Positions 1-64,000 of a DNA stretch of 64,000 nt are shown one piece after another. A program made the position numbers and the translations under genes. The notes beneath the pieces were generated by a model that saw nothing but the letters and a program-made list of their open reading frames with translations, was not told the DNA's origin and ran no database searches. Source of the stretch: Sphingomonas sp. (GTDB lineage: Bacteria > Pseudomonadota > Alphaproteobacteria > Sphingomonadales > Sphingomonadaceae); assembly GCA_021732445.1 (NCBI GenBank), contig JAKFUZ010000007.1, positions 1 through 64,000 on the forward strand, given 5' to 3'. Every line of letters begins with the position of its first letter. Position 1 is the stretch's first letter.

Positions 1-55
1 GCAGCAGCGGCCCAATCAGTTCCCACTCCGCGTCCGACAAATCCCCGCGACCCAT
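1..55 (-). CDS. IS5-family transposase, N-terminal fragment (cut by window edge)
   Basis: Only the first 18 codons are present, read from an ATG at 53-55 on the reverse strand: MGRGDLSDAEWELIGPLL. The phrase DLSDAEWELIGPLL is the standard opening of IS5-group (DUF4096 / DDE) transposases. A GAGGAG ribosome-binding sequence lies about 5 bases upstream of the ATG. Whether the full gene is intact, or split into two frames as in many IS427-type elements, cannot be seen. Identification rests on this short but characteristic stretch. Confidence 0.75.
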   Translation of the reverse strand, partial: MGRGDLSDAEWELIGPLL

Positions 56-125
56 GACTGCTCCTCAAAAAGCAGCCTTGAATCAGAACCAAGCGAGTTT
101 GGGAATCCCTTTTGTCAACACAGCC
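1..125 (-). mobile_element. End of an IS5-family insertion sequence (rest lies left of the window)
   Basis: The reverse strand carries the start of a transposase gene preceded by about 70 bp of leader. The leader ends at about 125 in a sequence starting GGCTGTGTTGACAAAAG, which looks like the terminal inverted repeat of an IS427/IS1031-type IS5 element. The bases just beyond it (126-128, TTA on the reverse strand) fit the short T-N-A target these elements use. The other end and the duplicated target lie outside the window, so the exact boundary is inferred. The element lies directly against the 3' end of dksA. Confidence 0.7.
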
Positions 126-592
126 TAATCTTCGCGCGACACCTTTTCCTGACGTTCATGGCGCTCCTGTGCTTCGACCGTCATGGTCGCGATGGGCCGC
201 GCTTCCAGCCGGCCAAGCGAAATCGGCTCGCCCGTTACTTCGCAATAGCCATAATCGCCTTCGTCAATACGGCGCAGCGCAGCTTCGATTTTGGAGATCA
301 GCTTGCGCTGCCTGTCGCGGGTGCGCAGTTCAATCGACCAGTCCGTTTCGCTGGAGGCGCGGTCGGTCAAATCGGCTTCGCGCAGCGGCTCGCTTTGTAG
401 CTGCGACAGCGTGCCCTGCGCTTCGACAAGAATTGCATCTTTCCAGCGCAGCAACTTGTCACGAAAATATGCCTGCTGGCGCGGGTTCATAAAGGGTTCC
501 GACGGGTCGGGTCGATACCCGTCGCCATCATCGGCCAGCATTTTTGCCGGAATTTTTTCCGCGTCGTCGTGTGGTTTCAGCACAGATGCCAT
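125..592 (-). CDS. dksA: RNA polymerase-binding transcription factor DksA
   Basis: A 155-residue DksA-family protein. DksA inserts a coiled coil into the RNA polymerase secondary channel and, with ppGpp, tunes rRNA and amino-acid promoters. Seen here are the N-terminal segment PFMNPRQQAYFRDKLLRWKD, a long helical middle with the acidic tip region, and the C-terminal globule YGYCEVTGEPISLGRLEARP. Only one cysteine of the canonical four-cysteine zinc finger remains (in YCEVTGE), so zinc binding as in E. coli is unlikely; I believe this is common in alphaproteobacterial DksA. The stop codon TAG uses the first base of the adjoining IS end, so the original C-terminus may have been altered by a residue or two. 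Confidence 0.93.
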   Translation of the reverse strand: MASVLKPHDDAEKIPAKMLADDGDGYRPDPSEPFMNPRQQAYFRDKLLRWKDAILVEAQGTLSQLQSEPLREADLTDRASSETDWSIELRTRDRQRKLISKIEAALRRIDEGDYGYCEVTGEPISLGRLEARPIATMTVEAQERHERQEKVSRED

Positions 593-1037
593 CCCTATAC
601 TCTCCTACGCGCTGCCGCGGGCACCTTGAGGGGCGCTCTATCGTCCAGCCTGAGCGCGCCTATAGCCATCGCATCGGCGCATCACAAGCAACTGCGCGCC
701 GGAAATCCGCCGGAGAGCTAGCGCCAGCCGGGCCGGGACGTCGCCAGGCCGGTAGCCGATGAGTGAGCGACACGTGCCACGAAAAATTAGGCTAACTGCT
801 GTCAGTCGCAAATGACGTCCATTCGGACCACAGCAAAGTTAAGCAATTTGTATCAATATGACACATTAACCAAATACGGATCATGTTGGCACAGTCCGCC
901 TGTCAAGTATCCATCCAATTATTGGTTAACACCCTTGCGCTTAATGCTTTGTTTTGGCCTTTAGGGGAATACGGGTGTGGCCTGACAGGCATTGAACGCT
1001 TTTCAGGTAGCAGAGCCAGCGAAGAGAGAGTGTATCC
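593..1037. other. Gene-free region between dksA and the Ser/Gly-repeat gene
   Basis: These 445 bp lie between two divergently read genes and must hold both promoters. The part from about 780 to 960 is clearly richer in A and T than its surroundings. It contains several TTAA half-sites (near 840, 866, 925 and 940), but none at the seven-base spacing of a full CtrA box. No convincing ORF, tRNA or strong hairpin is seen. Confidence 0.5.
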
Positions 1038-2246
1038 ATGTCTGTGCGAACGGCTGTAGCAAAATTATGCGCTTGTACGTGCGGTGGCGCCCTTATCGGC
1101 GGCGGGGCGGTGCATGTGACCGAATCGGCCAAGCCACGCCACGCCTATGCAGCAAAGGCAAAACGCCATGTGGTGCAAAAATCGGCAGGCATGCGGGCTG
1201 CTTCAACCAAGCGTGTTGCGCGCGTTCGCCGCGTCGTTACCCGAACCCAGGCGGCATGCGCGCCTGCGGTCGTAACCGTTACGAGCCAGGGCACGCCGGT
1301 GCCGCTGCCGCCACCCTATCTCGCCTCAAGCGGCGGGTTTCCGGTGAGCGGCGGTGATGGCGGCTTCCCCGTGGTCATCGGCGGCAGTGGCGGGTTTGGC
1401 GGGTTTGGCGGCGGCTTTTTTGCCGGCGGGTTTTTTGGCGGTGGCGGCAGCAGCGGCGGCGGCAGCGTGGTGGTATCGTCCACCACCAGCGGCGGATCAA
1501 CCAGCACGAGCGGTGGTTCAACCAGCACTGGCGGCGGGTCGAGCAGCACCAGCGGCGGCTCCTCATCGACATCGGCTGGCGGATCGTCCACATCAACTGG
1601 CGGGGTGAGCAGCACCTCGTCATCGGGCAATGTGAGCAGCACGTCGTCAACCGGCGGGTCGTCGTCGAGCGGCAACATATCGTCGGCAAGCGGAGGCTCC
1701 GGCGGCAGCGGCGGCAGTAGCGGCAACGTCTCGTCGGCAAGCGGAGGCTCCGGCGGCAGCTCGGGCAACGTCTCGTCGGCAAGCGGCGGCAGTAGCGGCA
1801 ATGTCTCCTCCGCAAGCGGCGGAAGTTCGGGCAATGTTTCCTCGTCGTCGAGCGGCAATGTCTCGTCGTCTGCGTCGTCGAGCGGCGATGTGTCTTCCTC
1901 GTCGAGCGGCAATGTCAGTTCGTCGGCGTCAAGCTCGACCAGCTCCAGCGGCAACATCACCTCATCAGCCTCATCGAGCGGCGACGTAACCTCGTCGGCA
2001 TCGTCGAGCGGCAGCTTCAGCACCAGCACCAGCACCGGCGGCTTCAGCACGAGCACAAGCACCTCAACGAGCAGCGGGGCGACCAGCACGAGCACCAGCA
2101 GCGGTGCGAGCGGCGGCTCCGGCTCATCGGGCGGCGACCCGGCCCCGGTGCCGGCCCCGCCCATGGTCTTGCTGTTTGGCGCCGCCGCCGCTGCGCTCAT
2201 CGGCCGCAAGCGGCTCGCGCGGCGAACTGCGAGCGAGGTCGCCTGA
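1038..2246 (+). CDS. Secreted Ser/Gly/Thr-repeat protein with PEP-CTERM-like C-terminal anchor
   Basis: Function not recognised. The 402-residue protein has four parts. The N-terminus is weakly hydrophobic and Cys-rich (about 8-27), which may act as a signal. A basic stretch follows (about 31-68). A Gly/Phe-rich block (about 98-140) leads into a long Ser/Gly/Thr region (about 138-365) in which SG[N/D][V/I][S/T] occurs 11 times between 196 and 318. The C-terminus has a VPAPP motif (371-375), a hydrophobic helix (376-389) and a basic tail starting RKR. That three-part ending is the layout of PEP-CTERM exosortase substrates, here with PAPP for PEP. No exosortase is in the window. The ATG follows an AGAGAG ribosome site. 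An extracellular or surface role is inferred. Confidence 0.75.
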   Translation: MSVRTAVAKLCACTCGGALIGGGAVHVTESAKPRHAYAAKAKRHVVQKSAGMRAASTKRVARVRRVVTRTQAACAPAVVTVTSQGTPVPLPPPYLASSGGFPVSGGDGGFPVVIGGSGGFGGFGGGFFAGGFFGGGGSSGGGSVVVSSTTSGGSTSTSGGSTSTGGGSSSTSGGSSSTSAGGSSTSTGGVSSTSSSGNVSSTSSTGGSSSSGNISSASGGSGGSGGSSGNVSSASGGSGGSSGNVSSASGGSSGNVSSASGGSSGNVSSSSSGNVSSSASSSGDVSSSSSGNVSSSASSSTSSSGNITSSASSSGDVTSSASSSGSFSTSTSTGGFSTSTSTSTSSGATSTSTSSGASGGSGSSGGDPAPVPAPPMVLLFGAAAAALIGRKRLARRTASEVA

Positions 2247-2321
2247 CCAATCGCGCGGCGGGGGCCGGGCAGGCCCTGTCCCCGCTTGCACCGGGCGCCG
2301 GTCGCCGCCATAGCCGCGACC

Positions 2322-3599
2322 ATGCACGATATCCGCTTCATCCGAGACCATCCCGAAGCCTTTGATGCAGGGCTTGCGCTGCGCGGCATCGGGCCGCACG
2401 CAGCCAGCCTTATCACGCTTGACGAGCGCCGCCGGGCGCTCACGACGCAGGTTCAGGCCGGGCAGGCCCGCCGCAACGATGCCTCCAAGGCAATTGGTGC
2501 TGCCAAGGCCAGGGGCGACGGCGCGGCCGCAGCTGCGCTTATGGAAGAAGTGTCCATATTGAAGGACACGCTCCCTGCACTCGATGCCGAGGAAAAAGCG
2601 CTGGGCGAGGCGCTGCATGCGCAGCTCGCCGCCTTACCCAACCTCCCGCTTGGCGACGTACCGCACGGCGCCGATGAGGGGGGCAATGTGCTGGTCCATG
2701 AACGCGGCGGCAGGCGCGCCGTTGATTTTGAGGTGCGCGAGCACGACGTGATCGGCCCGGCGATGGGGCTTGATTTTGAAACGGGGGCGTTGTTGTCGGG
2801 CGCGCGGTTCACGGTGGTGCGGGGCGCAGCCGCGCGACTGAACCGGGCGCTCGGCCAGTTTGGCCTCGACATTCTTACGCGCACACACGGCTATGAGGAA
2901 ATCGTGCCACCGGTCATGGTGCGCAGCGAAACCATGTTTGGCACCGGCCAGTTGCCCAAATTTGCCGAAGACTCCTTCCAGACCACAGATGGCCGCTGGC
3001 TCATTCCGACAGCCGAGGTCAGCCTCACCAACATCGTGCGCGAGCGCATTCTGGCGAGCGAAGAGCTGCCGCTGCGCTTCACCGCGCTCACCCAGTGTTT
3101 CCGGTCCGAAGCAGGCGCTGCGGGGCGCGACACGCGCGGCTTCATCCGCCAGCATCAGTTTGAAAAGGCCGAAATGGTCTCCATCGTCCGCCCCGAGGAT
3201 TCGGAAGCCGAACATGAGCGGATGACCGCGTGCGCCGAGGACATTCTTGACCGGCTGGAGCTGCCCTATCGCCGCATGAAGCTGTGCACCGGTGACATGG
3301 GGTTCACCGCCGCGCGCACCTATGATCTGGAAGTGTGGCTTCCCGGCCAGGGGCGTTACCGCGAAATCTCAAGCTGCTCGACCTGCCTAGACTTTCAGGC
3401 GCGGCGAATGAACACGCGCTATCGGCCCGCCGATGACAAGAACACCCGCTTTGTGCACACACTCAACGGATCGGGGCTGGTCGTGGGGCGTATGATCGTG
3501 GCCATTTTCGAAAATTATCAGCAGGCAGGCGGGTCGGTCGCGGTGCCTACCGCGCTCCAGCCCTATCTTGGCGGGCTGAACCGGCTGGAGCCGGCCTGA
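2322..3599 (+). CDS. serS: Seryl-tRNA synthetase
   Basis: A class II aminoacyl-tRNA synthetase that charges tRNA-Ser (and tRNA-Sec) in the cytoplasm; 425 residues, normal length. The N-terminal [18 protein letters not shown] begins the coiled-coil tRNA-binding arm (about 25-105). Motif 2 is visible as [21 protein letters not shown] and motif 3 as [19 protein letters not shown]. The open frame extends 12 codons upstream, but the ATG at 2322 is chosen because MHDIRFIR is the family start. Its stop overlaps the surE start by one base (TGATG), implying translational coupling. Confidence 0.98.
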
Positions 3600-4363
3600 T
3601 GCGCATTCTGCTGACCAACGACGATGGCTATCACGCGCCGGGACTGAAAATTCTCGAACAGATCGCCGCGGCACTTTCTGACGATGTCTGGGTGGTGGCG
3701 CCAGCCGACGAGCAATCGGGGGCGGGGCATTCGCTCACCCTTACCCGGCCCATCCGCATTCGCCGCCACGCCGACAAGCGCTTTGCGGTGGCAGGCACGC
3801 CAACCGACGCGGTGATGATGGCGCTTGCCAGGATCATGAAAGACACCCCGCCCGACCTTATTCTGTCGGGCGTCAATCGCGGTGCGAATCTGGCCGAAGA
3901 CGTGACCTATTCGGGCACCGTGTCGGCGGCCATGGAGGGGGCGCTGGCGGGCGTCCGGTCGATCGCGCTCAGCCAGGCCTATGCGCGCGAGGGTATGGGC
4001 GATGTGGTGCCCTTTGCCGCTGCCGCCGCCTGGGGTGAGCGTGTGCTGCGCCCGTTGCTCGATGCGCCGCTTGAGCCACGCACGCTGGTGAACATCAATT
4101 TTCCGGCGACCTCGGCTGAAGGAGTGCGCGGCGTGCGCGTCGTCGACCAGGGGCTGCGCGATTATGGCCGGCTGCAAATCGTCACCAACCGCGATCCGCG
4201 CGGTTATGACTATCACTGGTTCGCGCTCGGGCCGGCCATCGACACGCCGGCCCATTCCACCGATCTTGAGGCGGTGGCGGATGGATATGTCGCGGTTACG
4301 CCACTGCATCTGGACCTGACACACCATAAATCGCTCGATATGCTGCGCGCGGCATATCGCTGA
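3599..4363 (+). CDS. surE: 5'/3'-nucleotidase SurE
   Basis: A stationary-phase survival protein that dephosphorylates nucleoside monophosphates in a metal-dependent way; 254 residues. The N-terminal LLTNDDGYHAPGL carries the metal-binding Asp pair, and SGVNRGANLAEDVTYSGTV is the second active-site segment. It is the middle gene of serS-surE-nlpD-like. In many proteobacteria pcm (protein-L-isoaspartate methyltransferase) follows surE; here it is absent and the next gene begins 9 bases later. Confidence 0.97.
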   Translation: MRILLTNDDGYHAPGLKILEQIAAALSDDVWVVAPADEQSGAGHSLTLTRPIRIRRHADKRFAVAGTPTDAVMMALARIMKDTPPDLILSGVNRGANLAEDVTYSGTVSAAMEGALAGVRSIALSQAYAREGMGDVVPFAAAAAWGERVLRPLLDAPLEPRTLVNINFPATSAEGVRGVRVVDQGLRDYGRLQIVTNRDPRGYDYHWFALGPAIDTPAHSTDLEAVADGYVAVTPLHLDLTHHKSLDMLRAAYR

Positions 4364-4372
4364 GCGGCGAAA

Positions 4373-5452
4373 ATGGGGAAGGCAATGGCAGTGATCGAGC
4401 GGCGGCGGCCGGCGGCATGGACATGCATCATCTGGCTGATGCTGGGCTGCGGGTGCGTGCCTGCCGCTTATGGCGCGCGCGGCGATGGCCAGCCCTTGCC
4501 ACCGCCGCCACCCGCACAGGCTGACGGCGCTGAACAGTCGCCGACGAACATCTTGCCTGCCCGGCAACTTTGGGAGGTCCGCCCGGTCACGCCCAATGCT
4601 CAAGACGTCGCAGCAGAGCTGTACACCGTGCAGCCCGGTGACACGCTGCTCGGCATCGCGCGAAAGACCGGCGCCGGGTCAGAGGCGATTGCCCGCGCCA
4701 ACGGCATCGCTGCGCCCTTTTTGGTCAAAACCGGCCGGCGACTTGCGATCCCGGCCGGTCGCTATCATCTGGTCCAGTCCGGCGAGACGGGGATTGCGAT
4801 TGCACGGGCTTATGGCGTTGAGTGGTCACGCGTTGTGGCCGACAATCAGCTTACCGAACCCTATATTCTGCGCGCCGGGCAGCGCATTTTGATCCCTCGC
4901 GCCGGGCCGCAGTCACTGGCCGAACGGGCCGCCGCCTTTCATCTCGACATCGACGATATTGTGACCGGCAGCCAGCCCGCGCTTGCCGAGCGCGCCCGGC
5001 CAGCAAAACCCAGCGCATCGGCAAGCCCGCGCCTGCCGCCCACCGCCGCCATCGCCGAGCCTGAGGCGCTGCGCGGCGGCTTCCGCTGGCCGGTCAACGG
5101 GCCGCTGCTCCAGCGCTTTGGCCCGGCAGGCTCGGGCCAGCGCAATGACGGCATAAAAATCGGCGTGGCGCGCGGCACGCCCGTGCTGGCGGCGTCTGAC
5201 GGCGTGGTTGCCTATACCGGCGCCGAAGTGGCCGGGCTTGGGGGTCTGGTGATCCTGAAGCACGGCAGCGGCTGGACCAGTGTTTACGGGCATAACGAGC
5301 AGATCCTCGTCCAGCGTGGCCAGGCGGTGAAGCAGGGCCAGGCGGTTGCACTGTCAGGCGATACGGGCTTTGCCGAGCGGCCCGAGCTGCATTTTGAACT
5401 GCGCAAAGGCCGCACGCCGGTTGATCCGCTGGTCGAGCTCCCCAAGCGCTGA
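4373..5452 (+). CDS. NlpD-like LysM/LytM-domain protein, probable amidase activator
   Basis: A 359-residue envelope protein. It has an N-terminal hydrophobic signal (about 14-32, WTCIIWLMLGCGCVPAAYG), two LysM peptidoglycan-binding repeats (about 83-125 and 127-175), a Pro/Ala-rich linker, and a C-terminal M23/LytM domain (about 235-355). The metal ligands look lost. The usual HxxxD position reads NDGIK, and the HxH position reads ELH in PELHFELRKG. This matches NlpD/EnvC-type proteins, which activate cell-wall amidases instead of cutting peptidoglycan. The signal could be lipoprotein type, since two cysteines sit at its end. An alternative ATG lies at 4385. Confidence 0.85.
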   Translation: MGKAMAVIERRRPAAWTCIIWLMLGCGCVPAAYGARGDGQPLPPPPPAQADGAEQSPTNILPARQLWEVRPVTPNAQDVAAELYTVQPGDTLLGIARKTGAGSEAIARANGIAAPFLVKTGRRLAIPAGRYHLVQSGETGIAIARAYGVEWSRVVADNQLTEPYILRAGQRILIPRAGPQSLAERAAAFHLDIDDIVTGSQPALAERARPAKPSASASPRLPPTAAIAEPEALRGGFRWPVNGPLLQRFGPAGSGQRNDGIKIGVARGTPVLAASDGVVAYTGAEVAGLGGLVILKHGSGWTSVYGHNEQILVQRGQAVKQGQAVALSGDTGFAERPELHFELRKGRTPVDPLVELPKR

Positions 5453-5506
5453 ACGCAACGCCGCGATTGCGCTTGGCCGCCAATATCCCTTAAGCGAGGG
5501 CGCATC

Positions 5507-6739
5507 ATGACCGGCTTCACCTCTGACCTGCTCCGCCTGCTTTCCAGCCGCGGCCATATTCATCAACTGACCGACGGCCACGCGCTTGATGCGCTGGCAG
5601 CCCGCCAGATCGTGCCTGGCTATGGCGGGTTCGATGCAACCGCGCCCTCGCTTCATGTCGGCAATCTCATGCTCATCATGCTGCTCCGGCGGATGCAGCA
5701 GACAGGCCACAAGCCAATCGTGCTGATGGGCGGCGGCACGACAAAAGTCGGCGACCCTTCAGGCAAGGACGAATCGCGCAAGCTGCTCGACGATGCGGCA
5801 ATCGACGCGAATATCGCCTCGATAAGAACCGTGTTCGAGAGGTTTCTTACCTTTGGCGATGGGCCGACTGATGCGGTGCTGGTCAACAATGCCGACTGGC
5901 TCGACGCGATCCATTACATCCCGTTCCTGCGCGATGTCGGCCGGCACTTCACGATCAACCGCATGCTCGCGTTCGATTCCGTGAAGCTGCGGCTGGATCG
6001 CGAGCAACCGCTGACTTTCCTTGAATTCAACTATATGATTCTCCAGGCCTATGATTTTCTGGAATTGTCGCGCCGCGCGAATTGCCGGATGCAGCTTGGC
6101 GGATCGGACCAATGGGGCAATATCGTCAACGGGGTAGAGCTTGCCCGCCGGGTGGACGGTACGGAAGTCTTCGGCCTCACCACTCCGCTCATCACGACGG
6201 CCGACGGCGCGAAAATGGGCAAGACGGCCTCGGGCGCTGTGTGGCTGAACGAAAACCAGCTCTCAAATTATGACTATTGGCAATTCTGGCGCAACGCCGA
6301 CGACCGCGATGTGGGGCGCTTCCTCAGGCTGTTCACCGACATATCGCTCGACGAGATTGCCCGGCTGGAGGCGCTGGAAGGCGCCGAAATCAACGCCGCG
6401 AAGGTCATCCTCGCCAATGCGGCAACCGCGTTGTGCCGCGGCGAGGCCGCCGCAACCGACGCCGCAGAGACCGCGCGGCGCACCTTTGAACACGGCGGCA
6501 GCGGCGAAGCGCTGCCCACGCACGCGGTGCCCGGCGGCCAGATCACTCTGGTAGACGCGCTGGTGGCACTCGGTTTTGCTAGCTCGAAAGGTGACGCGCG
6601 GCGGCTCATCAAAGGCGGCGGCGCGCGCGTTGGGCCTGGCAAGATTACCGATGAAGCCTATGTCATCGCCCTCGAAAGCGCGCCAATTCGCGTATCTGCC
6701 GGCAAGAAGCATCACGGGGTGCTGACCAGCGGCCAATAG
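5507..6739 (+). CDS. tyrS: Tyrosyl-tRNA synthetase
   Basis: A class I aminoacyl-tRNA synthetase that charges tRNA-Tyr; 410 residues. The HIGH signature appears as PSLHVGNL (about 48-55) and the KMSKS loop as AKMGKT (about 230). The tyrosine pocket segment [27 protein letters not shown] is intact. The last ~65 residues form the S4 RNA-binding domain ([25 protein letters not shown]). The ATG is 54 bases after the NlpD-like gene. It converges with recG, with a 25-base gap. Confidence 0.98.
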
Positions 6740-6764
6740 GCGGGGCTTCGGCGGCCTTTCGCGC

Positions 6765-8825
6765 CTAGCCCGAGCGGAGCAGCGCAACGCCTGCATCCCG
6801 CTCAAACAGATACAGGACAACCCGCGCCGCCTGGCCGCGCGGGCCGGCCAGACCGCCATCGCGCTCGATCAACAGTCGCGCATCATCATTGGCCATGCGC
6901 AGCAGCGGGCCGAGCATGTCCGGCGTGGCGAGCCGGAACTGCGCGTCGCCCGATTGCCGGGTGCCCAGCAGCTCACCCGCACCGCGCAGCTTAAGATCTT
7001 CTTCGGCAATCAGGAAGCCGTCATTGGTTTCCCGCATCAGCGCCAGCCGTGCCCGCGCGGTTTCGCTCAAATGCTGGCCACGGATCAGCAGGCAGTTGGA
7101 AGCACCGCTCCCGCGCCCTACCCGGCCGCGCAACTGATGAAGCTGTGCCAGCCCGAAGCGATCCGCCGCCTCGATGACGATGAGCGTTGCATTGGGCACA
7201 TCGACGCCCACCTCGATCACCGTGGTTGCCACCAGCAGGCCAAGCGCGCCGCTGGCAAAGGCGGCCATCACCGTGTCCTTTTCCACCCCCTTCATCCGCC
7301 CATGGACCAGCCCCACCCGGTCACCAAGCCTTGCGCGAAGCGCGGCCGCGCGCTCCTCGGCCGCGGCAAGATCGGTCTTTTCGCTCTCCTCGACCAGCGG
7401 GCACACCCAATAAGCCTGCCCGCCGCCCGCCAGATGCCGGCCCACCGCCCCGATGACATCGGCAAGCCGCTCCTGGGACAGCACGCGCGTTTCAATCGGC
7501 TGGCGACCAGGCGGCATTTCGTCGAGCCGGCTGACGTCCATCTCGCCGTACAGCGCCAATGTCAGCGTGCGCGGAATTGGGGTCGCCGTCATCGCGAGCA
7601 GATGCGGCGGGGTGCCGGCCTTTTCGGCAAGCAACATCCGTTGCGCCACGCCAAAGCGGTGCTGCTCGTCAACCACCACCAGGCCCAGATCACGATAGGC
7701 AACCGCTTCCTGAAAAATCGCGTGCGTGCCAATGAGAATGTGGATCGAGCCATCCGCCAGCCCCATCAGCGTGGCCTCGCGCACGCGGCCCTTGTCCCGG
7801 CCGGTGAGGACCGCAATGTTGACGGGCAGCCCCGCGAACAGCGCGCGCAGACTTTCATGATGCTGGCGGGCAAGAATTTCAGTCGGCGCCAGAAAGGCAC
7901 CCTGCGCACCTGCTTCCACCGCCACCAGCAGCGCCATCGCCGCGACCAGTGTTTTGCCCGAGCCGACATCTCCCTGCAACAGGCGCAGCATCGGCTGGCG
8001 CTGGCGCATATCGCCTTCAATTTCGGCAATCGAGCGCGCCTGTGCGCCCGTCGGCTGATAGGGCAGCCGCAAGGCACCCCGCAAACGCCCGTCGCCAACG
8101 AGCGCCCGGCCCGGCCTTGAGCGCGTCGATGCCCGCACCAGCATGAGCGCCAACTGGCTTGCGAACACTTCGTCATAGGCCAGCCGCGCGCGCGCCGGGG
8201 CATCGCTTGGGTCGGCATGGAGCCGCGCCAGCGCCTCGCGCCAGGCGGGCCATTGGTGCTTGGCGCGAAGCCCCGGTTCGATCCATTCCTCAAGCTGTGG
8301 CGCCCGCGCGACAGCCTGCGCGGCAAGCTGCGCCATCCGCCGTGACGTCATGCCTTCTGACAGCGGGTAGACCGCCTCGCGGGTCGGGTGGTCTTCGGCC
8401 TCCTCCACTGGCACGACATAGTCGGGGTGGACGATTTGCAGCTCCTGACCATAGGTTTCGAGCTTGCCCGACACGCGGCGCGGCTCGCCGAGCGGCAGCA
8501 GTTTTTTCACCCAGCCCGAATTGCCCCCGAAATACACGAGCGACACCGCATTGCCGGCGGCGTCGATTGCATGGGCCCGGCTGGGGCCTCGCCCTGGGCT
8601 GGTGCGATAGCCGGTCGCCGTGAGCGTGATGGCAATGGTGCGCCCGGCATCGGCGATATCGAGCGTCTCGCGCGGCAGCCGGTCAACCCAGCCGGTCGGC
8701 AGGTGGAAGGCGATATCGACCACGCGCGCGAGCCCCAGCCGCTCCAGCGGCCTGGCAAGCACCGCGCCAACGCCCTTCAGGGCAGTGACTTCTGCGAACA
8801 GTGGATTGAGGATTTCGGGCCGCAT
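6765..8825 (-). CDS. recG: ATP-dependent DNA helicase RecG
   Basis: An SF2 helicase that remodels stalled forks and Holliday junctions; 686 residues. The N-terminal wedge domain includes an OB fold (about 60-150). The helicase core has Walker A GDVGSGKT, the DEQH box in VVVDEQHRFGV, motif [13 protein letters not shown], and motif [12 protein letters not shown]. The open frame continues 72 codons upstream into the divergent sdhE gene. The ATG at 8825 (MRPEILNPLFAEVTALKGVG) is the family start. It is transcribed divergently from sdhE across a 74-base gap. Confidence 0.97.
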   Translation of the reverse strand: MRPEILNPLFAEVTALKGVGAVLARPLERLGLARVVDIAFHLPTGWVDRLPRETLDIADAGRTIAITLTATGYRTSPGRGPSRAHAIDAAGNAVSLVYFGGNSGWVKKLLPLGEPRRVSGKLETYGQELQIVHPDYVVPVEEAEDHPTREAVYPLSEGMTSRRMAQLAAQAVARAPQLEEWIEPGLRAKHQWPAWREALARLHADPSDAPARARLAYDEVFASQLALMLVRASTRSRPGRALVGDGRLRGALRLPYQPTGAQARSIAEIEGDMRQRQPMLRLLQGDVGSGKTLVAAMALLVAVEAGAQGAFLAPTEILARQHHESLRALFAGLPVNIAVLTGRDKGRVREATLMGLADGSIHILIGTHAIFQEAVAYRDLGLVVVDEQHRFGVAQRMLLAEKAGTPPHLLAMTATPIPRTLTLALYGEMDVSRLDEMPPGRQPIETRVLSQERLADVIGAVGRHLAGGGQAYWVCPLVEESEKTDLAAAEERAAALRARLGDRVGLVHGRMKGVEKDTVMAAFASGALGLLVATTVIEVGVDVPNATLIVIEAADRFGLAQLHQLRGRVGRGSGASNCLLIRGQHLSETARARLALMRETNDGFLIAEEDLKLRGAGELLGTRQSGDAQFRLATPDMLGPLLRMANDDARLLIERDGGLAGPRGQAARVVLYLFERDAGVALLRSG

Positions 8826-8899
8826 GTCTATCTGACACCCTCTTACCCCCAGCCGACGGTTGCTCCAAGCGCCGCCGGCCCATTGTCGTTGGAGTGCCC

Positions 8900-9166
8900 A
8901 TGGACCGCGAGACCCGCCTGAAGCGCTTGCATTTTCGCAGCCACCACCGCGGGACGCGGGAAGCCGACCTGTTGATCGGCGGCTTTTTCGATGCGCATGG
9001 GGCCGCGTGGAACGACACCGACATGGCACTGTTCGAAGCATTGCTGGAAGAGCAGGATGTCGACATCATGGCCTGGGCGATGGGGACGCAAGCGCCGCCT
9101 GCCCGTTATGAAGGCTCGATACTCGCAGCGCTCACGACGCTGACTTATGTGCCAGTCGCCGAATAG
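8900..9166 (+). CDS. sdhE: FAD assembly factor SdhE
   Basis: A small cytoplasmic protein (88 residues) that promotes covalent attachment of FAD to succinate dehydrogenase SdhA and related flavoproteins. The RGxxE motif is present in HRGTREADLLIGGFFD, followed by the acidic helix MALFEALLEEQDVDIMAWAMG. The ATG at 8900 follows GGAG by five bases and is preferred over a GTG two codons earlier. It lies 11 bases ahead of mfd; the recG/sdhE/mfd grouping is frequent in alphaproteobacteria. Confidence 0.93.
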   Translation: MDRETRLKRLHFRSHHRGTREADLLIGGFFDAHGAAWNDTDMALFEALLEEQDVDIMAWAMGTQAPPARYEGSILAALTTLTYVPVAE

Positions 9167-9177
9167 CGCCGCCGAAA

Positions 9178-12100
9178 ATGCCTGATCTAGAACGGATATT
9201 GCGCGCGCCGGCGCCGCTGACGCTTGCCGGTGTGCCCGCCGGGTTCCTTCCGTGGTTGATGGCTGATCTTGCGCGCGCCGCCCGGCCTCGCGCGGTGTTC
9301 ATTGCGGCCGACGAAGCCGAGATGCGCGCCATTGCCGCCACCGCTCCCTATTTCGCGCCCGAGCTTGACGTCATCGCCTATCCGGCATGGGATTGCCTGC
9401 CCTATGACCGTGCCTCGCCCACCCTGCGCGTGATGGCGGAACGCGTGGCGGCACTCCACCGGCTCCAGCAGGCACCGCGCGGCGCGCAGTTGCTGGTGAC
9501 GACGGCCAACGCCGCTGCACAGCGCACGCTCAGCCCGTTTCGTATCCGGCAATTGGTAGCAACACTTGCGCCCGGCGCGCGCATTGGGCGCGATGCACTG
9601 GCAGCGCTGTTGCAGGCCAACGGGTATGTGCGCGTGGAGACGGTCACCGATTCGGGCGAATTCGCGGTGCGCGGCGGGCTGGTAGACCTGTTTCCGAGTG
9701 GCGAGGACCATGCCCTGCGCCTCGACTTTTTCGGCGACGAGATCGAGAGCGTGCGCAGCTTCGACCCGGCCGACCAGCGCACGACCGGGCGGCTCGACGG
9801 GTTCACCCTGCTGCCGGCCTCGGAAGCGCTGCTCGACGAAGACAGCGTAAAGCGGTTCCGCAGCCGATACCGCGAACGCTTTGGCGCCAGCGCCACCGGC
9901 GACCCGCTTTATCAGGCGATTTCGGACGGGCGCCGGCTCTCAGGCATGGAGCATTGGCTGCCGTTGTTCGAAGACCGGCTGACCACCTTGTTCGACCATA
10001 TTGGCGACGGCGCGGTTGTGGTGCGCGATGCCGGGGTCGCGGCCGCGGCGGCGCAGCGCTTTGAGGCGATTGCCGATTACCACGCCAACCGGGTGCGCGC
10101 GCAAACGAGCGATCCGGGCAGCTACCGCCCGCTGCCGGCCGACCTTTTGTACCTGACGGGCAACGAGTGGGACGCGCGGCTGGCGCTGGCGCGCGCGCAT
10201 CAGGCGGGCAGTTTTCATGAGCCGGAAAGCGCCGGCGTGGTCGATTTCAACGTGGACGGCAGCCGCGATTTTGCGCCCGAGCGCAGCAGCGGCGCGAATA
10301 TCTATGACGCGGTTGTCGCACATCTTGCCGCACTCAGGGCCAGCGGCAAAAGGCCCGTCCTCGCCAGCTACTCGGTCGGCGCACGCGAACGGCTGGGCGG
10401 GTTGCTCGCCGAACACGGGCTGCGCGGCGCAACACAAGCCGCAACGTGGCAGGAGGCACTGGGCGCGGCCGCGACGGGCGTTGCGCTGGTCGTGCTACCC
10501 ATCGACCACGGGTTCACGTCACCCGATATCGCGATGCTCACCGAGCAGGACATGCTGGGCGACCGGCTGGTGCGCCGCGCGAAGCGACGCAAATCAACCG
10601 ATGCGTTCCTTGCCGAACTGGCCACGCTGACGCCGGGCGACCTCGTCGTCCATGTCGATCACGGTATCGGTCGCTATATCGGGCTGATGTCGATCCCGGT
10701 CGGCGCCTCGCCGCATGACTGCGTGGCACTGGAATATGCCGGGGGCGACAAGCTGTACGTGCCGGTTGAGAATATCGATGTGCTCAGCCGATATGGCAGC
10801 GACGAGGGCGGCACGCTCGACCGCCTCGGCGGAGAGGCGTGGCAGCGCCGCAAGAGCCGTATGAAGGAGCGCATCCGCGAAATTGCGGGTGATCTCATCG
10901 CCGTCGCCGCCGAGCGTGCGCTGCGCCATGCCGACATCGCCGAGCCGGACGCAAGCGGTTATCCAGCTTTTGTCGATCGCTTTCCCTATGAGGAAACAGA
11001 CGATCAGGATCGCGCAATCGGCGACGTGCTGAGTGATCTTGGCGACGGCAAACCCATGGACCGGCTGATCGTCGGCGATGTCGGCTTTGGCAAGACCGAA
11101 GTTGCGCTTCGTGCAGCGTTTGTCGCGGCAATGGCGGGGATGCAGGTTGCTATCGTGTGCCCGACCACCCTGCTTGCGCGGCAGCATTTCACCAACTTTT
11201 CCGCGCGGTTTGAAGGGTTTCCCATCAATATCGGCAGGCTTTCCCGCCTCGTCTCGCCGGCCGAGGCCAAAACCACGCGCGAGGGGCTGGAGAACGGCAC
11301 CATCGACGTGGTGATCGGTACCCACGCCATCCTCGCCAAATCGGTGGCGTTCAGGCGGCTTGGCCTGGTGGTGGTTGACGAAGAGCAGCGCTTTGGCGTT
11401 ACCGACAAGGAACGGTTGAAAGCGCTGAAAGCCGATGTTCATGTGCTCACGCTTACCGCCACCCCAATCCCCCGCACGCTGCAAATGGCGATGTCAGGCC
11501 TGCGCGACCTGTCGGTCATCCAGACGCCGCCGGTCGACCGGCTTGCGGTGCGCACTTATGTGATGCCGTGGGACCCGGTGGTGCTGCGCGAGGCGTTGCT
11601 GCGCGAGCATTATCGCGGCGGGCAAAGCTTTTTCGTCACCCCGCGCATTGCCGACCTGCCGGATATCGAGGAGTTTCTGACCAGGCAGGTGCCCGAAATC
11701 CGCTATGTTGTGGCGCATGGCCAAATGAGCCCGACCCAGGTCGAGGAGAGGATGAGCGCGTTTTACGACAAGAAGTTCGAGGTGCTGGTTTCAACCACCA
11801 TCGTTGAGAGCGGGCTCGATATTCCAAGCGCCAACACGATGATAATCCACCGCGCAGACCGGTTTGGCCTGGCCCAGCTCTATCAGCTTCGCGGGCGGGT
11901 GGGCCGCGCCAAAACCCGGGCTTATGCCTATCTCACCACGCCTGCCGACCGGATCATCACCGAAACCGCCGAAAAGCGCCTGAAAGTGCTGTCTGACCTT
12001 GAAAATCTGGGTGCCGGCTTTCAGCTCGCGAGCCATGATCTTGACATTCGCGGGGCAGGCAATCTGCTTGGCGATGAGCAGTCCGGGCACATCCGCGAGG

Positions 12101-12630
12101 TCGGGTACGAACTTTATCAGGCAATGCTTGAAGAAGCGATCATGGATGCCAAGGCCGGCGGACTTGCCACGCGCCCGCGCGATTTCAGCCCGCAGATCAC
12201 AATTGATGCGCCCATCCTCATCCCCGACGATTATGTGCCCGATCTGGACTTGCGGATGGGCCTGTATCGCCGCCTGAACGACATTGACGCGCCACAAGGG
12301 CTGGAAGCCTTTGCCGCCGAGCTGATCGACCGGTTTGGCACGCTGCCTGATGCGACCGAAAATCTCATCCGGCTGATCGAAATCAAGCATCATGCAAAGA
12401 ACGCGGGCGTATCAAAAATCGACGTTGGCCCGCGCGGTGCGCTGGTCTCGTTTCACGACGACCGACCGCCCAATATCGACGGGCTGCTGGCCTATGTGGC
12501 GCGCCTGGCCGGCGTCGCCAGGCTGCGGCCCGACAGCAAGCTGGTGCTGAACCGCGTATGGGCCGACCCCAAGGCCCGGCTGAACGGTGCGCTGCAACTC
12601 GCTCGCGGGCTGGCAAAGGCCATTGGGTGA
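9178..12630 (+). CDS. mfd: Transcription-repair coupling factor Mfd
   Basis: An ATP-dependent translocase (1150 residues) that pushes stalled RNA polymerase off damaged DNA and recruits UvrA. The N-terminal UvrB-homology region includes [17 protein letters not shown]. The RNA polymerase interaction (CarD-like) domain follows (about 485-550, [17 protein letters not shown]). The RecG-like helicase core has Walker [14 protein letters not shown] in [20 protein letters not shown], and [10 protein letters not shown]. The C-terminal TRCF domain starts about 1000. It follows sdhE closely and converges with the EAL gene. Confidence 0.98.
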
Positions 12631-12655
12631 CATGCGGCCAGGCAGTCGCCAGCCG

Positions 12656-14671
12656 CTATCCGTCCCCCCGGCTGGCGAGCAGCACCGTCAGATCAGCCGC
12701 GCTCATTGCCGGGGCGCACAGAAACCCCTGATAATATTGGCAGCCTTCCTTCGCCAGCAAATCGAGCTGCTCAGCGGTTTCGACACCTTCGGCAACGACC
12801 GACAGGCCAAGCGATCGGGCCATGTCGATCACCCCGCGCACGACGATCCGGTCGCGGACGCCGCCGGCAATGTCTTGTGCGAGCTTTTTGTCGATCTTGA
12901 GATAATCGAGCGGGAGCGCTTTCAGATAGGCAAGGCTGGAATAGCCCGTCCCGAAATCGTCAATGGCGACACGGCACCCGGCGGCTCTGAGCGCTGCCAG
13001 CAAATTGGCGGCCGCCCCAAGATCATCGATCAGCCCGCCTTCGGTAATCTCGACCGTCAGCCTTCCGCGGGGGAAGCCCGATGCGTCGACGCGGTCGATG
13101 AATATGTCGGCAAAATCGGGCCGGGCTATGTCGGCGGCGGTGAGATTTATCGCCAGCCTCAGGCTCGCCAGCGCACCGGGCCAACCCGCCGCGCGCTCAA
13201 GCGCCACCCGCTGGATATGGTCCGACAGACCAATTACCAGATCAGCGCGTTCGGCCGCTGCAAACAGTGTTTCGGCGCCAAGCGACCCCATGCTGGGGTG
13301 CTGCCAGCGCGCCAGCGCCTCCACCCCCACGATCCGCCCGGTTGAAACGGTCACCTGCGGCTGGAACAATATGTCGATTTCTCCGGCGGCAATCGCCTGG
13401 CGCAAATCAACCGCCAGCGGGTCGATGGCGGCCGCGGCCGTGCTCCGGTCCCGCGCGAACACCATGGTGCGGCTGTCTGACCCGCGCGCATCCGCCAGTG
13501 CTTCGCTCGCGCGGCGCAGCAACGCCGTTGTTGTGTCGTCAGGCTCGGCATTGGCGATGCCCATTCGTGACCCGAGCACAATAACCGTGCCGGCAGCAAC
13601 AAAGGGTCGCGCCAGGCTTTCGGCAATGCGACTGGCGGCAAGATCAAACCGCGCCGCCGGCGCATCGGCCGCGAGCACGAATTCAGACCCCCCCATGCGC
13701 GCAACCACGGCGCGCTGGCCGAGCGATTCTGCGGCCGCCTCTTCAACGCGGCGCTGCGCAATGCGCAACAGCCCGTCGCCGGCCGCCCTGCCATAGGCCG
13801 TGTTCACGATTTCAAAGCGGTTAAGCGCAATCAGCGCCACGTGGAGCGACGCCGCGTCTCCTGCCGCCAGCCGTTCGTCGAGCCAGCGCCGCGCGGTTGC
13901 GGCGTCGCGAACGTCGCCGGGCGCCACCCGCGCCCCTCCCCGGCGTTCATCGGCTGCGGTCAACTGCTCAACGCTCGCCTCAATGGCATTGGCGGCGGAA
14001 TTGAGCCGCAAATGCTCGACAAACCGGCCGTCGCCCGCCAGATCATGCGCAAAGGCCGTGGCCTGCCCCGTCGTAAGCAGGCGGCGCAAAGCAGCGATTG
14101 CTGTGCGGCGATCGCGCGGCACAAGGCAGCGAAGCGCTTCCCCGACCGAAATGACCGCTTCAGTGCCGGCCAGCGCGGCGGCCCGGTCGTTGAGCAGCAC
14201 GACGCCCGACCCCACGGGGTAGCGCCACGCAACCACACCCCGCTCGCCCCGCTCGACGCGCCACGCGCCCGACAACCGGGCCGCATAGCGCGCGGCAAAT
14301 TTCAGCGTTTGGGCAAATTCGATTTCGCTTAGCGGTGCGACGAGAAAATGCGTTGCGCCGGCATCAAACAACGCGCCAAGCTCATCGATATCGCTATGCG
14401 AGACAATGGCGACCAGCGCGGCGCTGCTGGCCGACGCGGCCTCGCCCAGCAAACTCATCGCCGCCAGCCCTTCGGCCATTGACCCCCGCGTATCGACCAC
14501 GGCGACGGCCGCCTGGCTGGCCAGAAAGCGCCGCTCCAGCCCTTCGGTGCGCCGGGCCGCAATGGCCCGCCACCCCGCGCGCCCGGCAATTGCCGCCAGT
14601 TCGTCACGGTTGCGGAACGACAGGATGAACAGCGCTCGGTGCTGCTCCGGTGATCGGTCAGCGTCGCTCAA
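12656..14671 (-). CDS. EAL-domain c-di-GMP phosphodiesterase with degenerate GGDEF and receiver-like N-terminus
   Basis: A cytoplasmic signalling protein, 671 residues from the proposed TTG. The N-terminal ~125 residues have a receiver-like pattern (VAVVDTRG, then DAGATHFLVAP), but the conserved Lys is Ala. A linker leads to a GGDEF domain whose signature reads GGSEF (about 327), so cyclase activity is unlikely. The EAL domain (about 430-665) keeps VEALARWQ, the Asn in INLTAAD, VEITEGG, IDDFGTGYSSLAYLKALPLDYLKID and VVAEGVET, so c-di-GMP hydrolysis is expected. The frame is open far into moaA on the other strand, but real coding must stop before it. The TTG at 14671 with upstream GAGA is the best start; no in-frame ATG lies near. 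Confidence 0.85.
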   Translation of the reverse strand: MSDADRSPEQHRALFILSFRNRDELAAIAGRAGWRAIAARRTEGLERRFLASQAAVAVVDTRGSMAEGLAAMSLLGEAASASSAALVAIVSHSDIDELGALFDAGATHFLVAPLSEIEFAQTLKFAARYAARLSGAWRVERGERGVVAWRYPVGSGVVLLNDRAAALAGTEAVISVGEALRCLVPRDRRTAIAALRRLLTTGQATAFAHDLAGDGRFVEHLRLNSAANAIEASVEQLTAADERRGGARVAPGDVRDAATARRWLDERLAAGDAASLHVALIALNRFEIVNTAYGRAAGDGLLRIAQRRVEEAAAESLGQRAVVARMGGSEFVLAADAPAARFDLAASRIAESLARPFVAAGTVIVLGSRMGIANAEPDDTTTALLRRASEALADARGSDSRTMVFARDRSTAAAAIDPLAVDLRQAIAAGEIDILFQPQVTVSTGRIVGVEALARWQHPSMGSLGAETLFAAAERADLVIGLSDHIQRVALERAAGWPGALASLRLAINLTAADIARPDFADIFIDRVDASGFPRGRLTVEITEGGLIDDLGAAANLLAALRAAGCRVAIDDFGTGYSSLAYLKALPLDYLKIDKKLAQDIAGGVRDRIVVRGVIDMARSLGLSVVAEGVETAEQLDLLAKEGCQYYQGFLCAPAMSAADLTVLLASRGDG

Positions 14672-14821
14672 TGTCGGTCTCGTCGCGTCATCGCCATGCT
14701 TTAGCCGCCGCTCAGGAAATCGCCAATGCGCAAACGAGTGGCGCCACAATCGGGCGTCCAGCATCACCGTGCACGCGAAAACCTGTTGTTTGCGCTCCCC
14801 CGAACGCCTAGCTCTGTGCAC

Positions 14822-15820
14822 ATGCCCTGCGCGCCCGCCCTGATCGACAGCCATGGTCGCCACATCAGCTATTTGCGGATTTCGGTGACGGACCGGTGCG
14901 ACCTGCGGTGCCGCTATTGCATGGCCGAGGACATGACCTTCCTCCCCAAAAGCGAGGTGCTGACGCTGGAGGAACTGGCACTTATCGCCGAGCGCTTCAT
15001 TGCGCGCGGCATCACCAAAATCCGGCTGAGCGGCGGCGAGCCGCTGGTCCGGCGCGACGTTGTGGACCTGGTCAGGCGGCTTGGGAGCCATGTCGGCTGC
15101 GGCCTTGATGAATTGACGATGACGACGAACGGCACCCGCCTGGCCACCCATGCCGATGCGCTGTACGCAGCGGGCATCCGCCGACTGAACGTCAGCCTCG
15201 ACAGCCTGGACCCTGCCCTTTTTCGCCACATCACGCGGCATGGCAATGTCGCGCGCGTGCTGGACGGCGTTTTTGCCGCGGCGGCCGCCGGGCTGGCGAT
15301 CAAGATCAACATGGTTGCGCTCAAAGGGCTGAACGAGGCCGAAATTCCGGCGATGCTGGCCTGGTGCGGCGACAATGGCTTTGACCTGTCCCTGATCGAA
15401 ACCATGCCGCTTGGCGCCATCGACGAGGAGCGTATCGACCGCTTCCTGCCGCTGACCGACGTTTTTGCGACACTGTCTGCCCGGTTCGCGCTGAGCCGCG
15501 ATGCGCACCGCAGCGGCGGCCCGGCGCGCTATTGGCGGGTGGCGCCCTATGGCACCCGGCTGGGCCTCATCTCTCCGCTCACGGCCAATTTCTGTGACGG
15601 GTGCAACCGTGTGCGGCTGACGACTGAGGGCAAGCTCTATATGTGCCTTGGCCATGACGATCAGGTTGATCTGAAGACGGTGCTGCGCACGCACGGCCCG
15701 GCTGCACTTGACGACGCCATCGACACGGCAATGCGGCTGAAGCCCAAGGCGCATGATTTCCGCATCGAGGCAGGGTCCGCGCCTGCCGTCGCGCGGCACA
15801 TGAGCGTGACGGGGGGATGA
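14822..15820 (+). CDS. moaA: GTP 3',8-cyclase MoaA
   Basis: A radical-SAM enzyme for the first step of molybdenum cofactor synthesis (GTP to 3',8-cyclo-7,8-dihydro-GTP, later cPMP); 332 residues. The radical-SAM cysteines are in CDLRCRYCMAE. The second [4Fe-4S] cluster site is in FCDGCNRVRLTTEGKLYMCLG, and the protein ends in the functional Gly-Gly tail. The ATG at 14822 is chosen over a longer frame because the family begins close to LIDSHGRHISYLRISVTDRC. It overlaps nadK by four bases (ATGA). MoaD and MoaE are 40 kb away in the window. Confidence 0.96.
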   Translation: MPCAPALIDSHGRHISYLRISVTDRCDLRCRYCMAEDMTFLPKSEVLTLEELALIAERFIARGITKIRLSGGEPLVRRDVVDLVRRLGSHVGCGLDELTMTTNGTRLATHADALYAAGIRRLNVSLDSLDPALFRHITRHGNVARVLDGVFAAAAAGLAIKINMVALKGLNEAEIPAMLAWCGDNGFDLSLIETMPLGAIDEERIDRFLPLTDVFATLSARFALSRDAHRSGGPARYWRVAPYGTRLGLISPLTANFCDGCNRVRLTTEGKLYMCLGHDDQVDLKTVLRTHGPAALDDAIDTAMRLKPKAHDFRIEAGSAPAVARHMSVTGG

Positions 15821-16596
15821 CCGAGCCCCTCCGGCGCGCGCTCGTCGCCTCCACCACGCCGCAGGCGCAGGAGGCCGCCGCCACGCTGCGCGCCACCGAG
15901 GACTGGGTCAGCGAGCGCGAGGCCGATGTCATCATCGCGCTGGGCGGTGACGGGTTCATGCTCCAGACGCTCCACGCACAGCTTGAAGGGCCAGGCGCGC
16001 CAACGCCCGTTTTCGGCATGAACCTTGGCACCGTTGGCTTTTTGATGAACGAATGGCGCGATGGGGGGCTGGAGCAACGGCTGGCCAACAGCAAGTCGTT
16101 CAAGGTCACCCCGCTGCGGATGACGGCGCAAACCATTTCTGGTGAAACGCACTCGCTTCCTGCCATCAACGAGGTTTCGCTGCTGCGGGAAACGCGCCAG
16201 ACAGCAAAGCTGGAAGTAACGCTCAACGACCGCCTCGTCATCTCAGAACTGGCGTGCGACGGCATTCTGGCGGCAACCCCGGCTGGCTCCACTGCCTATA
16301 ATTTCTCGGCGCAGGGGCCGATATTGCCGCTGGGTTCAGCGCTCATCGCGCTCACACCGATAAGCCCGTTTCGCCCCCGCCGCTGGCGCGGCGCGATATT
16401 GCCTGACAAGGCGCGGATCGGCATCCGCGTGCTGGAACCCGCCAAGCGCCCGGTGAGCGCGGTGGCCGACCAGCGCGAAGTCCGCGACGTCGCGCGCGTC
16501 GACATCGCAATTGACAGGACGCGCGAACTCACCTTGCTATTTGATCCCGAGCACGCGCTTGACGACCGCATTACCATGGAGCAGTTTATCGAGTGA
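15817..16596 (+). CDS. nadK: NAD kinase
   Basis: Phosphorylates NAD to NADP using ATP; 259 residues, typical of the short alphaproteobacterial form. The nucleotide-binding GGDGFML is at about 47-53, NLGTVGFLMNE follows, and the NE of INEVSLLRE and the DGILAATPAGSTAY segment bind substrate. It overlaps the moaA stop by four bases, so the two are probably co-translated. It is followed by tRNA-Asn, 55 bases downstream. Confidence 0.95.
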   Translation: MTEPLRRALVASTTPQAQEAAATLRATEDWVSEREADVIIALGGDGFMLQTLHAQLEGPGAPTPVFGMNLGTVGFLMNEWRDGGLEQRLANSKSFKVTPLRMTAQTISGETHSLPAINEVSLLRETRQTAKLEVTLNDRLVISELACDGILAATPAGSTAYNFSAQGPILPLGSALIALTPISPFRPRRWRGAILPDKARIGIRVLEPAKRPVSAVADQREVRDVARVDIAIDRTRELTLLFDPEHALDDRITMEQFIE

Positions 16597-16651
16597 TCCG
16601 GGCTTGCATCCTTGGCCAAGCGGTTATAGAGGCACCCCCCACACCGTGCAT

Positions 16652-16726
16652 TCCCTGATAGCTCAGCGGTAGAGCTCTCGACTGTTAATCGAGTGGTCGT
16701 TGGTTCGAATCCAACTCAGGGAGCCA
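16652..16726 (+). tRNA. tRNA-Asn (anticodon GTT)
   Basis: A complete cloverleaf. The acceptor stem is TCCCTGA / TCAGGGA, the anticodon stem CTCGA/TCGAG closes the loop CTGTTAA with GTT at 16684-16686, and the T-loop is TTCGAAT. The discriminator is G and CCA is encoded (16724-16726). It reads AAC and AAT. Confidence 0.97.
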
Positions 16727-16797
16727 GTGGCGCACGCGGGATCTTCGTCACGCAATCGTGCTGACGGGCGCGTTTTCCCGGCAGATGCTGCCTCCCC

Positions 16798-19536
<2,739 letters not shown>

Positions 19537-19649
19537 GGAATAACATCCTGATATATGGTAAAAACGCCGGCGGAAAACGGTCTCCCACACCAGGCGCATC
19601 AATTGGGGTACGGCGCAAACACAGGCGCGCCACCGGTGAGAGCCGCGCG

Positions 19650-19910
19650 CTATTCGCGCCGGCGGCTCGCATAGAGCGGAAAGGCAGGCGCCACCGGAAC
19701 CGCCGCATGACGGGCAACGCCGCCAACCGCCGCGTTTGGCCAAGGCCCCCGCACCCGGTCAAAGCGGACAGAGGCCGCCTTCGCCTGAAAAACGGCCGCG
19801 GGCTGCACTGACGGCTGGCTCACCACGACTGGCGCGACGCTGTCAACGGTGCCCGACACCACACCGGCCAGCGCGGAAATCAGCGCGGAAAAGAAAATGA
19901 GCAGTTTCAC
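19650..19910 (-). CDS. Small single-span membrane or secreted protein, unknown function
   Basis: Not recognised as a named family. From a GTG at 19910 it encodes 86 residues. A hydrophobic N-terminus ([19 protein letters not shown]) may be a signal or anchor, followed by an Ala/Val-rich stretch and a C-terminal segment ending YASRRRE. An in-frame ATG upstream would give 119 residues, but the added part is not protein-like. It lies between secA and the TonB-domain gene on the same strand. Similar short proteins occur near secA/argJ in related genomes, by my recollection only. Confidence 0.5.
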
Positions 19911-20022
19911 GGCATAATCCACTAGCGCCAACCAGCGCAGGAGGGAAGTGGGGTGCGCGCGCCGATTTACAACGCCGGGCTTCACCGGCACCCGGCCACC
20001 AGCCTTCACCCTTTCGCGCGCG

Positions 20023-20502
20023 TCACTCGGCAGCCGCTGGCGCTTCCTGAACGTTGAACCGGATGCCCGACTGCCAGGTGCCGGCGACCGCCCTGCCGGC
20101 GGGGTCTCTGGCGGGCTTGAACTGCCCGTTGCTGATAAGCAACCCGCACGTCGCCGAATCGCGCAACGCCGACCCGCTGGACTCGACGATATTGCACTGG
20201 AGTATGCGCCCGCGATCGTCGATCAACAGGGCGAAAACGGTGCGCCGCTGCTCAACCGCTGCCCGGGCTTCCGGCGGATACTCCTCCAGCGGTAACCACG
20301 ATGCCGGGTCGCCGATTGGCTCGGGCGAGGTGCCGGCCGGTGGTTTTGGCGGCGCGATTGCCGCTGCGATTGGCGGGGCAATGGGCGTGGCCGTGGGGCT
20401 GGCGGCCGCTGGCCGCGGCGCAGCCTTGCGCGACGTCTGGCCCGCCGCAGGTGCCAAGCCGCTTGTCGCGACCAGGCCACACATGCCCAACACCGCCACC
20501 AT
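20023..20502 (-). CDS. TonB C-terminal-domain protein, exported
   Basis: 159 residues from the ATG at 20502. A cleavable-looking signal (MVAVLGMCGLVATSGLAPAAG) is followed by a Pro/Ala-rich linker (about 30-60). The C-terminal ~90 residues have the TonB-C pattern: WLPLEEYPPEARAAVEQRRT, VFALLIDDRGRILQCNIVESSGSALRDSATC, and a final GRFK-like strand (NGQFKPARDPAGRAVAG). Unlike true TonB, the N-terminus lacks a retained anchor with a conserved Ser-His face, so energy transduction is doubtful. A soluble periplasmic role is inferred. A longer start at 20589 is possible but adds non-signal sequence. Confidence 0.75.
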   Translation of the reverse strand: MVAVLGMCGLVATSGLAPAAGQTSRKAAPRPAAASPTATPIAPPIAAAIAPPKPPAGTSPEPIGDPASWLPLEEYPPEARAAVEQRRTVFALLIDDRGRILQCNIVESSGSALRDSATCGLLISNGQFKPARDPAGRAVAGTWQSGIRFNVQEAPAAAE

Positions 20503-20651
20503 CTGCCGCACGCCACCATCCCCCAAGCCATCCTGCCCCAAAAGTGTAGACGACGCGCGACGGCTTGTCACTTGCGCCCGCGCTTGCATTGCGCCGCAGT
20601 GCCGTGCAATCGACGCGCATTGTTCGATGCCCGACGATGGACGAATAGCAG

Positions 20652-21878
20652 ATGTCAGCCCCGCGCTCCCCGCTTGCCCTGCCGTTTCCCGATCTGCCGC
20701 CGCTGGCGGGCGTCATCACGCGCACAGCGCGGGCGGGATACAAGGACTGGGAGCGCTGCGACCTGACCTTCGTCGAACTGCCGCCCGGAACAGCGGTCGC
20801 CGGCGTTACCACGCGCAGCAAATGCCCCTCTCCCGAAGTGGACTGGTGTCGCACAGCCCTTGCCGATGGAAACGCGCGCGCGCTGGTGGTGAATGCGGGG
20901 AACGCCAATGCCTTTACCGGGCGGCGCGGGGCCGCAGCGGTTGAGGCCATCACCGCGCGCGTCGCGGCGCATCTGGGGTGCGCGCCCAGCGACGTTTTCG
21001 TGGCCTCCACCGGGGTCATCGGCACCCCGCTGCCCATCGACAAAGCGCACGCCGGGCTTGATACCGCCTTCCGCGCCGCGCCCTGTTCGTGGCGTGAAAC
21101 GACGGCGGCGATCGGCACCACCGACACCTTCGAAAAGGCGGCGATGGCCACGGCGATGGTCGGCGACACCAAGGTGACACTTGTCGGCATCGCCAAGGGT
21201 TCTGGCATGATCGCGCCCGACATGGCGACCATGCTCGGCTTTGTGTTCACCGATGCAGCGGTCGCCCCCGGTTTTCTCCAGACGGCGCTCAGTGTGGCAA
21301 ATGCCGGGACATTTTCGTGCATCACCGTCGACAGCGATACCTCGACCAGCGACACGCTTCTGGCTTTCGCAACCGGCACAGCGGGGAACCGGCCGATCAC
21401 CGCCCCGGACGATGCCGGCGCGGATGCGTTTCAGGCCGCCCTCGCCGACGTGTGTCATCAACTCGCCACGTTGGTGGTGCGTGACGGCGAGGGCGCGACC
21501 AAGTTCATTACCGTTGCGGTCACTGGCGCCACATCGGATGCAAGCGCCCACCGCGTTGCGATGAGCATCGCCAATTCACCGCTCGTCAAAACGGCGGTGG
21601 CCGGGGGAGATGCCAATTGGGGCCGGGTCGTGATGGCCATCGGCAAGGCCGGGGAGCCTGCCGACCGCGACCGGCTGGCAATCAGCTTCGGCCCGACCTG
21701 GGTTGCAAAAGATGGGCAAGTGGTCCCCGATTATGATGAAGCCCCGGTTGCGGCGCATCTTGCCAGTTCGATGGTAGATATCGGCGCAGACCTTGGGCTG
21801 GGTGTCGGCCGCGCCACGGTTTGGACGTGCGACCTCACCCATGGCTATATTTCGATCAACGCCGATTACAGGAGCTGA
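20652..21878 (+). CDS. argJ: Bifunctional ornithine acetyltransferase / N-acetylglutamate synthase
   Basis: Recycles the acetyl group in arginine synthesis; 408 residues. The self-cleavage and nucleophile site is in MIAPDMATMLGFVFTDA, where the Thr after Ala becomes the N-terminal residue of the beta chain. TTRSKCPSPEVDW and NAGNANAFTG are typical alpha-chain segments, and DLTHGYISINADYRS is the usual C-terminus. It is divergent from the TonB-domain gene and followed one base later by the glutathione transferase gene. Confidence 0.97.
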   Translation: MSAPRSPLALPFPDLPPLAGVITRTARAGYKDWERCDLTFVELPPGTAVAGVTTRSKCPSPEVDWCRTALADGNARALVVNAGNANAFTGRRGAAAVEAITARVAAHLGCAPSDVFVASTGVIGTPLPIDKAHAGLDTAFRAAPCSWRETTAAIGTTDTFEKAAMATAMVGDTKVTLVGIAKGSGMIAPDMATMLGFVFTDAAVAPGFLQTALSVANAGTFSCITVDSDTSTSDTLLAFATGTAGNRPITAPDDAGADAFQAALADVCHQLATLVVRDGEGATKFITVAVTGATSDASAHRVAMSIANSPLVKTAVAGGDANWGRVVMAIGKAGEPADRDRLAISFGPTWVAKDGQVVPDYDEAPVAAHLASSMVDIGADLGLGVGRATVWTCDLTHGYISINADYRS

Positions 21879-21879
21879 T

Positions 21880-22788
21880 ATGCGCGACCTCATTCTCCAT
21901 CATTACCCGATGTCGCCCTATGCCGAGCTGGTCCGGCGCGCGCTTGGCATGAAAGGGCTTGCGTGGCGATCGGTTCTGATCCCCAATGTCGCGCCCAAGC
22001 CCGATCTGACGCCGCTGACGGGCGGCTATCGCAAAACCCCGGTGCTGCAAATTGGCGCCGACATTTATTGCGACACCGCGATCATCATCGAGGCGATCGA
22101 GGCGCTGCATCCTTCCCCCACGCTGTTTCCCGCGCCGCTTGGCCGCGCCGGCGTGCTGCTCGCGCTTCAGGCGGGCGGGGCCACGTTCAGCCAGGCGGTT
22201 GGCTCGGCCATGGCGCCATTCATCGACCGGCTGGGCAGCGATTTTGTCGAAGACCGGCGCAAATTATTCGGTATGGACCCCGACCGCATGGCCAAGCTCG
22301 CCCCGCATCTGCTGGCGCAGTTTCGCGCCTGGCTTGCTCACATTGACGATGCGCTGGCCGACGGGCGTGCCTTTATCGGCGGAGACGCGCCCGGCTATGC
22401 CGATTGCGCAATTGCCATGAATGTGTGGTTTCAGGGCAATTTTGGCTTGCTGGAGGCCCGCCTTGCGCCCTTTACCCATGTTGCCGCCTGGTATGGCCGG
22501 GTCGACGCGCTCGGCCGGGGAACCCCAACCGACATGGCAGGCGCCGACGCGCTCGATATTGCGCTCGCCGCCGCCCCGGTGATCGCGGCGGACCTGGCGC
22601 CAGATAGCGGCTTTGCGCTCGATCAGCCGGTGACGGTGCGCACGGAAGACCCGGGTGCAGACGTCGTTTCCGGGCGGCTGCTGCGGTGCACTGACCGAGC
22701 GATCAGCATCCTGCGCGATGACCCCAGGGTCGGCACCGTCGCCGTCCATTTCCCGCGGATCGGCCAGATTTTGGCGCCAGCAGCTTAG
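21880..22788 (+). CDS. Glutathione S-transferase family protein
   Basis: 302 residues. The N-terminal thioredoxin-fold domain (about 1-75) starts LILHHYPMSPYAELVRRALGMKGLAWRSV and contains the cis-Pro segment YRKTPVLQIG and the glutathione-contact segment CDTAIIIEAIEAL. A helical C-terminal domain includes YADCAIAMNVWF. About 80 C-terminal residues extend beyond the GST fold. AGGAGCTGAT precedes the ATG at 21880. The substrate is unknown. It converges with trxA and overlaps it by four bases at the 3' ends. Confidence 0.88.
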   Translation: MRDLILHHYPMSPYAELVRRALGMKGLAWRSVLIPNVAPKPDLTPLTGGYRKTPVLQIGADIYCDTAIIIEAIEALHPSPTLFPAPLGRAGVLLALQAGGATFSQAVGSAMAPFIDRLGSDFVEDRRKLFGMDPDRMAKLAPHLLAQFRAWLAHIDDALADGRAFIGGDAPGYADCAIAMNVWFQGNFGLLEARLAPFTHVAAWYGRVDALGRGTPTDMAGADALDIALAAAPVIAADLAPDSGFALDQPVTVRTEDPGADVVSGRLLRCTDRAISILRDDPRVGTVAVHFPRIGQILAPAA

Positions 22789-23135
22789 CCGCCGGCGGCA
22801 GCCTGCGCGGCACTGGCCAGGGCGCCTTCAAGCCACGCCTTCAACTGGCTCTTGGGGGCAGCACGGCTGAACCGCGCAACTTCCGCGCCGCCCTTGAACA
22901 GCACCAGATTGGGGATGGTGCGGATGCCATAGCGCGTTGCCGCTTCTGGCGCATCGTCGAGATTGGCCTTGGCTATCGTCACGGTGTCGGCAAGCTCCTC
23001 AGAAATTTCCTCAAGCGATGGCCCGATGACCTTGCAGGGGCCGCACCATTCCGCCCAAAAATCGACAAGTACCGGCTTGTCGGCGTTGATGACGTCGCCG
23101 TCGAAACTTGCATCGCTGATTGCCTTGGTCGCCAT
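22785..23135 (-). CDS. trxA: Thioredoxin
   Basis: A cytoplasmic disulfide reductase of 116 residues. The active site WCGPCK sits in VDFWAEWCGPCKVIGP, and the cis-proline loop is GIRTIPNLVLFKGG. The C-terminal ~10 residues (Ala/Gly-rich) are slightly longer than E. coli thioredoxin. It is the last gene of the reverse-strand run from divL, 46 bases after addA, so it may also have its own promoter. An AGGAG-like site precedes the ATG. Confidence 0.97.
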   Translation of the reverse strand: MATKAISDASFDGDVINADKPVLVDFWAEWCGPCKVIGPSLEEISEELADTVTIAKANLDDAPEAATRYGIRTIPNLVLFKGGAEVARFSRAAPKSQLKAWLEGALASAAQAAAGG

Positions 23136-23181
23136 GTAATATTCTCCTTTGGCGGGAACTTAGGGTGTTCCGTCGCGCGCC

Positions 23182-26100
23182 TCAAGCCAGCTGGTCAAAG
23201 CTTTGCTGCGCCAGGCCAAAGCCAGGCTTGTGCCGATCGAGCACGGCGTCGGGCAACACAAACAGCGCGGGTGTTGCTGTGTAGAGCAACGACGCTTCCA
23301 CCACCTTGTCAGGGAAAACTACCCGCAATGCCGCGACATAGGCCGCCATCTGGCGAAGATGATAGGCAGGCACCTCGTCCAGCGTGGCAGGTGCGCGGCG
23401 GCTGGTCTTGAAGTCAACGACATGGATGCGGTCAGCGCCAACCACCAGCCGGTCCGCCGTGCCCGAAACCACCGTTCCATCGGCCAGCACCGCCGCAATT
23501 GGCGCTTCGGCCAACGCATCGGGGCCAAACAGGGCGGCAAAGCGCGGCTCATCGAGCACAACAAGCACATCGTCGATAATCGAAGCCCTCGCCGCTTCAT
23601 CGCGCACACCACCGGCGCCTGCCAGCCATGTGGCGCCGGCATGGCGCCGCTGCTCTGGCACAACACCCGGCAACCGCTGGAACAGTGCGTGCATCAGGCG
23701 CCCCCGCTCGGCCGCCGCCCGCATCGCCTCAGCCGGTGGCGCGTCGCCCAGATCATCGGGGCCAAGCGACGATGGCGCCAGCGGACGCGGCGGGCGGGCT
23801 TCAGCAGGCGCCGGCCGCGTTGCCCATGCCGGCAGCGCCTCAACCGCCGCCACCTGACGCCGGTCACCCTGGCGGGCGGGCGGCCTGGCCGATTTCGCCC
23901 CCGCATATACGCGCTCGGCGCCGGCACCATGCGGCACGCCAAGCGCGGTCAACGCGCGATCAGCCGCGGCGTACCAGCTCGATTCCGGCGGCACACCCCG
24001 CGCCTTGGGGCCAAGCGCGCCGGCGATCACAAGCCGCTCTTCGGCGCGGGTCGCCGCGACATAAAACAGCCGCCAATGCTCGGCAAGGTCGCGCGCGGCG
24101 GCCTCTGCCATAAGCTCAGTCAGCGCCGGCCCCCGCTCCGGCGGGCGTGGGCGAAAGAGCGGAAACGCCTCAGGCAAAGGTTCCGGCTGCCAGTGCAACA
24201 GGCTGCGGGGCGCCAAGGCGGGGTCGAGCAGGCTATCCGCCAGAATCACAAGCGGCGCCTGCAAGCCCTTGGCGCCATGCACCGTCATGACGCGCACCGC
24301 ATCTTGCGGCGCGGACGGATCACGCACAATCTCGACATCACCCCTGTCAAACCAGTCAAGAAACGCCTGGAGCGACGGGGTTGCCAGCGTTTCGAAATCG
24401 AGCGCGGCACTCAGCAGCTCCTCAATCGGGTCGCGCGCTTCATGGCCCAGCCGCGCCATCAGCTTGCGCCGGCCATCGAGCGGGCCGGACAGCAGTTCCT
24501 CAAGCAAGCGATAGGGGGTGGCCAGATCAGCCCGCGCGAGCAGGGCATGGAGCGGCGCCAGCGTGGCGTCGTTCTGCGTCGCGCGCAGATGGCGCCACAG
24601 GCTCATGCCATCCGGGCGCGGCGCGCCTGCCATCAGCGCGTCCTGACTCCAGCCGAGCAGCGGCGACACCAGCAACGCGGCCAGCGACAGATCATCATCG
24701 GGCTGCAACGCAAAGCGCAGAGCGGCCAGCAGATCCTGCACCGCCAGCGGCGCGTTGAGCCGCAGCCGGTCAACCCCTGCGACCGCCACGCCTTCTGCAT
24801 AGAGCCGCGCGACAAGCAGCGAGGCGAGGTCGCCCCGGCGCTTGACCAAAATCATCACGTCATCAGGGCGCAGCCGCCGGCCCTTGCTCTCAAGCATTAG
24901 CGGCGCATCGGCGCTCAGCCAGCCGCTCACTGCCCGTGCTATTTTGGTGGCAAGGCCGCGCGTGGCATCGTCGATCCAGCCCTCTTCATCGGCATCGCTG
25001 CCGCCGGCAACGACCGGTGGCCACAAGGTAACGCTTCCCGGCCCGGCTACGCGGCTGACATGCGGCTCGGTGGCGCGGTCAACACCAAGGCCCGGCGGCG
25101 GGAGGGCCGCAATGGCTGCATCGACAAATTCAAGCACCGCGCCGGTTGAGCGGAAGCTCTCGGTCAGCGACAGTCGGTTCCACGGCGTCCCCTGGCCAGT
25201 GTCAACATCGATCGCATCGGCCGCAAGCTCGCTGAAAAGCTGCTCCGCCGCCTGAAAATAAATCGGGTCAGTGCCTTGGAACCCGAAGATCGCCTGTTTC
25301 AGATCGCCGACAACGAACAGGGTGCGCGCCGCGCCTGAATATGCACCGTCGCCGGCAAAAAATTCGTCGGCAATCGCACGGACAATCTTCCATTGCCTCG
25401 GGTTGGTGTCTTGCGCCTCGTCGATGAGGATATGTTCCGTCGTCTGGTCAAGCTTGTAGCGCACCCAGTCGCCCATGCCCGGTGTTTCCAGCAGCGCCAC
25501 AGTGGCCCGGATCAGATCGTCAAAATCAACCGCCCCAAGCCGTCCTTTGGCGCCCTGATAGGCCCGGGCATAGTCCCGCCCCACCGCCAGCGCGCTGGCA
25601 AGGCCATCGGCATAGGCCGCCTGATCGCGCATCGCGAGCAACCGCGCGACCGCTTCATAAAGCCGCATCGCCGCCGCAGCATAGCCATCCACCTGCGGCG
25701 CCTGCCCCTTGCCAAAGGAGCGCACGCCGCCCTCCTCCAGCGCCCAGACAGAGTGTAGCTCGGCAAGCGTTGCCGCGCGTTGTGCCGGCGAACGCGCACG
25801 CCACGCGGCAATGCGGTCGGCACGGTCGGACCCTTTTGCCGTCCCCCACGCACCGTTGAGCGCGGCGACCTGTGCCAGACTTGTGCTGTCAAACGCATCA
25901 TCGGCACAGGCAGCCTCGATCAGCGCGCCGACATCGCCTGAAGGAAGGTCGAGCAGACGCCGCAGATACGGCGCAATCGCGACCGGCAGCCCCTCCATGG
26001 CCAGCGGCACACGCGCACAGGCCCGCAGGAAATTCTCCGCCTCGCCCTCGCCCAGCCGCAGGCTGAGCGCGGCGAGCGCGTCGATCATCGCTGCCCGGCC

Positions 26101-26634
26101 ATCACGCTCGGCCTCGACCAGCAATGTCGACAGGGTTTCGCGTGCCAGCACCGCTTCCTCACGCACCTCAAGCGGCCGAAAACCGGGCGCCAGCCCTGCC
26201 TCCAGCGGAAAACCCGCGAGCAGGCCCTGGCAGAAGCTATGGATGGTCTGAATGCGGATGCCGCCGCCCGGCGCCTCCAGCACCTTGGCAAACAGCGTTC
26301 GGGCAGCGGCAAGCGCCGGCGCCGACAAATGCGCTTCGCTCAGATGGAACAGATCCTTGCGAAGGTCACCGTCCGCCATCCGCACCCACGCACCCAGCCG
26401 GTCGTTGATCCGCCCGGCCATCTCGGCCGCACCGGCCTTGGTAAAGGTCAGACACAGGATTGCCGCCGGATCAACACCGCGCAGCAACAGCCGGAACACC
26501 CGCGCCGTCAGCACCTGTGTCTTGCCGGTGCCGGCCGAGGCAGAGAGCCACACATGCCCGTCGGGCCGGCTCGCCACCGCCTGATTGCCGAGCAAATGCG
26601 GCAGCAAACCTTGGGCGGAGCTATTCCCGGCCAT
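23182..26634 (-). CDS. addA: Double-strand break repair helicase-nuclease AddA
   Basis: The UvrD-like subunit of the AddAB helicase-nuclease, which resects broken ends for RecA; 1150 residues, the alphaproteobacterial type. Walker A is SASAGTGKTQVL (about 32-43), Walker B is ILIDEAQDTNPRQW, and motif V/VI elements include VMTVHGAKGLQAPLVIL and FYVAATRAEERLVI. The C-terminal RecB-type nuclease has the DxK site in VVDFKTSRR. Its start overlaps the addB end by 14 bases, so the subunits are co-translated. Confidence 0.96.
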   Translation of the reverse strand: MAGNSSAQGLLPHLLGNQAVASRPDGHVWLSASAGTGKTQVLTARVFRLLLRGVDPAAILCLTFTKAGAAEMAGRINDRLGAWVRMADGDLRKDLFHLSEAHLSAPALAAARTLFAKVLEAPGGGIRIQTIHSFCQGLLAGFPLEAGLAPGFRPLEVREEAVLARETLSTLLVEAERDGRAAMIDALAALSLRLGEGEAENFLRACARVPLAMEGLPVAIAPYLRRLLDLPSGDVGALIEAACADDAFDSTSLAQVAALNGAWGTAKGSDRADRIAAWRARSPAQRAATLAELHSVWALEEGGVRSFGKGQAPQVDGYAAAAMRLYEAVARLLAMRDQAAYADGLASALAVGRDYARAYQGAKGRLGAVDFDDLIRATVALLETPGMGDWVRYKLDQTTEHILIDEAQDTNPRQWKIVRAIADEFFAGDGAYSGAARTLFVVGDLKQAIFGFQGTDPIYFQAAEQLFSELAADAIDVDTGQGTPWNRLSLTESFRSTGAVLEFVDAAIAALPPPGLGVDRATEPHVSRVAGPGSVTLWPPVVAGGSDADEEGWIDDATRGLATKIARAVSGWLSADAPLMLESKGRRLRPDDVMILVKRRGDLASLLVARLYAEGVAVAGVDRLRLNAPLAVQDLLAALRFALQPDDDLSLAALLVSPLLGWSQDALMAGAPRPDGMSLWRHLRATQNDATLAPLHALLARADLATPYRLLEELLSGPLDGRRKLMARLGHEARDPIEELLSAALDFETLATPSLQAFLDWFDRGDVEIVRDPSAPQDAVRVMTVHGAKGLQAPLVILADSLLDPALAPRSLLHWQPEPLPEAFPLFRPRPPERGPALTELMAEAAARDLAEHWRLFYVAATRAEERLVIAGALGPKARGVPPESSWYAAADRALTALGVPHGAGAERVYAGAKSARPPARQGDRRQVAAVEALPAWATRPAPAEARPPRPLAPSSLGPDDLGDAPPAEAMRAAAERGRLMHALFQRLPGVVPEQRRHAGATWLAGAGGVRDEAARASIIDDVLVVLDEPRFAALFGPDALAEAPIAAVLADGTVVSGTADRLVVGADRIHVVDFKTSRRAPATLDEVPAYHLRQMAAYVAALRVVFPDKVVEASLLYTATPALFVLPDAVLDRHKPGFGLAQQSFDQLA

Positions 26635-29587
26635 ACCACTCGTCGCGCCGCATCAACTGGTCATATTCGGCATAGGGGGCATATTCCGGCACCAGCTTGG
26701 CGGCAAACGGGGCATCCCCCGTCAGCCATTGCTGCGCCGCATCAGCAAAATGGTGCGCAGCAATCGCCGTGAATTCTGCGGTGATGATTTTCTTGCCCTT
26801 GCCGGCTGGATCGACCGGGCTGGCAACCTTGCCAAAACCATCGCCATCGCGCGCCAGCGACCAATATTCGAACGCGCTGACGGCCCCGCTTACCGGCGCA
26901 AACCCTCCCCGTTCCGCGATCAGGCCCAGCAGCCCGAGTTGCAGGCTGAACCCGGCCCGCACGGCGGACGGGCTTGGCGCCTTGCCGGTCTTGTAATCGA
27001 CAATCGCAAGCGTGCCATCGGCCAGCCGGTCAAGGCGGTCCGCTGTTCCTTTCAGGGTTACGCCGGCAATGGCAATTTCACCGCCGCATTCCGCCGCAAC
27101 CACGCCGCGCCCTTCGGCAAGCTGGGTTGCCACGCGCAGCGCGATCCAGTCAATCGCCTCCATCAGCCGTGGTTGCCAGAAGGCGCGCATCATCGGGTGG
27201 GCCTGCGCCTCGGCGAACATGGCGAGCGCGCGCGGCCGCAACGCGCCTGGCGCGCAGCCATCTTCCTTCATCCAGCGTTCAAGAATGGCGTGAACAGCGG
27301 TACCGCGCCACGCGGCACTGGGATCGGCGTCAACCGGATCGAGTGGCCGCAGCCGCAAGATGTGCCGCGCGTAAAAGGCGTATGGGTCGGCCTTCAGCCG
27401 ATCGACATCGGTGACCGCGATCCGCGTTGGCCGCAAGCTGGCAGGTGGCACCGGGGCCGGACAGGCCGCAGGCTTACAAAGGGGCGGCGTATCGAGCAGC
27501 CGCGCCCAGTGTTCAAGCGCCTGCGCCCGCGGCACCCCGCCGCTCATTGCCCGAAGCCGCAACCAGAAACGCGAGGCAACGGCCGGGCCGCGCGCGCCGC
27601 GCCTGGCGCGGGTCAGCAGCACGCTGGGCGCACCGAGCGCACCGGCGAAATCATGGGCGGCAAGGCCGACACGCCGCTCCAGCCCCGGCATGCCAAGCTC
27701 TGCCCGAATGCGCGGCGCAAGCCACGGGTCAGGCGCGGGTTGCCCCGGCCAGACGCCCTCGTTCAACCCGCCCAGCACCATGAGATCGGCGTTTTGCAAC
27801 CGGGCCTCGATGAGCCCGTAAATCGCGATTCTTGGGTGGCCGCCCTGCGGTGGCCGCACCGCCACCTCGTCCATCAATACGCGCAGCAACGGCGCCAGAT
27901 CCGCCGGATCCACCGCCAGCGCGGTGCGTGCGCATTCCGCCTCAAGCCCGGCGAGCAAATCGGCCGCCGCGCGACCCGCCGGCCCCTGCCACATCACCTC
28001 GCCGCATAGCCTGAACGCGGCTTCTCGCAGCGCCGCCAGCATCGCGCCGAGCGGCTGACGGCCAATCGCCATCGCAGCCTCAATCGGCGCCAGCATCATG
28101 TGGGCGGCCGGCCACCACACAGCCGCTGGCCGCCGGAGGTGTTGCGCGCGCGCGTCACCGCCAGCGAGATAGCCGCGCACCCCTTCAAGACCCGGTGCCG
28201 GGCGTGGGCCGCGCAGCGCCTTGTCAAGCGCACGAACGCCATCCAGCCAGGCCAGCCGTTCCTCGCCAAATTTCACCAGCGGGTGCTTGAGCAGCGCCAG
28301 CAGCGCCAGGGGCGCAAAGCGCTCGGCCGCGGCCTCGGCCAGCGTCGTCAGCAGCGTGCCGGATGGCAGAATGGACAGCGGCCGGCCGGCGCTATCGTCA
28401 ACGGCAAGGCCCCAGCGGGCGCAATGCGCCGCCACGCGGCGGGCAAGCGCCCGGTCAGGCGTGACCAGCGCCGCCGTCCGCCCCGGCGTCTCCAGTGCCT
28501 CACGCAGCGCCAGCGCTATCGCCTGGGCCTCGTCGGCAGGCGTTGCGAGTTCAGCGCAGGCTACCTTGCCGAGCCGCCGCGCGTCAGCGTCCAGACCAGT
28601 CCATTTCGCGGTGAAGCGCGCGGGGGCCAGCGCGTTTGCTATCGCGCGTCCGCGCGCCGCACCCGCATCATGCCCGCCGCCGTCGCGCCAGGTGGCGACC
28701 TCGGCGCGGTTCATGCCCATCCGCTCCAGCAGCAGCTTGAGTTGAAACTGCGGATGCGATTCGATCGGGCGGGTGCGCCTGCCGGTTATCGCATCGGGCG
28801 CGTGGGGCCCAAGCGCCTCCCACTCGGCATCGTCCATATCGGTCGCCAGGCCAGCAAACACCACCATCCCCTGCGGGATGGCAGAAATGGCGCGCAACAG
28901 CCGCGCCACCGCCGGGGCTGTGGTCGAAATGCCCGCCGCACACACAAAGCCCGAAGGCGGCGCCGCGAGCCACCGCGCGGCCAGCCGGTCCAGCAGCGCC
29001 GTGCGCCGGGTCGCCAGGTCGACAAGGCCAAGCCGTGCGAGTGTTTCAGGCCAGCGATCAAGCACGATTTCAAACAGGGCGAGCGCGCGCCGCCAATGCG
29101 TCGACAGGTCGTCGCTCATCGCAATGTCGCCCAGCCGCGCCGGGGAAATTTCCTCGATCAGCAACTGGTCGAGCGTGCGCCCCAGCTCGCCCGCCAGCCG
29201 CATCGCCTCGGCGGCCCCCACCGGCGCACCGGCGCGGGCGCGCTCTTCCTGAACCATTGCGGCAAAGACCATCCGCCGGGCCAGCGGCGCGATGGCCGGC
29301 GGCACGGACGCCACCGCCTCTGCCGGGTCAAGCGACGGATCGGCTGCTTCGTCGAGCTCGGGGTCGCCAATTGCTGCCAGCCGCGGCAGGAGCAAGCCCC
29401 CGCCGCTTGCGCGCACAAAGGCCTCGGTAATGGTGCGCTTGGCACGATTATTGGGGACAAGGACAACACCGCGCGCAAGGCCCAGCGGATCACGCCCGCT
29501 GCGCCGGATGAGCCCGGCTGCAAGCGCATCGGCGAACGCACGGTGGGCGGGGATGGTGTAGAGCGCAGGCCCGCCCCGCTCAGCCAT
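26621..29587 (-). CDS. addB: Double-strand break repair protein AddB
   Basis: The partner subunit of AddAB; 988 residues. The N-terminal helicase-like half opens with VVLVPNNRAKRTITEAF and has no intact Walker A, as expected if AddB does not translocate. The C-terminal nuclease domain is complete: AWRGTAVHAILERW, then the catalytic IVDYKTGKAPS. The ATG at 29587 (MAERGGPALYTIPAHRAF) is the family-like start; the longer frame enters murU. It overlaps the murU stop, giving a continuous murU-addB-addA transcript. Confidence 0.95.
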   Translation of the reverse strand: MAERGGPALYTIPAHRAFADALAAGLIRRSGRDPLGLARGVVLVPNNRAKRTITEAFVRASGGGLLLPRLAAIGDPELDEAADPSLDPAEAVASVPPAIAPLARRMVFAAMVQEERARAGAPVGAAEAMRLAGELGRTLDQLLIEEISPARLGDIAMSDDLSTHWRRALALFEIVLDRWPETLARLGLVDLATRRTALLDRLAARWLAAPPSGFVCAAGISTTAPAVARLLRAISAIPQGMVVFAGLATDMDDAEWEALGPHAPDAITGRRTRPIESHPQFQLKLLLERMGMNRAEVATWRDGGGHDAGAARGRAIANALAPARFTAKWTGLDADARRLGKVACAELATPADEAQAIALALREALETPGRTAALVTPDRALARRVAAHCARWGLAVDDSAGRPLSILPSGTLLTTLAEAAAERFAPLALLALLKHPLVKFGEERLAWLDGVRALDKALRGPRPAPGLEGVRGYLAGGDARAQHLRRPAAVWWPAAHMMLAPIEAAMAIGRQPLGAMLAALREAAFRLCGEVMWQGPAGRAAADLLAGLEAECARTALAVDPADLAPLLRVLMDEVAVRPPQGGHPRIAIYGLIEARLQNADLMVLGGLNEGVWPGQPAPDPWLAPRIRAELGMPGLERRVGLAAHDFAGALGAPSVLLTRARRGARGPAVASRFWLRLRAMSGGVPRAQALEHWARLLDTPPLCKPAACPAPVPPASLRPTRIAVTDVDRLKADPYAFYARHILRLRPLDPVDADPSAAWRGTAVHAILERWMKEDGCAPGALRPRALAMFAEAQAHPMMRAFWQPRLMEAIDWIALRVATQLAEGRGVVAAECGGEIAIAGVTLKGTADRLDRLADGTLAIVDYKTGKAPSPSAVRAGFSLQLGLLGLIAERGGFAPVSGAVSAFEYWSLARDGDGFGKVASPVDPAGKGKKIITAEFTAIAAHHFADAAQQWLTGDAPFAAKLVPEYAPYAEYDQLMRRDEWYGRE

Positions 29588-30341
29588 CCGCCAGCATCGC
29601 CTCGGTTTGCGCAATCGCGCCGGGCGTGCCGACGTCGAACCACAGGCCTTGATGGACAAGGCCAAAAGCGCGGCCCTGCGCAATCGCGCGGCTCCAAAAA
29701 ATATTGGTGGAAAACGGGCCTTGCGGCCAGTCGGCAATCAACCGGGGCGACAAAATCTGGAGGCCCGTCCAAACGAAGGGTGCCAGCCGCCCGGCCTTGC
29801 GCCGACCCGTGATCCGCCCATAGCCATCCAGATGGAAGTCGCCCATTCCGGGGTGGCAATTCGCGCGGGCCAGCGGCACCATAAGGAGCAGCGCGTCCAT
29901 TGCCGCATCATCCCACCGCGCAGCGAGCGCCGCAATCGCGTCAACCGGGCCGTTGACCCACAGATTATCGCTGTTGACGCACAAAAATGGTTTGTCGCCG
30001 AGCAACCCGCGCGCCTGAACAATCCCGCCGCCCGTTTCCATCAACTCAGCGCGCTCATCCGAAACGATAATGTCGATGCCGGTGACGCGCCCGCGCAGAT
30101 GCGCCTCAAGCAAGTCCGCCAGATAATGCACATTCACCACTGCACGCTGCACGCCCGCGGCGCGCAGCCTATCAAACACATGGTCGATAAGCGCCTTTCC
30201 CGCCACCTCGACCAGCGGCTTTGGCCGGGTGGCGGTCAACGGGCGCATCCGCTGCCCAAGCCCTGCGGCCATTACCATCGCCGTTGCCGGCACCGTCACC
30301 CCGTGATCGGGCTGCAAGATCAAGCGACGGTGGTGCCTCAT
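29580..30341 (-). CDS. murU: N-acetylmuramate-1-phosphate uridylyltransferase (MurU-like)
   Basis: A sugar-1-phosphate nucleotidyltransferase of 253 residues. The signature AMVMAAGLGQRMRPLTATRPKPLVEVAGKALI holds the GxGxRxxPLT motif, and CVNSDNLWVNGP supplies the metal-binding Asp. Paired with an AmgK-like kinase it makes UDP-MurNAc from recycled MurNAc, bypassing de novo MurA/MurB; in Pseudomonas this underlies intrinsic fosfomycin tolerance. The start overlaps the amgK stop (ATGA). A GTG about 15 codons in is an alternative start nearer the usual length. Confidence 0.9.
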   Translation of the reverse strand: MRHHRRLILQPDHGVTVPATAMVMAAGLGQRMRPLTATRPKPLVEVAGKALIDHVFDRLRAAGVQRAVVNVHYLADLLEAHLRGRVTGIDIIVSDERAELMETGGGIVQARGLLGDKPFLCVNSDNLWVNGPVDAIAALAARWDDAAMDALLLMVPLARANCHPGMGDFHLDGYGRITGRRKAGRLAPFVWTGLQILSPRLIADWPQGPFSTNIFWSRAIAQGRAFGLVHQGLWFDVGTPGAIAQTEAMLADG

Positions 30342-31330
30342 GCTCCCGCAATCGCCGCCGGGTCACCGCGCTTGTCGAGCGGGATGTTCTGGTCAAACCA
30401 TGCCGAGACCGGGGCAAGGCTTGTGTGCTTCAGGTCGGCGCTGAGATAGCGCCACACGCGTGGGCAAAGCCCCGGATAGCGCGACTTGCCGTCACGCTTC
30501 CACAGCCGCGTGAAAATGCCGATGATCTTCGCGTTGCGCTGAGCGCCTAGCACGTGATAGGCCGCGTCAAACGCCGCGCCCGCACCGGTCGCGTGCCGGT
30601 AGCGATCGAGCATGGCGGCCTCGATGGCGGGCTCGACATCGCGGCGCGCGTCCTGCAACAACGACACCAGATCATAAGCCGGGTGCCCGGCCAGGGCATC
30701 TTGAAAATCCAGCAAGCCCAGTCCCCGGTCGTCGCCCAGCAGCATAAGATTTTCTGCGTGATAATCGCGCAAAACCATCACCGGCGCTTCAGGCAGCGCC
30801 ACGCCCAGCACCTCATCCCAGGCATCATGATAGCGCGCCTTGTCAACCGAAAGGCCCACCGCCGGGCAATACCAGTCGCTGAGCAGCGCAGCCTCGCGGT
30901 GAAGCTCCGCCCGGTCATAGGCGCGCAGCGGGGCGTGGGGCACACGGTGCAGCGCAACCAGCGTATCGACCGCATGTTCATAAAGGCTCACCGCGCGCTC
31001 GGGCGCCATGTCAATCGCCTCGCGCATCCGCTCGTCGCCGAAATCTTCCAGCAGGACAAGCCCGATCGCCGGATCGGCCGCCAGAATTGCCGGGGCAGCA
31101 AAGCCACGCCCGCCGAGCCACCGCGCAATGGCCACAAACGGGCGCGCATCTTCGTGCGGCGGCGGCGCGTCCATCAAGATCGCGCGTCGGGCGCCGCTCG
31201 TCACCCGGAAATACCGCCGGAACGACGCATCGCCGGCAAGCGGCACCATCGTTGCATCATGCCACCCATGGGCTGCCAGAAATGCCGGCGCCGCGGCGGG
31301 AATCATGTCAGAGGCCATCGCGCCTTCCAT
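30338..31330 (-). CDS. amgK: Anomeric MurNAc/GlcNAc kinase AmgK
   Basis: A phosphotransferase of the aminoglycoside-kinase fold, 330 residues. It phosphorylates MurNAc (and GlcNAc) at the anomeric carbon in cell-wall recycling. The catalytic loop is VLRDYHAENLMLL and the metal site is LGLLDFQDALAGHPAYDLVSLLQDARRD. The N-lobe shows DASFRRYFRV. The family is often mis-named aminoglycoside phosphotransferase; adjacency to murU supports the recycling role. It overlaps tsaE by 28 bases at its start, and an internal ATG at 31318 is also possible. Confidence 0.9.
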   Translation of the reverse strand: MEGAMASDMIPAAAPAFLAAHGWHDATMVPLAGDASFRRYFRVTSGARRAILMDAPPPHEDARPFVAIARWLGGRGFAAPAILAADPAIGLVLLEDFGDERMREAIDMAPERAVSLYEHAVDTLVALHRVPHAPLRAYDRAELHREAALLSDWYCPAVGLSVDKARYHDAWDEVLGVALPEAPVMVLRDYHAENLMLLGDDRGLGLLDFQDALAGHPAYDLVSLLQDARRDVEPAIEAAMLDRYRHATGAGAAFDAAYHVLGAQRNAKIIGIFTRLWKRDGKSRYPGLCPRVWRYLSADLKHTSLAPVSAWFDQNIPLDKRGDPAAIAGA

Positions 31331-31761
31331 GCCGCCGGCACGGCCGCTGTCAAGGCGCGCCCCCCATTCGGCAGCGGCTCAAGGATGAGCGCAAGCGCCT
31401 GCGGCCAATAGCCAGCCCCGGCGCGTTCGGGCCATTCGACCAGCAACAGCGCATCGCCCGCGTCTTCATCCAGGCCAAGCTCGACCAGTTCGCGCGGCTC
31501 CTCCACCCGGTAGAGGTCGACATGGCGAACCGGCAGCCGAACCTCAGGCGGGTCATATGGCTGGACAATCGCAAAACTGGGCGACGGCGCCTCGCTCTGC
31601 AACCCGAGCGCGGCGAGCAGCCCCCGCGCAATGCTTGTCTTGCCAGCGCCAAGCGGGCCGGAAAGCGTAATGACGTCGCCTGGCTGCACGCAGGCGGCAA
31701 GCCGGCTGCCCAGGGCATGGCTTGCGGTTTCGTCGGCAAGAAACAGCGCCGGGGCCATCAC
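31303..31761 (-). CDS. tsaE: tRNA threonylcarbamoyladenosine biosynthesis ATPase TsaE
   Basis: A P-loop ATPase (152 residues) that acts with TsaB and TsaD to form t6A37 in ANN-decoding tRNAs. Walker A is GPLGAGKTSIARGLL, SPSFAIVQPYDPP is the switch region, and VRHVDLYRVEEPRELVELGLDE is the characteristic central motif. The C-terminal ~20 residues overlap the amgK start, and its own ATG overlaps the divL stop by four bases. TsaB and TsaD are not in the window. Confidence 0.96.
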   Translation of the reverse strand: MMAPALFLADETASHALGSRLAACVQPGDVITLSGPLGAGKTSIARGLLAALGLQSEAPSPSFAIVQPYDPPEVRLPVRHVDLYRVEEPRELVELGLDEDAGDALLLVEWPERAGAGYWPQALALILEPLPNGGRALTAAVPAAWKARWPLT

Positions 31762-34136
31762 CGGCGGGCAGGAAGCGCGGGCGGCGTGCGCGGCAGCCGC
31801 ACCGTAATCAAGGTGCCCTGCCCGCGCTCTGACACGAGTTCGATGGTGCCGCCATGCGATTCGACAAATTGTTTGGCAATCGGCAGTCCGAGACCCAGCG
31901 CCCGCTCGCCCGACCGCGTGGTGCCGGGCTCGGCAAACCGGTCAAACGCGCGAGCAATCGCCTTGTCGGTCATGCCGCGGCCGTTATCCGATACGATGAT
32001 TCGCGCCTGCGTGTCGTCTCCGTCGATGTGCAACAGCACCCGGCCATTATTGGGCGTGCCAGACATGGCGTGGCGCAGCAGGTTTTCAATCACTTGCGCA
32101 AGCCGCCGCGCATCGCCGGTCAGGCGCCCCGCCGACCCGTCAAGCTCAACCGCGAAATCAAGCTGCTTGGCGGCGACCAGCGGGGCCACTGCCATGACCG
32201 CCGGGCGCGCGACATCGGCCAGCGCGACATCGGCATGGTCAAGCGCGGCGGCGCCTTCCTGGCCCTTTGCAAGGTCAAGCACGTCGTCAACCAGCCCGCC
32301 AAGCCGCGCAACCGATTCCAGGATTGCCGCAACATATTCGGTCGCAGAAGGCGCAAGCGCGCCGCCATAGCCGCCCTGCAACATCTCGGCAAACCCGCTG
32401 ATCGAGGTGAGCGGCGTGCGCAGTTCATAGCTCATATTGGCGACGAACGCGGTCTTCACCCGGTCCGCTGCTTCCAGCGCGTCGTTGCGTTCCCGAAGCG
32501 CTGCTTCGATCTTGCGGCTGTCGGTGATGTCGAGCATCGTGAACAATGCGTTGCCATCGGGCAGGGGCACCGCGGCGAACTCAAAATGACGGCCATCGGC
32601 AAAGGCGACCCGGCCGCTTCGCTGCACCCGCTCAGCTGTCGCCAGCCGCACCAGCTCGCCGATGAGTGCGGCCCGCGACGGATTGACCAGCCGCTGCTCG
32701 GCGGCGCGCGCCAGCACATCGACACGCGGATGTTCCGCGAGAAATTCTTCCTCAAACCCCCACACGGCGCGGAACCGGCTGTTCCAGAGCTGCAACCGCC
32801 CATCGGCTGCAAACACGCCAAGTGCCTCGAACAAGTTGTCAAAGGTGGCGGTGCGCACCCGCAGCAGCGTGTCGCGCGCACTGGCAAGCTGCACTTGTTC
32901 GGTACGATCCTCGAAGATCAGCAACAGGCCGCCATCGGGCACCGGCTGGGCGACAACCCGCAAATGCGTGCCGCCCGGTACGTGCCAATTCTCCTCGATC
33001 GCCGAGTCAGTCGCGAGGAACCAGTCGCGCCGTTCATTCTTCCAGCCGGGAAAATCGCGCACCTCGGGCACGCGATTGGCCTCGCGCATCCGCTCAAGCA
33101 CACGGTCAAACTCGGGGCGGTCGGCGAGCCATTCGCTGCGCATCGCGAACATCCGCCGAAACGGCTGGTTGCAAAAGCTGAGCGTGCGGTCTGCCCCAAA
33201 TTGCGCAACGCCCGCCGAAAGCCGGTCAAGCATGGCGCGCTGTGCCTCGCCAAAGCGGCGCATATCTGCCCGCGCCTGCTCCAACTCTTCCACATCAACG
33301 GCAAACCCCGCTACCCCGCCAGAGGACAGCGGCACATCGACCACGCGCAGCATCCGCCGGGCGCCCTTGATTGTGGCCGGGACTACGCGGCTTTGCGAGC
33401 GCTGTGTTTCGCGCGCGGCAACGGCGCTGGCGATAGGGCCAATGCCGCCGCTTTCCTCCACCAGTTCAAGCCCGCGGGCGACCACTTCTTCGGCATCGCC
33501 CCCGTCAACCGCATCGACATAGCCGGTGTTCACCATCAGCAGCCGCATATCGGCGCCGCGATACCACATCGGCAGGGGCGCGGCCTCGATCAGCCCGGTA
33601 AGCGCATCAAAGGCATCGAGCACGCGGCGGTTTTCCAGCCGCAGCCGGTCCATCTCGGCTTCGCGGTCGGTTGCGTCGAACACCCACAGGAGCACCCCGC
33701 CCGCGCGGCTGATCGCTGGCGTCGATCGCCCGCCGCGCACCAGCAGCGACCGCCGGGCACCGCGCACCCGCAATGTTCGCGAGATGGGGCGTGCCGCCTT
33801 TTGCGCGGCGGCGATATCGTCTGTCAGCAGCGCAAGATCGTCGCGTGACAGGCCCGCATCGTCGGTTGCCAGGTCAGCGAGATAGGCCGGTTTGGATGCG
33901 AGCCCGAACCAGTCCACCACCCGCTCGGCAATCTCGATGCGGCCATCGCCATGCACAAATATTGCGGCCGCCGGTGACGCGGCGATGAGCGCCTCAAGCC
34001 GGCCATTCTCCCGCTCCAGCACGGCGGCGGCTCCCCTGCCCCGCAAGCCGACATATAGGGCATAGCCCGCCCCGGCGACCAGCACCGCCAGCACGGCGCC
34101 AACAAGGGCCGCCACCAGCGGATCAAGCGTGGTCAT
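31758..34136 (-). CDS. divL: DivL-like PAS-domain sensor kinase with Tyr replacing the phospho-His
   Basis: 792 residues. One N-terminal membrane span (about 8-30) precedes several PAS domains (about 45-130, 165-290, 300-420 and 430-540), a HisKA helix and a C-terminal HATPase. The HisKA box reads NMSYELRTPLTSISGF with Tyr570 where His is normal. ATP-binding boxes are present (VIENLLRHA, VSDNGRGMT, LGLGLPIAKQF). In Caulobacter, DivL has the same Tyr substitution and regulates the CckA-CtrA cell-cycle relay as a pseudo-kinase. Position upstream of tsaE-amgK-murU-addBA fits the conserved alphaproteobacterial locus. The ATG at 34136 opens the run. Confidence 0.88.
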   Translation of the reverse strand: MTTLDPLVAALVGAVLAVLVAGAGYALYVGLRGRGAAAVLERENGRLEALIAASPAAAIFVHGDGRIEIAERVVDWFGLASKPAYLADLATDDAGLSRDDLALLTDDIAAAQKAARPISRTLRVRGARRSLLVRGGRSTPAISRAGGVLLWVFDATDREAEMDRLRLENRRVLDAFDALTGLIEAAPLPMWYRGADMRLLMVNTGYVDAVDGGDAEEVVARGLELVEESGGIGPIASAVAARETQRSQSRVVPATIKGARRMLRVVDVPLSSGGVAGFAVDVEELEQARADMRRFGEAQRAMLDRLSAGVAQFGADRTLSFCNQPFRRMFAMRSEWLADRPEFDRVLERMREANRVPEVRDFPGWKNERRDWFLATDSAIEENWHVPGGTHLRVVAQPVPDGGLLLIFEDRTEQVQLASARDTLLRVRTATFDNLFEALGVFAADGRLQLWNSRFRAVWGFEEEFLAEHPRVDVLARAAEQRLVNPSRAALIGELVRLATAERVQRSGRVAFADGRHFEFAAVPLPDGNALFTMLDITDSRKIEAALRERNDALEAADRVKTAFVANMSYELRTPLTSISGFAEMLQGGYGGALAPSATEYVAAILESVARLGGLVDDVLDLAKGQEGAAALDHADVALADVARPAVMAVAPLVAAKQLDFAVELDGSAGRLTGDARRLAQVIENLLRHAMSGTPNNGRVLLHIDGDDTQARIIVSDNGRGMTDKAIARAFDRFAEPGTTRSGERALGLGLPIAKQFVESHGGTIELVSERGQGTLITVRLPRTPPALPARR

Positions 34137-34293
34137 GCCCGGTCCCTTCGTGCATCAGGTTGCGCCGCCATGAAATTCCCGTGCCGCATCGGCCAGCGTC
34201 TAGAGCAACATGGGCATGAATTGAAACGCCGTTTGTTGCGGTCAACCGGCGGATGCGCTCGCCTGAACGCTGGCGCCGGTTCGCCTGTCCGCG

Positions 34294-34326
34294 AAAAAGG
34301 GGCGCCCCGCAGCCGGGACGCCCCTT
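34294..34326 (-). terminator. Rho-independent terminator after ahcY
   Basis: An 8-bp stem AAGGGGCG / CGCCCCTT (34297-34304 with 34319-34326), with an inner CCC/GGG pairing, is followed on the reverse strand by a T run (34298 down to 34294). It ends the ahcY transcript and separates it from divL. Confidence 0.8.
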
Positions 34327-34348
34327 CAAAAAACGAGCGGTGCCGCGC

Positions 34349-35761
34349 TCAATACCGATAATGATCCGGCTTGAACGGTCCTTCGGTCGGCACACCGATA
34401 TAATCGGCCTGCTTCTGGCTAAGCTTCGACAGCTTCACGCCCAGCTTTTCAAGATGAAGCGCGGCCACTTTTTCATCGAGATGCTTGGGCAGCACATACA
34501 CGTCGTTCCGGTAATTTTCCGACCGGGTCCACAGCTCGATCTGCGCGAGCGTCTGGTTGGTGAAGCTTGCCGACATCACAAAGCTCGGGTGGCCGGTCGC
34601 GTTGCCCAAATTCACCAGGCGCCCCTTGGACAGGATGATGATCTGCTTGCCATCGGGGAATTCCACCAGATCGACCTGCGGCTTCACTTCGGTCCATTTA
34701 TAGTTCGACAATGCCGAAATCTGGATTTCGCTGTCGAAATGGCCGATGTTGCACACAATCGCCATGTTCTTCATCGCCTTCATATGGTCGGCGGTGATGA
34801 CGTCGGCATTGCCGGTTGCGGTCACGAAAATGTCTGATCGGGTGACGGCCTCTTCCATCGTCACGACTTCGAAACCCTCCATCGCGGCTTGCAGCGCGCA
34901 AATCGGGTCAACTTCGGTTACCAGCACGCGCGCGCCGCCATTACGCAGCGACTGCGCGGAACCCTTGCCGACGTCGCCAAAGCCGGCAACGGTGGCGACT
35001 TTGCCGGCAAGCATCACGTCGGTGCCCCGGCGAATGGCGTCGACCAGCGATTCCTTGCAGCCATAAAGATTGTCGAACTTCGACTTGGTCACGCTGTCAT
35101 TGACGTTAATCGCCGGGAACGGCAGCTCGCCCTTTTTGGCGATGGCATAAAGGCGGTGCACGCCGGTGGTCGTTTCTTCCGACACGCCCTTGATCGCCTT
35201 TACGGTCGCTGTGAGATAACCGGGCTTGGCAGCGATGAACGCCTTCAGCGCGCGCTGAAACTCCACTTCCTCGTCATTTTCCGGCTCGGGCAGGGTTGCG
35301 CCGGCCTCGACCCTGGCGCCCCATAGCGCAAACATCGTCGCGTCGCCGCCATCATCGAGGATGAGGTTGCAGGTCTGGCCATTGCCATCGTCCCAATCGA
35401 AGATGCGGCCAACATAATCCCAATATTCAGCCAGGCTCTCGCCCTTGATCGCGAACACCGGCACGCCCGAGGCGGCGATGGCCGCGGCGGCATGGTCCTG
35501 CGTCGAGAAAATATTGCACGTCGCCCAGCGCACATCCGCGCCAAGCGCGGTCAGCGTTTCGATGAGCACCGCCGTTTGAATCGTCATGTGGAGCGAGCCG
35601 GTAATGCGCGCGCCTTTGAGCGGCTGCGACGCGCCGAATTCGTCGCGCAGCGCCATCAGGCCCGGCATTTCGGTTTCGGCGATGTTGATTTCCTTGCGGC
35701 CAAAATCGGCAAGGCTGATGTCGGCGACAACATAGTCGCGCTCGATTGCGGTGGTGGCCAC
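34349..35761 (-). CDS. ahcY: Adenosylhomocysteinase
   Basis: An NAD-dependent tetramer that splits S-adenosylhomocysteine to homocysteine and adenosine, completing the methyl cycle; 470 residues. The substrate segment is [16 protein letters not shown], the NAD-binding loop is [13 protein letters not shown], and the protein ends in the canonical PFKPDHYRY. The start is taken as GTG at 35761, nine bases after AGGAG; a TTG two codons earlier has poor spacing. A perfect palindrome lies about 90 bp upstream, and a terminator follows. Confidence 0.97.
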
Positions 35762-35850
35762 GGGCAATATCTCCTGGTCGTAAATTTGCGACGAGGCGCG
35801 TTATGCTCCCCGATGCGCGCGGCCATACCCGGCATCGGCGCCCAGATCAA

Positions 35851-35870
35851 ATATAAAGATGTCTTTATAT
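35851..35870. promoter_or_regulatory. Palindromic operator candidate upstream of ahcY
   Basis: A perfect inverted repeat with two 9-base arms, ATATAAAGA and TCTTTATAT, separated by TG. Its near edge is 90 bases upstream of the ahcY start. It stands out as A/T-rich DNA in a GC-rich context. The size and symmetry suit an ArsR-type regulator. SahR, an ArsR-family SAH-responsive repressor, is known to control ahcY and methionine genes in proteobacteria, but matching to its published motif was not checked. No regulator gene is adjacent. Confidence 0.6.
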
Positions 35871-35979
35871 GTTGTTCTCCATCTCCAGCGCGCGCTTGTT
35901 GACGGCAGCAGCGGCGGGTAACGCCGGCGCTTCTGGCGCCAAAGTTTTGTTCACAACTATGCGGTAAGGCTCCGCAGTG

Positions 35980-36927
35980 ATGAGCCCGACGCCGCCCACC
36001 GTATCCGTTATCGTGCCGGCCTATGGGCTTGCGCATGTCATTGGCGAGACGATCCGATCAATTCTTGCGCAAACCTTCCCGCACTGGGAAGCGGTCATCG
36101 TTGATGATGGCGCGCCCGATGATGTGGAAGGCGCCGTGCGGCCCTATCTGGGCGATCCGCGCATCTCGCTGCTCAAGACCGACAATAAGGGGCTGTCGGC
36201 GGCGCGCAACCGGGCCGTCGCCGCATCGGGCAGCGACCTGATCGCGCTGCTCGACGGGGATGATCTTTACGAGCCGACTTATCTCGCGCGGATGATGGCG
36301 CCCATGCGCTCGGACCCGACGCTGGGCTTTGTTACCTGCGACGCGACCTATTTCGGTGCGTCGCGCGTTGGACGCCGCTTCTCGCAATTTGTGCCGCAGG
36401 TCGAGCCGATAACGCTGGAACGCGTGCTGAGGCGCGAGTTCAACGTCTTTGTCGCCAGCATCTTCCGCCGTACGGCATTTGATGCCGCGGGCGGGTTTGA
36501 CGTGGCGCTGCGTTCGGCGGAAGATTTCGATCTGTGGATCAAAATTCTCGAACGGGGCTGGGCCGCCAGATATATCGACGCACCGCTTGTGCACTATCGG
36601 CGGCGCCCGGAATCAATGTCAAGCAACCGCCACCGGCTGCTCGGCGAAACGATGAACGTCTATGCCCAAGCCGAAACCCGGCTGCGCGGGCAGCCGGCGG
36701 GCCAAGTTGCCGCGGCCATGCGCGGCGCGGTGGCGCGCGAACTGGCGCTGGCAGAGGGCGAAGCGCTGGTGCTCGGTGGGCACCCCCGCGAAGGGCTGCG
36801 GCGCCTGCACGAGAGCGAACCTTGGCGGCATGGGCTAAAATGGCAGCTTGCATGGCCATTCCTGGCCATTCCGGGCCTGGCGCACCCGCTGCTCGCGGCG
36901 CGCGCGCGGTTCAATCGCAAATTTTAG
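35980..36927 (+). CDS. Family 2 glycosyltransferase
   Basis: 315 residues with a GT-A fold domain (about 1-230). The start is VSVIVPAYGLAHVIGETIRSILAQTFPHWEAVIVDDGAPDD, with the donor-binding DD. LIALLDGDDLYEPTYLARM supplies the DxD-like motif, and SAEDFDLWIKILERG the catalytic ED region. The acceptor and product are unknown, and no polysaccharide cluster surrounds it. It is divergent from ahcY. A GTG one codon upstream (35977) is closer to the AAGG ribosome site and equally possible. Confidence 0.88.
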   Translation: MSPTPPTVSVIVPAYGLAHVIGETIRSILAQTFPHWEAVIVDDGAPDDVEGAVRPYLGDPRISLLKTDNKGLSAARNRAVAASGSDLIALLDGDDLYEPTYLARMMAPMRSDPTLGFVTCDATYFGASRVGRRFSQFVPQVEPITLERVLRREFNVFVASIFRRTAFDAAGGFDVALRSAEDFDLWIKILERGWAARYIDAPLVHYRRRPESMSSNRHRLLGETMNVYAQAETRLRGQPAGQVAAAMRGAVARELALAEGEALVLGGHPREGLRRLHESEPWRHGLKWQLAWPFLAIPGLAHPLLAARARFNRKF

Positions 36928-37016
36928 CGGCGCGCTGAAAACGGCGGCTGCGGCACCTTCTCTCGCGCCGCGTGCTGGTCTAAGGCGCGCAGATCGAGCA
37001 CCGTTGGAGACTCAAA

Positions 37017-37499
37017 ATGACCATCAAGATTGGCGATACCCTGCCCGGCGCAACCTTCACCAAGGCAACCGAGTCGGGCCCCGAAGCAGTCGATAGCGAG
37101 AGCTTTTTTGCGGGCCGCAAGGTGGTGCTGTTCTCGGTGCCGGGTGCGTTCACGCCCACCTGCTCAGCCAGGCATTTGCCCGGCTTTGTGCAAAATGCCA
37201 GTGAATTCAAGGCCAAAGGCGTCGATGAAATCGCCTGCACCGCAGTGAACGACGCCTTTGTGCTTGGCGCCTGGAGCAAAAGCAGCAATGCCGGCGACAC
37301 CGTCACCATGCTGGGCGACGGCAATGGCGAATTCGCCGAAGCGATTGGCCTTACCATGGACGGCTCGAAGTTCGGCATGGGCAAACGCGGCCAGCGTTAT
37401 TCGATGCTGGTGGAAAATGGCGTCGTAACCCAGCTGAACGTCGAAGGGCCCGGTGAGTTCAAGGTCAGCTCAGCCGAGCACATGCTGCAAACCATGTGA
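37017..37499 (+). CDS. Peroxiredoxin (Prx5/AhpE-like redoxin type)
   Basis: 160 residues that reduce hydrogen peroxide and alkyl hydroperoxides. The catalytic PxxxTxxC is in VPGAFTPTCSARHLPGF. A typical Prx5 pattern follows (NDAFVLGAWSK, GDGNGEFAEAIGL, GKRGQRYSMLVENGVV). No second conserved cysteine is seen at the usual resolving site, although one Cys occurs at IACTAVND. It is probably reduced by a glutathione/glutaredoxin or thioredoxin route. GGAG precedes the ATG. It stands alone between two unrelated genes. Confidence 0.93.
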   Translation: MTIKIGDTLPGATFTKATESGPEAVDSESFFAGRKVVLFSVPGAFTPTCSARHLPGFVQNASEFKAKGVDEIACTAVNDAFVLGAWSKSSNAGDTVTMLGDGNGEFAEAIGLTMDGSKFGMGKRGQRYSMLVENGVVTQLNVEGPGEFKVSSAEHMLQTM

Positions 37500-37614
37500 A
37501 GCGCGTGCAGCGGGTCGGGTCTGCGGCCCGGCCCGCCGCGTTTGCACGCAGCGGCGTTGCCCCGCCCTGCCGCCTGTCTTGCCAGTGTCGCGCTAGTCGA
37601 TTAGCGCGGCACCC

Positions 37615-39051
37615 ATGACTACCGCACATGATATCGTTGCCGAGCTTGAACAGCTCTACCGCGCGTCGGTCCAGCGTCTTCAGGCCGCACTCGACCTGTA
37701 TCTGACAACCGGCACCGTGCCCGACGCGGCGCGGCGCACGGACGGGTCGTTTGCCTATCCTGAAATCCAGCTCCTCTTTCGCGGTGGGCCGGACCGCCCT
37801 GCGCCCATGCGCTCGTTCGGCCGGCTGATTACACCTGGCCGCTACAAGATCAGCGTCACCAAGCCCGCGTTGTTTGCCGATTACCTGACGGAGCAACTCA
37901 CCTTTCTGCTCGAAGATTATGATGTCGAAGTCCAGGCAGTGGCCGGCCGGCAGGAAATTCCCTTCCCCTATGTGCTTGATCCCGGCCACGCACTGAGCCT
38001 TGACGAAGTGTCGGCGACCGAACTCGCACGCTTTTTTCCGGCGACGGAGCTTGCCCATATCGGTGACGAAATCGCCGACGGACTTTGGGACAACCCAGAT
38101 GGCGTGCGCCCGCTCGCGCTGTTCGATGGCTTGCGGACCGATTTTTCGCTGGCCCGGCTGCGGCACTATACCGGCACGCCGCCCGAGCATGTGCAGCGAT
38201 TCGTGCTGTTCACCAACTACCACCGTTATGTCGACGAGTTTGTCCGCTGGGCGTGCGGGCAGTTGGGGCCGGACAGCCGCTATACCGCAGTATCGGGCGC
38301 AGGCGGGGTCATGATCGGCCCGGGCGACGACCCGGAAAAGCTCGTGACCGACAGCGCGTGGCGGCGTCACCAGATGCCTGCCTATCACCTGATTGCGCCC
38401 GGCGGCATGGGCATCAGCCTGGTCAACATTGGCGTCGGCCCGTCCAACGCCAAGACGATCACTGACCATCTTGCGGTCGTGCGGCCTGAAGCCTGGCTGA
38501 TGATCGGCCATTGCGGCGGCCTGCGCCCAAGCCAGCGGATTGGCGATTATGTGCTCGCCCATGCCTATCTGCGCGACGATCATGTGCTTGACGATGTGCT
38601 GCCGCCTGAAATTCCGGTGCCCGCCATCGCCGAAGTGCAGCAGGCGCTTGCCCGCGCGGCGGAAACGGTCTCCGGCCAGTCCGGCGACGAATTGAAGCGG
38701 CGGCTGCGCACCGGCACGATCGTCACCACCGATGATCGCAACTGGGAGCTTTCCTATTCCAAGTCGGCGCTGCGCTTTTCGCTCAGTCGCGCGGTTGGCA
38801 TCGACATGGAATCGGCGACGATTGCCGCGCAGGGTTATCGCTTCCGGGTGCCCTATGGCACGTTGCTGTGCGTGTCCGACAAGCCACTGCACGGCGAACT
38901 GAAGCTGCCCGGCCAGGCCAACCGATTTTACGAACGCGCCATTGCCGAGCATATGAAAATCGGCATCGAGGCGTGCGAACAATTGCGGCGCGAGGGCACC
39001 AAGCTGCATTCGCGCAAGCTACGCGCGTTTAACGAGCCGCCTTTCCGGTAA
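37615..39051 (+). CDS. amn: AMP nucleosidase
   Basis: Hydrolyses AMP to adenine and ribose-5-phosphate, lowering AMP when ATP is high; 478 residues, the full bacterial length. The N-terminal regulatory domain (about 1-190) includes SFGRLITPGRYKISVTKP. The C-terminal phosphorylase-like catalytic domain has YHLIAPGGMGISLVNIGVGPSNAKTI, IGHCGGLRPSQRIGDYVLAHAYLRDDHVLDD and VGIDMESATIAAQGYRFRVPYGTLLCVSDKPLHGE. A 115-base gap precedes it, and tRNA-Pro lies downstream on the opposite strand. Confidence 0.96.
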   Translation: MTTAHDIVAELEQLYRASVQRLQAALDLYLTTGTVPDAARRTDGSFAYPEIQLLFRGGPDRPAPMRSFGRLITPGRYKISVTKPALFADYLTEQLTFLLEDYDVEVQAVAGRQEIPFPYVLDPGHALSLDEVSATELARFFPATELAHIGDEIADGLWDNPDGVRPLALFDGLRTDFSLARLRHYTGTPPEHVQRFVLFTNYHRYVDEFVRWACGQLGPDSRYTAVSGAGGVMIGPGDDPEKLVTDSAWRRHQMPAYHLIAPGGMGISLVNIGVGPSNAKTITDHLAVVRPEAWLMIGHCGGLRPSQRIGDYVLAHAYLRDDHVLDDVLPPEIPVPAIAEVQQALARAAETVSGQSGDELKRRLRTGTIVTTDDRNWELSYSKSALRFSLSRAVGIDMESATIAAQGYRFRVPYGTLLCVSDKPLHGELKLPGQANRFYERAIAEHMKIGIEACEQLRREGTKLHSRKLRAFNEPPFR

Positions 39052-39269
39052 TTGCCCAAGACAGCGCCGGCCGGGCCAGACGTTTCGCATAGCAAGGAAC
39101 CGCAAACGCCGGGCCGTGTTTGGACGAAGAACGCATCAGACCCGCCCAGATTGAGATCAGCTTGTCGAAAGTTCGTGCATTCGGAATAGCCCGCAACGAC
39201 TTTTACACGGTTGCCGCTCAGGTCAAAGCCAGTCAATTTATGTCAGTAACTGGCAAATCGCCGAAATTG

Positions 39270-39346
39270 TGGTCGGGAAGAGAGGATTCGAACCTCCGGC
39301 CCCTGCCTCCCGAAGACAGTGCTCTACCAGGCTGAGCTACTCCCCG
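39270..39346 (-). tRNA. tRNA-Pro (anticodon CGG)
   Basis: A complete 77-base cloverleaf on the reverse strand. The acceptor is CGGGGAG / CTTCCCG with one G-T pair, the anticodon stem CTGTC/GGCAG closes the loop TTCGGGA (anticodon CGG), the T-loop is TTCGAAT and CCA is encoded at 39270-39272. It reads CCG. Confidence 0.95.
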
Positions 39347-39445
39347 ACGGAGTATGAACCGCCGCGGCGGGCGCGCCGGCGGTGCTTGGAAGCGCGCGCT
39401 ATACCGGCGGCGGCGGCGGCGTGCAAGCCTCGCCGCGAGCGCTCT

Positions 39446-40744
39446 TCAGCCCGCCAGCGCTGCCAGCATTTCGGCCATTGACGTGAATTTTTCGGAAGGC
39501 GCGCCAGCCCGCGCCCGCGCTTGTTCGGCCCGCTCGATCTTCTTCCAGTCGCGAAAAGTGACGATATCGACCTGGCGCCCGGAAAGCAGCGCATCGAGCC
39601 CGGCGCGCCCTTGCTTGTCGCGACCGCCCGCCCCTTCAGCGGCGATCAGTTCGGCAACGCTATAGCCATCTGGCCGGTTGGTGCCGATAGTGCCCGTGGG
39701 GCCGCGGCGCGCCCAGCCAACCGCGAACAGGCCCGGCGCGATTCGCCCGCCCTCATTGGCAAAACGGCCTGCGCCGGCATCATAGGGCACGCCTTCGATG
39801 GGCGGGGTGCGATAGCCAATGCAGGCGATGACCAGGGTTGCCGGCACCGCATAACGCTCGCCCGTGCCGACCGCCCGGCCAGTCTCGTCGATGCGCGTGC
39901 GCTCTGCGATGACCCGTTCCGCGCATGGCCCGCCTTCGACGGCCACGGGGCTGGCGAAAAAATCGAACGCGATCGTCACCGGTTTGTCGCCTGGCGCCGC
40001 GGCGAAGGCCCGCAGGTGCGCAACCGATTTGCGCAAGCCCGGCTCAAGCGCGGCATCGGCATCGGCGGGCGGCAGGTCCGCCGGGTCGACATGCGGCATG
40101 GCCCGCGCCAGATGGCCAAGCTCGCCCAGCTCCTTGGGTGTCATCGCAATCTGGTGGGGCCCGCGACGGCCCAATATGGTAATCCGCGCCACGCCTGACG
40201 CGGCTAGCGCCGTCAGCGCGTGCGCGGCAATATCCGACCCGTCAAACTCGGCCGGCGTCTTGGCGAGGATTCGCGCCACGTCGAGCGCCACATTGCCCAT
40301 GCCGATCACCGCGACATGACGGCCATCGAGCGGTGGATTGAGATCAGCAAAATCGGGATGACCATTATACCAGCCCACAAACGCCGCCGAGCCGATCACA
40401 CCCGGCAAATCCCGGCCCGGCATCTCAAGCGGGCGATCCGCCGGCGCCCCGGTCGCCACGACCACGGCATCATAAAGCGCTTGCAATTCGCCGACGGAAA
40501 CATCGCGGCCAACGGTTACATTGCCGACAAAGCGGACATTTTCGGAAAGCGCCACCGCCTCATAGCGGCGCGACACGCCCTTGATCGACTGATGATCGGG
40601 CGCAACGCCAAAGCGGATCAGGCCGTAGGGCACCGGCAGCCGGTCGATGATATCGACACGCACCGCATCGCCGAACAGCTTCTGACAGGCTTCGGCGGTG
40701 TAATAGCCGGCAGGCCCTGAGCCGATTATCGCGACATGCCGCAT
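39446..40744 (-). CDS. FprA-like ferredoxin/adrenodoxin-type NADP reductase
   Basis: 432-residue flavoprotein of the adrenodoxin-reductase family. The FAD-binding N-terminus is HVAIIGSGPAGYYTAEAC, the NADP-binding segment is VAVIGMGNVALDVARIL followed by ILGRRGPHQIAMTPKEL, and WARRGPTGTIGTNRPDG is the C-terminal FAD contact. It likely passes electrons from NADPH to a ferredoxin serving oxygenases, P450s or Fe-S assembly; no partner is nearby. It lies between tRNA-Pro and the HprK-related operon, with its own promoter region (40745-40806 lies downstream of that operon). Confidence 0.9.
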   Translation of the reverse strand: MRHVAIIGSGPAGYYTAEACQKLFGDAVRVDIIDRLPVPYGLIRFGVAPDHQSIKGVSRRYEAVALSENVRFVGNVTVGRDVSVGELQALYDAVVVATGAPADRPLEMPGRDLPGVIGSAAFVGWYNGHPDFADLNPPLDGRHVAVIGMGNVALDVARILAKTPAEFDGSDIAAHALTALAASGVARITILGRRGPHQIAMTPKELGELGHLARAMPHVDPADLPPADADAALEPGLRKSVAHLRAFAAAPGDKPVTIAFDFFASPVAVEGGPCAERVIAERTRIDETGRAVGTGERYAVPATLVIACIGYRTPPIEGVPYDAGAGRFANEGGRIAPGLFAVGWARRGPTGTIGTNRPDGYSVAELIAAEGAGGRDKQGRAGLDALLSGRQVDIVTFRDWKKIERAEQARARAGAPSEKFTSMAEMLAALAG

Positions 40745-40806
40745 GGGCGTGCCCTCTCCCCTATAAGTGCCCTCAGCCTAGCCGCGCGCGGCGGCGCTGG
40801 GAAGGG

Positions 40807-41826
40807 CTAGCCGCGATGGCCCTGGCGCCATTTGGTCCACAAATGCCCGGCAAGGAGCAGCGGCGGCATCCGCAGCCAGTGCGAACGGACGTAGAAGAAC
40901 TGGCGCGTCACCGGGCGCGTCGCGCGGCCCCACCCGTCACGCGCGACAAGGCGGCGCAGATAGAGCCAGTCGGTAGCAGGGGCGCGCGGCCATTCGGCGC
41001 CGATTGCGGTGCCAAACAGCGCATTGGCCAGCCGCAGCGCGCGCGCCGTTTCGGCAAGCAGCCCGTGGTGCAGCGCACGCGCACACAGCCCGCTGGTGCC
41101 GAACTCGCCTGCCAGGCAATGCACGTCCCACAGGTTGCGCAGGCCGCCAGCCAGATCGCCATCGGCAAACAGGTGGCAGGCGGCGTGCACCAGCATATCG
41201 TTGGGGCACAGCACAAACAGCCCGTTTTCAAGCACCACACCCTCCGCCAGCAGCGCCGCGGCGTCTGGCCGGGGCCGCGCGGTCGGGGGCAATATCGTGT
41301 GGTGAATGTCGATCATCCGGTCGCGGTCGCGGTGGATGAGCGGCGGCAACTCGTGCATCCAGCGCCGGTAGTAGGCGTCGTCATAGGCGTTGGGTTTTAC
41401 CCACTCCCACCCGGCGCGCAGAATGGCCGCCTCGACCGCACCAAGCACCGCACATGGCACCAATATGTCGAGATCGCCGATCGAGCGACCAACGCCGGCC
41501 TGCAAGCCGGCGGCGACGAAGGCGGTGCCTTTCAGCAGCACGACCCGGCAGCCAAGCGGCGCGAGCGCCCGCCGCGCCGCTTCAGCCTCCCACAGGGCAG
41601 CCGTGCGCCCCTGATCGGCGGATTGGCGGGCATCAGCCAAAATTCGCGCGGCTGCCGGGGGCATCGGCTGCCCGGCCAGCCGGTGGGCCAGCGTGCCGAT
41701 CATTTGCTCGGCGCGGGCGATGGCGATCAGCGCGGTCCACCCGTCCCCGTCGAGCGCGCCGGTGGTTGCGGGGTCGCGCAGCGCATGGGCCAGCAGCCAG
41801 CCATCAAGGATCATGACGCGGCCCAT
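40807..41826 (-). CDS. Nucleotidyltransferase-family protein of the HprK-related operon
   Basis: 339 residues resembling the uncharacterised nucleotidyltransferase family NTP_transf_5. The catalytic pattern is VVLLKGTAFVAAGLQAGVGRSIGDLDILVP, with DxD at about 118-120, followed by IDIHHTILPP and a helical C-terminal half (CPNDMLVHAACHLFADGDL). It could transfer a nucleotide to a protein, peptide or sugar; no substrate is known. It is the last gene of the operon and overlaps the kinase gene by 16 bases. The association with an HprK-related kinase and a PqqD-like protein is a recurring one as I recall it. Confidence 0.8.
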   Translation of the reverse strand: MGRVMILDGWLLAHALRDPATTGALDGDGWTALIAIARAEQMIGTLAHRLAGQPMPPAAARILADARQSADQGRTAALWEAEAARRALAPLGCRVVLLKGTAFVAAGLQAGVGRSIGDLDILVPCAVLGAVEAAILRAGWEWVKPNAYDDAYYRRWMHELPPLIHRDRDRMIDIHHTILPPTARPRPDAAALLAEGVVLENGLFVLCPNDMLVHAACHLFADGDLAGGLRNLWDVHCLAGEFGTSGLCARALHHGLLAETARALRLANALFGTAIGAEWPRAPATDWLYLRRLVARDGWGRATRPVTRQFFYVRSHWLRMPPLLLAGHLWTKWRQGHRG

Positions 41827-42671
41827 AGCCGGTCGACGGCCGCCACAGCGCTTGCAGTATCAGGATAGTCGATAGCGCGGGCGGGCACCGACTTTACGAG
41901 CGTTGCCAGCGCGCCAAACCCCGCCTCGCCAAGCGCGACATAGTTGGTCGATGCCTGAGTAAGCCGCACGAACACTTCGCCTGGGGCAACATCGCGGACG
42001 GCAGCAGCCGCGCCAAAGCGGGGGAACAGCAGCAGCGCCGGCAGGGCGGGCACGTCCATTGCAGCAATCGCCGCTGCATCTGGCACCATATGGCGGATAT
42101 CGCCCTTGGGCGTGCCCGCCAGCAACGGGCCGAAGCGGGCACCGGGCAGCGCCCGCTCCACCACGCCAATCGCCGCGTTCTTCAAGCTCACCAGGCGCGG
42201 AAACGCATGGACAAGGCCGGTTGCGGGGTCAACCAGCGCGAACTCGTCCCCCATCAGCCGCCACCCGCGCGCGCTGAGCAGCGCGGCAAGGGTCGATTTG
42301 CCCGATCCGGACTCACCCGTCATCAGCAGCGCGCGGCCATCTTTTTCGACAACCGAGGCGTGCAGCAACAGATAACGTCGCTGGCCAAGCGCCATTTGCA
42401 GGTTCATCGCCATTTCGGCCGCGAGCAAGCCCTGGGCCAGCGGCAGCGGCGCGGCGTCGGGCAGCACATAATCCCCGCCGAGCACAACCGCTGGACGCAC
42501 CACCCGGCGCCAGGGGCGCGCCGCGAACAGCCGAACCGAAAAATCGGGAATGCCACCGTCGGGCGCAGGGTAATCTGCGTAGAGCGCGCGCAACTGAGCA
42601 ATCGGCGCGGCCCAGTCTGCGCCGATGCGAAACCCCACCGGCCCGATACGCAGCTGATGGCTATGCCTCAT
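41811..42671 (-). CDS. HprK-related kinase A
   Basis: 286 residues. The central P-loop is LLMTGESGSGKSTLAALLSARGW (about 115-137), followed by LMGDEFALVDP, the layout of HPr kinase/phosphorylase catalytic domains. The preceding segment LLLHASVVEKDGRALL is also typical. The HPr(Ser) interaction region is not recognisable, and no HPr gene is present. It most likely phosphorylates another small protein or peptide; HprK-like kinases act on lasso-peptide precursors in some bacteria. It overlaps the PqqD-like gene by four bases and the nucleotidyltransferase gene by 16. Confidence 0.85.
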   Translation of the reverse strand: MRHSHQLRIGPVGFRIGADWAAPIAQLRALYADYPAPDGGIPDFSVRLFAARPWRRVVRPAVVLGGDYVLPDAAPLPLAQGLLAAEMAMNLQMALGQRRYLLLHASVVEKDGRALLMTGESGSGKSTLAALLSARGWRLMGDEFALVDPATGLVHAFPRLVSLKNAAIGVVERALPGARFGPLLAGTPKGDIRHMVPDAAAIAAMDVPALPALLLFPRFGAAAAVRDVAPGEVFVRLTQASTNYVALGEAGFGALATLVKSVPARAIDYPDTASAVAAVDRLWAAS

Positions 42672-42943
42672 GTAACGGCGACCAGCCCGCTTGCCACCAG
42701 CTCAGCCAACCGGGCAGAAAGTAGCGCCTCATCGCTGTCAATCACTGAAAAGTCAGCACCAAGCCGGGCAAGCAGCGCTGCCTGCGTCATCGGCGCGCCC
42801 GCAAGGACCGCCAGAATCTCGGGCGCCGGTGACACCAGCAAATGCGTGATGCCAGAGGCGCGGTGATAAACGAGCGTGAGTGCATCAAGCGGCTCGATGC
42901 GCAACTGTTCGGCCGGCGTCGCGCAAAACAGCGGTTCGGGCAC
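42668..42943 (-). CDS. PqqD-like (RRE-fold) protein of the HprK-related operon
   Basis: A 91-residue protein read from GTG at 42943 after GAGG. It follows the PqqD pattern: LDALTLVYHRASGITHLLVSPAPEILAVL (strand-strand-helix), then a winged-helix part with LLARLGADFSVIDSDEALLSARLAELVASGLV. PqqD-type domains bind leader peptides of ribosomally made peptides. A longer frame enters the upstream gene and is rejected. The start lies four bases after the preceding gene, and the stop overlaps the kinase by four bases. Confidence 0.8.
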   Translation of the reverse strand: MPEPLFCATPAEQLRIEPLDALTLVYHRASGITHLLVSPAPEILAVLAGAPMTQAALLARLGADFSVIDSDEALLSARLAELVASGLVAVT

Positions 42944-42947
42944 GGCC

Positions 42948-43358
42948 TCAGCCGCGGGGCATCTGCAACGATGCAAAGCAGGTAAAGCCGCTCGTGCCCG
43001 ATTGCAGACGGCGGATATATTGCATGTAGGCGCGGCTCCGATCGGAATCGACGCCGGGGAGCTGGCCGCCCGACAATGCCTGTCGAACATCCTCGCCCTT
43101 CAGCGGGCGCAGTGGCGGCGGAAAGGCGCCAACCGTGCCGGCGGGCACCATCGTGCCATCGGGGGCAATATAGCTGCCGGCGTGCACCCCGTCGGGCACC
43201 GGGATGTCGCAGGCGATGACCGACGCCGCCGTCTGCGCGAGCGCGGGGCGAATCGACATGATGGCCGACGCGCCGACCGCGCCCAGCATCAGCGCCTGCC
43301 GCCGTGTCGCAACAGCGCGGGCCGAGCCGGCCTCATCCTTTGGCGTTTCATCGGTCAT
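42948..43358 (-). CDS. Small Tat-type exported protein leading the HprK-related operon
   Basis: Function unknown; 136 residues from the ATG at 43358, which follows GAGG. Residues about 17-42 look like a twin-arginine signal (TRRQALMLGAVGASAIMSIRPALAQ), with cleavage expected after ALA. The mature part is about 95 residues. It contains two cysteines (SVIACDIPV and GFTCFASL), a Gly/Pro-rich middle (GSYIAPDGTMVPAGTVGAFPPPLRPLKG) and ends in MPRG. As the first gene of the operon it is a plausible substrate of the enzymes that follow. An ATG 11 codons upstream is less likely. Confidence 0.75.
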   Translation of the reverse strand: MTDETPKDEAGSARAVATRRQALMLGAVGASAIMSIRPALAQTAASVIACDIPVPDGVHAGSYIAPDGTMVPAGTVGAFPPPLRPLKGEDVRQALSGGQLPGVDSDRSRAYMQYIRRLQSGTSGFTCFASLQMPRG

Positions 43359-43454
43359 TATGGCCTCATTATGCGCGCCGAGCCCTTTCATAAAGGTAAA
43401 ACTGGCGCAAGCCGCGCTCGCCCGGCGCCGACTATTGCGCTATTCCCCTGGCCG

Positions 43455-44717
43455 ATGCTCAATTCCTCTGGTCCGCGCACCCTGATCGCCATTGGCCTCA
43501 TCGCCATCGCCGCGCTGGCAGTGGGGCTGCTCGTGCATGATGCACAGGGGGGGCTGATCGTGCTGATTGGCGGGACGGCGGCCGTGCTGGTCGCTGCCGG
43601 CACGGGCGATCCGGCGCCGATACCAAGCTCCCGGCCGGCCGACAAGCTCGCGCGCGGGCCCGCCAATGTCGCCGAAGTGCTCGAATCGATCATCGAGCCG
43701 GTGCTGATCGTGGAGGAAGGTCGGGTGGAACATGCCAATCAGGCCGCCCGCACGCTGCTTGGCGGCCACATTGTGGGCGAGGACGTCCGGCTCGCGATCC
43801 GCCACCCGGCCGCTGCCGAGCGGCTGACCGCAGACCGACCGCCGCCGCGCCGCGCGATCAGCCTGGTGGGGCTTGGCACGCTCGACCAGCGCTGGGAAAT
43901 GCGGGTTAGCCAAACTACTGACAAGCGCCGCGTTGTTCACCTTATCGACCAGACGGGCAGCTATGCGGCGGAGAGGATGCGGGTCGATTTCGTCGCCAAT
44001 GCCAGCCATGAACTGCGCACGCCGCTCGCCTCCATCCTTGGCTTCATCGAAACGCTGAGCGACGACAAGGCCGGCGATGATCGCGAGGTACGCGGCCGGT
44101 TTCTCAAGGTCATGTTCGGTGAAGCGCGGCGGATGCAGCGGCTGATCGAGGATCTGATCTCGCTGTCGCGCATCGAGGCGGAAAAATATCGCCCGCCGTC
44201 AAAGCCCGTGGATCTGGCGATGCTGATGCAGGAAGTGCACGCAGAGCTTGCGGATACGCCGGATCAGCGCGGTGCCGACATCATCTCGGACATCGACGGC
44301 AATCTGCCAACCGTGGCCGGCGATCGGGCGCAGCTCAGCCAGGTGCTCCACAACCTCATCGGCAACGCGATGAAATATGGCCGGCCGGGCACGCCGATCC
44401 TCGCCAAATTATGGAAAGACCAGACCGGCATGGTCCGCATCAGCGTGTCTGACGAGGGCGAAGGCATCGCGCCCGAACATATTCCCCGGCTGACCGAGCG
44501 CTTCTACCGCGTCGACTCAGGGCGGAGCCGGGCGCTGGGCGGCACCGGGCTTGGGCTTGCCATCGTCAAGCACATTATCGAGCGACATCGCGGCCGGCTC
44601 GACATCAGCAGCACGCTGGGCAAGGGCACGACCGTCTCTATCCTGCTTCCGCCAACGCCCGCTCCCGCCCGGAGTGCTGTAAAATTACCACCAAAGGGCG
44701 TTGTCATTGAAACGTAA
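43455..44717 (+). CDS. phoR: Phosphate regulon sensor histidine kinase PhoR
   Basis: 420 residues from the ATG at 43455. Two hydrophobic segments (about 8-48), a PAS domain (about 70-165), HisKA with the phospho-His in NASHELRTPLASILGFIETL (about 188), and HATPase boxes LIGNAMKYGRPG, VSDEGEGIAPEHIPRLTERFYRVD and GGTGLGLAIVKHI. It responds to phosphate limitation through PstSCAB-PhoU and phosphorylates PhoB. The longer open frame runs through the divergent operon and is not real. Its last codons overlap the Pho-box-like repeat. Confidence 0.95.
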   Translation: MLNSSGPRTLIAIGLIAIAALAVGLLVHDAQGGLIVLIGGTAAVLVAAGTGDPAPIPSSRPADKLARGPANVAEVLESIIEPVLIVEEGRVEHANQAARTLLGGHIVGEDVRLAIRHPAAAERLTADRPPPRRAISLVGLGTLDQRWEMRVSQTTDKRRVVHLIDQTGSYAAERMRVDFVANASHELRTPLASILGFIETLSDDKAGDDREVRGRFLKVMFGEARRMQRLIEDLISLSRIEAEKYRPPSKPVDLAMLMQEVHAELADTPDQRGADIISDIDGNLPTVAGDRAQLSQVLHNLIGNAMKYGRPGTPILAKLWKDQTGMVRISVSDEGEGIAPEHIPRLTERFYRVDSGRSRALGGTGLGLAIVKHIIERHRGRLDISSTLGKGTTVSILLPPTPAPARSAVKLPPKGVVIET

Positions 44718-44729
44718 CAATAGTGTCAC
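44701..44729 (+). promoter_or_regulatory. Pho-box-like direct repeats before pstS
   Basis: Three 7-base units at an exact 11-base period, TTGTCAT (44701-44707), ACGTAAC (44712-44718) and GTGTCAC (44723-44729), separated by A/T-rich 4-base spacers. PhoB binds CTGTCAT-type direct repeats with this spacing. The box starts inside the last codons of phoR and ends 65 bases before the pstS start, suggesting pstS onward is PhoB-activated apart from phoR. Confidence 0.7.
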
Positions 44730-44794
44730 ACAGCCGGATGGGTGCAGATGGTAGCGCCGGCATCGGGGTAAGATCTGGCATCGGGAGAATGACT

Positions 44795-45856
44795 ATGCAG
44801 CGCCGGGTGGGCATTTATGCCGCGATGACTTTTTTGGTGGCCGGCGCGGTGGGTGGCTGTAACGATCAGGCCGATTTTGGTGGCGCGGGCGCGCGTGACC
44901 AGATAAAAATCGTGGGTTCATCAACAGTTTATCCGTTCACGACATTAGTCGCTGAGCAATATGTAAACCGCAATCCGGGCACCAAAGCGCCCGTTATCGA
45001 ATCAACCGGAACCGGGGCGGGCATGAAATTGTTCTGCGCGGGAATCGGCTCGCAGCATCCCGATATCGAGGACGCTTCGCGGCGGATGAAGGCATCGGAA
45101 TTCAAGACCTGTACCGAGCATGGTGTCGACCAGATTCTTGAAATTCAGGTCGGAATCGACGGCATTGCCTTTGCCGAATCGAAATCTGGGAAGGCCCTCC
45201 AGCTGACGCCGGTTGACCTGTATCTGGCGCTTGCGGCCAACCCGCGCGGCGCCAAAAACACGACGAAAACGTGGAAAGACGTCAACCCCGCGCTCCCCGC
45301 CATTCCCATTCAGGTCTATGGCCCGCCATCGACCAGCGGCACGCGCGATGCACTGGCCGAATTGATCCTCGCGCGCGGCTGTGCGGCCATCTATCCGCCA
45401 AGCATGAAGCTAAGGGACACCAAACCTGACGAATATGCTGCCGTCTGCACGCGCATTCGCGATGATGGCGCCTATGTCGACGCCGGCGAGAATGACAATC
45501 TGATTGTCCAGAAGCTGCAATCCAACCCCAACGCGATTGGCATTTTTGGTTATTCCTATCTGGAGGAAAACGCCGACGTGCTGAACGGCCTCGCACTGGC
45601 CGGGGTCGAGCCAAGTTATGAAACCATTTCCCAGGGGCTGTATCCCGGTGCCCGTCCGTTGTTTCTCTACGTGAAGCGCGCGCACCTGTCGGCGATTCCC
45701 GGGCTTGCCAAGTTCCTCGACCAATATGCCGCAAGCTGGGGGCCGGATGGCCCCTTGGCCAAGCGCGGGCTTATTCCGGCGCCGGCGGACGTGCGCACGG
45801 CATCAGCTGCGATCATCAAGAACCAAACCCTGCTTGATGGGCGCGCGCTGAATTGA
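44795..45856 (+). CDS. pstS: Phosphate ABC transporter substrate-binding lipoprotein PstS
   Basis: 353 residues. A lipoprotein-like signal ends in GAVGGC. The phosphate-binding loop IVGSSTVYPFTTLVAEQY and STGTGAGMKLFCAG are typical, as is the second contact STSGTRDALAE and the hinge NPNAIGIFGYSYLEEN. Four cysteines may form disulfides. It captures phosphate in the periplasm for PstCAB. The ATG at 44795 follows GGGAGA; 44789 is an alternative. A Pho-box-like repeat lies upstream. Confidence 0.96.
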   Translation: MQRRVGIYAAMTFLVAGAVGGCNDQADFGGAGARDQIKIVGSSTVYPFTTLVAEQYVNRNPGTKAPVIESTGTGAGMKLFCAGIGSQHPDIEDASRRMKASEFKTCTEHGVDQILEIQVGIDGIAFAESKSGKALQLTPVDLYLALAANPRGAKNTTKTWKDVNPALPAIPIQVYGPPSTSGTRDALAELILARGCAAIYPPSMKLRDTKPDEYAAVCTRIRDDGAYVDAGENDNLIVQKLQSNPNAIGIFGYSYLEENADVLNGLALAGVEPSYETISQGLYPGARPLFLYVKRAHLSAIPGLAKFLDQYAASWGPDGPLAKRGLIPAPADVRTASAAIIKNQTLLDGRALN

Positions 45857-45937
45857 TCGCAGGGTTCGTGCCGGCGTTGCTGGCCGGTGCGCGCCCCGAT
45901 TTCGGCCCCTCATCTGCCCGCATAAGGCGCACCGCTT

Positions 45938-47314
45938 TTGTCCACACCGGTATTATTGTTTCTGATTGCGTGCCTGGGGCTGATTGGGTGGTTGATGGCG
46001 CGTGTGCGTGCGGTCGCGTTTCGCCGCGCCGGGCAGCGCCGCTCAAGCTCGCTGCCGGGGCATCACGGGGCTTATGTGGCGTTCTGGATCGTCGCGCCGG
46101 TGATGCTGTTCGTGGCGCTATGGTCCACCATCACCCCGGCGATGGTGACGCAAACGGTGCTGCGCGCGCCTGAGGCCGCCAGCCTGCCGCCAACGCGGTT
46201 TGAACGGGCGGCGATCTTGACGGAGGCGCGGGCGCTGGCCGGCAAGGGCGGCGGTGCGGCGTTCAATCCGCAGGCGGCAAGGCTCGCGCCGGTCTATGCC
46301 GCAACGCAACAGCGCTATGACTGGGCCGGATCAAGCCTGGCGCTTGTGCTGGCCATCGCGTGCGGCATCTATGCGTATCTGCAGGTCACTCCGGCGCTGC
46401 GCGCACGCACCTATATCGAGCGCGTCATCATGGGCACCCTGCTGGCGGCGTCGCTCATCGCGGTGCTGACGACGATCGGTATCGTCGGCTCGCTATTGTT
46501 TGAATCCTGGCGCTTTTTCCAGCTCGTGCCCGTGGCGGACTTCCTCACCGGCACGCATTGGAGCCCGCAAGTCATCGACACGCGCGACCCCGGCGCGTCG
46601 CTTGGCGCGGTGCCGCTGTTCTGGGGCACGTTCTTCATCGGCGCGGTAATAGCAATGGCGGTTGCAATACCATTTGGGCTGATGAGCGCCATTTTCCTCA
46701 CCCAATATGCAAGTGCGGCGGTTCGCCGCTGGATGAAGCCGATACTGGAAATTCTCGCCGGGGTGCCCACCGTCGTTTATGGCTATTTCGCCGCGCTGAC
46801 GGTGGCGCCGGCCGTGCGCGATGCAGCGGTTGCGCTGGGGCTGAAATGGGCAAGTTCGGAAAGCGCGCTGGCGGCGGGCCTGGTCATGGGCGTGATGATT
46901 ATCCCGTTTGTGTCTTCGATGGCCGATGATTCGATTGCGGCGGTGCCTGCTGGCATGCGCGATGGGTCGCTCGCAATGGGCGCAACCACATCGGAAACCA
47001 TTCGCCGGGTGTTGGTGCCGGCGGCGTTGCCGGGCGTGGTCGGCGGCGTGCTGCTGGCGGTCAGCCGCGCGATAGGCGAAACGATGATCGTGGTGATGGC
47101 CGCTTCGGGTGCCGCCACCATCTCGCTCAACCCGCTGGCGAGCGCGACCACCGTTACCAAGCAGATCGTCGATCTGCTGACCGGCGAAGCCGAGTTTGAC
47201 AGCCCCAAAACGCTGGCAGCCTTTGCGCTAGGCCTGACCTTGTTTGTAATCACGCTGTTGCTCAACATCATCGCGCTTACCGTGGTGAAGCGCTATCGCG
47301 AAGCCTATGAATAG
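45938..47314 (+). CDS. pstC: Phosphate ABC transporter permease PstC
   Basis: 458 residues, longer than E. coli PstC because of an extended N-terminus with two spans and a periplasmic loop (about 1-150). The permease core has the EAA-type loop SETIRRVLVPAALPGVVGGVLLAVSRAIGETMIVVMA. It forms the inner-membrane channel with PstA. The start is a TTG at 45938 after AAGGCG. It overlaps pstA by eight bases. Confidence 0.94.
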   Translation: MSTPVLLFLIACLGLIGWLMARVRAVAFRRAGQRRSSSLPGHHGAYVAFWIVAPVMLFVALWSTITPAMVTQTVLRAPEAASLPPTRFERAAILTEARALAGKGGGAAFNPQAARLAPVYAATQQRYDWAGSSLALVLAIACGIYAYLQVTPALRARTYIERVIMGTLLAASLIAVLTTIGIVGSLLFESWRFFQLVPVADFLTGTHWSPQVIDTRDPGASLGAVPLFWGTFFIGAVIAMAVAIPFGLMSAIFLTQYASAAVRRWMKPILEILAGVPTVVYGYFAALTVAPAVRDAAVALGLKWASSESALAAGLVMGVMIIPFVSSMADDSIAAVPAGMRDGSLAMGATTSETIRRVLVPAALPGVVGGVLLAVSRAIGETMIVVMAASGAATISLNPLASATTVTKQIVDLLTGEAEFDSPKTLAAFALGLTLFVITLLLNIIALTVVKRYREAYE

Positions 47315-48584
47315 CGCCGAAGCCCCTTCCCCCGGCGGGCGGGCGCCAACCGACTGGCGCTCCGCCACGATGCAGCGGCGCGTCCGACAGCGTTATGCCG
47401 CGGAGCGGCGCTTTCGCCTTGCCGGGCTTGCGGCTGTGGTGCTGTCGGCCGGCTTCCTCGTGTTCTTGCTGGTAACCATGGTGGCCAACGGGGTACGCGG
47501 CTTTACGCAGACCGAACTGGCGTTGACGATCGACTTGCCAGCGCTTGGGTTAAGGCTTGATCCGGCGCGGCTAAACAGCGCAGCGGCTGATCTTGTGCTG
47601 GTCAACGCCGGCCTGCCCGAGGTGACCGAGCGTGCCGCGCGCAACAGCTTTGGGCCGCAGGGCGCAGCGCTGCTCTCTGAAGGTGCCTGGCTCAAGTTGC
47701 GCGATGCGTTGAAGGCGCGGCCCGAGCTGGTCTCCGCCCCGGCCACAATCTATGTGCCCGCCGCAACCGACATCGACAACGCGGCCAAGGGCGCCGGAAG
47801 CATAACCGCCGAAGCCGCAGTCGCCCGGTTGACAGCCGCGGGGAAGCTCCGCACCGTTTTCAACCTTGGCTTCCTGACCGGTGCGGACTCGACTGACCCG
47901 ACGCTGGTCGGCATCTGGGGCGCGCTCAAAGGGTCGCTGCTGACCATGCTGGTGACGCTGGCGCTGGCCTTTCCCGTCGGCGTGCTCGCGGCTCTGTACC
48001 TTGAGGAATATGCACCGCGCAATCGCTGGACGGACCTGATCGAGGTGTCGATCAACAATCTGGCCGCGGTCCCGTCGATTATCTTTGGCTTGCTTGGCCT
48101 TGCCGTGTTCCTTGGCACGTTCAACCTGCCGCGATCGGCACCGCTGGTCGGCGGGCTTACGCTCGCGCTGATGACAATGCCGGTCATCGTTATCGCCGGG
48201 CGCAATGCCATAAAGGGAGTGCCGCCGTCGATCCGGGACGCAGCGTTTGGCATTGGCGCAAGCCCCGTGCAGGTCGTGTTCCACCATGTGCTGCCGCTGG
48301 CGCTGCCGGGCATTCTCACCGGCACGATCATTGGCATGGCGCGCGCGCTTGGCGAAACCGCACCGCTCTTGATGATCGGCATGCGCGCCTTCATTGCCGC
48401 ACCGCCCGACCGGCTGACCGATCCGGCAACGGTGCTTCCGGTGCAGATTTTCCTTTGGTCCGACGAAGTCAGCCGGGGCTTTGTTGAAAAGACCAGCGCG
48501 GCAATCATCGTGCTGCTCGTGTTCCTCCTGGCGATGAACGGCTTTGCCATTTACCTCCGCAACAGATTTGAGACCCGCTGGTGA
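47307..48584 (+). CDS. pstA: Phosphate ABC transporter permease PstA
   Basis: 425 residues. The N-terminal extension (about 1-190) resembles the DUF3333 region of alphaproteobacterial PstA, with one span (about 36-58) and a periplasmic loop. The core permease carries the EAA-like loop [50 protein letters not shown]. It pairs with PstC. The ATG overlaps pstC, and the stop overlaps pstB (GTGA). Confidence 0.95.
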
Positions 48585-49369
48585 CCAAAACAACCGCTGC
48601 TCCGCCTGCCGCCCAGCCCAAGATGACCGCGCGGGGAGTTTGCGTGCGCTATGGCGCCACGCCGGCGATTATGGATATTTCAATCGACGTGCACACCGAT
48701 TTCGTGACCTCGCTGATCGGTCCGTCGGGCTGCGGCAAATCAACCTTTTTGCGCACATTGAACCGCATGAACGACACCATCCCCATTGCCCACACAACGG
48801 GAGAGATAAAACTTGACGGGCAGGACATCTATGCCGCGGACATGGACGTGGTGCAGTTGCGCGCGCGGGTTGGCATGGTGTTTCAAAAGCCCAACCCGTT
48901 CCCCAAATCCATCTATGAAAATGTCGCTTACGGCCCACGGATTCACGGGCTGGCCTCGTCAAGGGCGCAGCTTGATGCAGTGGTCGAGCAGTCGCTCCGC
49001 CGCGCCGGGCTGTGGGACGAAGTGAAGGACCGCCTCTCTGACAGCGGCACCGCCTTGTCGGGCGGCCAGCAGCAGCGGCTGTGCATCGCCAGAGCCATTG
49101 CCGTCGACCCGGAGGTCATCCTGATGGACGAGCCGTGCTCGGCGCTTGACCCGATTGCGACGGCCAAGATCGAAGAACTGATCCACGAGCTCAAGGGCCG
49201 CTACGCCATCGTCATCGTCACCCACAACATGCAGCAGGCGGCACGCGTGTCGCAGCGCACGGCGTTTTTCCACCTCGGCACCATGGTGGAATATGGCTCG
49301 ACCTCAGACATTTTCACTAACCCCCGCAAGGAGCGGACCAAGGATTACATCACCGGCCGCTACGGCTGA
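48581..49369 (+). CDS. pstB: Phosphate ABC transporter ATPase PstB
   Basis: 262 residues. Walker [21 protein letters not shown]-loop [20 protein letters not shown], signature [14 protein letters not shown], Walker [14 protein letters not shown] and the switch His in [14 protein letters not shown] are all intact. It powers phosphate import and relays the phosphate signal through PhoU to PhoR. It starts with GTG overlapping the pstA stop. Confidence 0.98.
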
Positions 49370-49401
49370 ACGGCACCCTCCAGCGCATTTAGGACCTTTT
49401 A

Positions 49402-50088
49402 GTGGTTGAACACACGGTCAAGGCATTTGATGAAGATATCGGGCAACTGCGCGGGCTGATCGCGCAGATGGGCGGGCTTGCCGAACAGGCTATCGTCGAT
49501 GCGATGGAGGCGCTGAAGCGGCAGGATGTGGAAGGCGCCGCGCGCGTCGTCGCCGTCGACAAGCAGATCGACGCGCTCGAAATCGAGGTGGAGCGGCTTG
49601 CGGTGCAGCTCATTGCCCTGCGCGCGCCGCTCGCGGATGATCTGCGCGAGGTTGTCGCTGCCCTGAAGATTGCAGGCGTTGTCGAACGGATCGGCGATTA
49701 TGCCAAAAACATCGCACGGCGCGTGTCGGCAATCGACGGCCACGGCAATATCGAGCCGCTGTCGGTGCTGCCGGCAATGGCCGCAATGGCCACCAAGATG
49801 GTGCATGACGTGCTCGACGCATTTGCAGCGCGCGACGCGGAAGCCGCGATCCGCGTTTGGGAAAGCGATCGCGCGCTCGACGACTTCTACAACAGCCTGT
49901 TTCGCGTTCTCGTAACCTATATGATGGAAAATCCGGCCAGCATTGGCCAGGGCGCGCATCTGCTGTTCATCGCCAAGAATCTGGAGCGTGTGGGCGACCA
50001 CGCGACCAATGTCGCCGAGATGGTCTATTACGCGGCCACCGGCATCCACATGGGTGAGCGCGATCGCGGCGCCGCCCCAACCGACTGA
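49402..50088 (+). CDS. phoU: Phosphate signalling regulator PhoU
   Basis: 228 residues, two three-helix bundles with the repeated metal-binding motif: VVAALKIAGVVERIGDYAKNIARR and LLFIAKNLERVGDHATNVAEM. It links PstB to PhoR and restrains the Pho response when phosphate is plentiful. The start is GTG at 49402 with AGGA upstream. It sits between pstB and phoB, 14 bases ahead of phoB. Confidence 0.96.
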   Translation: MVEHTVKAFDEDIGQLRGLIAQMGGLAEQAIVDAMEALKRQDVEGAARVVAVDKQIDALEIEVERLAVQLIALRAPLADDLREVVAALKIAGVVERIGDYAKNIARRVSAIDGHGNIEPLSVLPAMAAMATKMVHDVLDAFAARDAEAAIRVWESDRALDDFYNSLFRVLVTYMMENPASIGQGAHLLFIAKNLERVGDHATNVAEMVYYAATGIHMGERDRGAAPTD

Positions 50089-50102
50089 CGGAGAAGACGC
50101 TC

Positions 50103-50795
50103 ATGGCACGCGCCAAAATGCTGCTGGTTGAAGATGATGCAGCGCTCGCCGAACTGCTCGTCTGGCACTTCAAACGCGAAGATTTCGAAGTGCAGCAAAC
50201 GCCCGATGGCGAAGAGGCGCTGCTGTTCGCCAAAGAGGCAACGCCCGACATCGTCCTGCTCGACTGGATGGTCGAGGGGCTGTCCGGCATCGAGGTTTGC
50301 CGCCGGCTGCGCCGCATGCCCGAAACGGCCAACGTCCCCATCATCATGCTGACCGCGCGCGGCGAAGAGGAAGACCGGGTGCGCGGACTGGAAACCGGCG
50401 CCGATGATTATGTGACCAAGCCCTTTTCTCCCCGCGAGCTGATCGCCCGGGTGGGCGCAGTGCTGCGCCGCGTGCGCCCGGCGCTTGCCGGCGAGCAGCT
50501 TACCTATGCCGATATCGAAATGGATACGGTCGGCCACAAGGTGCGTCGCGGCGGCGATGTCGTGCCGTTGGGGCCAACCGAGTTTCGCCTGCTCAAGCAT
50601 TTCCTTGAACACCCCGGCTGGGTATTTTCGCGCGAGCGGCTGCTCGATGCGGTGTGGGGGCACGACAGCGACATCGAATCGCGTACCGTCGACGTGCATA
50701 TCCGGCGGCTGCGCAAGGCGATCAACATCGGCGACCGGCCAGACATCATCCGCACGGTGCGCTCGGCGGGCTATGCGCTGGACTCCGGCACCTGA
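50103..50795 (+). CDS. phoB: Phosphate regulon response regulator PhoB
   Basis: 230 residues. The receiver domain (about 1-120) has the acidic pair VEDDAA, the phospho-Asp in IVLLDWMVEGLSG, the Thr in IIMLTARGEE and the Lys in DDYVTKPFSPREL. The OmpR-type winged helix (about 130-228) includes LGPTEFRLLKHFLEHPGWVFSRERLLDAVWG and RTVDVHIRRLRKAI. It is activated by PhoR and binds Pho boxes such as the one upstream of pstS. It ends the Pho operon. Confidence 0.97.
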   Translation: MARAKMLLVEDDAALAELLVWHFKREDFEVQQTPDGEEALLFAKEATPDIVLLDWMVEGLSGIEVCRRLRRMPETANVPIIMLTARGEEEDRVRGLETGADDYVTKPFSPRELIARVGAVLRRVRPALAGEQLTYADIEMDTVGHKVRRGGDVVPLGPTEFRLLKHFLEHPGWVFSRERLLDAVWGHDSDIESRTVDVHIRRLRKAINIGDRPDIIRTVRSAGYALDSGT

Positions 50796-50890
50796 CGCAC
50801 AGCACAGCATTGCCCGACCCGGCGGCTTGCATCGCGCCGCCCAGCGGCTAAACGATGGGCGCCTTACGCCTTATGCCGGAGCTTTACCCG

Positions 50891-51790
50891 ATGACCATTT
50901 CGTTCACCGATCGCGTCGCCATTGTAACAGGAGCAGGCGGCGGGCTAGGCCGGGCCTATGCACTGGAGCTGGCGCGGCGCGGCGCGAAAGTGGTCGTCAA
51001 TGATCTGGGCGGCAGCCGCGACGGCACCGGCCATTCCGACGCCGCACTCGGCGTGGTGGAAGAAATCAGGGCGCTGGGCGGCGAGGCGATGTCCAACGGC
51101 GGCAGCGTCACCGAATATGAGCAAATGGTGGCAATGGTCGCGGCAGCCAGGGAACGCTGGGGCCGGGTCGACATCCTCATCAACAATGCGGGCGTGCTGC
51201 GCGACAAAAGCTTTGCCAAAATGGAGCCGGCCGACTTCAAATTCGTCGTCGACGTGCATCTCAACGGCTCGGCCATCTGCTCCAAAGCGGTGTGGGAGAC
51301 GATGCGCGAGCAAAATTATGGCCGCATCCTGATGACGGCGTCGTCAACCGGGCTTTTCGGCAATTTCGGCCAGGCCAATTATGGCGCGGCCAAGCTCGGC
51401 CTCGCCGGGCTGACCAAGACGCTGTATATCGAGGGCGCCAAAAACAACATAAAAGTAAATACCATCGCGCCGGTCGCCGGCACGCGCATGACCGAAGACC
51501 TGTTCCCCGCAGAAGCCTTTGCCGCCTTTGCGCCGGAAAAAGTGGCGCCCGCCGCGCTTTTCCTGGTGTCAGAAGACGCGCCGTCCAATGCTATTGTCGG
51601 GGCAGGCGCCGGCGTCTTCCAGGCCGCTTATGTGACGCTGACGCAAGGCAAATTGCTGACTGGCGATGCGCTCAGCCCGGAAGGCGTTGCGGCACACTGG
51701 GGCGACATTACTGACCGTAGGGGCGAAATCACGCCGGCCTCGGGCGCCGAACAGTCGATGCTCATCCTCGCCCGGCTGCAGGGCAACTAG
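50891..51790 (+). CDS. Short-chain dehydrogenase/reductase, MFE-2-like (3-hydroxyacyl-CoA dehydrogenase type)
   Basis: 299 residues. The NAD(P) loop is TGAGGGLGRAYALELARRGA, NNAG is in ILINNAGVLRDKSFAKM, and the catalytic Ser-Tyr-Lys is in TASSTGLFGNFGQANYGAAK. The motif VVNDLGGSRDGTG and the overall length match the dehydrogenase domain of peroxisomal multifunctional enzyme type 2 and its bacterial homologues, which oxidise 3-hydroxyacyl-CoA or steroid substrates. The actual substrate is unknown. The ATG at 50891 follows GGAG, and a longer frame adds 12 unlikely residues. Confidence 0.9.
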   Translation: MTISFTDRVAIVTGAGGGLGRAYALELARRGAKVVVNDLGGSRDGTGHSDAALGVVEEIRALGGEAMSNGGSVTEYEQMVAMVAAARERWGRVDILINNAGVLRDKSFAKMEPADFKFVVDVHLNGSAICSKAVWETMREQNYGRILMTASSTGLFGNFGQANYGAAKLGLAGLTKTLYIEGAKNNIKVNTIAPVAGTRMTEDLFPAEAFAAFAPEKVAPAALFLVSEDAPSNAIVGAGAGVFQAAYVTLTQGKLLTGDALSPEGVAAHWGDITDRRGEITPASGAEQSMLILARLQGN

Positions 51791-51825
51791 GCCGCAGCGC
51801 CCACGCCCGCCGCAGCAGCACGCAA

Positions 51826-51845
51826 TTAGTGTATTGAACCACTAA
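51826..51845. promoter_or_regulatory. Short inverted repeat before the membrane-protein gene
   Basis: TTAGTG (51826-51831) and CACTAA (51840-51845) form a 6+6 inverted repeat with an eight-base spacer in an A/T-rich patch 42 bases before the downstream start. It may be an operator or part of the promoter; no regulator is adjacent. Confidence 0.3.
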
Positions 51846-51886
51846 CACACTTTTGCTATCCTCGCGTCGAACGATGGGGACAGGCC

Positions 51887-52918
51887 ATGTATAGCGAAAG
51901 CGATCTCGACGGGGCAGTGGCGGCGGGGGTGCTCTCACCCGATGCGGCCGCCGCGTTTCGCAATTTCACCGCGCAGGGGCGCCACAGCCCGGCGGTTGAC
52001 GAAGAGCATTTCAGGCTGCTGAGCGGCTTCAACGACATTTTCGTGTCGATCGCGCTGGTGCTGGCGCTGGTTGCCATCAGCCAGATCGGCTGGCAGATCG
52101 CCCCGCCGCTTGGTGGCCTGGGGACGGCGGGCGCCGCCTGGTTGCTCGCGGAGTATTTCACCCGCACCCGCCGCATGGCCTTGCCGAGCATTTTGCTGCT
52201 CATCGCTTTTGTGGGCGGGGTGGCGTCGGCCTTGATCGGTACGATCGAGGTGATGCAGTTTCACCCGGCTGACCGGGTGGCCGCAGCGATTAGCGCAGGC
52301 ATTGCGCTGGTGTCGGCCGGGGCCGCCTGGCTCCACTGGCGGCGGTTCATGGTGCCGATAACGGTCGCGGCGGGGTCGGTCGCGCTGGTGGGTGTGTTGA
52401 TCGCGCTGGCGGTGGCTGCCTACCCCGTGCCCGAGGCGATAGCCTATCCGGTGGCCGCGCTTGGCGGGCTGGCGGTATTTGGCCTGGCGATGCGCTGGGA
52501 CATGTCAGACCTTGAGCGGCGCACGCGCCGGTCCGACGTGGCGTTCTGGCTGCACCTCGCGGCCGCCCCGCTGATTGCCCATCCGATTTTCCACATGCTC
52601 GGCGTGTTCGGCGATCATGTCAGCGCGGCGACGGCCGCCATTGTGCTCGCTTTGTATCTCGGCTTTGGCTTTGTGGCATTGGCGGTGGACCGGCGCGCGC
52701 TGCTGGTTTCCAGCCTCGCCTATGTGCTATACGCGCTCTACTCGCTGATTGCGCAGGCCGGAGCGGTCGAGCTGAGCGCCTCCATCACCGCCTTTGTGAT
52801 TGGCTCCGCGCTGCTCACGCTGTCGGTTTACTGGCACCAGATGCGACGCCTTGTGATTGGCATGCTGGGCGGGCTGCGAGACCGGCTGCCGCCCGTTCAG
52901 CCGATGGTGCCTGCCTGA
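51887..52918 (+). CDS. Polytopic membrane protein, unknown function (DUF2157-like)
   Basis: Function not recognised. The 343-residue protein has a soluble N-terminus (about 1-45, MYSESDLDGAVAAGVLSPDAAAAF) reminiscent of DUF2157 proteins, then about nine hydrophobic segments between 50 and 325. One cytoplasmic loop (MRWDMSDLERRTRRSD) is charged. No transporter or enzyme motif is seen. It stands alone, with an inverted repeat upstream and a strong terminator downstream, so it is probably a single-gene unit. Confidence 0.8.
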   Translation: MYSESDLDGAVAAGVLSPDAAAAFRNFTAQGRHSPAVDEEHFRLLSGFNDIFVSIALVLALVAISQIGWQIAPPLGGLGTAGAAWLLAEYFTRTRRMALPSILLLIAFVGGVASALIGTIEVMQFHPADRVAAAISAGIALVSAGAAWLHWRRFMVPITVAAGSVALVGVLIALAVAAYPVPEAIAYPVAALGGLAVFGLAMRWDMSDLERRTRRSDVAFWLHLAAAPLIAHPIFHMLGVFGDHVSAATAAIVLALYLGFGFVALAVDRRALLVSSLAYVLYALYSLIAQAGAVELSASITAFVIGSALLTLSVYWHQMRRLVIGMLGGLRDRLPPVQPMVPA

Positions 52919-52951
52919 CGCAGCCTAGCCCTATAGGCACGCACCGGGAAT

Positions 52952-52994
52952 GCCCCCTGCCCCTGGCCGCGACGGCGCGCCGGGGGCTTTTTTT
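52952..52994 (+). terminator. Rho-independent terminator
   Basis: GCCCCC (52952-52957) pairs with GGGGGC (52982-52987), with further GC pairing possible in the long loop, followed by seven T (52988-52994). It ends the membrane-protein transcript. Confidence 0.75.
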
Positions 52995-53068
52995 GGCAAC
53001 GCCGCCGCTTCATGCCGTGCCGGCCGCGAACGCGGACGATCCGCTGATTCATGCCAAAAGGCCTGATG

Positions 53069-53416
53069 TTACTCCGCCACCAGCTTCAGCAGCCGCCGTT
53101 CGACGGGGGCCAGGATGGCGGCCAGGTCGTGGCCGCGTTTCAGCACCACCCCCGCTTCGCTGATGAGCGCCCACATTCCCTGCCGGTTACGTAGCGCAGG
53201 CCGCTTTTCGATGCGCAGTTCGGGCCGCTCCGTCGCACGGCGAAACGCGCAGAACACCGCGGCGTCGCGCCCCAGATCCATCGCATAATCCCGCCAATGG
53301 CCAGCCGCCACCATGCGCCCGTAAAGCTCAAGAATGCGGGCCAGCTCGGCGCGCTCAAAGCCGGTCTGGCCAGGCACGCGCGCAGCGGCCGATGGAAAAG
53401 GCGTAACCGTTCCCAT
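53069..53416 (-). CDS. DUF2794 protein
   Basis: A 115-residue protein of the alphaproteobacterial DUF2794 family, unknown function. The signature is FERAELARILELYGRMVAAGHWRDYAMDLG, then AVFCAFRRATERPELRIEKRP and VVLKRGHDLAAILAPVERRL. It resembles a small soluble protein. Its ATG overlaps the cysE stop by one base (TGATG), so the two are co-translated. Confidence 0.88.
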   Translation of the reverse strand: MGTVTPFPSAAARVPGQTGFERAELARILELYGRMVAAGHWRDYAMDLGRDAAVFCAFRRATERPELRIEKRPALRNRQGMWALISEAGVVLKRGHDLAAILAPVERRLLKLVAE

Positions 53417-54105
53417 CAGGCGCGGTCGCGCTGCTCCTCGGGGCCGTCATGCTCGGCGATGAGCGCTTCAAGCCGCTTGCGCAGCGTGTCGATCTCGCAG
53501 CGCATCAGCTCTACCTTCTGGGTTTCCGGGTCGAACAATTCGCTGCACGGCGTGCCATAGGGGACGAAGCCGCGATCGCCCCGGCCGCCCTCGACCATCG
53601 TCGCGCGGGCCGGAATGCCCACCATCACCGCACCCGGCACCACATTTTTTGTAACGACTGCGTTGGCCCCCACCCGCGCGCCGCGCCCAACGGTGATGGG
53701 GCCGAGCACCTGCGCGCCCGAGCCAATGATGACGCCATCCTCAAGCGTTGGATGACGCTTGCCTGCCAGGCCATTGTCGGGATTGGTGCCACCGAGCGTC
53801 ACACATTGATAAATCGTCACATTGTCACCGATTTCAGCCGTTTCGCCAATCACCGTAAAGCCGTGGTCGATGAAGAAATTGCGGCCTATTCGGGCACCAG
53901 GATGAATATCAATCGCCGTCAGCGCCCGCGCCAGATGGTTTACGAAGCGCGCCAGGAAAAACAGCTCGGCGTTGAACAGCGCATGGGCGACCCGGTGGAA
54001 CGCCATTGCGAGCACGCCGGGATACAGCAGAATCTCCCACCGCGATCGCGGCGCCGGATCGCGCGCCTTGATAGAATCCAGATAGGCGGTCAGGCGATCA
54101 AGCAT
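53416..54105 (-). CDS. cysE: Serine O-acetyltransferase (EpsC/CysE type)
   Basis: Forms O-acetylserine from serine and acetyl-CoA, the first step of cysteine synthesis; 229 residues. The catalytic left-handed beta helix has hexapeptide repeats: IDIHPGARIGRNFFIDHGFTVIGETAEIGDNVTIYQCVTLGG, then GVIIGSGAQVLGPITVGRGARVGANAVV. The His-Asp pair is in IDHG and DIHPGA. The C-terminal ~50 residues form a charged coiled segment not found in the shortest EpsC forms. The ATG at 54105 is chosen (AAGGA upstream). It is divergent from oxyR. Confidence 0.94.
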   Translation of the reverse strand: MLDRLTAYLDSIKARDPAPRSRWEILLYPGVLAMAFHRVAHALFNAELFFLARFVNHLARALTAIDIHPGARIGRNFFIDHGFTVIGETAEIGDNVTIYQCVTLGGTNPDNGLAGKRHPTLEDGVIIGSGAQVLGPITVGRGARVGANAVVTKNVVPGAVMVGIPARATMVEGGRGDRGFVPYGTPCSELFDPETQKVELMRCEIDTLRKRLEALIAEHDGPEEQRDRA

Positions 54106-54228
54106 GGCCCTGTTTCCTTGCAGTTCGAAGCCGAATGTAAGGGTTGCCGGGCGCAATTGCTATAACCGCAGAGGCGCGGAAAAAAGCGGCAGCACGCAGC
54201 AGTTTGGCGACCATGGGAGATGCCGCTC

Positions 54229-54251
54229 ATTGATTTATGGAACCGCTCAAT
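54229..54251. promoter_or_regulatory. Inverted repeat in the cysE-oxyR intergenic region
   Basis: ATTGA (54229-54233) and TCAAT (54247-54251) face each other across 13 bases, 32 bases before the oxyR start. LysR-type regulators bind such interrupted dyads and usually control their own gene; the full OxyR ATAG-type motif is not seen. Confidence 0.35.
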
Positions 54252-54282
54252 TATATGAATATGATCGGCCGGGGCGATCACA

Positions 54283-55182
54283 ATGACTACCTATCTGCCA
54301 ACACTCAAGCAGCTTCAGTATCTGATCTCGCTGCGCGACCACGGCCATTTCGGTCGAGCAGCGGCCGCATGTTTTGTCACCCAGTCAACGCTTTCGGCCG
54401 GCATTCGCGAGCTGGAGACGCTGATCGGTGTGACGCTTGTCGAGCGCACACGGCGCGTGGTGCGGTTCACCCCGCTCGGCAACCGCATAGCCGACAAGGC
54501 CCGCCGCGTGCTGCGCGAGGCAGACGAGCTTGGCGAGCTTGCCCGCGCGGCCGGACGACCGCTGACGGGCGACATGCGGATGAGCGTCATCCCCACGATT
54601 GCCCCGTTCATGCTGCACCGCATTTTGCCGAGGCTGCGCGCCGACTATCCCGACCTGAAGCTGTTTCTGCGCGAGGAGCCGAGCGCGGCGGCGTGCGAGG
54701 GGCTGCATCAGGGCCGCAGCGACTGCGTGTTGCTTGCGCTGCCTTATGCGTGTGGCGACGTAACCGTGCGGCCGCTGTTTGACGACCGGCTGTTCGTCGC
54801 CGCGCGGGCCTGCGACTTTGCAGATGCATCGCCGAGCATTCGCGCTGCCGACATTGACGAACAGCGGCTGTTGCTGCTGGAGGACGGGCATTGCCTGAAG
54901 GACCATGCGCTGTCCGCCTGCAACCGGCCCGAACTGCGCGCCGAGGCAACGATGCTGGGCACCTCGCTCCACACGATTGTGCAGATGGTCGATAACGGGC
55001 TGGGCGTCACCATATTGCCGGCCATGGCGATTGCGGCGGGCATCCTGAACCAGACCAGCGTTGAGGCGCGGCCGCTGGAGGCCGATCACCCCGACCGCAC
55101 GATAGCGCTGGTTTGGCGCCGCGCATCGCCACGCGACAAGGATTTTGAGCTGCTGTCGGAAGTGCTTGCGGACATCGGCTGA
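54283..55182 (+). CDS. oxyR: Hydrogen-peroxide sensing LysR regulator OxyR
   Basis: 299 residues. The N-terminal winged helix starts LPTLKQLQYLISLRDHGHFGRAAAACFVTQSTLSAGIRELE. The redox pair is present at standard spacing in LLEDGHCLKDHALSACNRP (nine positions apart, equivalent to Cys199/Cys208 of E. coli OxyR). The C-terminal part contains GTSLHTIVQMVDNGLGVTILP. It likely activates catalase, peroxiredoxin and related genes on oxidation. It is divergent from cysE. Confidence 0.95.
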   Translation: MTTYLPTLKQLQYLISLRDHGHFGRAAAACFVTQSTLSAGIRELETLIGVTLVERTRRVVRFTPLGNRIADKARRVLREADELGELARAAGRPLTGDMRMSVIPTIAPFMLHRILPRLRADYPDLKLFLREEPSAAACEGLHQGRSDCVLLALPYACGDVTVRPLFDDRLFVAARACDFADASPSIRAADIDEQRLLLLEDGHCLKDHALSACNRPELRAEATMLGTSLHTIVQMVDNGLGVTILPAMAIAAGILNQTSVEARPLEADHPDRTIALVWRRASPRDKDFELLSEVLADIG

Positions 55183-55228
55183 ACGCCACCGGGTCGCGTG
55201 CGTCAGGCGCGGCGCGGTCGCGTGACGG

Positions 55229-55702
55229 CTATTCTGCGCCGGGCGTGCGGCACTCAGGCTCCAAGGCGACCCAGCGCGCCGCCGCCGCGGCATCGCTCTG
55301 GCGGGCATCGACCCAGCGCGCATCCGCCCCCCGGCTTTCCCGCTTCCAGAACGGGGCGCTGGTCTTGAGCTGGTCGATGAGAAACGCGCACCCCTCAAGC
55401 GCGGCCGTGCGGTGCCTGGCAGCGGTCGCGACCAGAACCACGCGGTCGCCCGGCAACATGGCACCAACACGGTGGACAATCGTCACCGCCAGCAACGTCC
55501 AGCGCCGCGCGGCGGCCTGCGCAAGCTCGGTGAGCGCGCGCTCCGTGCCGCCGGGATAGTGTTCCAGCTCCAGTTGTGTGACGCCGTCATCGCCGCGGAC
55601 AACGCCCGTAAAGCTCGCTACCCCGCCAGCGCCGCGCCCCTCGACGGCGGCAAGCTCCACCGCCACATCAATTGGCGCTGCGGAAACCAGGATGCGTATC
55701 AT
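55229..55702 (-). CDS. moaE: Molybdopterin synthase catalytic subunit MoaE
   Basis: 157 residues. Transfers sulfur from MoaD thiocarboxylate to cyclic pyranopterin monophosphate to make molybdopterin. Family segments are GGVASFTGVVRGDDG, LELEHYPGG, VTIVHRVGAMLPGD, and the active-site lysines are in IDQLKTSAPFWKRE. It lies 12 bases after moaD in the pgsA-moaD-moaE run. Confidence 0.96.
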   Translation of the reverse strand: MIRILVSAAPIDVAVELAAVEGRGAGGVASFTGVVRGDDGVTQLELEHYPGGTERALTELAQAAARRWTLLAVTIVHRVGAMLPGDRVVLVATAARHRTAALEGCAFLIDQLKTSAPFWKRESRGADARWVDARQSDAAAAARWVALEPECRTPGAE

Positions 55703-55714
55703 GCGCCGGTCACT

Positions 55715-55972
55715 TCATCCGCCTGTCACTGGCGGGAACAGCGCGACTTCGCGAGCGCCCGTGATGCTGGCATCGAGTGGCACGAACCTCTGGTCGACCG
55801 CGGCCCGCAGCTTTGCCGGGTCGGCAAAGGCGCTGGCATGGCCCTCGCTACGGCAGGAAAGCCAGGAGATGAGCGCGGCGACGGTCGCCACCTCGGGCGG
55901 CACCGCAAGCTGTTCCTGCCCGGTACCAATCGCCTCTCGCACCCAGGCGAAATACAAGATCTGAAGCGCCAT
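55715..55972 (-). CDS. moaD: Molybdopterin synthase sulfur carrier subunit MoaD
   Basis: 85-residue ubiquitin-like protein from the ATG at 55972: LQILYFAWVREAIGTGQEQLAVPPEVATVAALISWL, ending in the required Gly-Gly (PPVTGG), which is adenylated and thiocarboxylated by MoeB. A longer frame overlaps pgsA and is rejected. It starts five bases after the pgsA stop. Confidence 0.95.
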   Translation of the reverse strand: MALQILYFAWVREAIGTGQEQLAVPPEVATVAALISWLSCRSEGHASAFADPAKLRAAVDQRFVPLDASITGAREVALFPPVTGG

Positions 55973-55977
55973 ATCGC

Positions 55978-56529
55978 CTAGTCCATATGCTTCAGGCCAA
56001 CGCGCAGATAATCCCACCCGGTTATCAGCGTCAGCCCGGCTGCAAACCACAGGGAGACAAGCCCCACGCCCTTGATCCAGGCGATGGCCGGCAGCGCCCC
56101 TGCCAGCACCAGCGCACCGAGCGCAATGATCTGGAGCGTCGTCTTCCACTTGGCGAGCTGCGATACCGGCACCGAGACCGACAATTGCGCCAGAAACTCA
56201 CGCAGCCCCGAAACCGCGATCTCGCGCAGCAAAATCACCAGCGCTGCAACCACATGCAGTCCGACAATCTGCCGCGCCGCCACCAGAATGAGGATGACGG
56301 CGGCGATCATGATCTTGTCGGCAATCGGATCGAGAAACACGCCGAGTTTTGAAACCGTCCCCTGCGCGCGCGCCAGATAGCCGTCGAAATAATCTGTGAT
56401 GCCCATCAGGCAATATAGCCCGAACGCCAGTGCATAGCCCGCGGCCCATCCTGGCCACCACATCAGCGCCGCCAGCAGCGGCACCGCCAGGATGCGCGAG
56501 AGGGTGAGAAGGTTCGGTAACGTCAGCAT
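55978..56529 (-). CDS. pgsA: CDP-diacylglycerol-glycerol-3-phosphate 3-phosphatidyltransferase
   Basis: Inner-membrane enzyme for phosphatidylglycerol phosphate, 183 residues with about four to five spans. The CDP-alcohol phosphotransferase motif is in DYFDGYLARAQGTVSKLGVFLDPIADKIM (DGxxAR then GxxxDxxxD). The N-terminus LPNLLTLSRILAVPL is typical. It heads pgsA-moaD-moaE and is divergent from the MFS gene. Confidence 0.95.
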   Translation of the reverse strand: MLTLPNLLTLSRILAVPLLAALMWWPGWAAGYALAFGLYCLMGITDYFDGYLARAQGTVSKLGVFLDPIADKIMIAAVILILVAARQIVGLHVVAALVILLREIAVSGLREFLAQLSVSVPVSQLAKWKTTLQIIALGALVLAGALPAIAWIKGVGLVSLWFAAGLTLITGWDYLRVGLKHMD

Positions 56530-56655
56530 TACGTACCCGCTCTAGCCCCAAGCGCCTTCGCTGCAAGCGTTGGATGCACAATAGCGTTGTCGTAGCCGCC
56601 ATTGCTCGGCTATGGGCCGGGCTTTATTTCGCCATGTCGGAGGCCGGAACGTGCC

Positions 56656-57945
56656 ATGTTGAACGCGCTCGGATTATTAAAAGAGCGCAGGTTTCTTCCG
56701 CTTTTCGTCACGCAGTTTCTCGGTGCCTTCAACGACAACCTGTTCAAGACGTCGATGGTGCTGTTTGCGACCTATCAGGTCTATAACGACGCGCGGATCG
56801 AATCGAACTTCAACGCGCTGGCCACCAGCCTTCAGATTCTCCCGTTTTTCCTGCTGTCCGCGCTGTCGGGCCAGCTTGCCGATACGTTTGACAAATCGCG
56901 AATCATCCGGCTCGTAAAACTGGCCGAAATCGGCATCATGATGCTGGGCGCCGGCGGGCTGCTGGCTGCCAAGGCCGGCTTTGTTACCCTTGGCATCGCA
57001 ATGATGCTGGGTGCTGTGCTGTGCCTTGGCACCCACGCCACCTTTTTCGGCCCCATCAAATATGCGCTGCTGCCGCAACATTTGAAGGATGATGAAGTGC
57101 TTGGCGGCACCGGGCTGGTCGAGGCCGGAACCTATTTGTCGGTGCTGATCGGCACTATCGTTGCCGGCTGGATTTCGGTCGAGGCGGCCGCCGTCACCGT
57201 GCTGGCGGTGGCGGTGGTTGGTTACGTCGCCGGGCGCCTGGTGCCGCCTGCGCCGCGCATGGGCAATGCGCTGGTGATTGATTACAACCCGTTGACCTCG
57301 TCCTGGCGGCTCGTCAGCGCCACGATGCACATCCCCAGACTGTTCCTGGCCATTTGCGCGATAAGCTTTTTCTGGGCGATAGGGGCGGTGCTCATCATCA
57401 CTTTTCCGCCGCTGGTAAAAAACGTGCTGACGGCCGACAAGCAGGTCGCAAGCGGCGTGATCGCGATTTTTTCAGTCGGCGTGGCGATTGGCTCGGTCAT
57501 CATCAACTGGCTGCTGGGCGGCAAAGTATCAGCGAAGTACGCGCCGGCCTCGGTCATTGCGATGGGGGTGCTGGTGGTCGCATTTTCCGTTATTGCGCGC
57601 ATGTGGATTCCCGCGCCGGCGGGCCAGTTGCTCAACGTGACGCGGTTTATGGCGCATCCGCAAGCGCTGCTGCTGATTGGGACGCTGGCCGGCATCGCGA
57701 TTACCGGCGGCATGTTCGTGGTGCCGCTTTATGCGTTTCTCACGACGACGGTCGCCAAGGATCTGACGGCGCGCACGGTCGCCGCCAACAATGTCGTCAA
57801 TTCGGGCGCGATGGTGGTGGGCGCAGCAATTGTTCTGGGGCTGACGGCGCTGCACGTTACGCCAGAAAACATGCTGCTGCTGGCCGCCGGCATGTGTGTA
57901 ATATCCGCCTGGCTGGCGCAAAAGCTGCACTTGGCCTGCGACTGA
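56656..57945 (+). CDS. MFS transporter, LplT-like (probable lysophospholipid flippase)
   Basis: 429 residues, about 12 spans. The opening FLPLFVTQFLGAFNDNLFKTSMVLFATY with FNDN is characteristic of LplT and the transporter half of Aas-type fusions. THATFFGPIKYALLPQHLKDDEVLGGTGLVEAG is the other diagnostic segment. LplT imports lysophosphatidylethanolamine for reacylation. No acyltransferase domain or gene follows here. The ATG at 56656 is chosen over an upstream frame start. Substrate is inferred from family. Confidence 0.87.
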   Translation: MLNALGLLKERRFLPLFVTQFLGAFNDNLFKTSMVLFATYQVYNDARIESNFNALATSLQILPFFLLSALSGQLADTFDKSRIIRLVKLAEIGIMMLGAGGLLAAKAGFVTLGIAMMLGAVLCLGTHATFFGPIKYALLPQHLKDDEVLGGTGLVEAGTYLSVLIGTIVAGWISVEAAAVTVLAVAVVGYVAGRLVPPAPRMGNALVIDYNPLTSSWRLVSATMHIPRLFLAICAISFFWAIGAVLIITFPPLVKNVLTADKQVASGVIAIFSVGVAIGSVIINWLLGGKVSAKYAPASVIAMGVLVVAFSVIARMWIPAPAGQLLNVTRFMAHPQALLLIGTLAGIAITGGMFVVPLYAFLTTTVAKDLTARTVAANNVVNSGAMVVGAAIVLGLTALHVTPENMLLLAAGMCVISAWLAQKLHLACD

Positions 57946-57976
57946 TCGACTCCGGCGGACCAGCGGCGCCCCGCAA

Positions 57977-58171
57977 TCAGCAGATCAGCGTGTAGATGCA
58001 GATGAAAAAGGCGGTGAAGCTCAGCGCAAACAATTTCAGATCGTGATCGTCGTCACGCGTGTTTGCTGGCAGGGCTTCCCGCGCCGCCACAGGCACGAGA
58101 CGGCGGCGAATCGGGTGGCCGTCATGCACGCTGAGGCTGATGGCGGGGGCAGTGGAAGAATGTATAGCCAT
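57977..58171 (-). CDS. Small tail-anchored membrane protein, unknown function
   Basis: 64 residues with a polar N-terminus (MAIHSSTAPAISLSVHDGHPIRRR) and a C-terminal hydrophobic segment (LKLFALSFTAFFICIYTLIC) that could anchor it in the inner membrane. No family recognised. A short AT-rich promoter-like stretch lies upstream (58190-58230). It sits convergent to the MFS gene. Support is moderate because it is short. Confidence 0.55.
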   Translation of the reverse strand: MAIHSSTAPAISLSVHDGHPIRRRLVPVAAREALPANTRDDDHDLKLFALSFTAFFICIYTLIC

Positions 58172-58305
58172 GGCCCGCAGTTAACGCGCGGCTAAGCATT
58201 TTTGCTACGAGTGACTATGGTTAAGCGCGTCCTAATCGGGGACAGCAGCCCGCCTGCGCAGCAATGTCTGCGCGACTATGTCTGCGCTGTATGATCGTGG
58301 AGAAA

Positions 58306-58381
58306 TGGTGGAGCCGAGGGGGATCGAACCCCTGACCTCTGCAATGCCATTGCAGCGCTCTCCCAGCTGAGCTACGGCCCC
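58306..58381 (-). tRNA. tRNA-Ala (anticodon GGC)
   Basis: A complete 76-base cloverleaf. The acceptor is GGGGCCG / CGGCTCC with one G-T pair, the anticodon stem CTGCA/TGCAG closes the loop ATGGCAT (anticodon GGC), the T-loop is TTCGATC and CCA is encoded at 58306-58308. It reads GCC and GCT. Confidence 0.96.
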
Positions 58382-58480
58382 ATTTTCCGACTTGGGAAGG
58401 CGTCGCGATTATCCGCGCCGCGCGTGAAATGCAAGGGGGCGCCGGCATCTCCGGCCGCCCCGCTGGCAAACAGCGCGCGC

Positions 58481-58804
58481 TTAGCGTTCTTCTTCGTCGT
58501 TGGACGTTTCAACACCCAGATCATCGTCGCCGCCCAGATCCACCTCATCGTCGGGCGATGGCTCTTCATCATCGGCTGCAATGTCCAGATCTTCATCGTC
58601 GCCGGCGAGATCATCATCGTCTTTTTCGGGCTTGGCAGGTTTGGGTGCGTCAAACGGCAGCGGCTGCTTGGATTTCAGAATCGGCTCCGGCTCCCAGGCC
58701 TGCCCGCATTCGATGCAGGTGACCGGATCGTCCTTGCCCAGATCATAAAAACGCGTTGCGCATTTCGGACACGTACGCTTTGTGCCCCATTCTGGCTTCA
58801 CCAT
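58481..58804 (-). CDS. FYDLN-acid domain protein (TIGR02300 type)
   Basis: 107 residues. A small zinc-ribbon part MVKPEWGTKRTCPKCATRFYDLGKDDPVTCIECG has four cysteines in two CxxC pairs and the FYDL signature. A short basic/proline linker follows (to about 58), then a very acidic C-terminus of Asp/Glu runs. Function unknown; the family is alphaproteobacterial. The ATG at 58804 is chosen since the upstream extension is not conserved-looking. It is divergent from aroA. Confidence 0.93.
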   Translation of the reverse strand: MVKPEWGTKRTCPKCATRFYDLGKDDPVTCIECGQAWEPEPILKSKQPLPFDAPKPAKPEKDDDDLAGDDEDLDIAADDEEPSPDDEVDLGGDDDLGVETSNDEEER

Positions 58805-58906
58805 AAGGTGCCTCGTGCCTTTCAAAACATGGGAATTTACAGACCAAGGCCCGCAAAGTGGGCCGCGCCTTGCCATAGCGCAAGCGCGCTGTCAAAGCCG
58901 CGCGTC

Positions 58907-60244
58907 ATGGCACATGCAACACTTTTGCCGCGCACCATAAGCGGCGCAGGCCCGCTGACCGGCCAAGTCATGGTGCCGGGGGACAAATCCATCAGCCACC
59001 GCGCGCTGATGTTTTCAGCGCTGGCGGTTGGCACCAGCCGAATCGAGGGGCTGCTGGAAGGCGAAGATGTGCTGGCAACGGCCGCCGCGCTGCGGGCCAT
59101 GGGCGCGACCATCACGCGCGACGACGATGGGGTTTGGCACGTCCACGGAGTGGGTGTCGGCGGACTGATGCAGCCGGCGCAGGCACTGGACATGGGCAAT
59201 TCCGGCACCTCAACCCGGCTGCTGATGGGGCTGGTGGCGAGCCACCCCATCACCGCGACCTTCATTGGCGATGCCTCACTATCGGCCCGGCCCATGGCTC
59301 GCGTGATCGCGCCGCTGCGCCAGATGGGGGCCGACATTACCGCAAGCCCTGGTGACACCCTGCCGCTGATGGTGCGCGGCCTGTGCCCGGCGGTGCCGAT
59401 ACGCTACACGCTGCCCATTGCCTCGGCGCAGGTGAAATCGGCCGTGCTGCTGGCCGCGCTCAACACACCGGGCATGACGCAGGTGACCGAGCCTATCGCC
59501 ACGCGCGACCACAGCGAGCGGATGCTGGCCGGCTTTGGCGCCGCAGTAACGGTGGCGCACAGCAATGCCGGCCGCATCATCTCGGTGACCGGGGAAACAC
59601 CGCTTGCGCCGCAGAATATCACCGTGCCCGGTGACCCATCGTCCGCCGCCTTTTTCGCGGTGGCGGCAAGCATCGTGCCGGGGTCGGACCTGACCATCGC
59701 CAATGTCGGGCAAAACGCCACGCGCACTGGCCTGTTCGAGATGTTGCGGCTGATGGGCGCCGATATTACGCTGCAAAATCAGCGCGAAATAGGGGGCGAG
59801 CCGGTCGCCGATCTGCGGGTGCGCCACGCGCGCCTCTTAGCCATTGACGTGCCGGCACATATCGCGCCGAGCATGATCGACGAGTATCCCATCCTGTTCG
59901 TGGCCGCCGCCATGGCATCGGGCCGCACGGTTGCGCGCGGCGCACAGGAACTGCGCGTCAAGGAATCGGACCGTATCGCAACGATGGCCAGCGCGCTGCG
60001 ATCCATCGGCGTTGAGGTTGAGGAATTTGTCGATGGGCTGGCCATTGCCGGGTCCGCTGGCGGGCTGCTTGCGGGTGGCGCGACAATCGCCACCAGGCTT
60101 GACCACCGGATTGCGATGAGCATGGCGGTGGCAGGGCTGGTGTGCCGGCAACCGCTCGTCATTGATGACGTGTCACCTGTCGCAACCAGCTTCCCGGCGT
60201 TCTTCGCCCTGCTTGACGACGCGGTCAAACCGGCTCTTGGGTAG
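58907..60244 (+). CDS. aroA: 3-phosphoshikimate 1-carboxyvinyltransferase (EPSP synthase, class II type)
   Basis: Sixth step of the shikimate pathway; 445 residues. Core segments are VPGDKSISHRALMFSALAVG, LDMGNSGTSTRLLMGL, FIGDASLSARPMARV, SAQVKSAVLLAALNTPG, VPGDPSSAAFF and IDEYPILFVAAA. The pattern is closer to the class II (CP4-like) enzymes than to E. coli. The position after GN is Ser-Gly (GNSGT), so the CP4 Ala linked to glyphosate insensitivity is absent. The longer frame upstream overlaps the FYDLN gene and is rejected. It lies four bases before cmk. Confidence 0.97.
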   Translation: MAHATLLPRTISGAGPLTGQVMVPGDKSISHRALMFSALAVGTSRIEGLLEGEDVLATAAALRAMGATITRDDDGVWHVHGVGVGGLMQPAQALDMGNSGTSTRLLMGLVASHPITATFIGDASLSARPMARVIAPLRQMGADITASPGDTLPLMVRGLCPAVPIRYTLPIASAQVKSAVLLAALNTPGMTQVTEPIATRDHSERMLAGFGAAVTVAHSNAGRIISVTGETPLAPQNITVPGDPSSAAFFAVAASIVPGSDLTIANVGQNATRTGLFEMLRLMGADITLQNQREIGGEPVADLRVRHARLLAIDVPAHIAPSMIDEYPILFVAAAMASGRTVARGAQELRVKESDRIATMASALRSIGVEVEEFVDGLAIAGSAGGLLAGGATIATRLDHRIAMSMAVAGLVCRQPLVIDDVSPVATSFPAFFALLDDAVKPALG

Positions 60245-60248
60245 CGCC

Positions 60249-60887
60249 ATGATTATTGCCGTAGACGGACCCGCTGCATCGGGCAAAGGAACGATCGCCC
60301 GTGCGCTTGCCGCGCATTACCGCCTGCCGCATCTTGACACCGGGTTGCTGTACCGCGCCGTCGCCTACACCGTGCTCGATCTGGAGCTGAACCCCGAGAT
60401 TGAGGCCGATTGCGTCGCAGCGTGCGATTTCGACGAGGCGCTGCTTGGCAACCCGGCGCTGCGCGGCGATGCTATCGGCAAGGCCGCCTCGGTCTGCTCG
60501 GCGCACCCGCTGGTTCGGGCAGCGCTGTTGCGTCGCCAGCGCCGGTTTGCACAGCAGACGGGCGGCGCCGTGCTCGACGGGCGCGACATCGGCAGCGTCA
60601 TTGCGCCCGACGCCGATGTGAAGCTGTTCGTGAAGGCGACCCCGCAAATCCGGGCGCGGCGGCGCCATGCCGAACTGCGCGCGACAGGCTCGACAATCAG
60701 CCTTGACCGCGTTCTCGCCGATATCCGCGCACGCGACGCCCGCGACAGCCAGCGCAGCACGGCGCCGCTGGTAATGGCGCCAGACGCCGCCTTGCTCGAC
60801 ACGAGCTTTCTGTCTATAGACGCCGCCATCCAACGGGCAGTCGAGCTCGTGGAGGCCCGGATGGCGGCTAAGGCGCATACGCCCTAG
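60249..60887 (+). CDS. cmk: Cytidylate kinase
   Basis: Phosphorylates CMP and dCMP; 212 residues. The P-loop is VDGPAASGKGTIARALA, LDTGLLYRAVAY binds the acceptor, and VLDGRDIGSVIAPDADVKLFVKATPQIRARRR is the lid region. ATG at 60249. It lies between aroA and rpsA, a very common bacterial order. Confidence 0.96.
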   Translation: MIIAVDGPAASGKGTIARALAAHYRLPHLDTGLLYRAVAYTVLDLELNPEIEADCVAACDFDEALLGNPALRGDAIGKAASVCSAHPLVRAALLRRQRRFAQQTGGAVLDGRDIGSVIAPDADVKLFVKATPQIRARRRHAELRATGSTISLDRVLADIRARDARDSQRSTAPLVMAPDAALLDTSFLSIDAAIQRAVELVEARMAAKAHTP

Positions 60888-61082
60888 CCAGTTGAGGCGC
60901 GGAGCGAAGCCGGCAAAGAAGCCGGTTGTGCTTACGCGCCCTTTTCGCTTTTCGCTGGCCTTTGCGCGCGTGGCTGCCGGGCGGATGCGGCGTTTTGCAT
61001 TCGGCGGACGCGGCACGATCGGCCACCAAGACCGCCGGAGACAACCGGCTGGCCGGAAAACTGAATTAGGATACCTACCTTT

Positions 61083-62813
61083 ATGGCCTCTTCGGCAAAC
61101 CCTACGCGCGATGATTTCGCGGCACTTCTGGAAGAAACGCTCGGTGATGCAGACGGCTTTGAGGGCCGCGTCGTCAAGGGCACGGTTACCGCGATTGAGA
61201 ACGATCTTGCCGTCATCGACGTTGGGTTGAAGTCCGAAGGCCGGGTGCCGCTTCGCGAATTTGCGATGCCGGGGCAAAAGGCCGATCTTAAGGTCGGTGA
61301 CGAGGTTGAAGTCTATGTCGACCGCGTCGAAAACGTCCATGGCGAAGCGATGCTCAGCCGCGACCGCGCACGCCGCGAAGCCGCCTGGGACACGCTTGAG
61401 GCCGAATTCACTAAAACCGCGCGCGTTGAAGGCGTCATCTTTGGCCGCGTGAAGGGCGGCTTCACCGTCGACCTGAACGGCGCCGTCGCGTTTCTGCCCG
61501 GCAGCCAGGTCGATATCCGCCCGGTGCGCGATGTCACGCCGCTGATGGACATTCCCCAGCCATTCCAGATCCTGAAGATGGACAGGAAGCGCGGGAACAT
61601 CGTCGTCTCCCGCCGCGCCATCCTTGAAGAAACCCGCGCCGAACAGCGTTCAGGCCTTATTCTGAGCCTGGCGGAAGGCCAGATCATCGAAGGCATGGTC
61701 AAGAACATCACCGATTATGGCGCGTTTGTTGACCTGGGCGGCATTGACGGCCTGCTGCATGTGACCGACCTCAGCTACAAGCGCGTGCAGCACCCCAGCG
61801 AAATGCTGAACATCGGCGACACGGTGCGCGTGCAGATCATCCGCATCAACAAGGACACGCAGCGCATTTCGCTCGGCATGAAGCAGCTTGAGAGCGACCC
61901 GTGGGAAGGTGCAATGGCGAAATACCCGGTCGGCGAAAAGCTGTCGGGACGCGTCACGAACATCACCGAATATGGCGCCTTTGTCGAGCTGGAAGCCGGC
62001 ATTGAAGGGCTGGTTCACGTCTCTGAGATGAGCTGGACGAAGAAGAATGTGCACCCCGGCAAAATCGTCTCGACGAGCCAGGAAGTCGATGTGATCGTGC
62101 TTGAGGTTGATTCGGAAAAGCGCCGCATTTCGCTTGGCCTGAAACAAGCACAGGCAAATCCGTGGGAAGCCTTTGCCGAGGCGCACCCGGTTGGCTCGAC
62201 CGTCGAAGGCGAAGTAAAGAACGCGACCGAATTTGGCCTGTTCATTGGCCTCGACAACGATGTCGACGGCATGGTCCATATGTCGGACATTGCCTGGGGC
62301 GTATCGGGCGAAGACGCGCTCAACCTGCACCGCAAGGGCGAAATGGTCACCGCGATCGTGCTGGACATTGACGCCGAAAAGGAGCGTATTTCGCTTGGCA
62401 TGAAGCAGCTTGAGCGCGGGGCGCCTGCCGTCGCCGGCGATGTGGCGGCCGGCACCGATGCCGGGCCAAAGCTCGCCAAGAACGCCATCGTCACCGTCAC
62501 CGTGCTGGAGGTCCGCGATGCCGGGCTTGAAGTGCAGGCCGGCGACAGCGGCGCGACCGGCTTCATCAAGCGCACCGACCTTGGCCGCGACCGCGACGAG
62601 CAGCGCCCCGAGCGCTTCCAGGTCGGGCAAAAATTCGATGCGCAGGTCACCGGGTTTGACCGGTCGAAAAAGCCGACCTTCTCGATCAAGGCCATGCAGA
62701 TCTCCGAAGAGAAGCAGGCCGTAGCCCAATATGGCTCGTCTGATTCGGGCGCGTCGCTTGGCGACATTCTGGGTGAAGCGTTGAAGGCGCGAAACGCCGA
62801 AACCAAGAAATAA
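61083..62813 (+). CDS. rpsA: 30S ribosomal protein S1
   Basis: 576 residues with six S1 RNA-binding domains. Domain starts are visible at GRVVKGTVTAIENDLAVIDVGLKSEG, EGVIFGRVKGGFTVDLNG, EGMVKNITDYGAFVDLGGIDGLLHVTDLS, SGRVTNITEYGAFVELEAGIEGLVHVSEMSW, EGEVKNATEFGLFIGLDNDVDGMVHMSDIAW and NAIVTVTVLEVRDAGLEV. It binds mRNA on the small subunit. A 195-base gap before it holds its promoter, and a GC hairpin follows the stop. Confidence 0.98.
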   Translation: MASSANPTRDDFAALLEETLGDADGFEGRVVKGTVTAIENDLAVIDVGLKSEGRVPLREFAMPGQKADLKVGDEVEVYVDRVENVHGEAMLSRDRARREAAWDTLEAEFTKTARVEGVIFGRVKGGFTVDLNGAVAFLPGSQVDIRPVRDVTPLMDIPQPFQILKMDRKRGNIVVSRRAILEETRAEQRSGLILSLAEGQIIEGMVKNITDYGAFVDLGGIDGLLHVTDLSYKRVQHPSEMLNIGDTVRVQIIRINKDTQRISLGMKQLESDPWEGAMAKYPVGEKLSGRVTNITEYGAFVELEAGIEGLVHVSEMSWTKKNVHPGKIVSTSQEVDVIVLEVDSEKRRISLGLKQAQANPWEAFAEAHPVGSTVEGEVKNATEFGLFIGLDNDVDGMVHMSDIAWGVSGEDALNLHRKGEMVTAIVLDIDAEKERISLGMKQLERGAPAVAGDVAAGTDAGPKLAKNAIVTVTVLEVRDAGLEVQAGDSGATGFIKRTDLGRDRDEQRPERFQVGQKFDAQVTGFDRSKKPTFSIKAMQISEEKQAVAQYGSSDSGASLGDILGEALKARNAETKK

Positions 62814-62822
62814 GAAGTGGTT

Positions 62823-62847
62823 GGGAGCCGGGCAAGGCTCGGCTCCC
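62823..62847 (+). terminator. GC-rich hairpin after rpsA
   Basis: GGGAGCCG (62823-62830) pairs with CGGCTCCC (62840-62847) around a nine-base loop, 10 bases after the rpsA stop. The T run after it is poor (ATTTTG, about 8 bases on), so termination may be partial or the hairpin may act as an RNA end stabiliser. Confidence 0.5.
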
Positions 62848-62977
62848 CTGCCCATTTTGTGCAATTGCAGACGCCTAGTGCCTTATCGTACCAGTTAGTT
62901 TATGCTTAAAAGCTTTTTGGGCACATTGTCCCCGGATGCTGCATGAACATTCGGGCCAAATCGTTTGAGGGAACGCG

Positions 62978-63256
62978 ATGATCCGGTCAGAACTGATTGA
63001 GCAACTTATCGGGGACAATCCCGATCTTACGCCGCGCGATGTCGAAGCAATTGTCGCAACATTTTTCGACCGCATTACCGAGCAGCTCGCCGAAGATGGC
63101 CGGGTGGAGCTTCGCGGGTTCGGGGCTTTTTCAACCCGTGCGCGCGGCGCGCGCAACGGCCGCAACCCGCGCACGGGCGAAGCGGTGGCGGTGGAGGCAA
63201 AGCGCGTGCCCTATTTCAAGCCCGGCAAGGAAATGCGCCAGCGCCTGAACGTTTGA
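62978..63256 (+). CDS. ihfB: Integration host factor beta subunit
   Basis: 92-residue HU/IHF-family protein that bends DNA as a heterodimer with IhfA. It starts [33 protein letters not shown]. The DNA-binding arm is [29 protein letters not shown], with the intercalating Pro in RNPRTGE. It follows rpsA as in many proteobacteria, which supports beta over alpha or HU. Confidence 0.95.
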
Positions 63257-63318
63257 GCAGGCTCCGTTCAGCGATTGCTTGACGCGGCCGCACCCATGCG
63301 CTTGCGTGGCGCAGATGA

Positions 63319-63405
63319 GCGGACGTGGCGAAATCGGTAGACGCAGCAGACTTAAAATCTGTTTCCCGGCTGGGAGTGCGGGTTCAAGTCCCGCCGTCCG
63401 CACCA
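63319..63405 (+). tRNA. tRNA-Leu (anticodon TAA)
   Basis: A complete 87-base type II tRNA. The acceptor is GCGGACG / CGTCCGC, the anticodon stem GCAGA/TCTGT closes the loop CTTAAAA (anticodon TAA), there is a long variable arm, the T-loop is TTCAAGT and CCA is encoded at 63403-63405. It reads TTA and TTG. Confidence 0.96.
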
Positions 63406-63481
63406 TAGAGGCGCTTGCCATGCTGCAACCGCCATTAGCGACAAGGTGGCGCCGCATCGCCTGTGGTGGCAAGATGGCGCG

Positions 63482-64000
63482 ATGACAGTGCCCCTGCCTC
63501 ACTCGCGCGCCTGGCCAGCAGGCGCTCATGCCGGGCGCCGGGCGCTGATTGTCGTCGCGCTTGCAGCAGCGCTGCTTGCCGGGTGCAATCGCCGGCGCGA
63601 TATCGGGCCAGTCGTCGTCAGCGCGATTGGCAGCGCGCCGCAAATCGCGGATGCCTCTCGCGTTGCGCTCGACGCGCCGACGCGAATTTTGATGGATTCA
63701 ACCGCGCAAGGGCTCGTGCGGTTTGATGCTGCCGGGCAAATCGTGCCCGGACTCGCCGAGCGCTGGATCGTCATCGATGACGGCCGCAGCTATATTTTTC
63801 GGCTGCGCGAAACCGAGTGGAGCGACGGGCGCCCCGTGGTCGCCGCTGATGTGGTCAAGGCATTGTCGCGGCAGATTGCGCCGGAATCGCGCAACCCGCT
63901 GGCGCCCTATCTCACGGCAATCGACGAAGTCGTCGAGATGACGCCGCAAGTTATTGAAGTGCGGCTGAGTCGCCCCCGGCCTGATCTGCTTCGGCTGTTT
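63482..64000 (+). CDS. Family 5 peptide-binding lipoprotein of an ABC transporter (3' end beyond window)
   Basis: The first 173 residues are visible from the ATG at 63482. A signal with lipobox LLAGC (about 35) is followed by a solute-binding protein family 5 start: DSTAQGLVRFDAAGQIVPGLAERWIVIDDGRSYIFRLRETEWSDGRPVVAADV. This matches DppA/OppA-type N-termini. The frame is open to the right edge, so the gene is cut by the window. Substrate is unknown; permease and ATPase genes, if present, are outside. Confidence 0.85.
   Translation, partial: MTVPLPHSRAWPAGAHAGRRALIVVALAAALLAGCNRRRDIGPVVVSAIGSAPQIADASRVALDAPTRILMDSTAQGLVRFDAAGQIVPGLAERWIVIDDGRSYIFRLRETEWSDGRPVVAADVVKALSRQIAPESRNPLAPYLTAIDEVVEMTPQVIEVRLSRPRPDLLRLF

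Follow-up and report, generated by a model that had tools for sequence, protein, structure and literature searches.

A four-gene operon of Sphingomonas that may encode leader-guided tailoring of an exported protein

Kinases of lasso-peptide clusters phosphorylate a C-terminal Ser, according to excerpts of two reviews (PMC8498205, PMC9266682). In pseudomycoidin, the same excerpts describe a C-terminal Ser that is phosphorylated, after which a nucleotidyltransferase puts a hexose on the phosphate. This is the closest experimental precedent we found for the locus described here. The other related system, HPr-rel-A, is a database annotation that comprises a kinase (TIGR04352, HprK_rel_A) and a PqqD-like protein (TIGR04353, PqqD_rel_X); judged from the family names rather than the full family pages, these carry no function or substrate. 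Judged by title or abstract start, searches of the open-licence literature gave no paper on HPr-rel-A. Some gave mainly lasso-peptide papers or papers with passing mentions of the terms.

The window, a stretch of 64,000 nucleotides from Sphingomonas sp. (assembly GCA_021732445.1, contig JAKFUZ010000007.1), contains an operon of four minus-strand genes (40807-43358), so the closely spaced reverse-strand genes of the original prediction are present. The first gene (42948..43358) encodes an exported protein of 136 aa, the proposed substrate. It lies 5′ of the gene for a 91 aa PqqD-like protein (42668..42943, GTG start), the proposed leader binder, with a 4-base gap between them. The PqqD-like gene overlaps by 4 bases the gene for HprK-related kinase A (41811..42671, 286 aa), a proposed Ser kinase. 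The PF14907 nucleotidyltransferase gene (40807..41826, 339 aa) overlaps the kinase gene by 16 bases when start 41826 is used. The likelier start is an in-frame ATG at 41814, from which the gene would overlap the kinase stop codon as ATGA.

The PqqD-like protein scores 61.2 bits against TIGR04353 (cut-off 35). Its predicted identity therefore stands with this family but not with PF05402, which gives no match reaching cut-off in the window's own genome; we reject PF05402 and take TIGR04353 as the right model. Over 85 columns, the profile of the protein matches three PqqD proteins from clusters of lasso type or similar (E 2.1e-9). Against the PDB, the top matches are designed proteins, and the lasso B1 protein TfuB1 appears only at E 0.38. 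The RRE assignment therefore rests on TIGR04353 and the match to the cluster PqqD proteins.

The kinase reaches 244.4 bits against TIGR04352 (cut-off 200), in agreement with the HprK-type kinase proposed earlier, and all nine kinases aligned share H104, the P-loop K125 and D142. D142 is followed by Glu in HPr-rel-A kinases and by Asp in five HprK-like kinases of other clusters. Lasso kinases are described with a His-Lys-Asp-Asp motif (excerpt of PMC9266682), and we infer that the position after D142 corresponds to its last Asp. The P-loop and the active-site His and Asp of HPr kinase/phosphorylase align with the window kinase, which nevertheless falls far below the TIGR00679 cut-off for that enzyme (24.3 bits, cut-off 240). 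The weak similarity across the P-loop region could indicate a related signalling kinase whose target is HPr or a PTS protein, the remaining genes being mere neighbours. Given the TIGR00679 score and the retention of kinase and exported protein together even when unlinked (described below), we reject this reading as very improbable.

The fourth protein scores 149.6 bits against PF14907 (cut-off 31.2), and D118 and D120 (the DxD motif) and D173 are invariant in 30 aligned sequences, which bears out the predicted DxD nucleotidyltransferase. The best fold matches of its structure model (pLDDT 91.8) are MenT1 (E 1.5e-3) and ANT(2''), with Foldseek probability 1.00 and none at E <= 0.001; a PDB sequence search gave no match up to E 0.1. 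With a predicted NTase fold, the DxD motif and the third acid, the protein is, as judged from sequence and model, a member of the nucleotidyltransferase superfamily. Both the fold resemblance and the invariant acidic residues would suit true nucleotidylation with no sugar, in which a nucleotide is placed onto phospho-Ser or the Ser is nucleotidylated directly. The sole precedent found for a lasso kinase with a nucleotidyltransferase yields instead a hexose on the phosphate (excerpt of PMC8498205). We regard sugar-free nucleotidylation as possible, if somewhat unlikely; it overlaps our preferred explanation, which leaves the nature of the cap open. The match to MenT1 could also point to a toxin-antitoxin or defence unit. 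Against this stand the conserved gene order across the 80 close loci (the best 80 of 494 kinase matches), the single kinase above the TIGR04352 cut-off in each positive genome, the exported partner and the XrtA context, and we reject a toxin or defence role as extremely improbable.

The exported protein is the informative member of the operon, despite falling below every NCBIfam and Pfam family cut-off. It consists of an RR leader, a variable core in which C50 is the one N-proximal Cys, and a C-terminal tail, GFTCFASLQMPRG. Codons for the RR leader segment RRQALMLGAVGASAIMSIRPALAQ (residues 19-42) occupy 43233..43304 on the minus strand. Those for T-C-F-A-S-L (residues 126-131), a C-terminal [ST]CxxS motif with S130 as the proposed phospho-acceptor, occupy 42966..42983 on the same strand; both sets of coordinates were checked. 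C50, C127 and S130 are invariant in an alignment of 53 exported-protein sequences. The product of the gene preceding PqqD in relatives usually combines a leader of the RR type with a poorly conserved core and [ST]-C-x-x-S-[hydrophobic] near the C-terminus.

Among precursors chosen by profile, 144 of 146 carry the motif (the exceptions are L155 and L158), a count possibly biased because the profile itself contains the motif. We therefore re-chose genes by position and leader alone, which gave 147 genes (161 loci minus 12 without a PqqD match and two, L076 and L201, without a candidate). In 136 of these the motif lies within the C-terminal 45 residues, and a shuffled control gave a mean of 2.0 and a maximum of 8 (300 rounds). 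None of the 149 PqqD, 161 kinase or 145 nucleotidyltransferase proteins has it. The 11 genes without the motif are precursors of other types (L141, L143, L144, L150, L154), L155, and five wrong picks, for which either the true exported gene is further upstream (L066, L198) or the wrong ORF was taken (L216, L217, L218). Other precursor types are also carried by loci without a PqqD match (L156-L159, L185).

Between distant precursors (63 motif-bearing, 600 random pairs), leader identity is 0.47 versus 0.24 when shuffled, and core identity is 0.26 versus 0.21. The precursor of L174 has just 20 residues after the leader, yet ends in SCLDSFNGL. All 65 distant precursors in a set pre-selected for an RR-like motif have the leader pattern of RR motif, hydrophobic stretch and AxA-like end. 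An RRE protein together with a precursor whose leader is conserved and whose core varies forms a RiPP-like pattern, though this leader doubles as a signal-type sequence, and its conservation may be due to export alone rather than PqqD binding.

The Cys pair and Ser might be structural (a disulphide plus cap), with the enzymes modifying another residue (a leader or core Ser/Thr) or the PqqD protein before export. The invariance of all three residues fits this, as does the Cys that some precursors without the C-terminal motif retain soon after the leader, and the two conserved Cys could simply be a disulphide pair. However, the tail motif and leader persist over large distances where the core hardly does, and the Ser targeted by lasso kinases is C-terminal (excerpt of PMC8498205), so we consider a structural role unlikely. 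Because some precursors are without the motif and others are of a different type, the acceptor may not be the same throughout, or the motif may serve a structural role. We claim no fold for the exported protein, since its model has a mean pLDDT of 64, with the C-terminal tail outside the confident part, and a fold search gave four matches, the best at E 2.3.

Relatives show this gene order again. In the 80 close kinase loci, nearly all from Sphingomonas or close genera and so not independent, the exported gene and PqqD are each present in 79 and the nucleotidyltransferase in 76, its four misses all falling at contig ends. Iterated profiles run over a broader set of 161 loci recovered the exported protein at 144 of them, PqqD at 149 and the nucleotidyltransferase at 145. 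Some of the misses in this set sit at contig ends. Loci were drawn from 46 of the 48 kinase-positive genomes outside Sphingomonadales (all but G217 and G363); within that order 34 loci (L187-L220) were selected and 17 stretches added later; all recurrence and co-occurrence counts are raw and ignore shared ancestry. The original prediction described the trio as recurring in proteobacteria, and its genes do recur in the phylum. The proposed check of co-occurrence and family cut-offs did not refute the prediction, yet L151, L168, L178 and L186 have a kinase with no recognised precursor or PqqD in 4 to 7 kb upstream, and L151 and L168 are additionally without the nucleotidyltransferase. In several other loci the nucleotidyltransferase is 1.5-2 kb away or absent from the stretch examined.

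Across 196 Sphingomonadales genomes, with up to 21 candidates scored per genome, 60 of the 90 kinase-positive genomes gave a match to the exported-protein family and none of the 106 kinase-negative ones did; in the window's family the count is 32/32. Nine of the 30 kinase-positive misses were inspected, and each encodes a diverged, motif-bearing precursor. Six genomes keep the exported protein far from the kinase or on a different contig. Five of these have the PqqD/kinase/nucleotidyltransferase trio elsewhere, and the sixth has an exported-protein/PqqD pair and a kinase/nucleotidyltransferase pair on separate contigs. All 12 inspected copies away from the kinase retain the motif.

The family assignments above cut-off and the recurrence are borne out, and a protein modification route, as first suggested, is the likeliest reading. 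Its product had been left unspecified; the conserved leader and near-C-terminal [ST]CxxS make the exported protein the best substrate candidate. We give roughly even chances to a leader-guided tailoring module that acts on the exported protein encoded first in the operon, which would be phosphorylated on Ser, capped and exported. The PqqD-like protein would bind the RR leader, and the HprK-like kinase would phosphorylate the conserved Ser of the [ST]CxxS motif. The PF14907 enzyme may then extend the phosphate with a sugar, as in pseudomycoidin, or a nucleotide; phosphorylation followed by nucleotidylation, the order suggested before, is plausible, but the closest precedent has a hexose on the phosphate. 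The modified protein would be exported, probably by Tat, and its leader removed. A kinase and PqqD that carry a database system name without function thus gain a defined candidate substrate and an invariant candidate acceptor. If the module works in this way, lasso-type tailoring enzymes act on whole exported proteins, and such tailoring is tied to exopolysaccharide loci.

Many relatives of the module outside the window's family sit inside exosortase-A (XrtA) exopolysaccharide loci or no more than 15 kb away, and from this context we infer that the product probably functions on the cell surface or within the matrix. XrtA is also present in 64 of the 106 kinase-negative genomes. Within the window's family the module adjoins a PhoR-like gene, away from XrtA, and the window's own genome likewise has no XrtA close to the operon. 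We make no claim of phosphate regulation despite the PhoR-like neighbour, because no Pho box copy with fewer than four mismatches was found in 79 regions upstream of the exported gene. A Ser-phosphate-sugar near the C-terminus of a Tat-exported protein might join to or prime XrtA-dependent exopolysaccharide, through enzymes that decorate lasso peptides elsewhere; we think this quite unlikely. The gene after that of the nucleotidyltransferase is, in some lineages, the XrtA amidotransferase TIGR03108; it is also matched by the lasso cyclase model, and its enzyme might work on this product too. The window's exported protein differs from the proteins of XrtA/PEP-CTERM loci in that its C-terminus is a short polar tail rather than a membrane segment.

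The operon shares with paeninodin and pseudomycoidin a PqqD-type protein, an HprK-like kinase, a nucleotidyltransferase and a candidate acceptor Ser near the C-terminus. In the lasso-type cluster L267, PF14907, an HprK-like kinase, PqqD, B2 and an Asn-synthase protein occur together. By contrast, neither PF13471 (B2 protease) nor PF00733 (Asn-synthase) was found near the operon in a Pfam scan of ten neighbouring genes, a subset of the ORFs within 35977-50795. The candidate substrate is larger, a protein whose leader is of the RR signal type, and the window kinase has Glu after the conserved Asp. The HPr-rel-A system is matched by the window's kinase and PqqD above curated cut-offs, and what is new relative to that annotation is the exported-protein family, its C-terminal motif, its retention apart from the kinase, and the XrtA association.

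The window contains a tightly packed four-gene operon on the minus strand (43358-40807), in which a small exported protein is a conserved partner of the enzymes: a PqqD-like protein, an HprK-related kinase and, encoded last, a nucleotidyltransferase of family PF14907. The kinase scores above the cut-off of TIGR04352 and the PqqD-like protein above that of TIGR04353; both are NCBIfam families of the "HPr-rel-A system". The kinase's nearest named relatives come from Sphingomonas and close genera. A TIGR04352-level kinase occurs in 88 of the 196 sampled Sphingomonadales genomes, always as a single copy, and the phylum sample has the kinase in 61 of 398 genomes. Among the close loci (the best 80 of 494), the exported gene is present in 79, PqqD in 79, the kinase in 80, and the nucleotidyltransferase in 76; the four loci without it are all at contig ends. 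The kinase keeps His104, Lys125 and Asp142, the last followed by Glu, whereas five HprK-like kinases of other clusters have Asp. The DxD motif and a third Asp are preserved across 30 nucleotidyltransferase sequences, and the predicted structure of this protein resembles nucleotidyltransferases.

An RR leader, an N-proximal Cys and the tail GFTCFASLQMPRG characterise the exported family. An alignment of 53 sequences shows no variation at C50, C127 or S130, and the two conserved Cys may form a disulphide. No Pfam or NCBIfam model reaches its cut-off for the exported protein or ten distant counterparts. In a distant set (80 further loci beyond the close 80), the product of the gene preceding PqqD usually combines an RR leader with a core of poor conservation, and carries [ST]-C-x-x-S-[hydrophobic] close to its C-terminus. 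For the motif count, genes were chosen solely by position and leader. The motif [ST]CxxS lies within the last 45 residues in 136 of these 147 genes; composition-preserving shuffles of the mature parts gave a mean of 2.0 and a maximum of 8, and the partner proteins gave none (0/149, 0/161 and 0/145).

In 600 random pairs of 63 distant motif-bearing precursors, identity averages 0.47 in the leader (vs 0.24 shuffled) and 0.26 in the core (vs 0.21 shuffled). The distant counterparts have mainly their two ends in common. Export alone may account for the conservation of the leader. The 63 precursors were selected for the motif Cys and Ser, hence these do not vary; the residue following the Cys was unselected, and every precursor has W, F, Y, L, I or V there. 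At most eight residues lie beyond the motif Ser in 54 of the 63. The L174 precursor, with 20 residues left past the leader and ending in SCLDSFNGL, may be a truncated gene. Asp runs occur within the core at L197, L199, L200, L203, L212 and L220, and are perhaps involved in metal binding.

The exported-family profile A2 (up to 21 candidates scored per genome) matches 60 of the 196 Sphingomonadales genomes: 60 of the 90 kinase-positive genomes (88 over the cut-off and two just below it) and none of the 106 kinase-negative ones, counts that ignore ancestry. Within Sphingomonadaceae the A2-positive and kinase-positive sets are identical (32 and 32). All 30 kinase-positive genomes without a match belong to other families, and each of the nine inspected encodes a diverged precursor in which the motif is present.

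Five genomes of one genus have the exported gene next to a PhoR-like gene and the PqqD-kinase-nucleotidyltransferase trio elsewhere (164-685 kb away in four, on another contig in one). Genome G053 has the exported-protein/PqqD pair and the kinase/nucleotidyltransferase pair on separate contigs. Since the partners are retained though apart, we argue for a shared function. The motif is kept in all 12 inspected exported-protein copies lying away from the kinase. Six genomes of a second genus (L235-L240) carry extra precursor copies on contigs other than the kinase's; a single enzyme set may therefore act on more than one substrate.

Six position-picked precursors lack [ST]CxxS. Some loci encode a different precursor type, whose motifs include CSISGxxS and SPGxW and which often lies near trypsin-like protease and PrsK/PrsT-like genes. 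This second type (RR leader and, in many cases, a start with C[ST][IVL]S plus an SPGxW-like segment) was seen at L141, L143, L144, L150, L154, L156, L157, L159 and L185, with a trypsin-like protease gene nearby in 7 of these 9. Neither a precursor nor PqqD was recognised near the HprK_rel_A kinases of L151, L168, L178 and L186. No nucleotidyltransferase was found within 3.7-7.6 kb downstream at L153, L173, L176, L180 and L181; in several other loci it is 1.5-2 kb off.

A flank scan (20 flanking proteins, six loci outside Sphingomonadales) found families of exosortase-A (XrtA)/PEP-CTERM exopolysaccharide loci over cut-off at five of the six loci (TIGR03088, TIGR03087, TIGR03108, TIGR03019, TIGR02916, TIGR02915, TIGR02917, TIGR03027 or TIGR03097), and none over cut-off among the scanned proteins of L155. 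The gene order at L142 and L146 is exported gene, PqqD, kinase, nucleotidyltransferase, and TIGR03108 amidotransferase. With looser search criteria, at least one XrtA-locus-like gene lies nearby in 35 of the 46 loci outside Sphingomonadales, though some matches to glycosyltransferases and Asn synthases may be unspecific. XrtA (TIGR03109, E <= 1e-20; nine matches outside Sphingomonadaceae are below the cut-off) is found in 84 of 90 kinase-positive vs 64 of 106 kinase-negative Sphingomonadales genomes (Fisher 2.8e-8, ignoring ancestry). XrtA was missed in six kinase-positive genomes, all of them drafts in 60-400 contigs. Outside Sphingomonadaceae, XrtA and the kinase are at most 15 kb apart in all 35 genomes where they share a contig, and on different contigs in 17. 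The window's genome has the operon on contig C9 and XrtA on C15.

Divergent from the operon, on the plus strand (43455-50795), Pfam matches indicate genes for a PhoR-like histidine kinase, then a phosphate-type binding protein, permeases, an ABC ATPase, PhoU, and a response regulator, which we take to be Pst/Pho genes. PhoR-like genes are near the operon in 74 of the 80 close loci, and also adjoin six exported genes located away from the kinase. A recurrent DNA element like TTTACGATTGCGAAAG or TTGCGAATGTGAAAGGG lies immediately upstream of the exported gene in L031-L110; it is not a Pho box.

PF14907 and HprK-like genes are also close together in other clusters of these genomes (L266-L270), of which L267 is lasso-type. 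In L267, the B2 protein (NF033537), PqqD (PF05402) and nucleotidyltransferase (PF14907) exceed their cut-offs, the HprK-like kinase is below that of TIGR04352, and the Asn-synthase protein has lasso cyclase as its best NCBIfam match, below cut-off. The operon's PqqD family aligns with the PqqD proteins of L266, L267 and L270 (hhalign E 2.1e-9), and its nucleotidyltransferase with the L267 counterpart (E 3.9e-8). Passages in reviews on lasso tailoring describe HprK-like kinases that act on lasso precursors, among them a precursor from Sphingobium yanoikuyae, by phosphorylating their C-terminal Ser, and, for pseudomycoidin, a nucleotidyltransferase that puts one or two hexoses on the phosphate in vivo (PMC8498205; PMC9266682). 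The L267 enzyme set, these reviews, and the conserved kinase and nucleotidyltransferase residues lead us to propose four steps: PqqD would bind the leader, the Ser of [ST]CxxS would be phosphorylated, the phosphate would be extended, and the modified protein would be exported. The operon and the lasso-type cluster L267 have three enzyme types in common.
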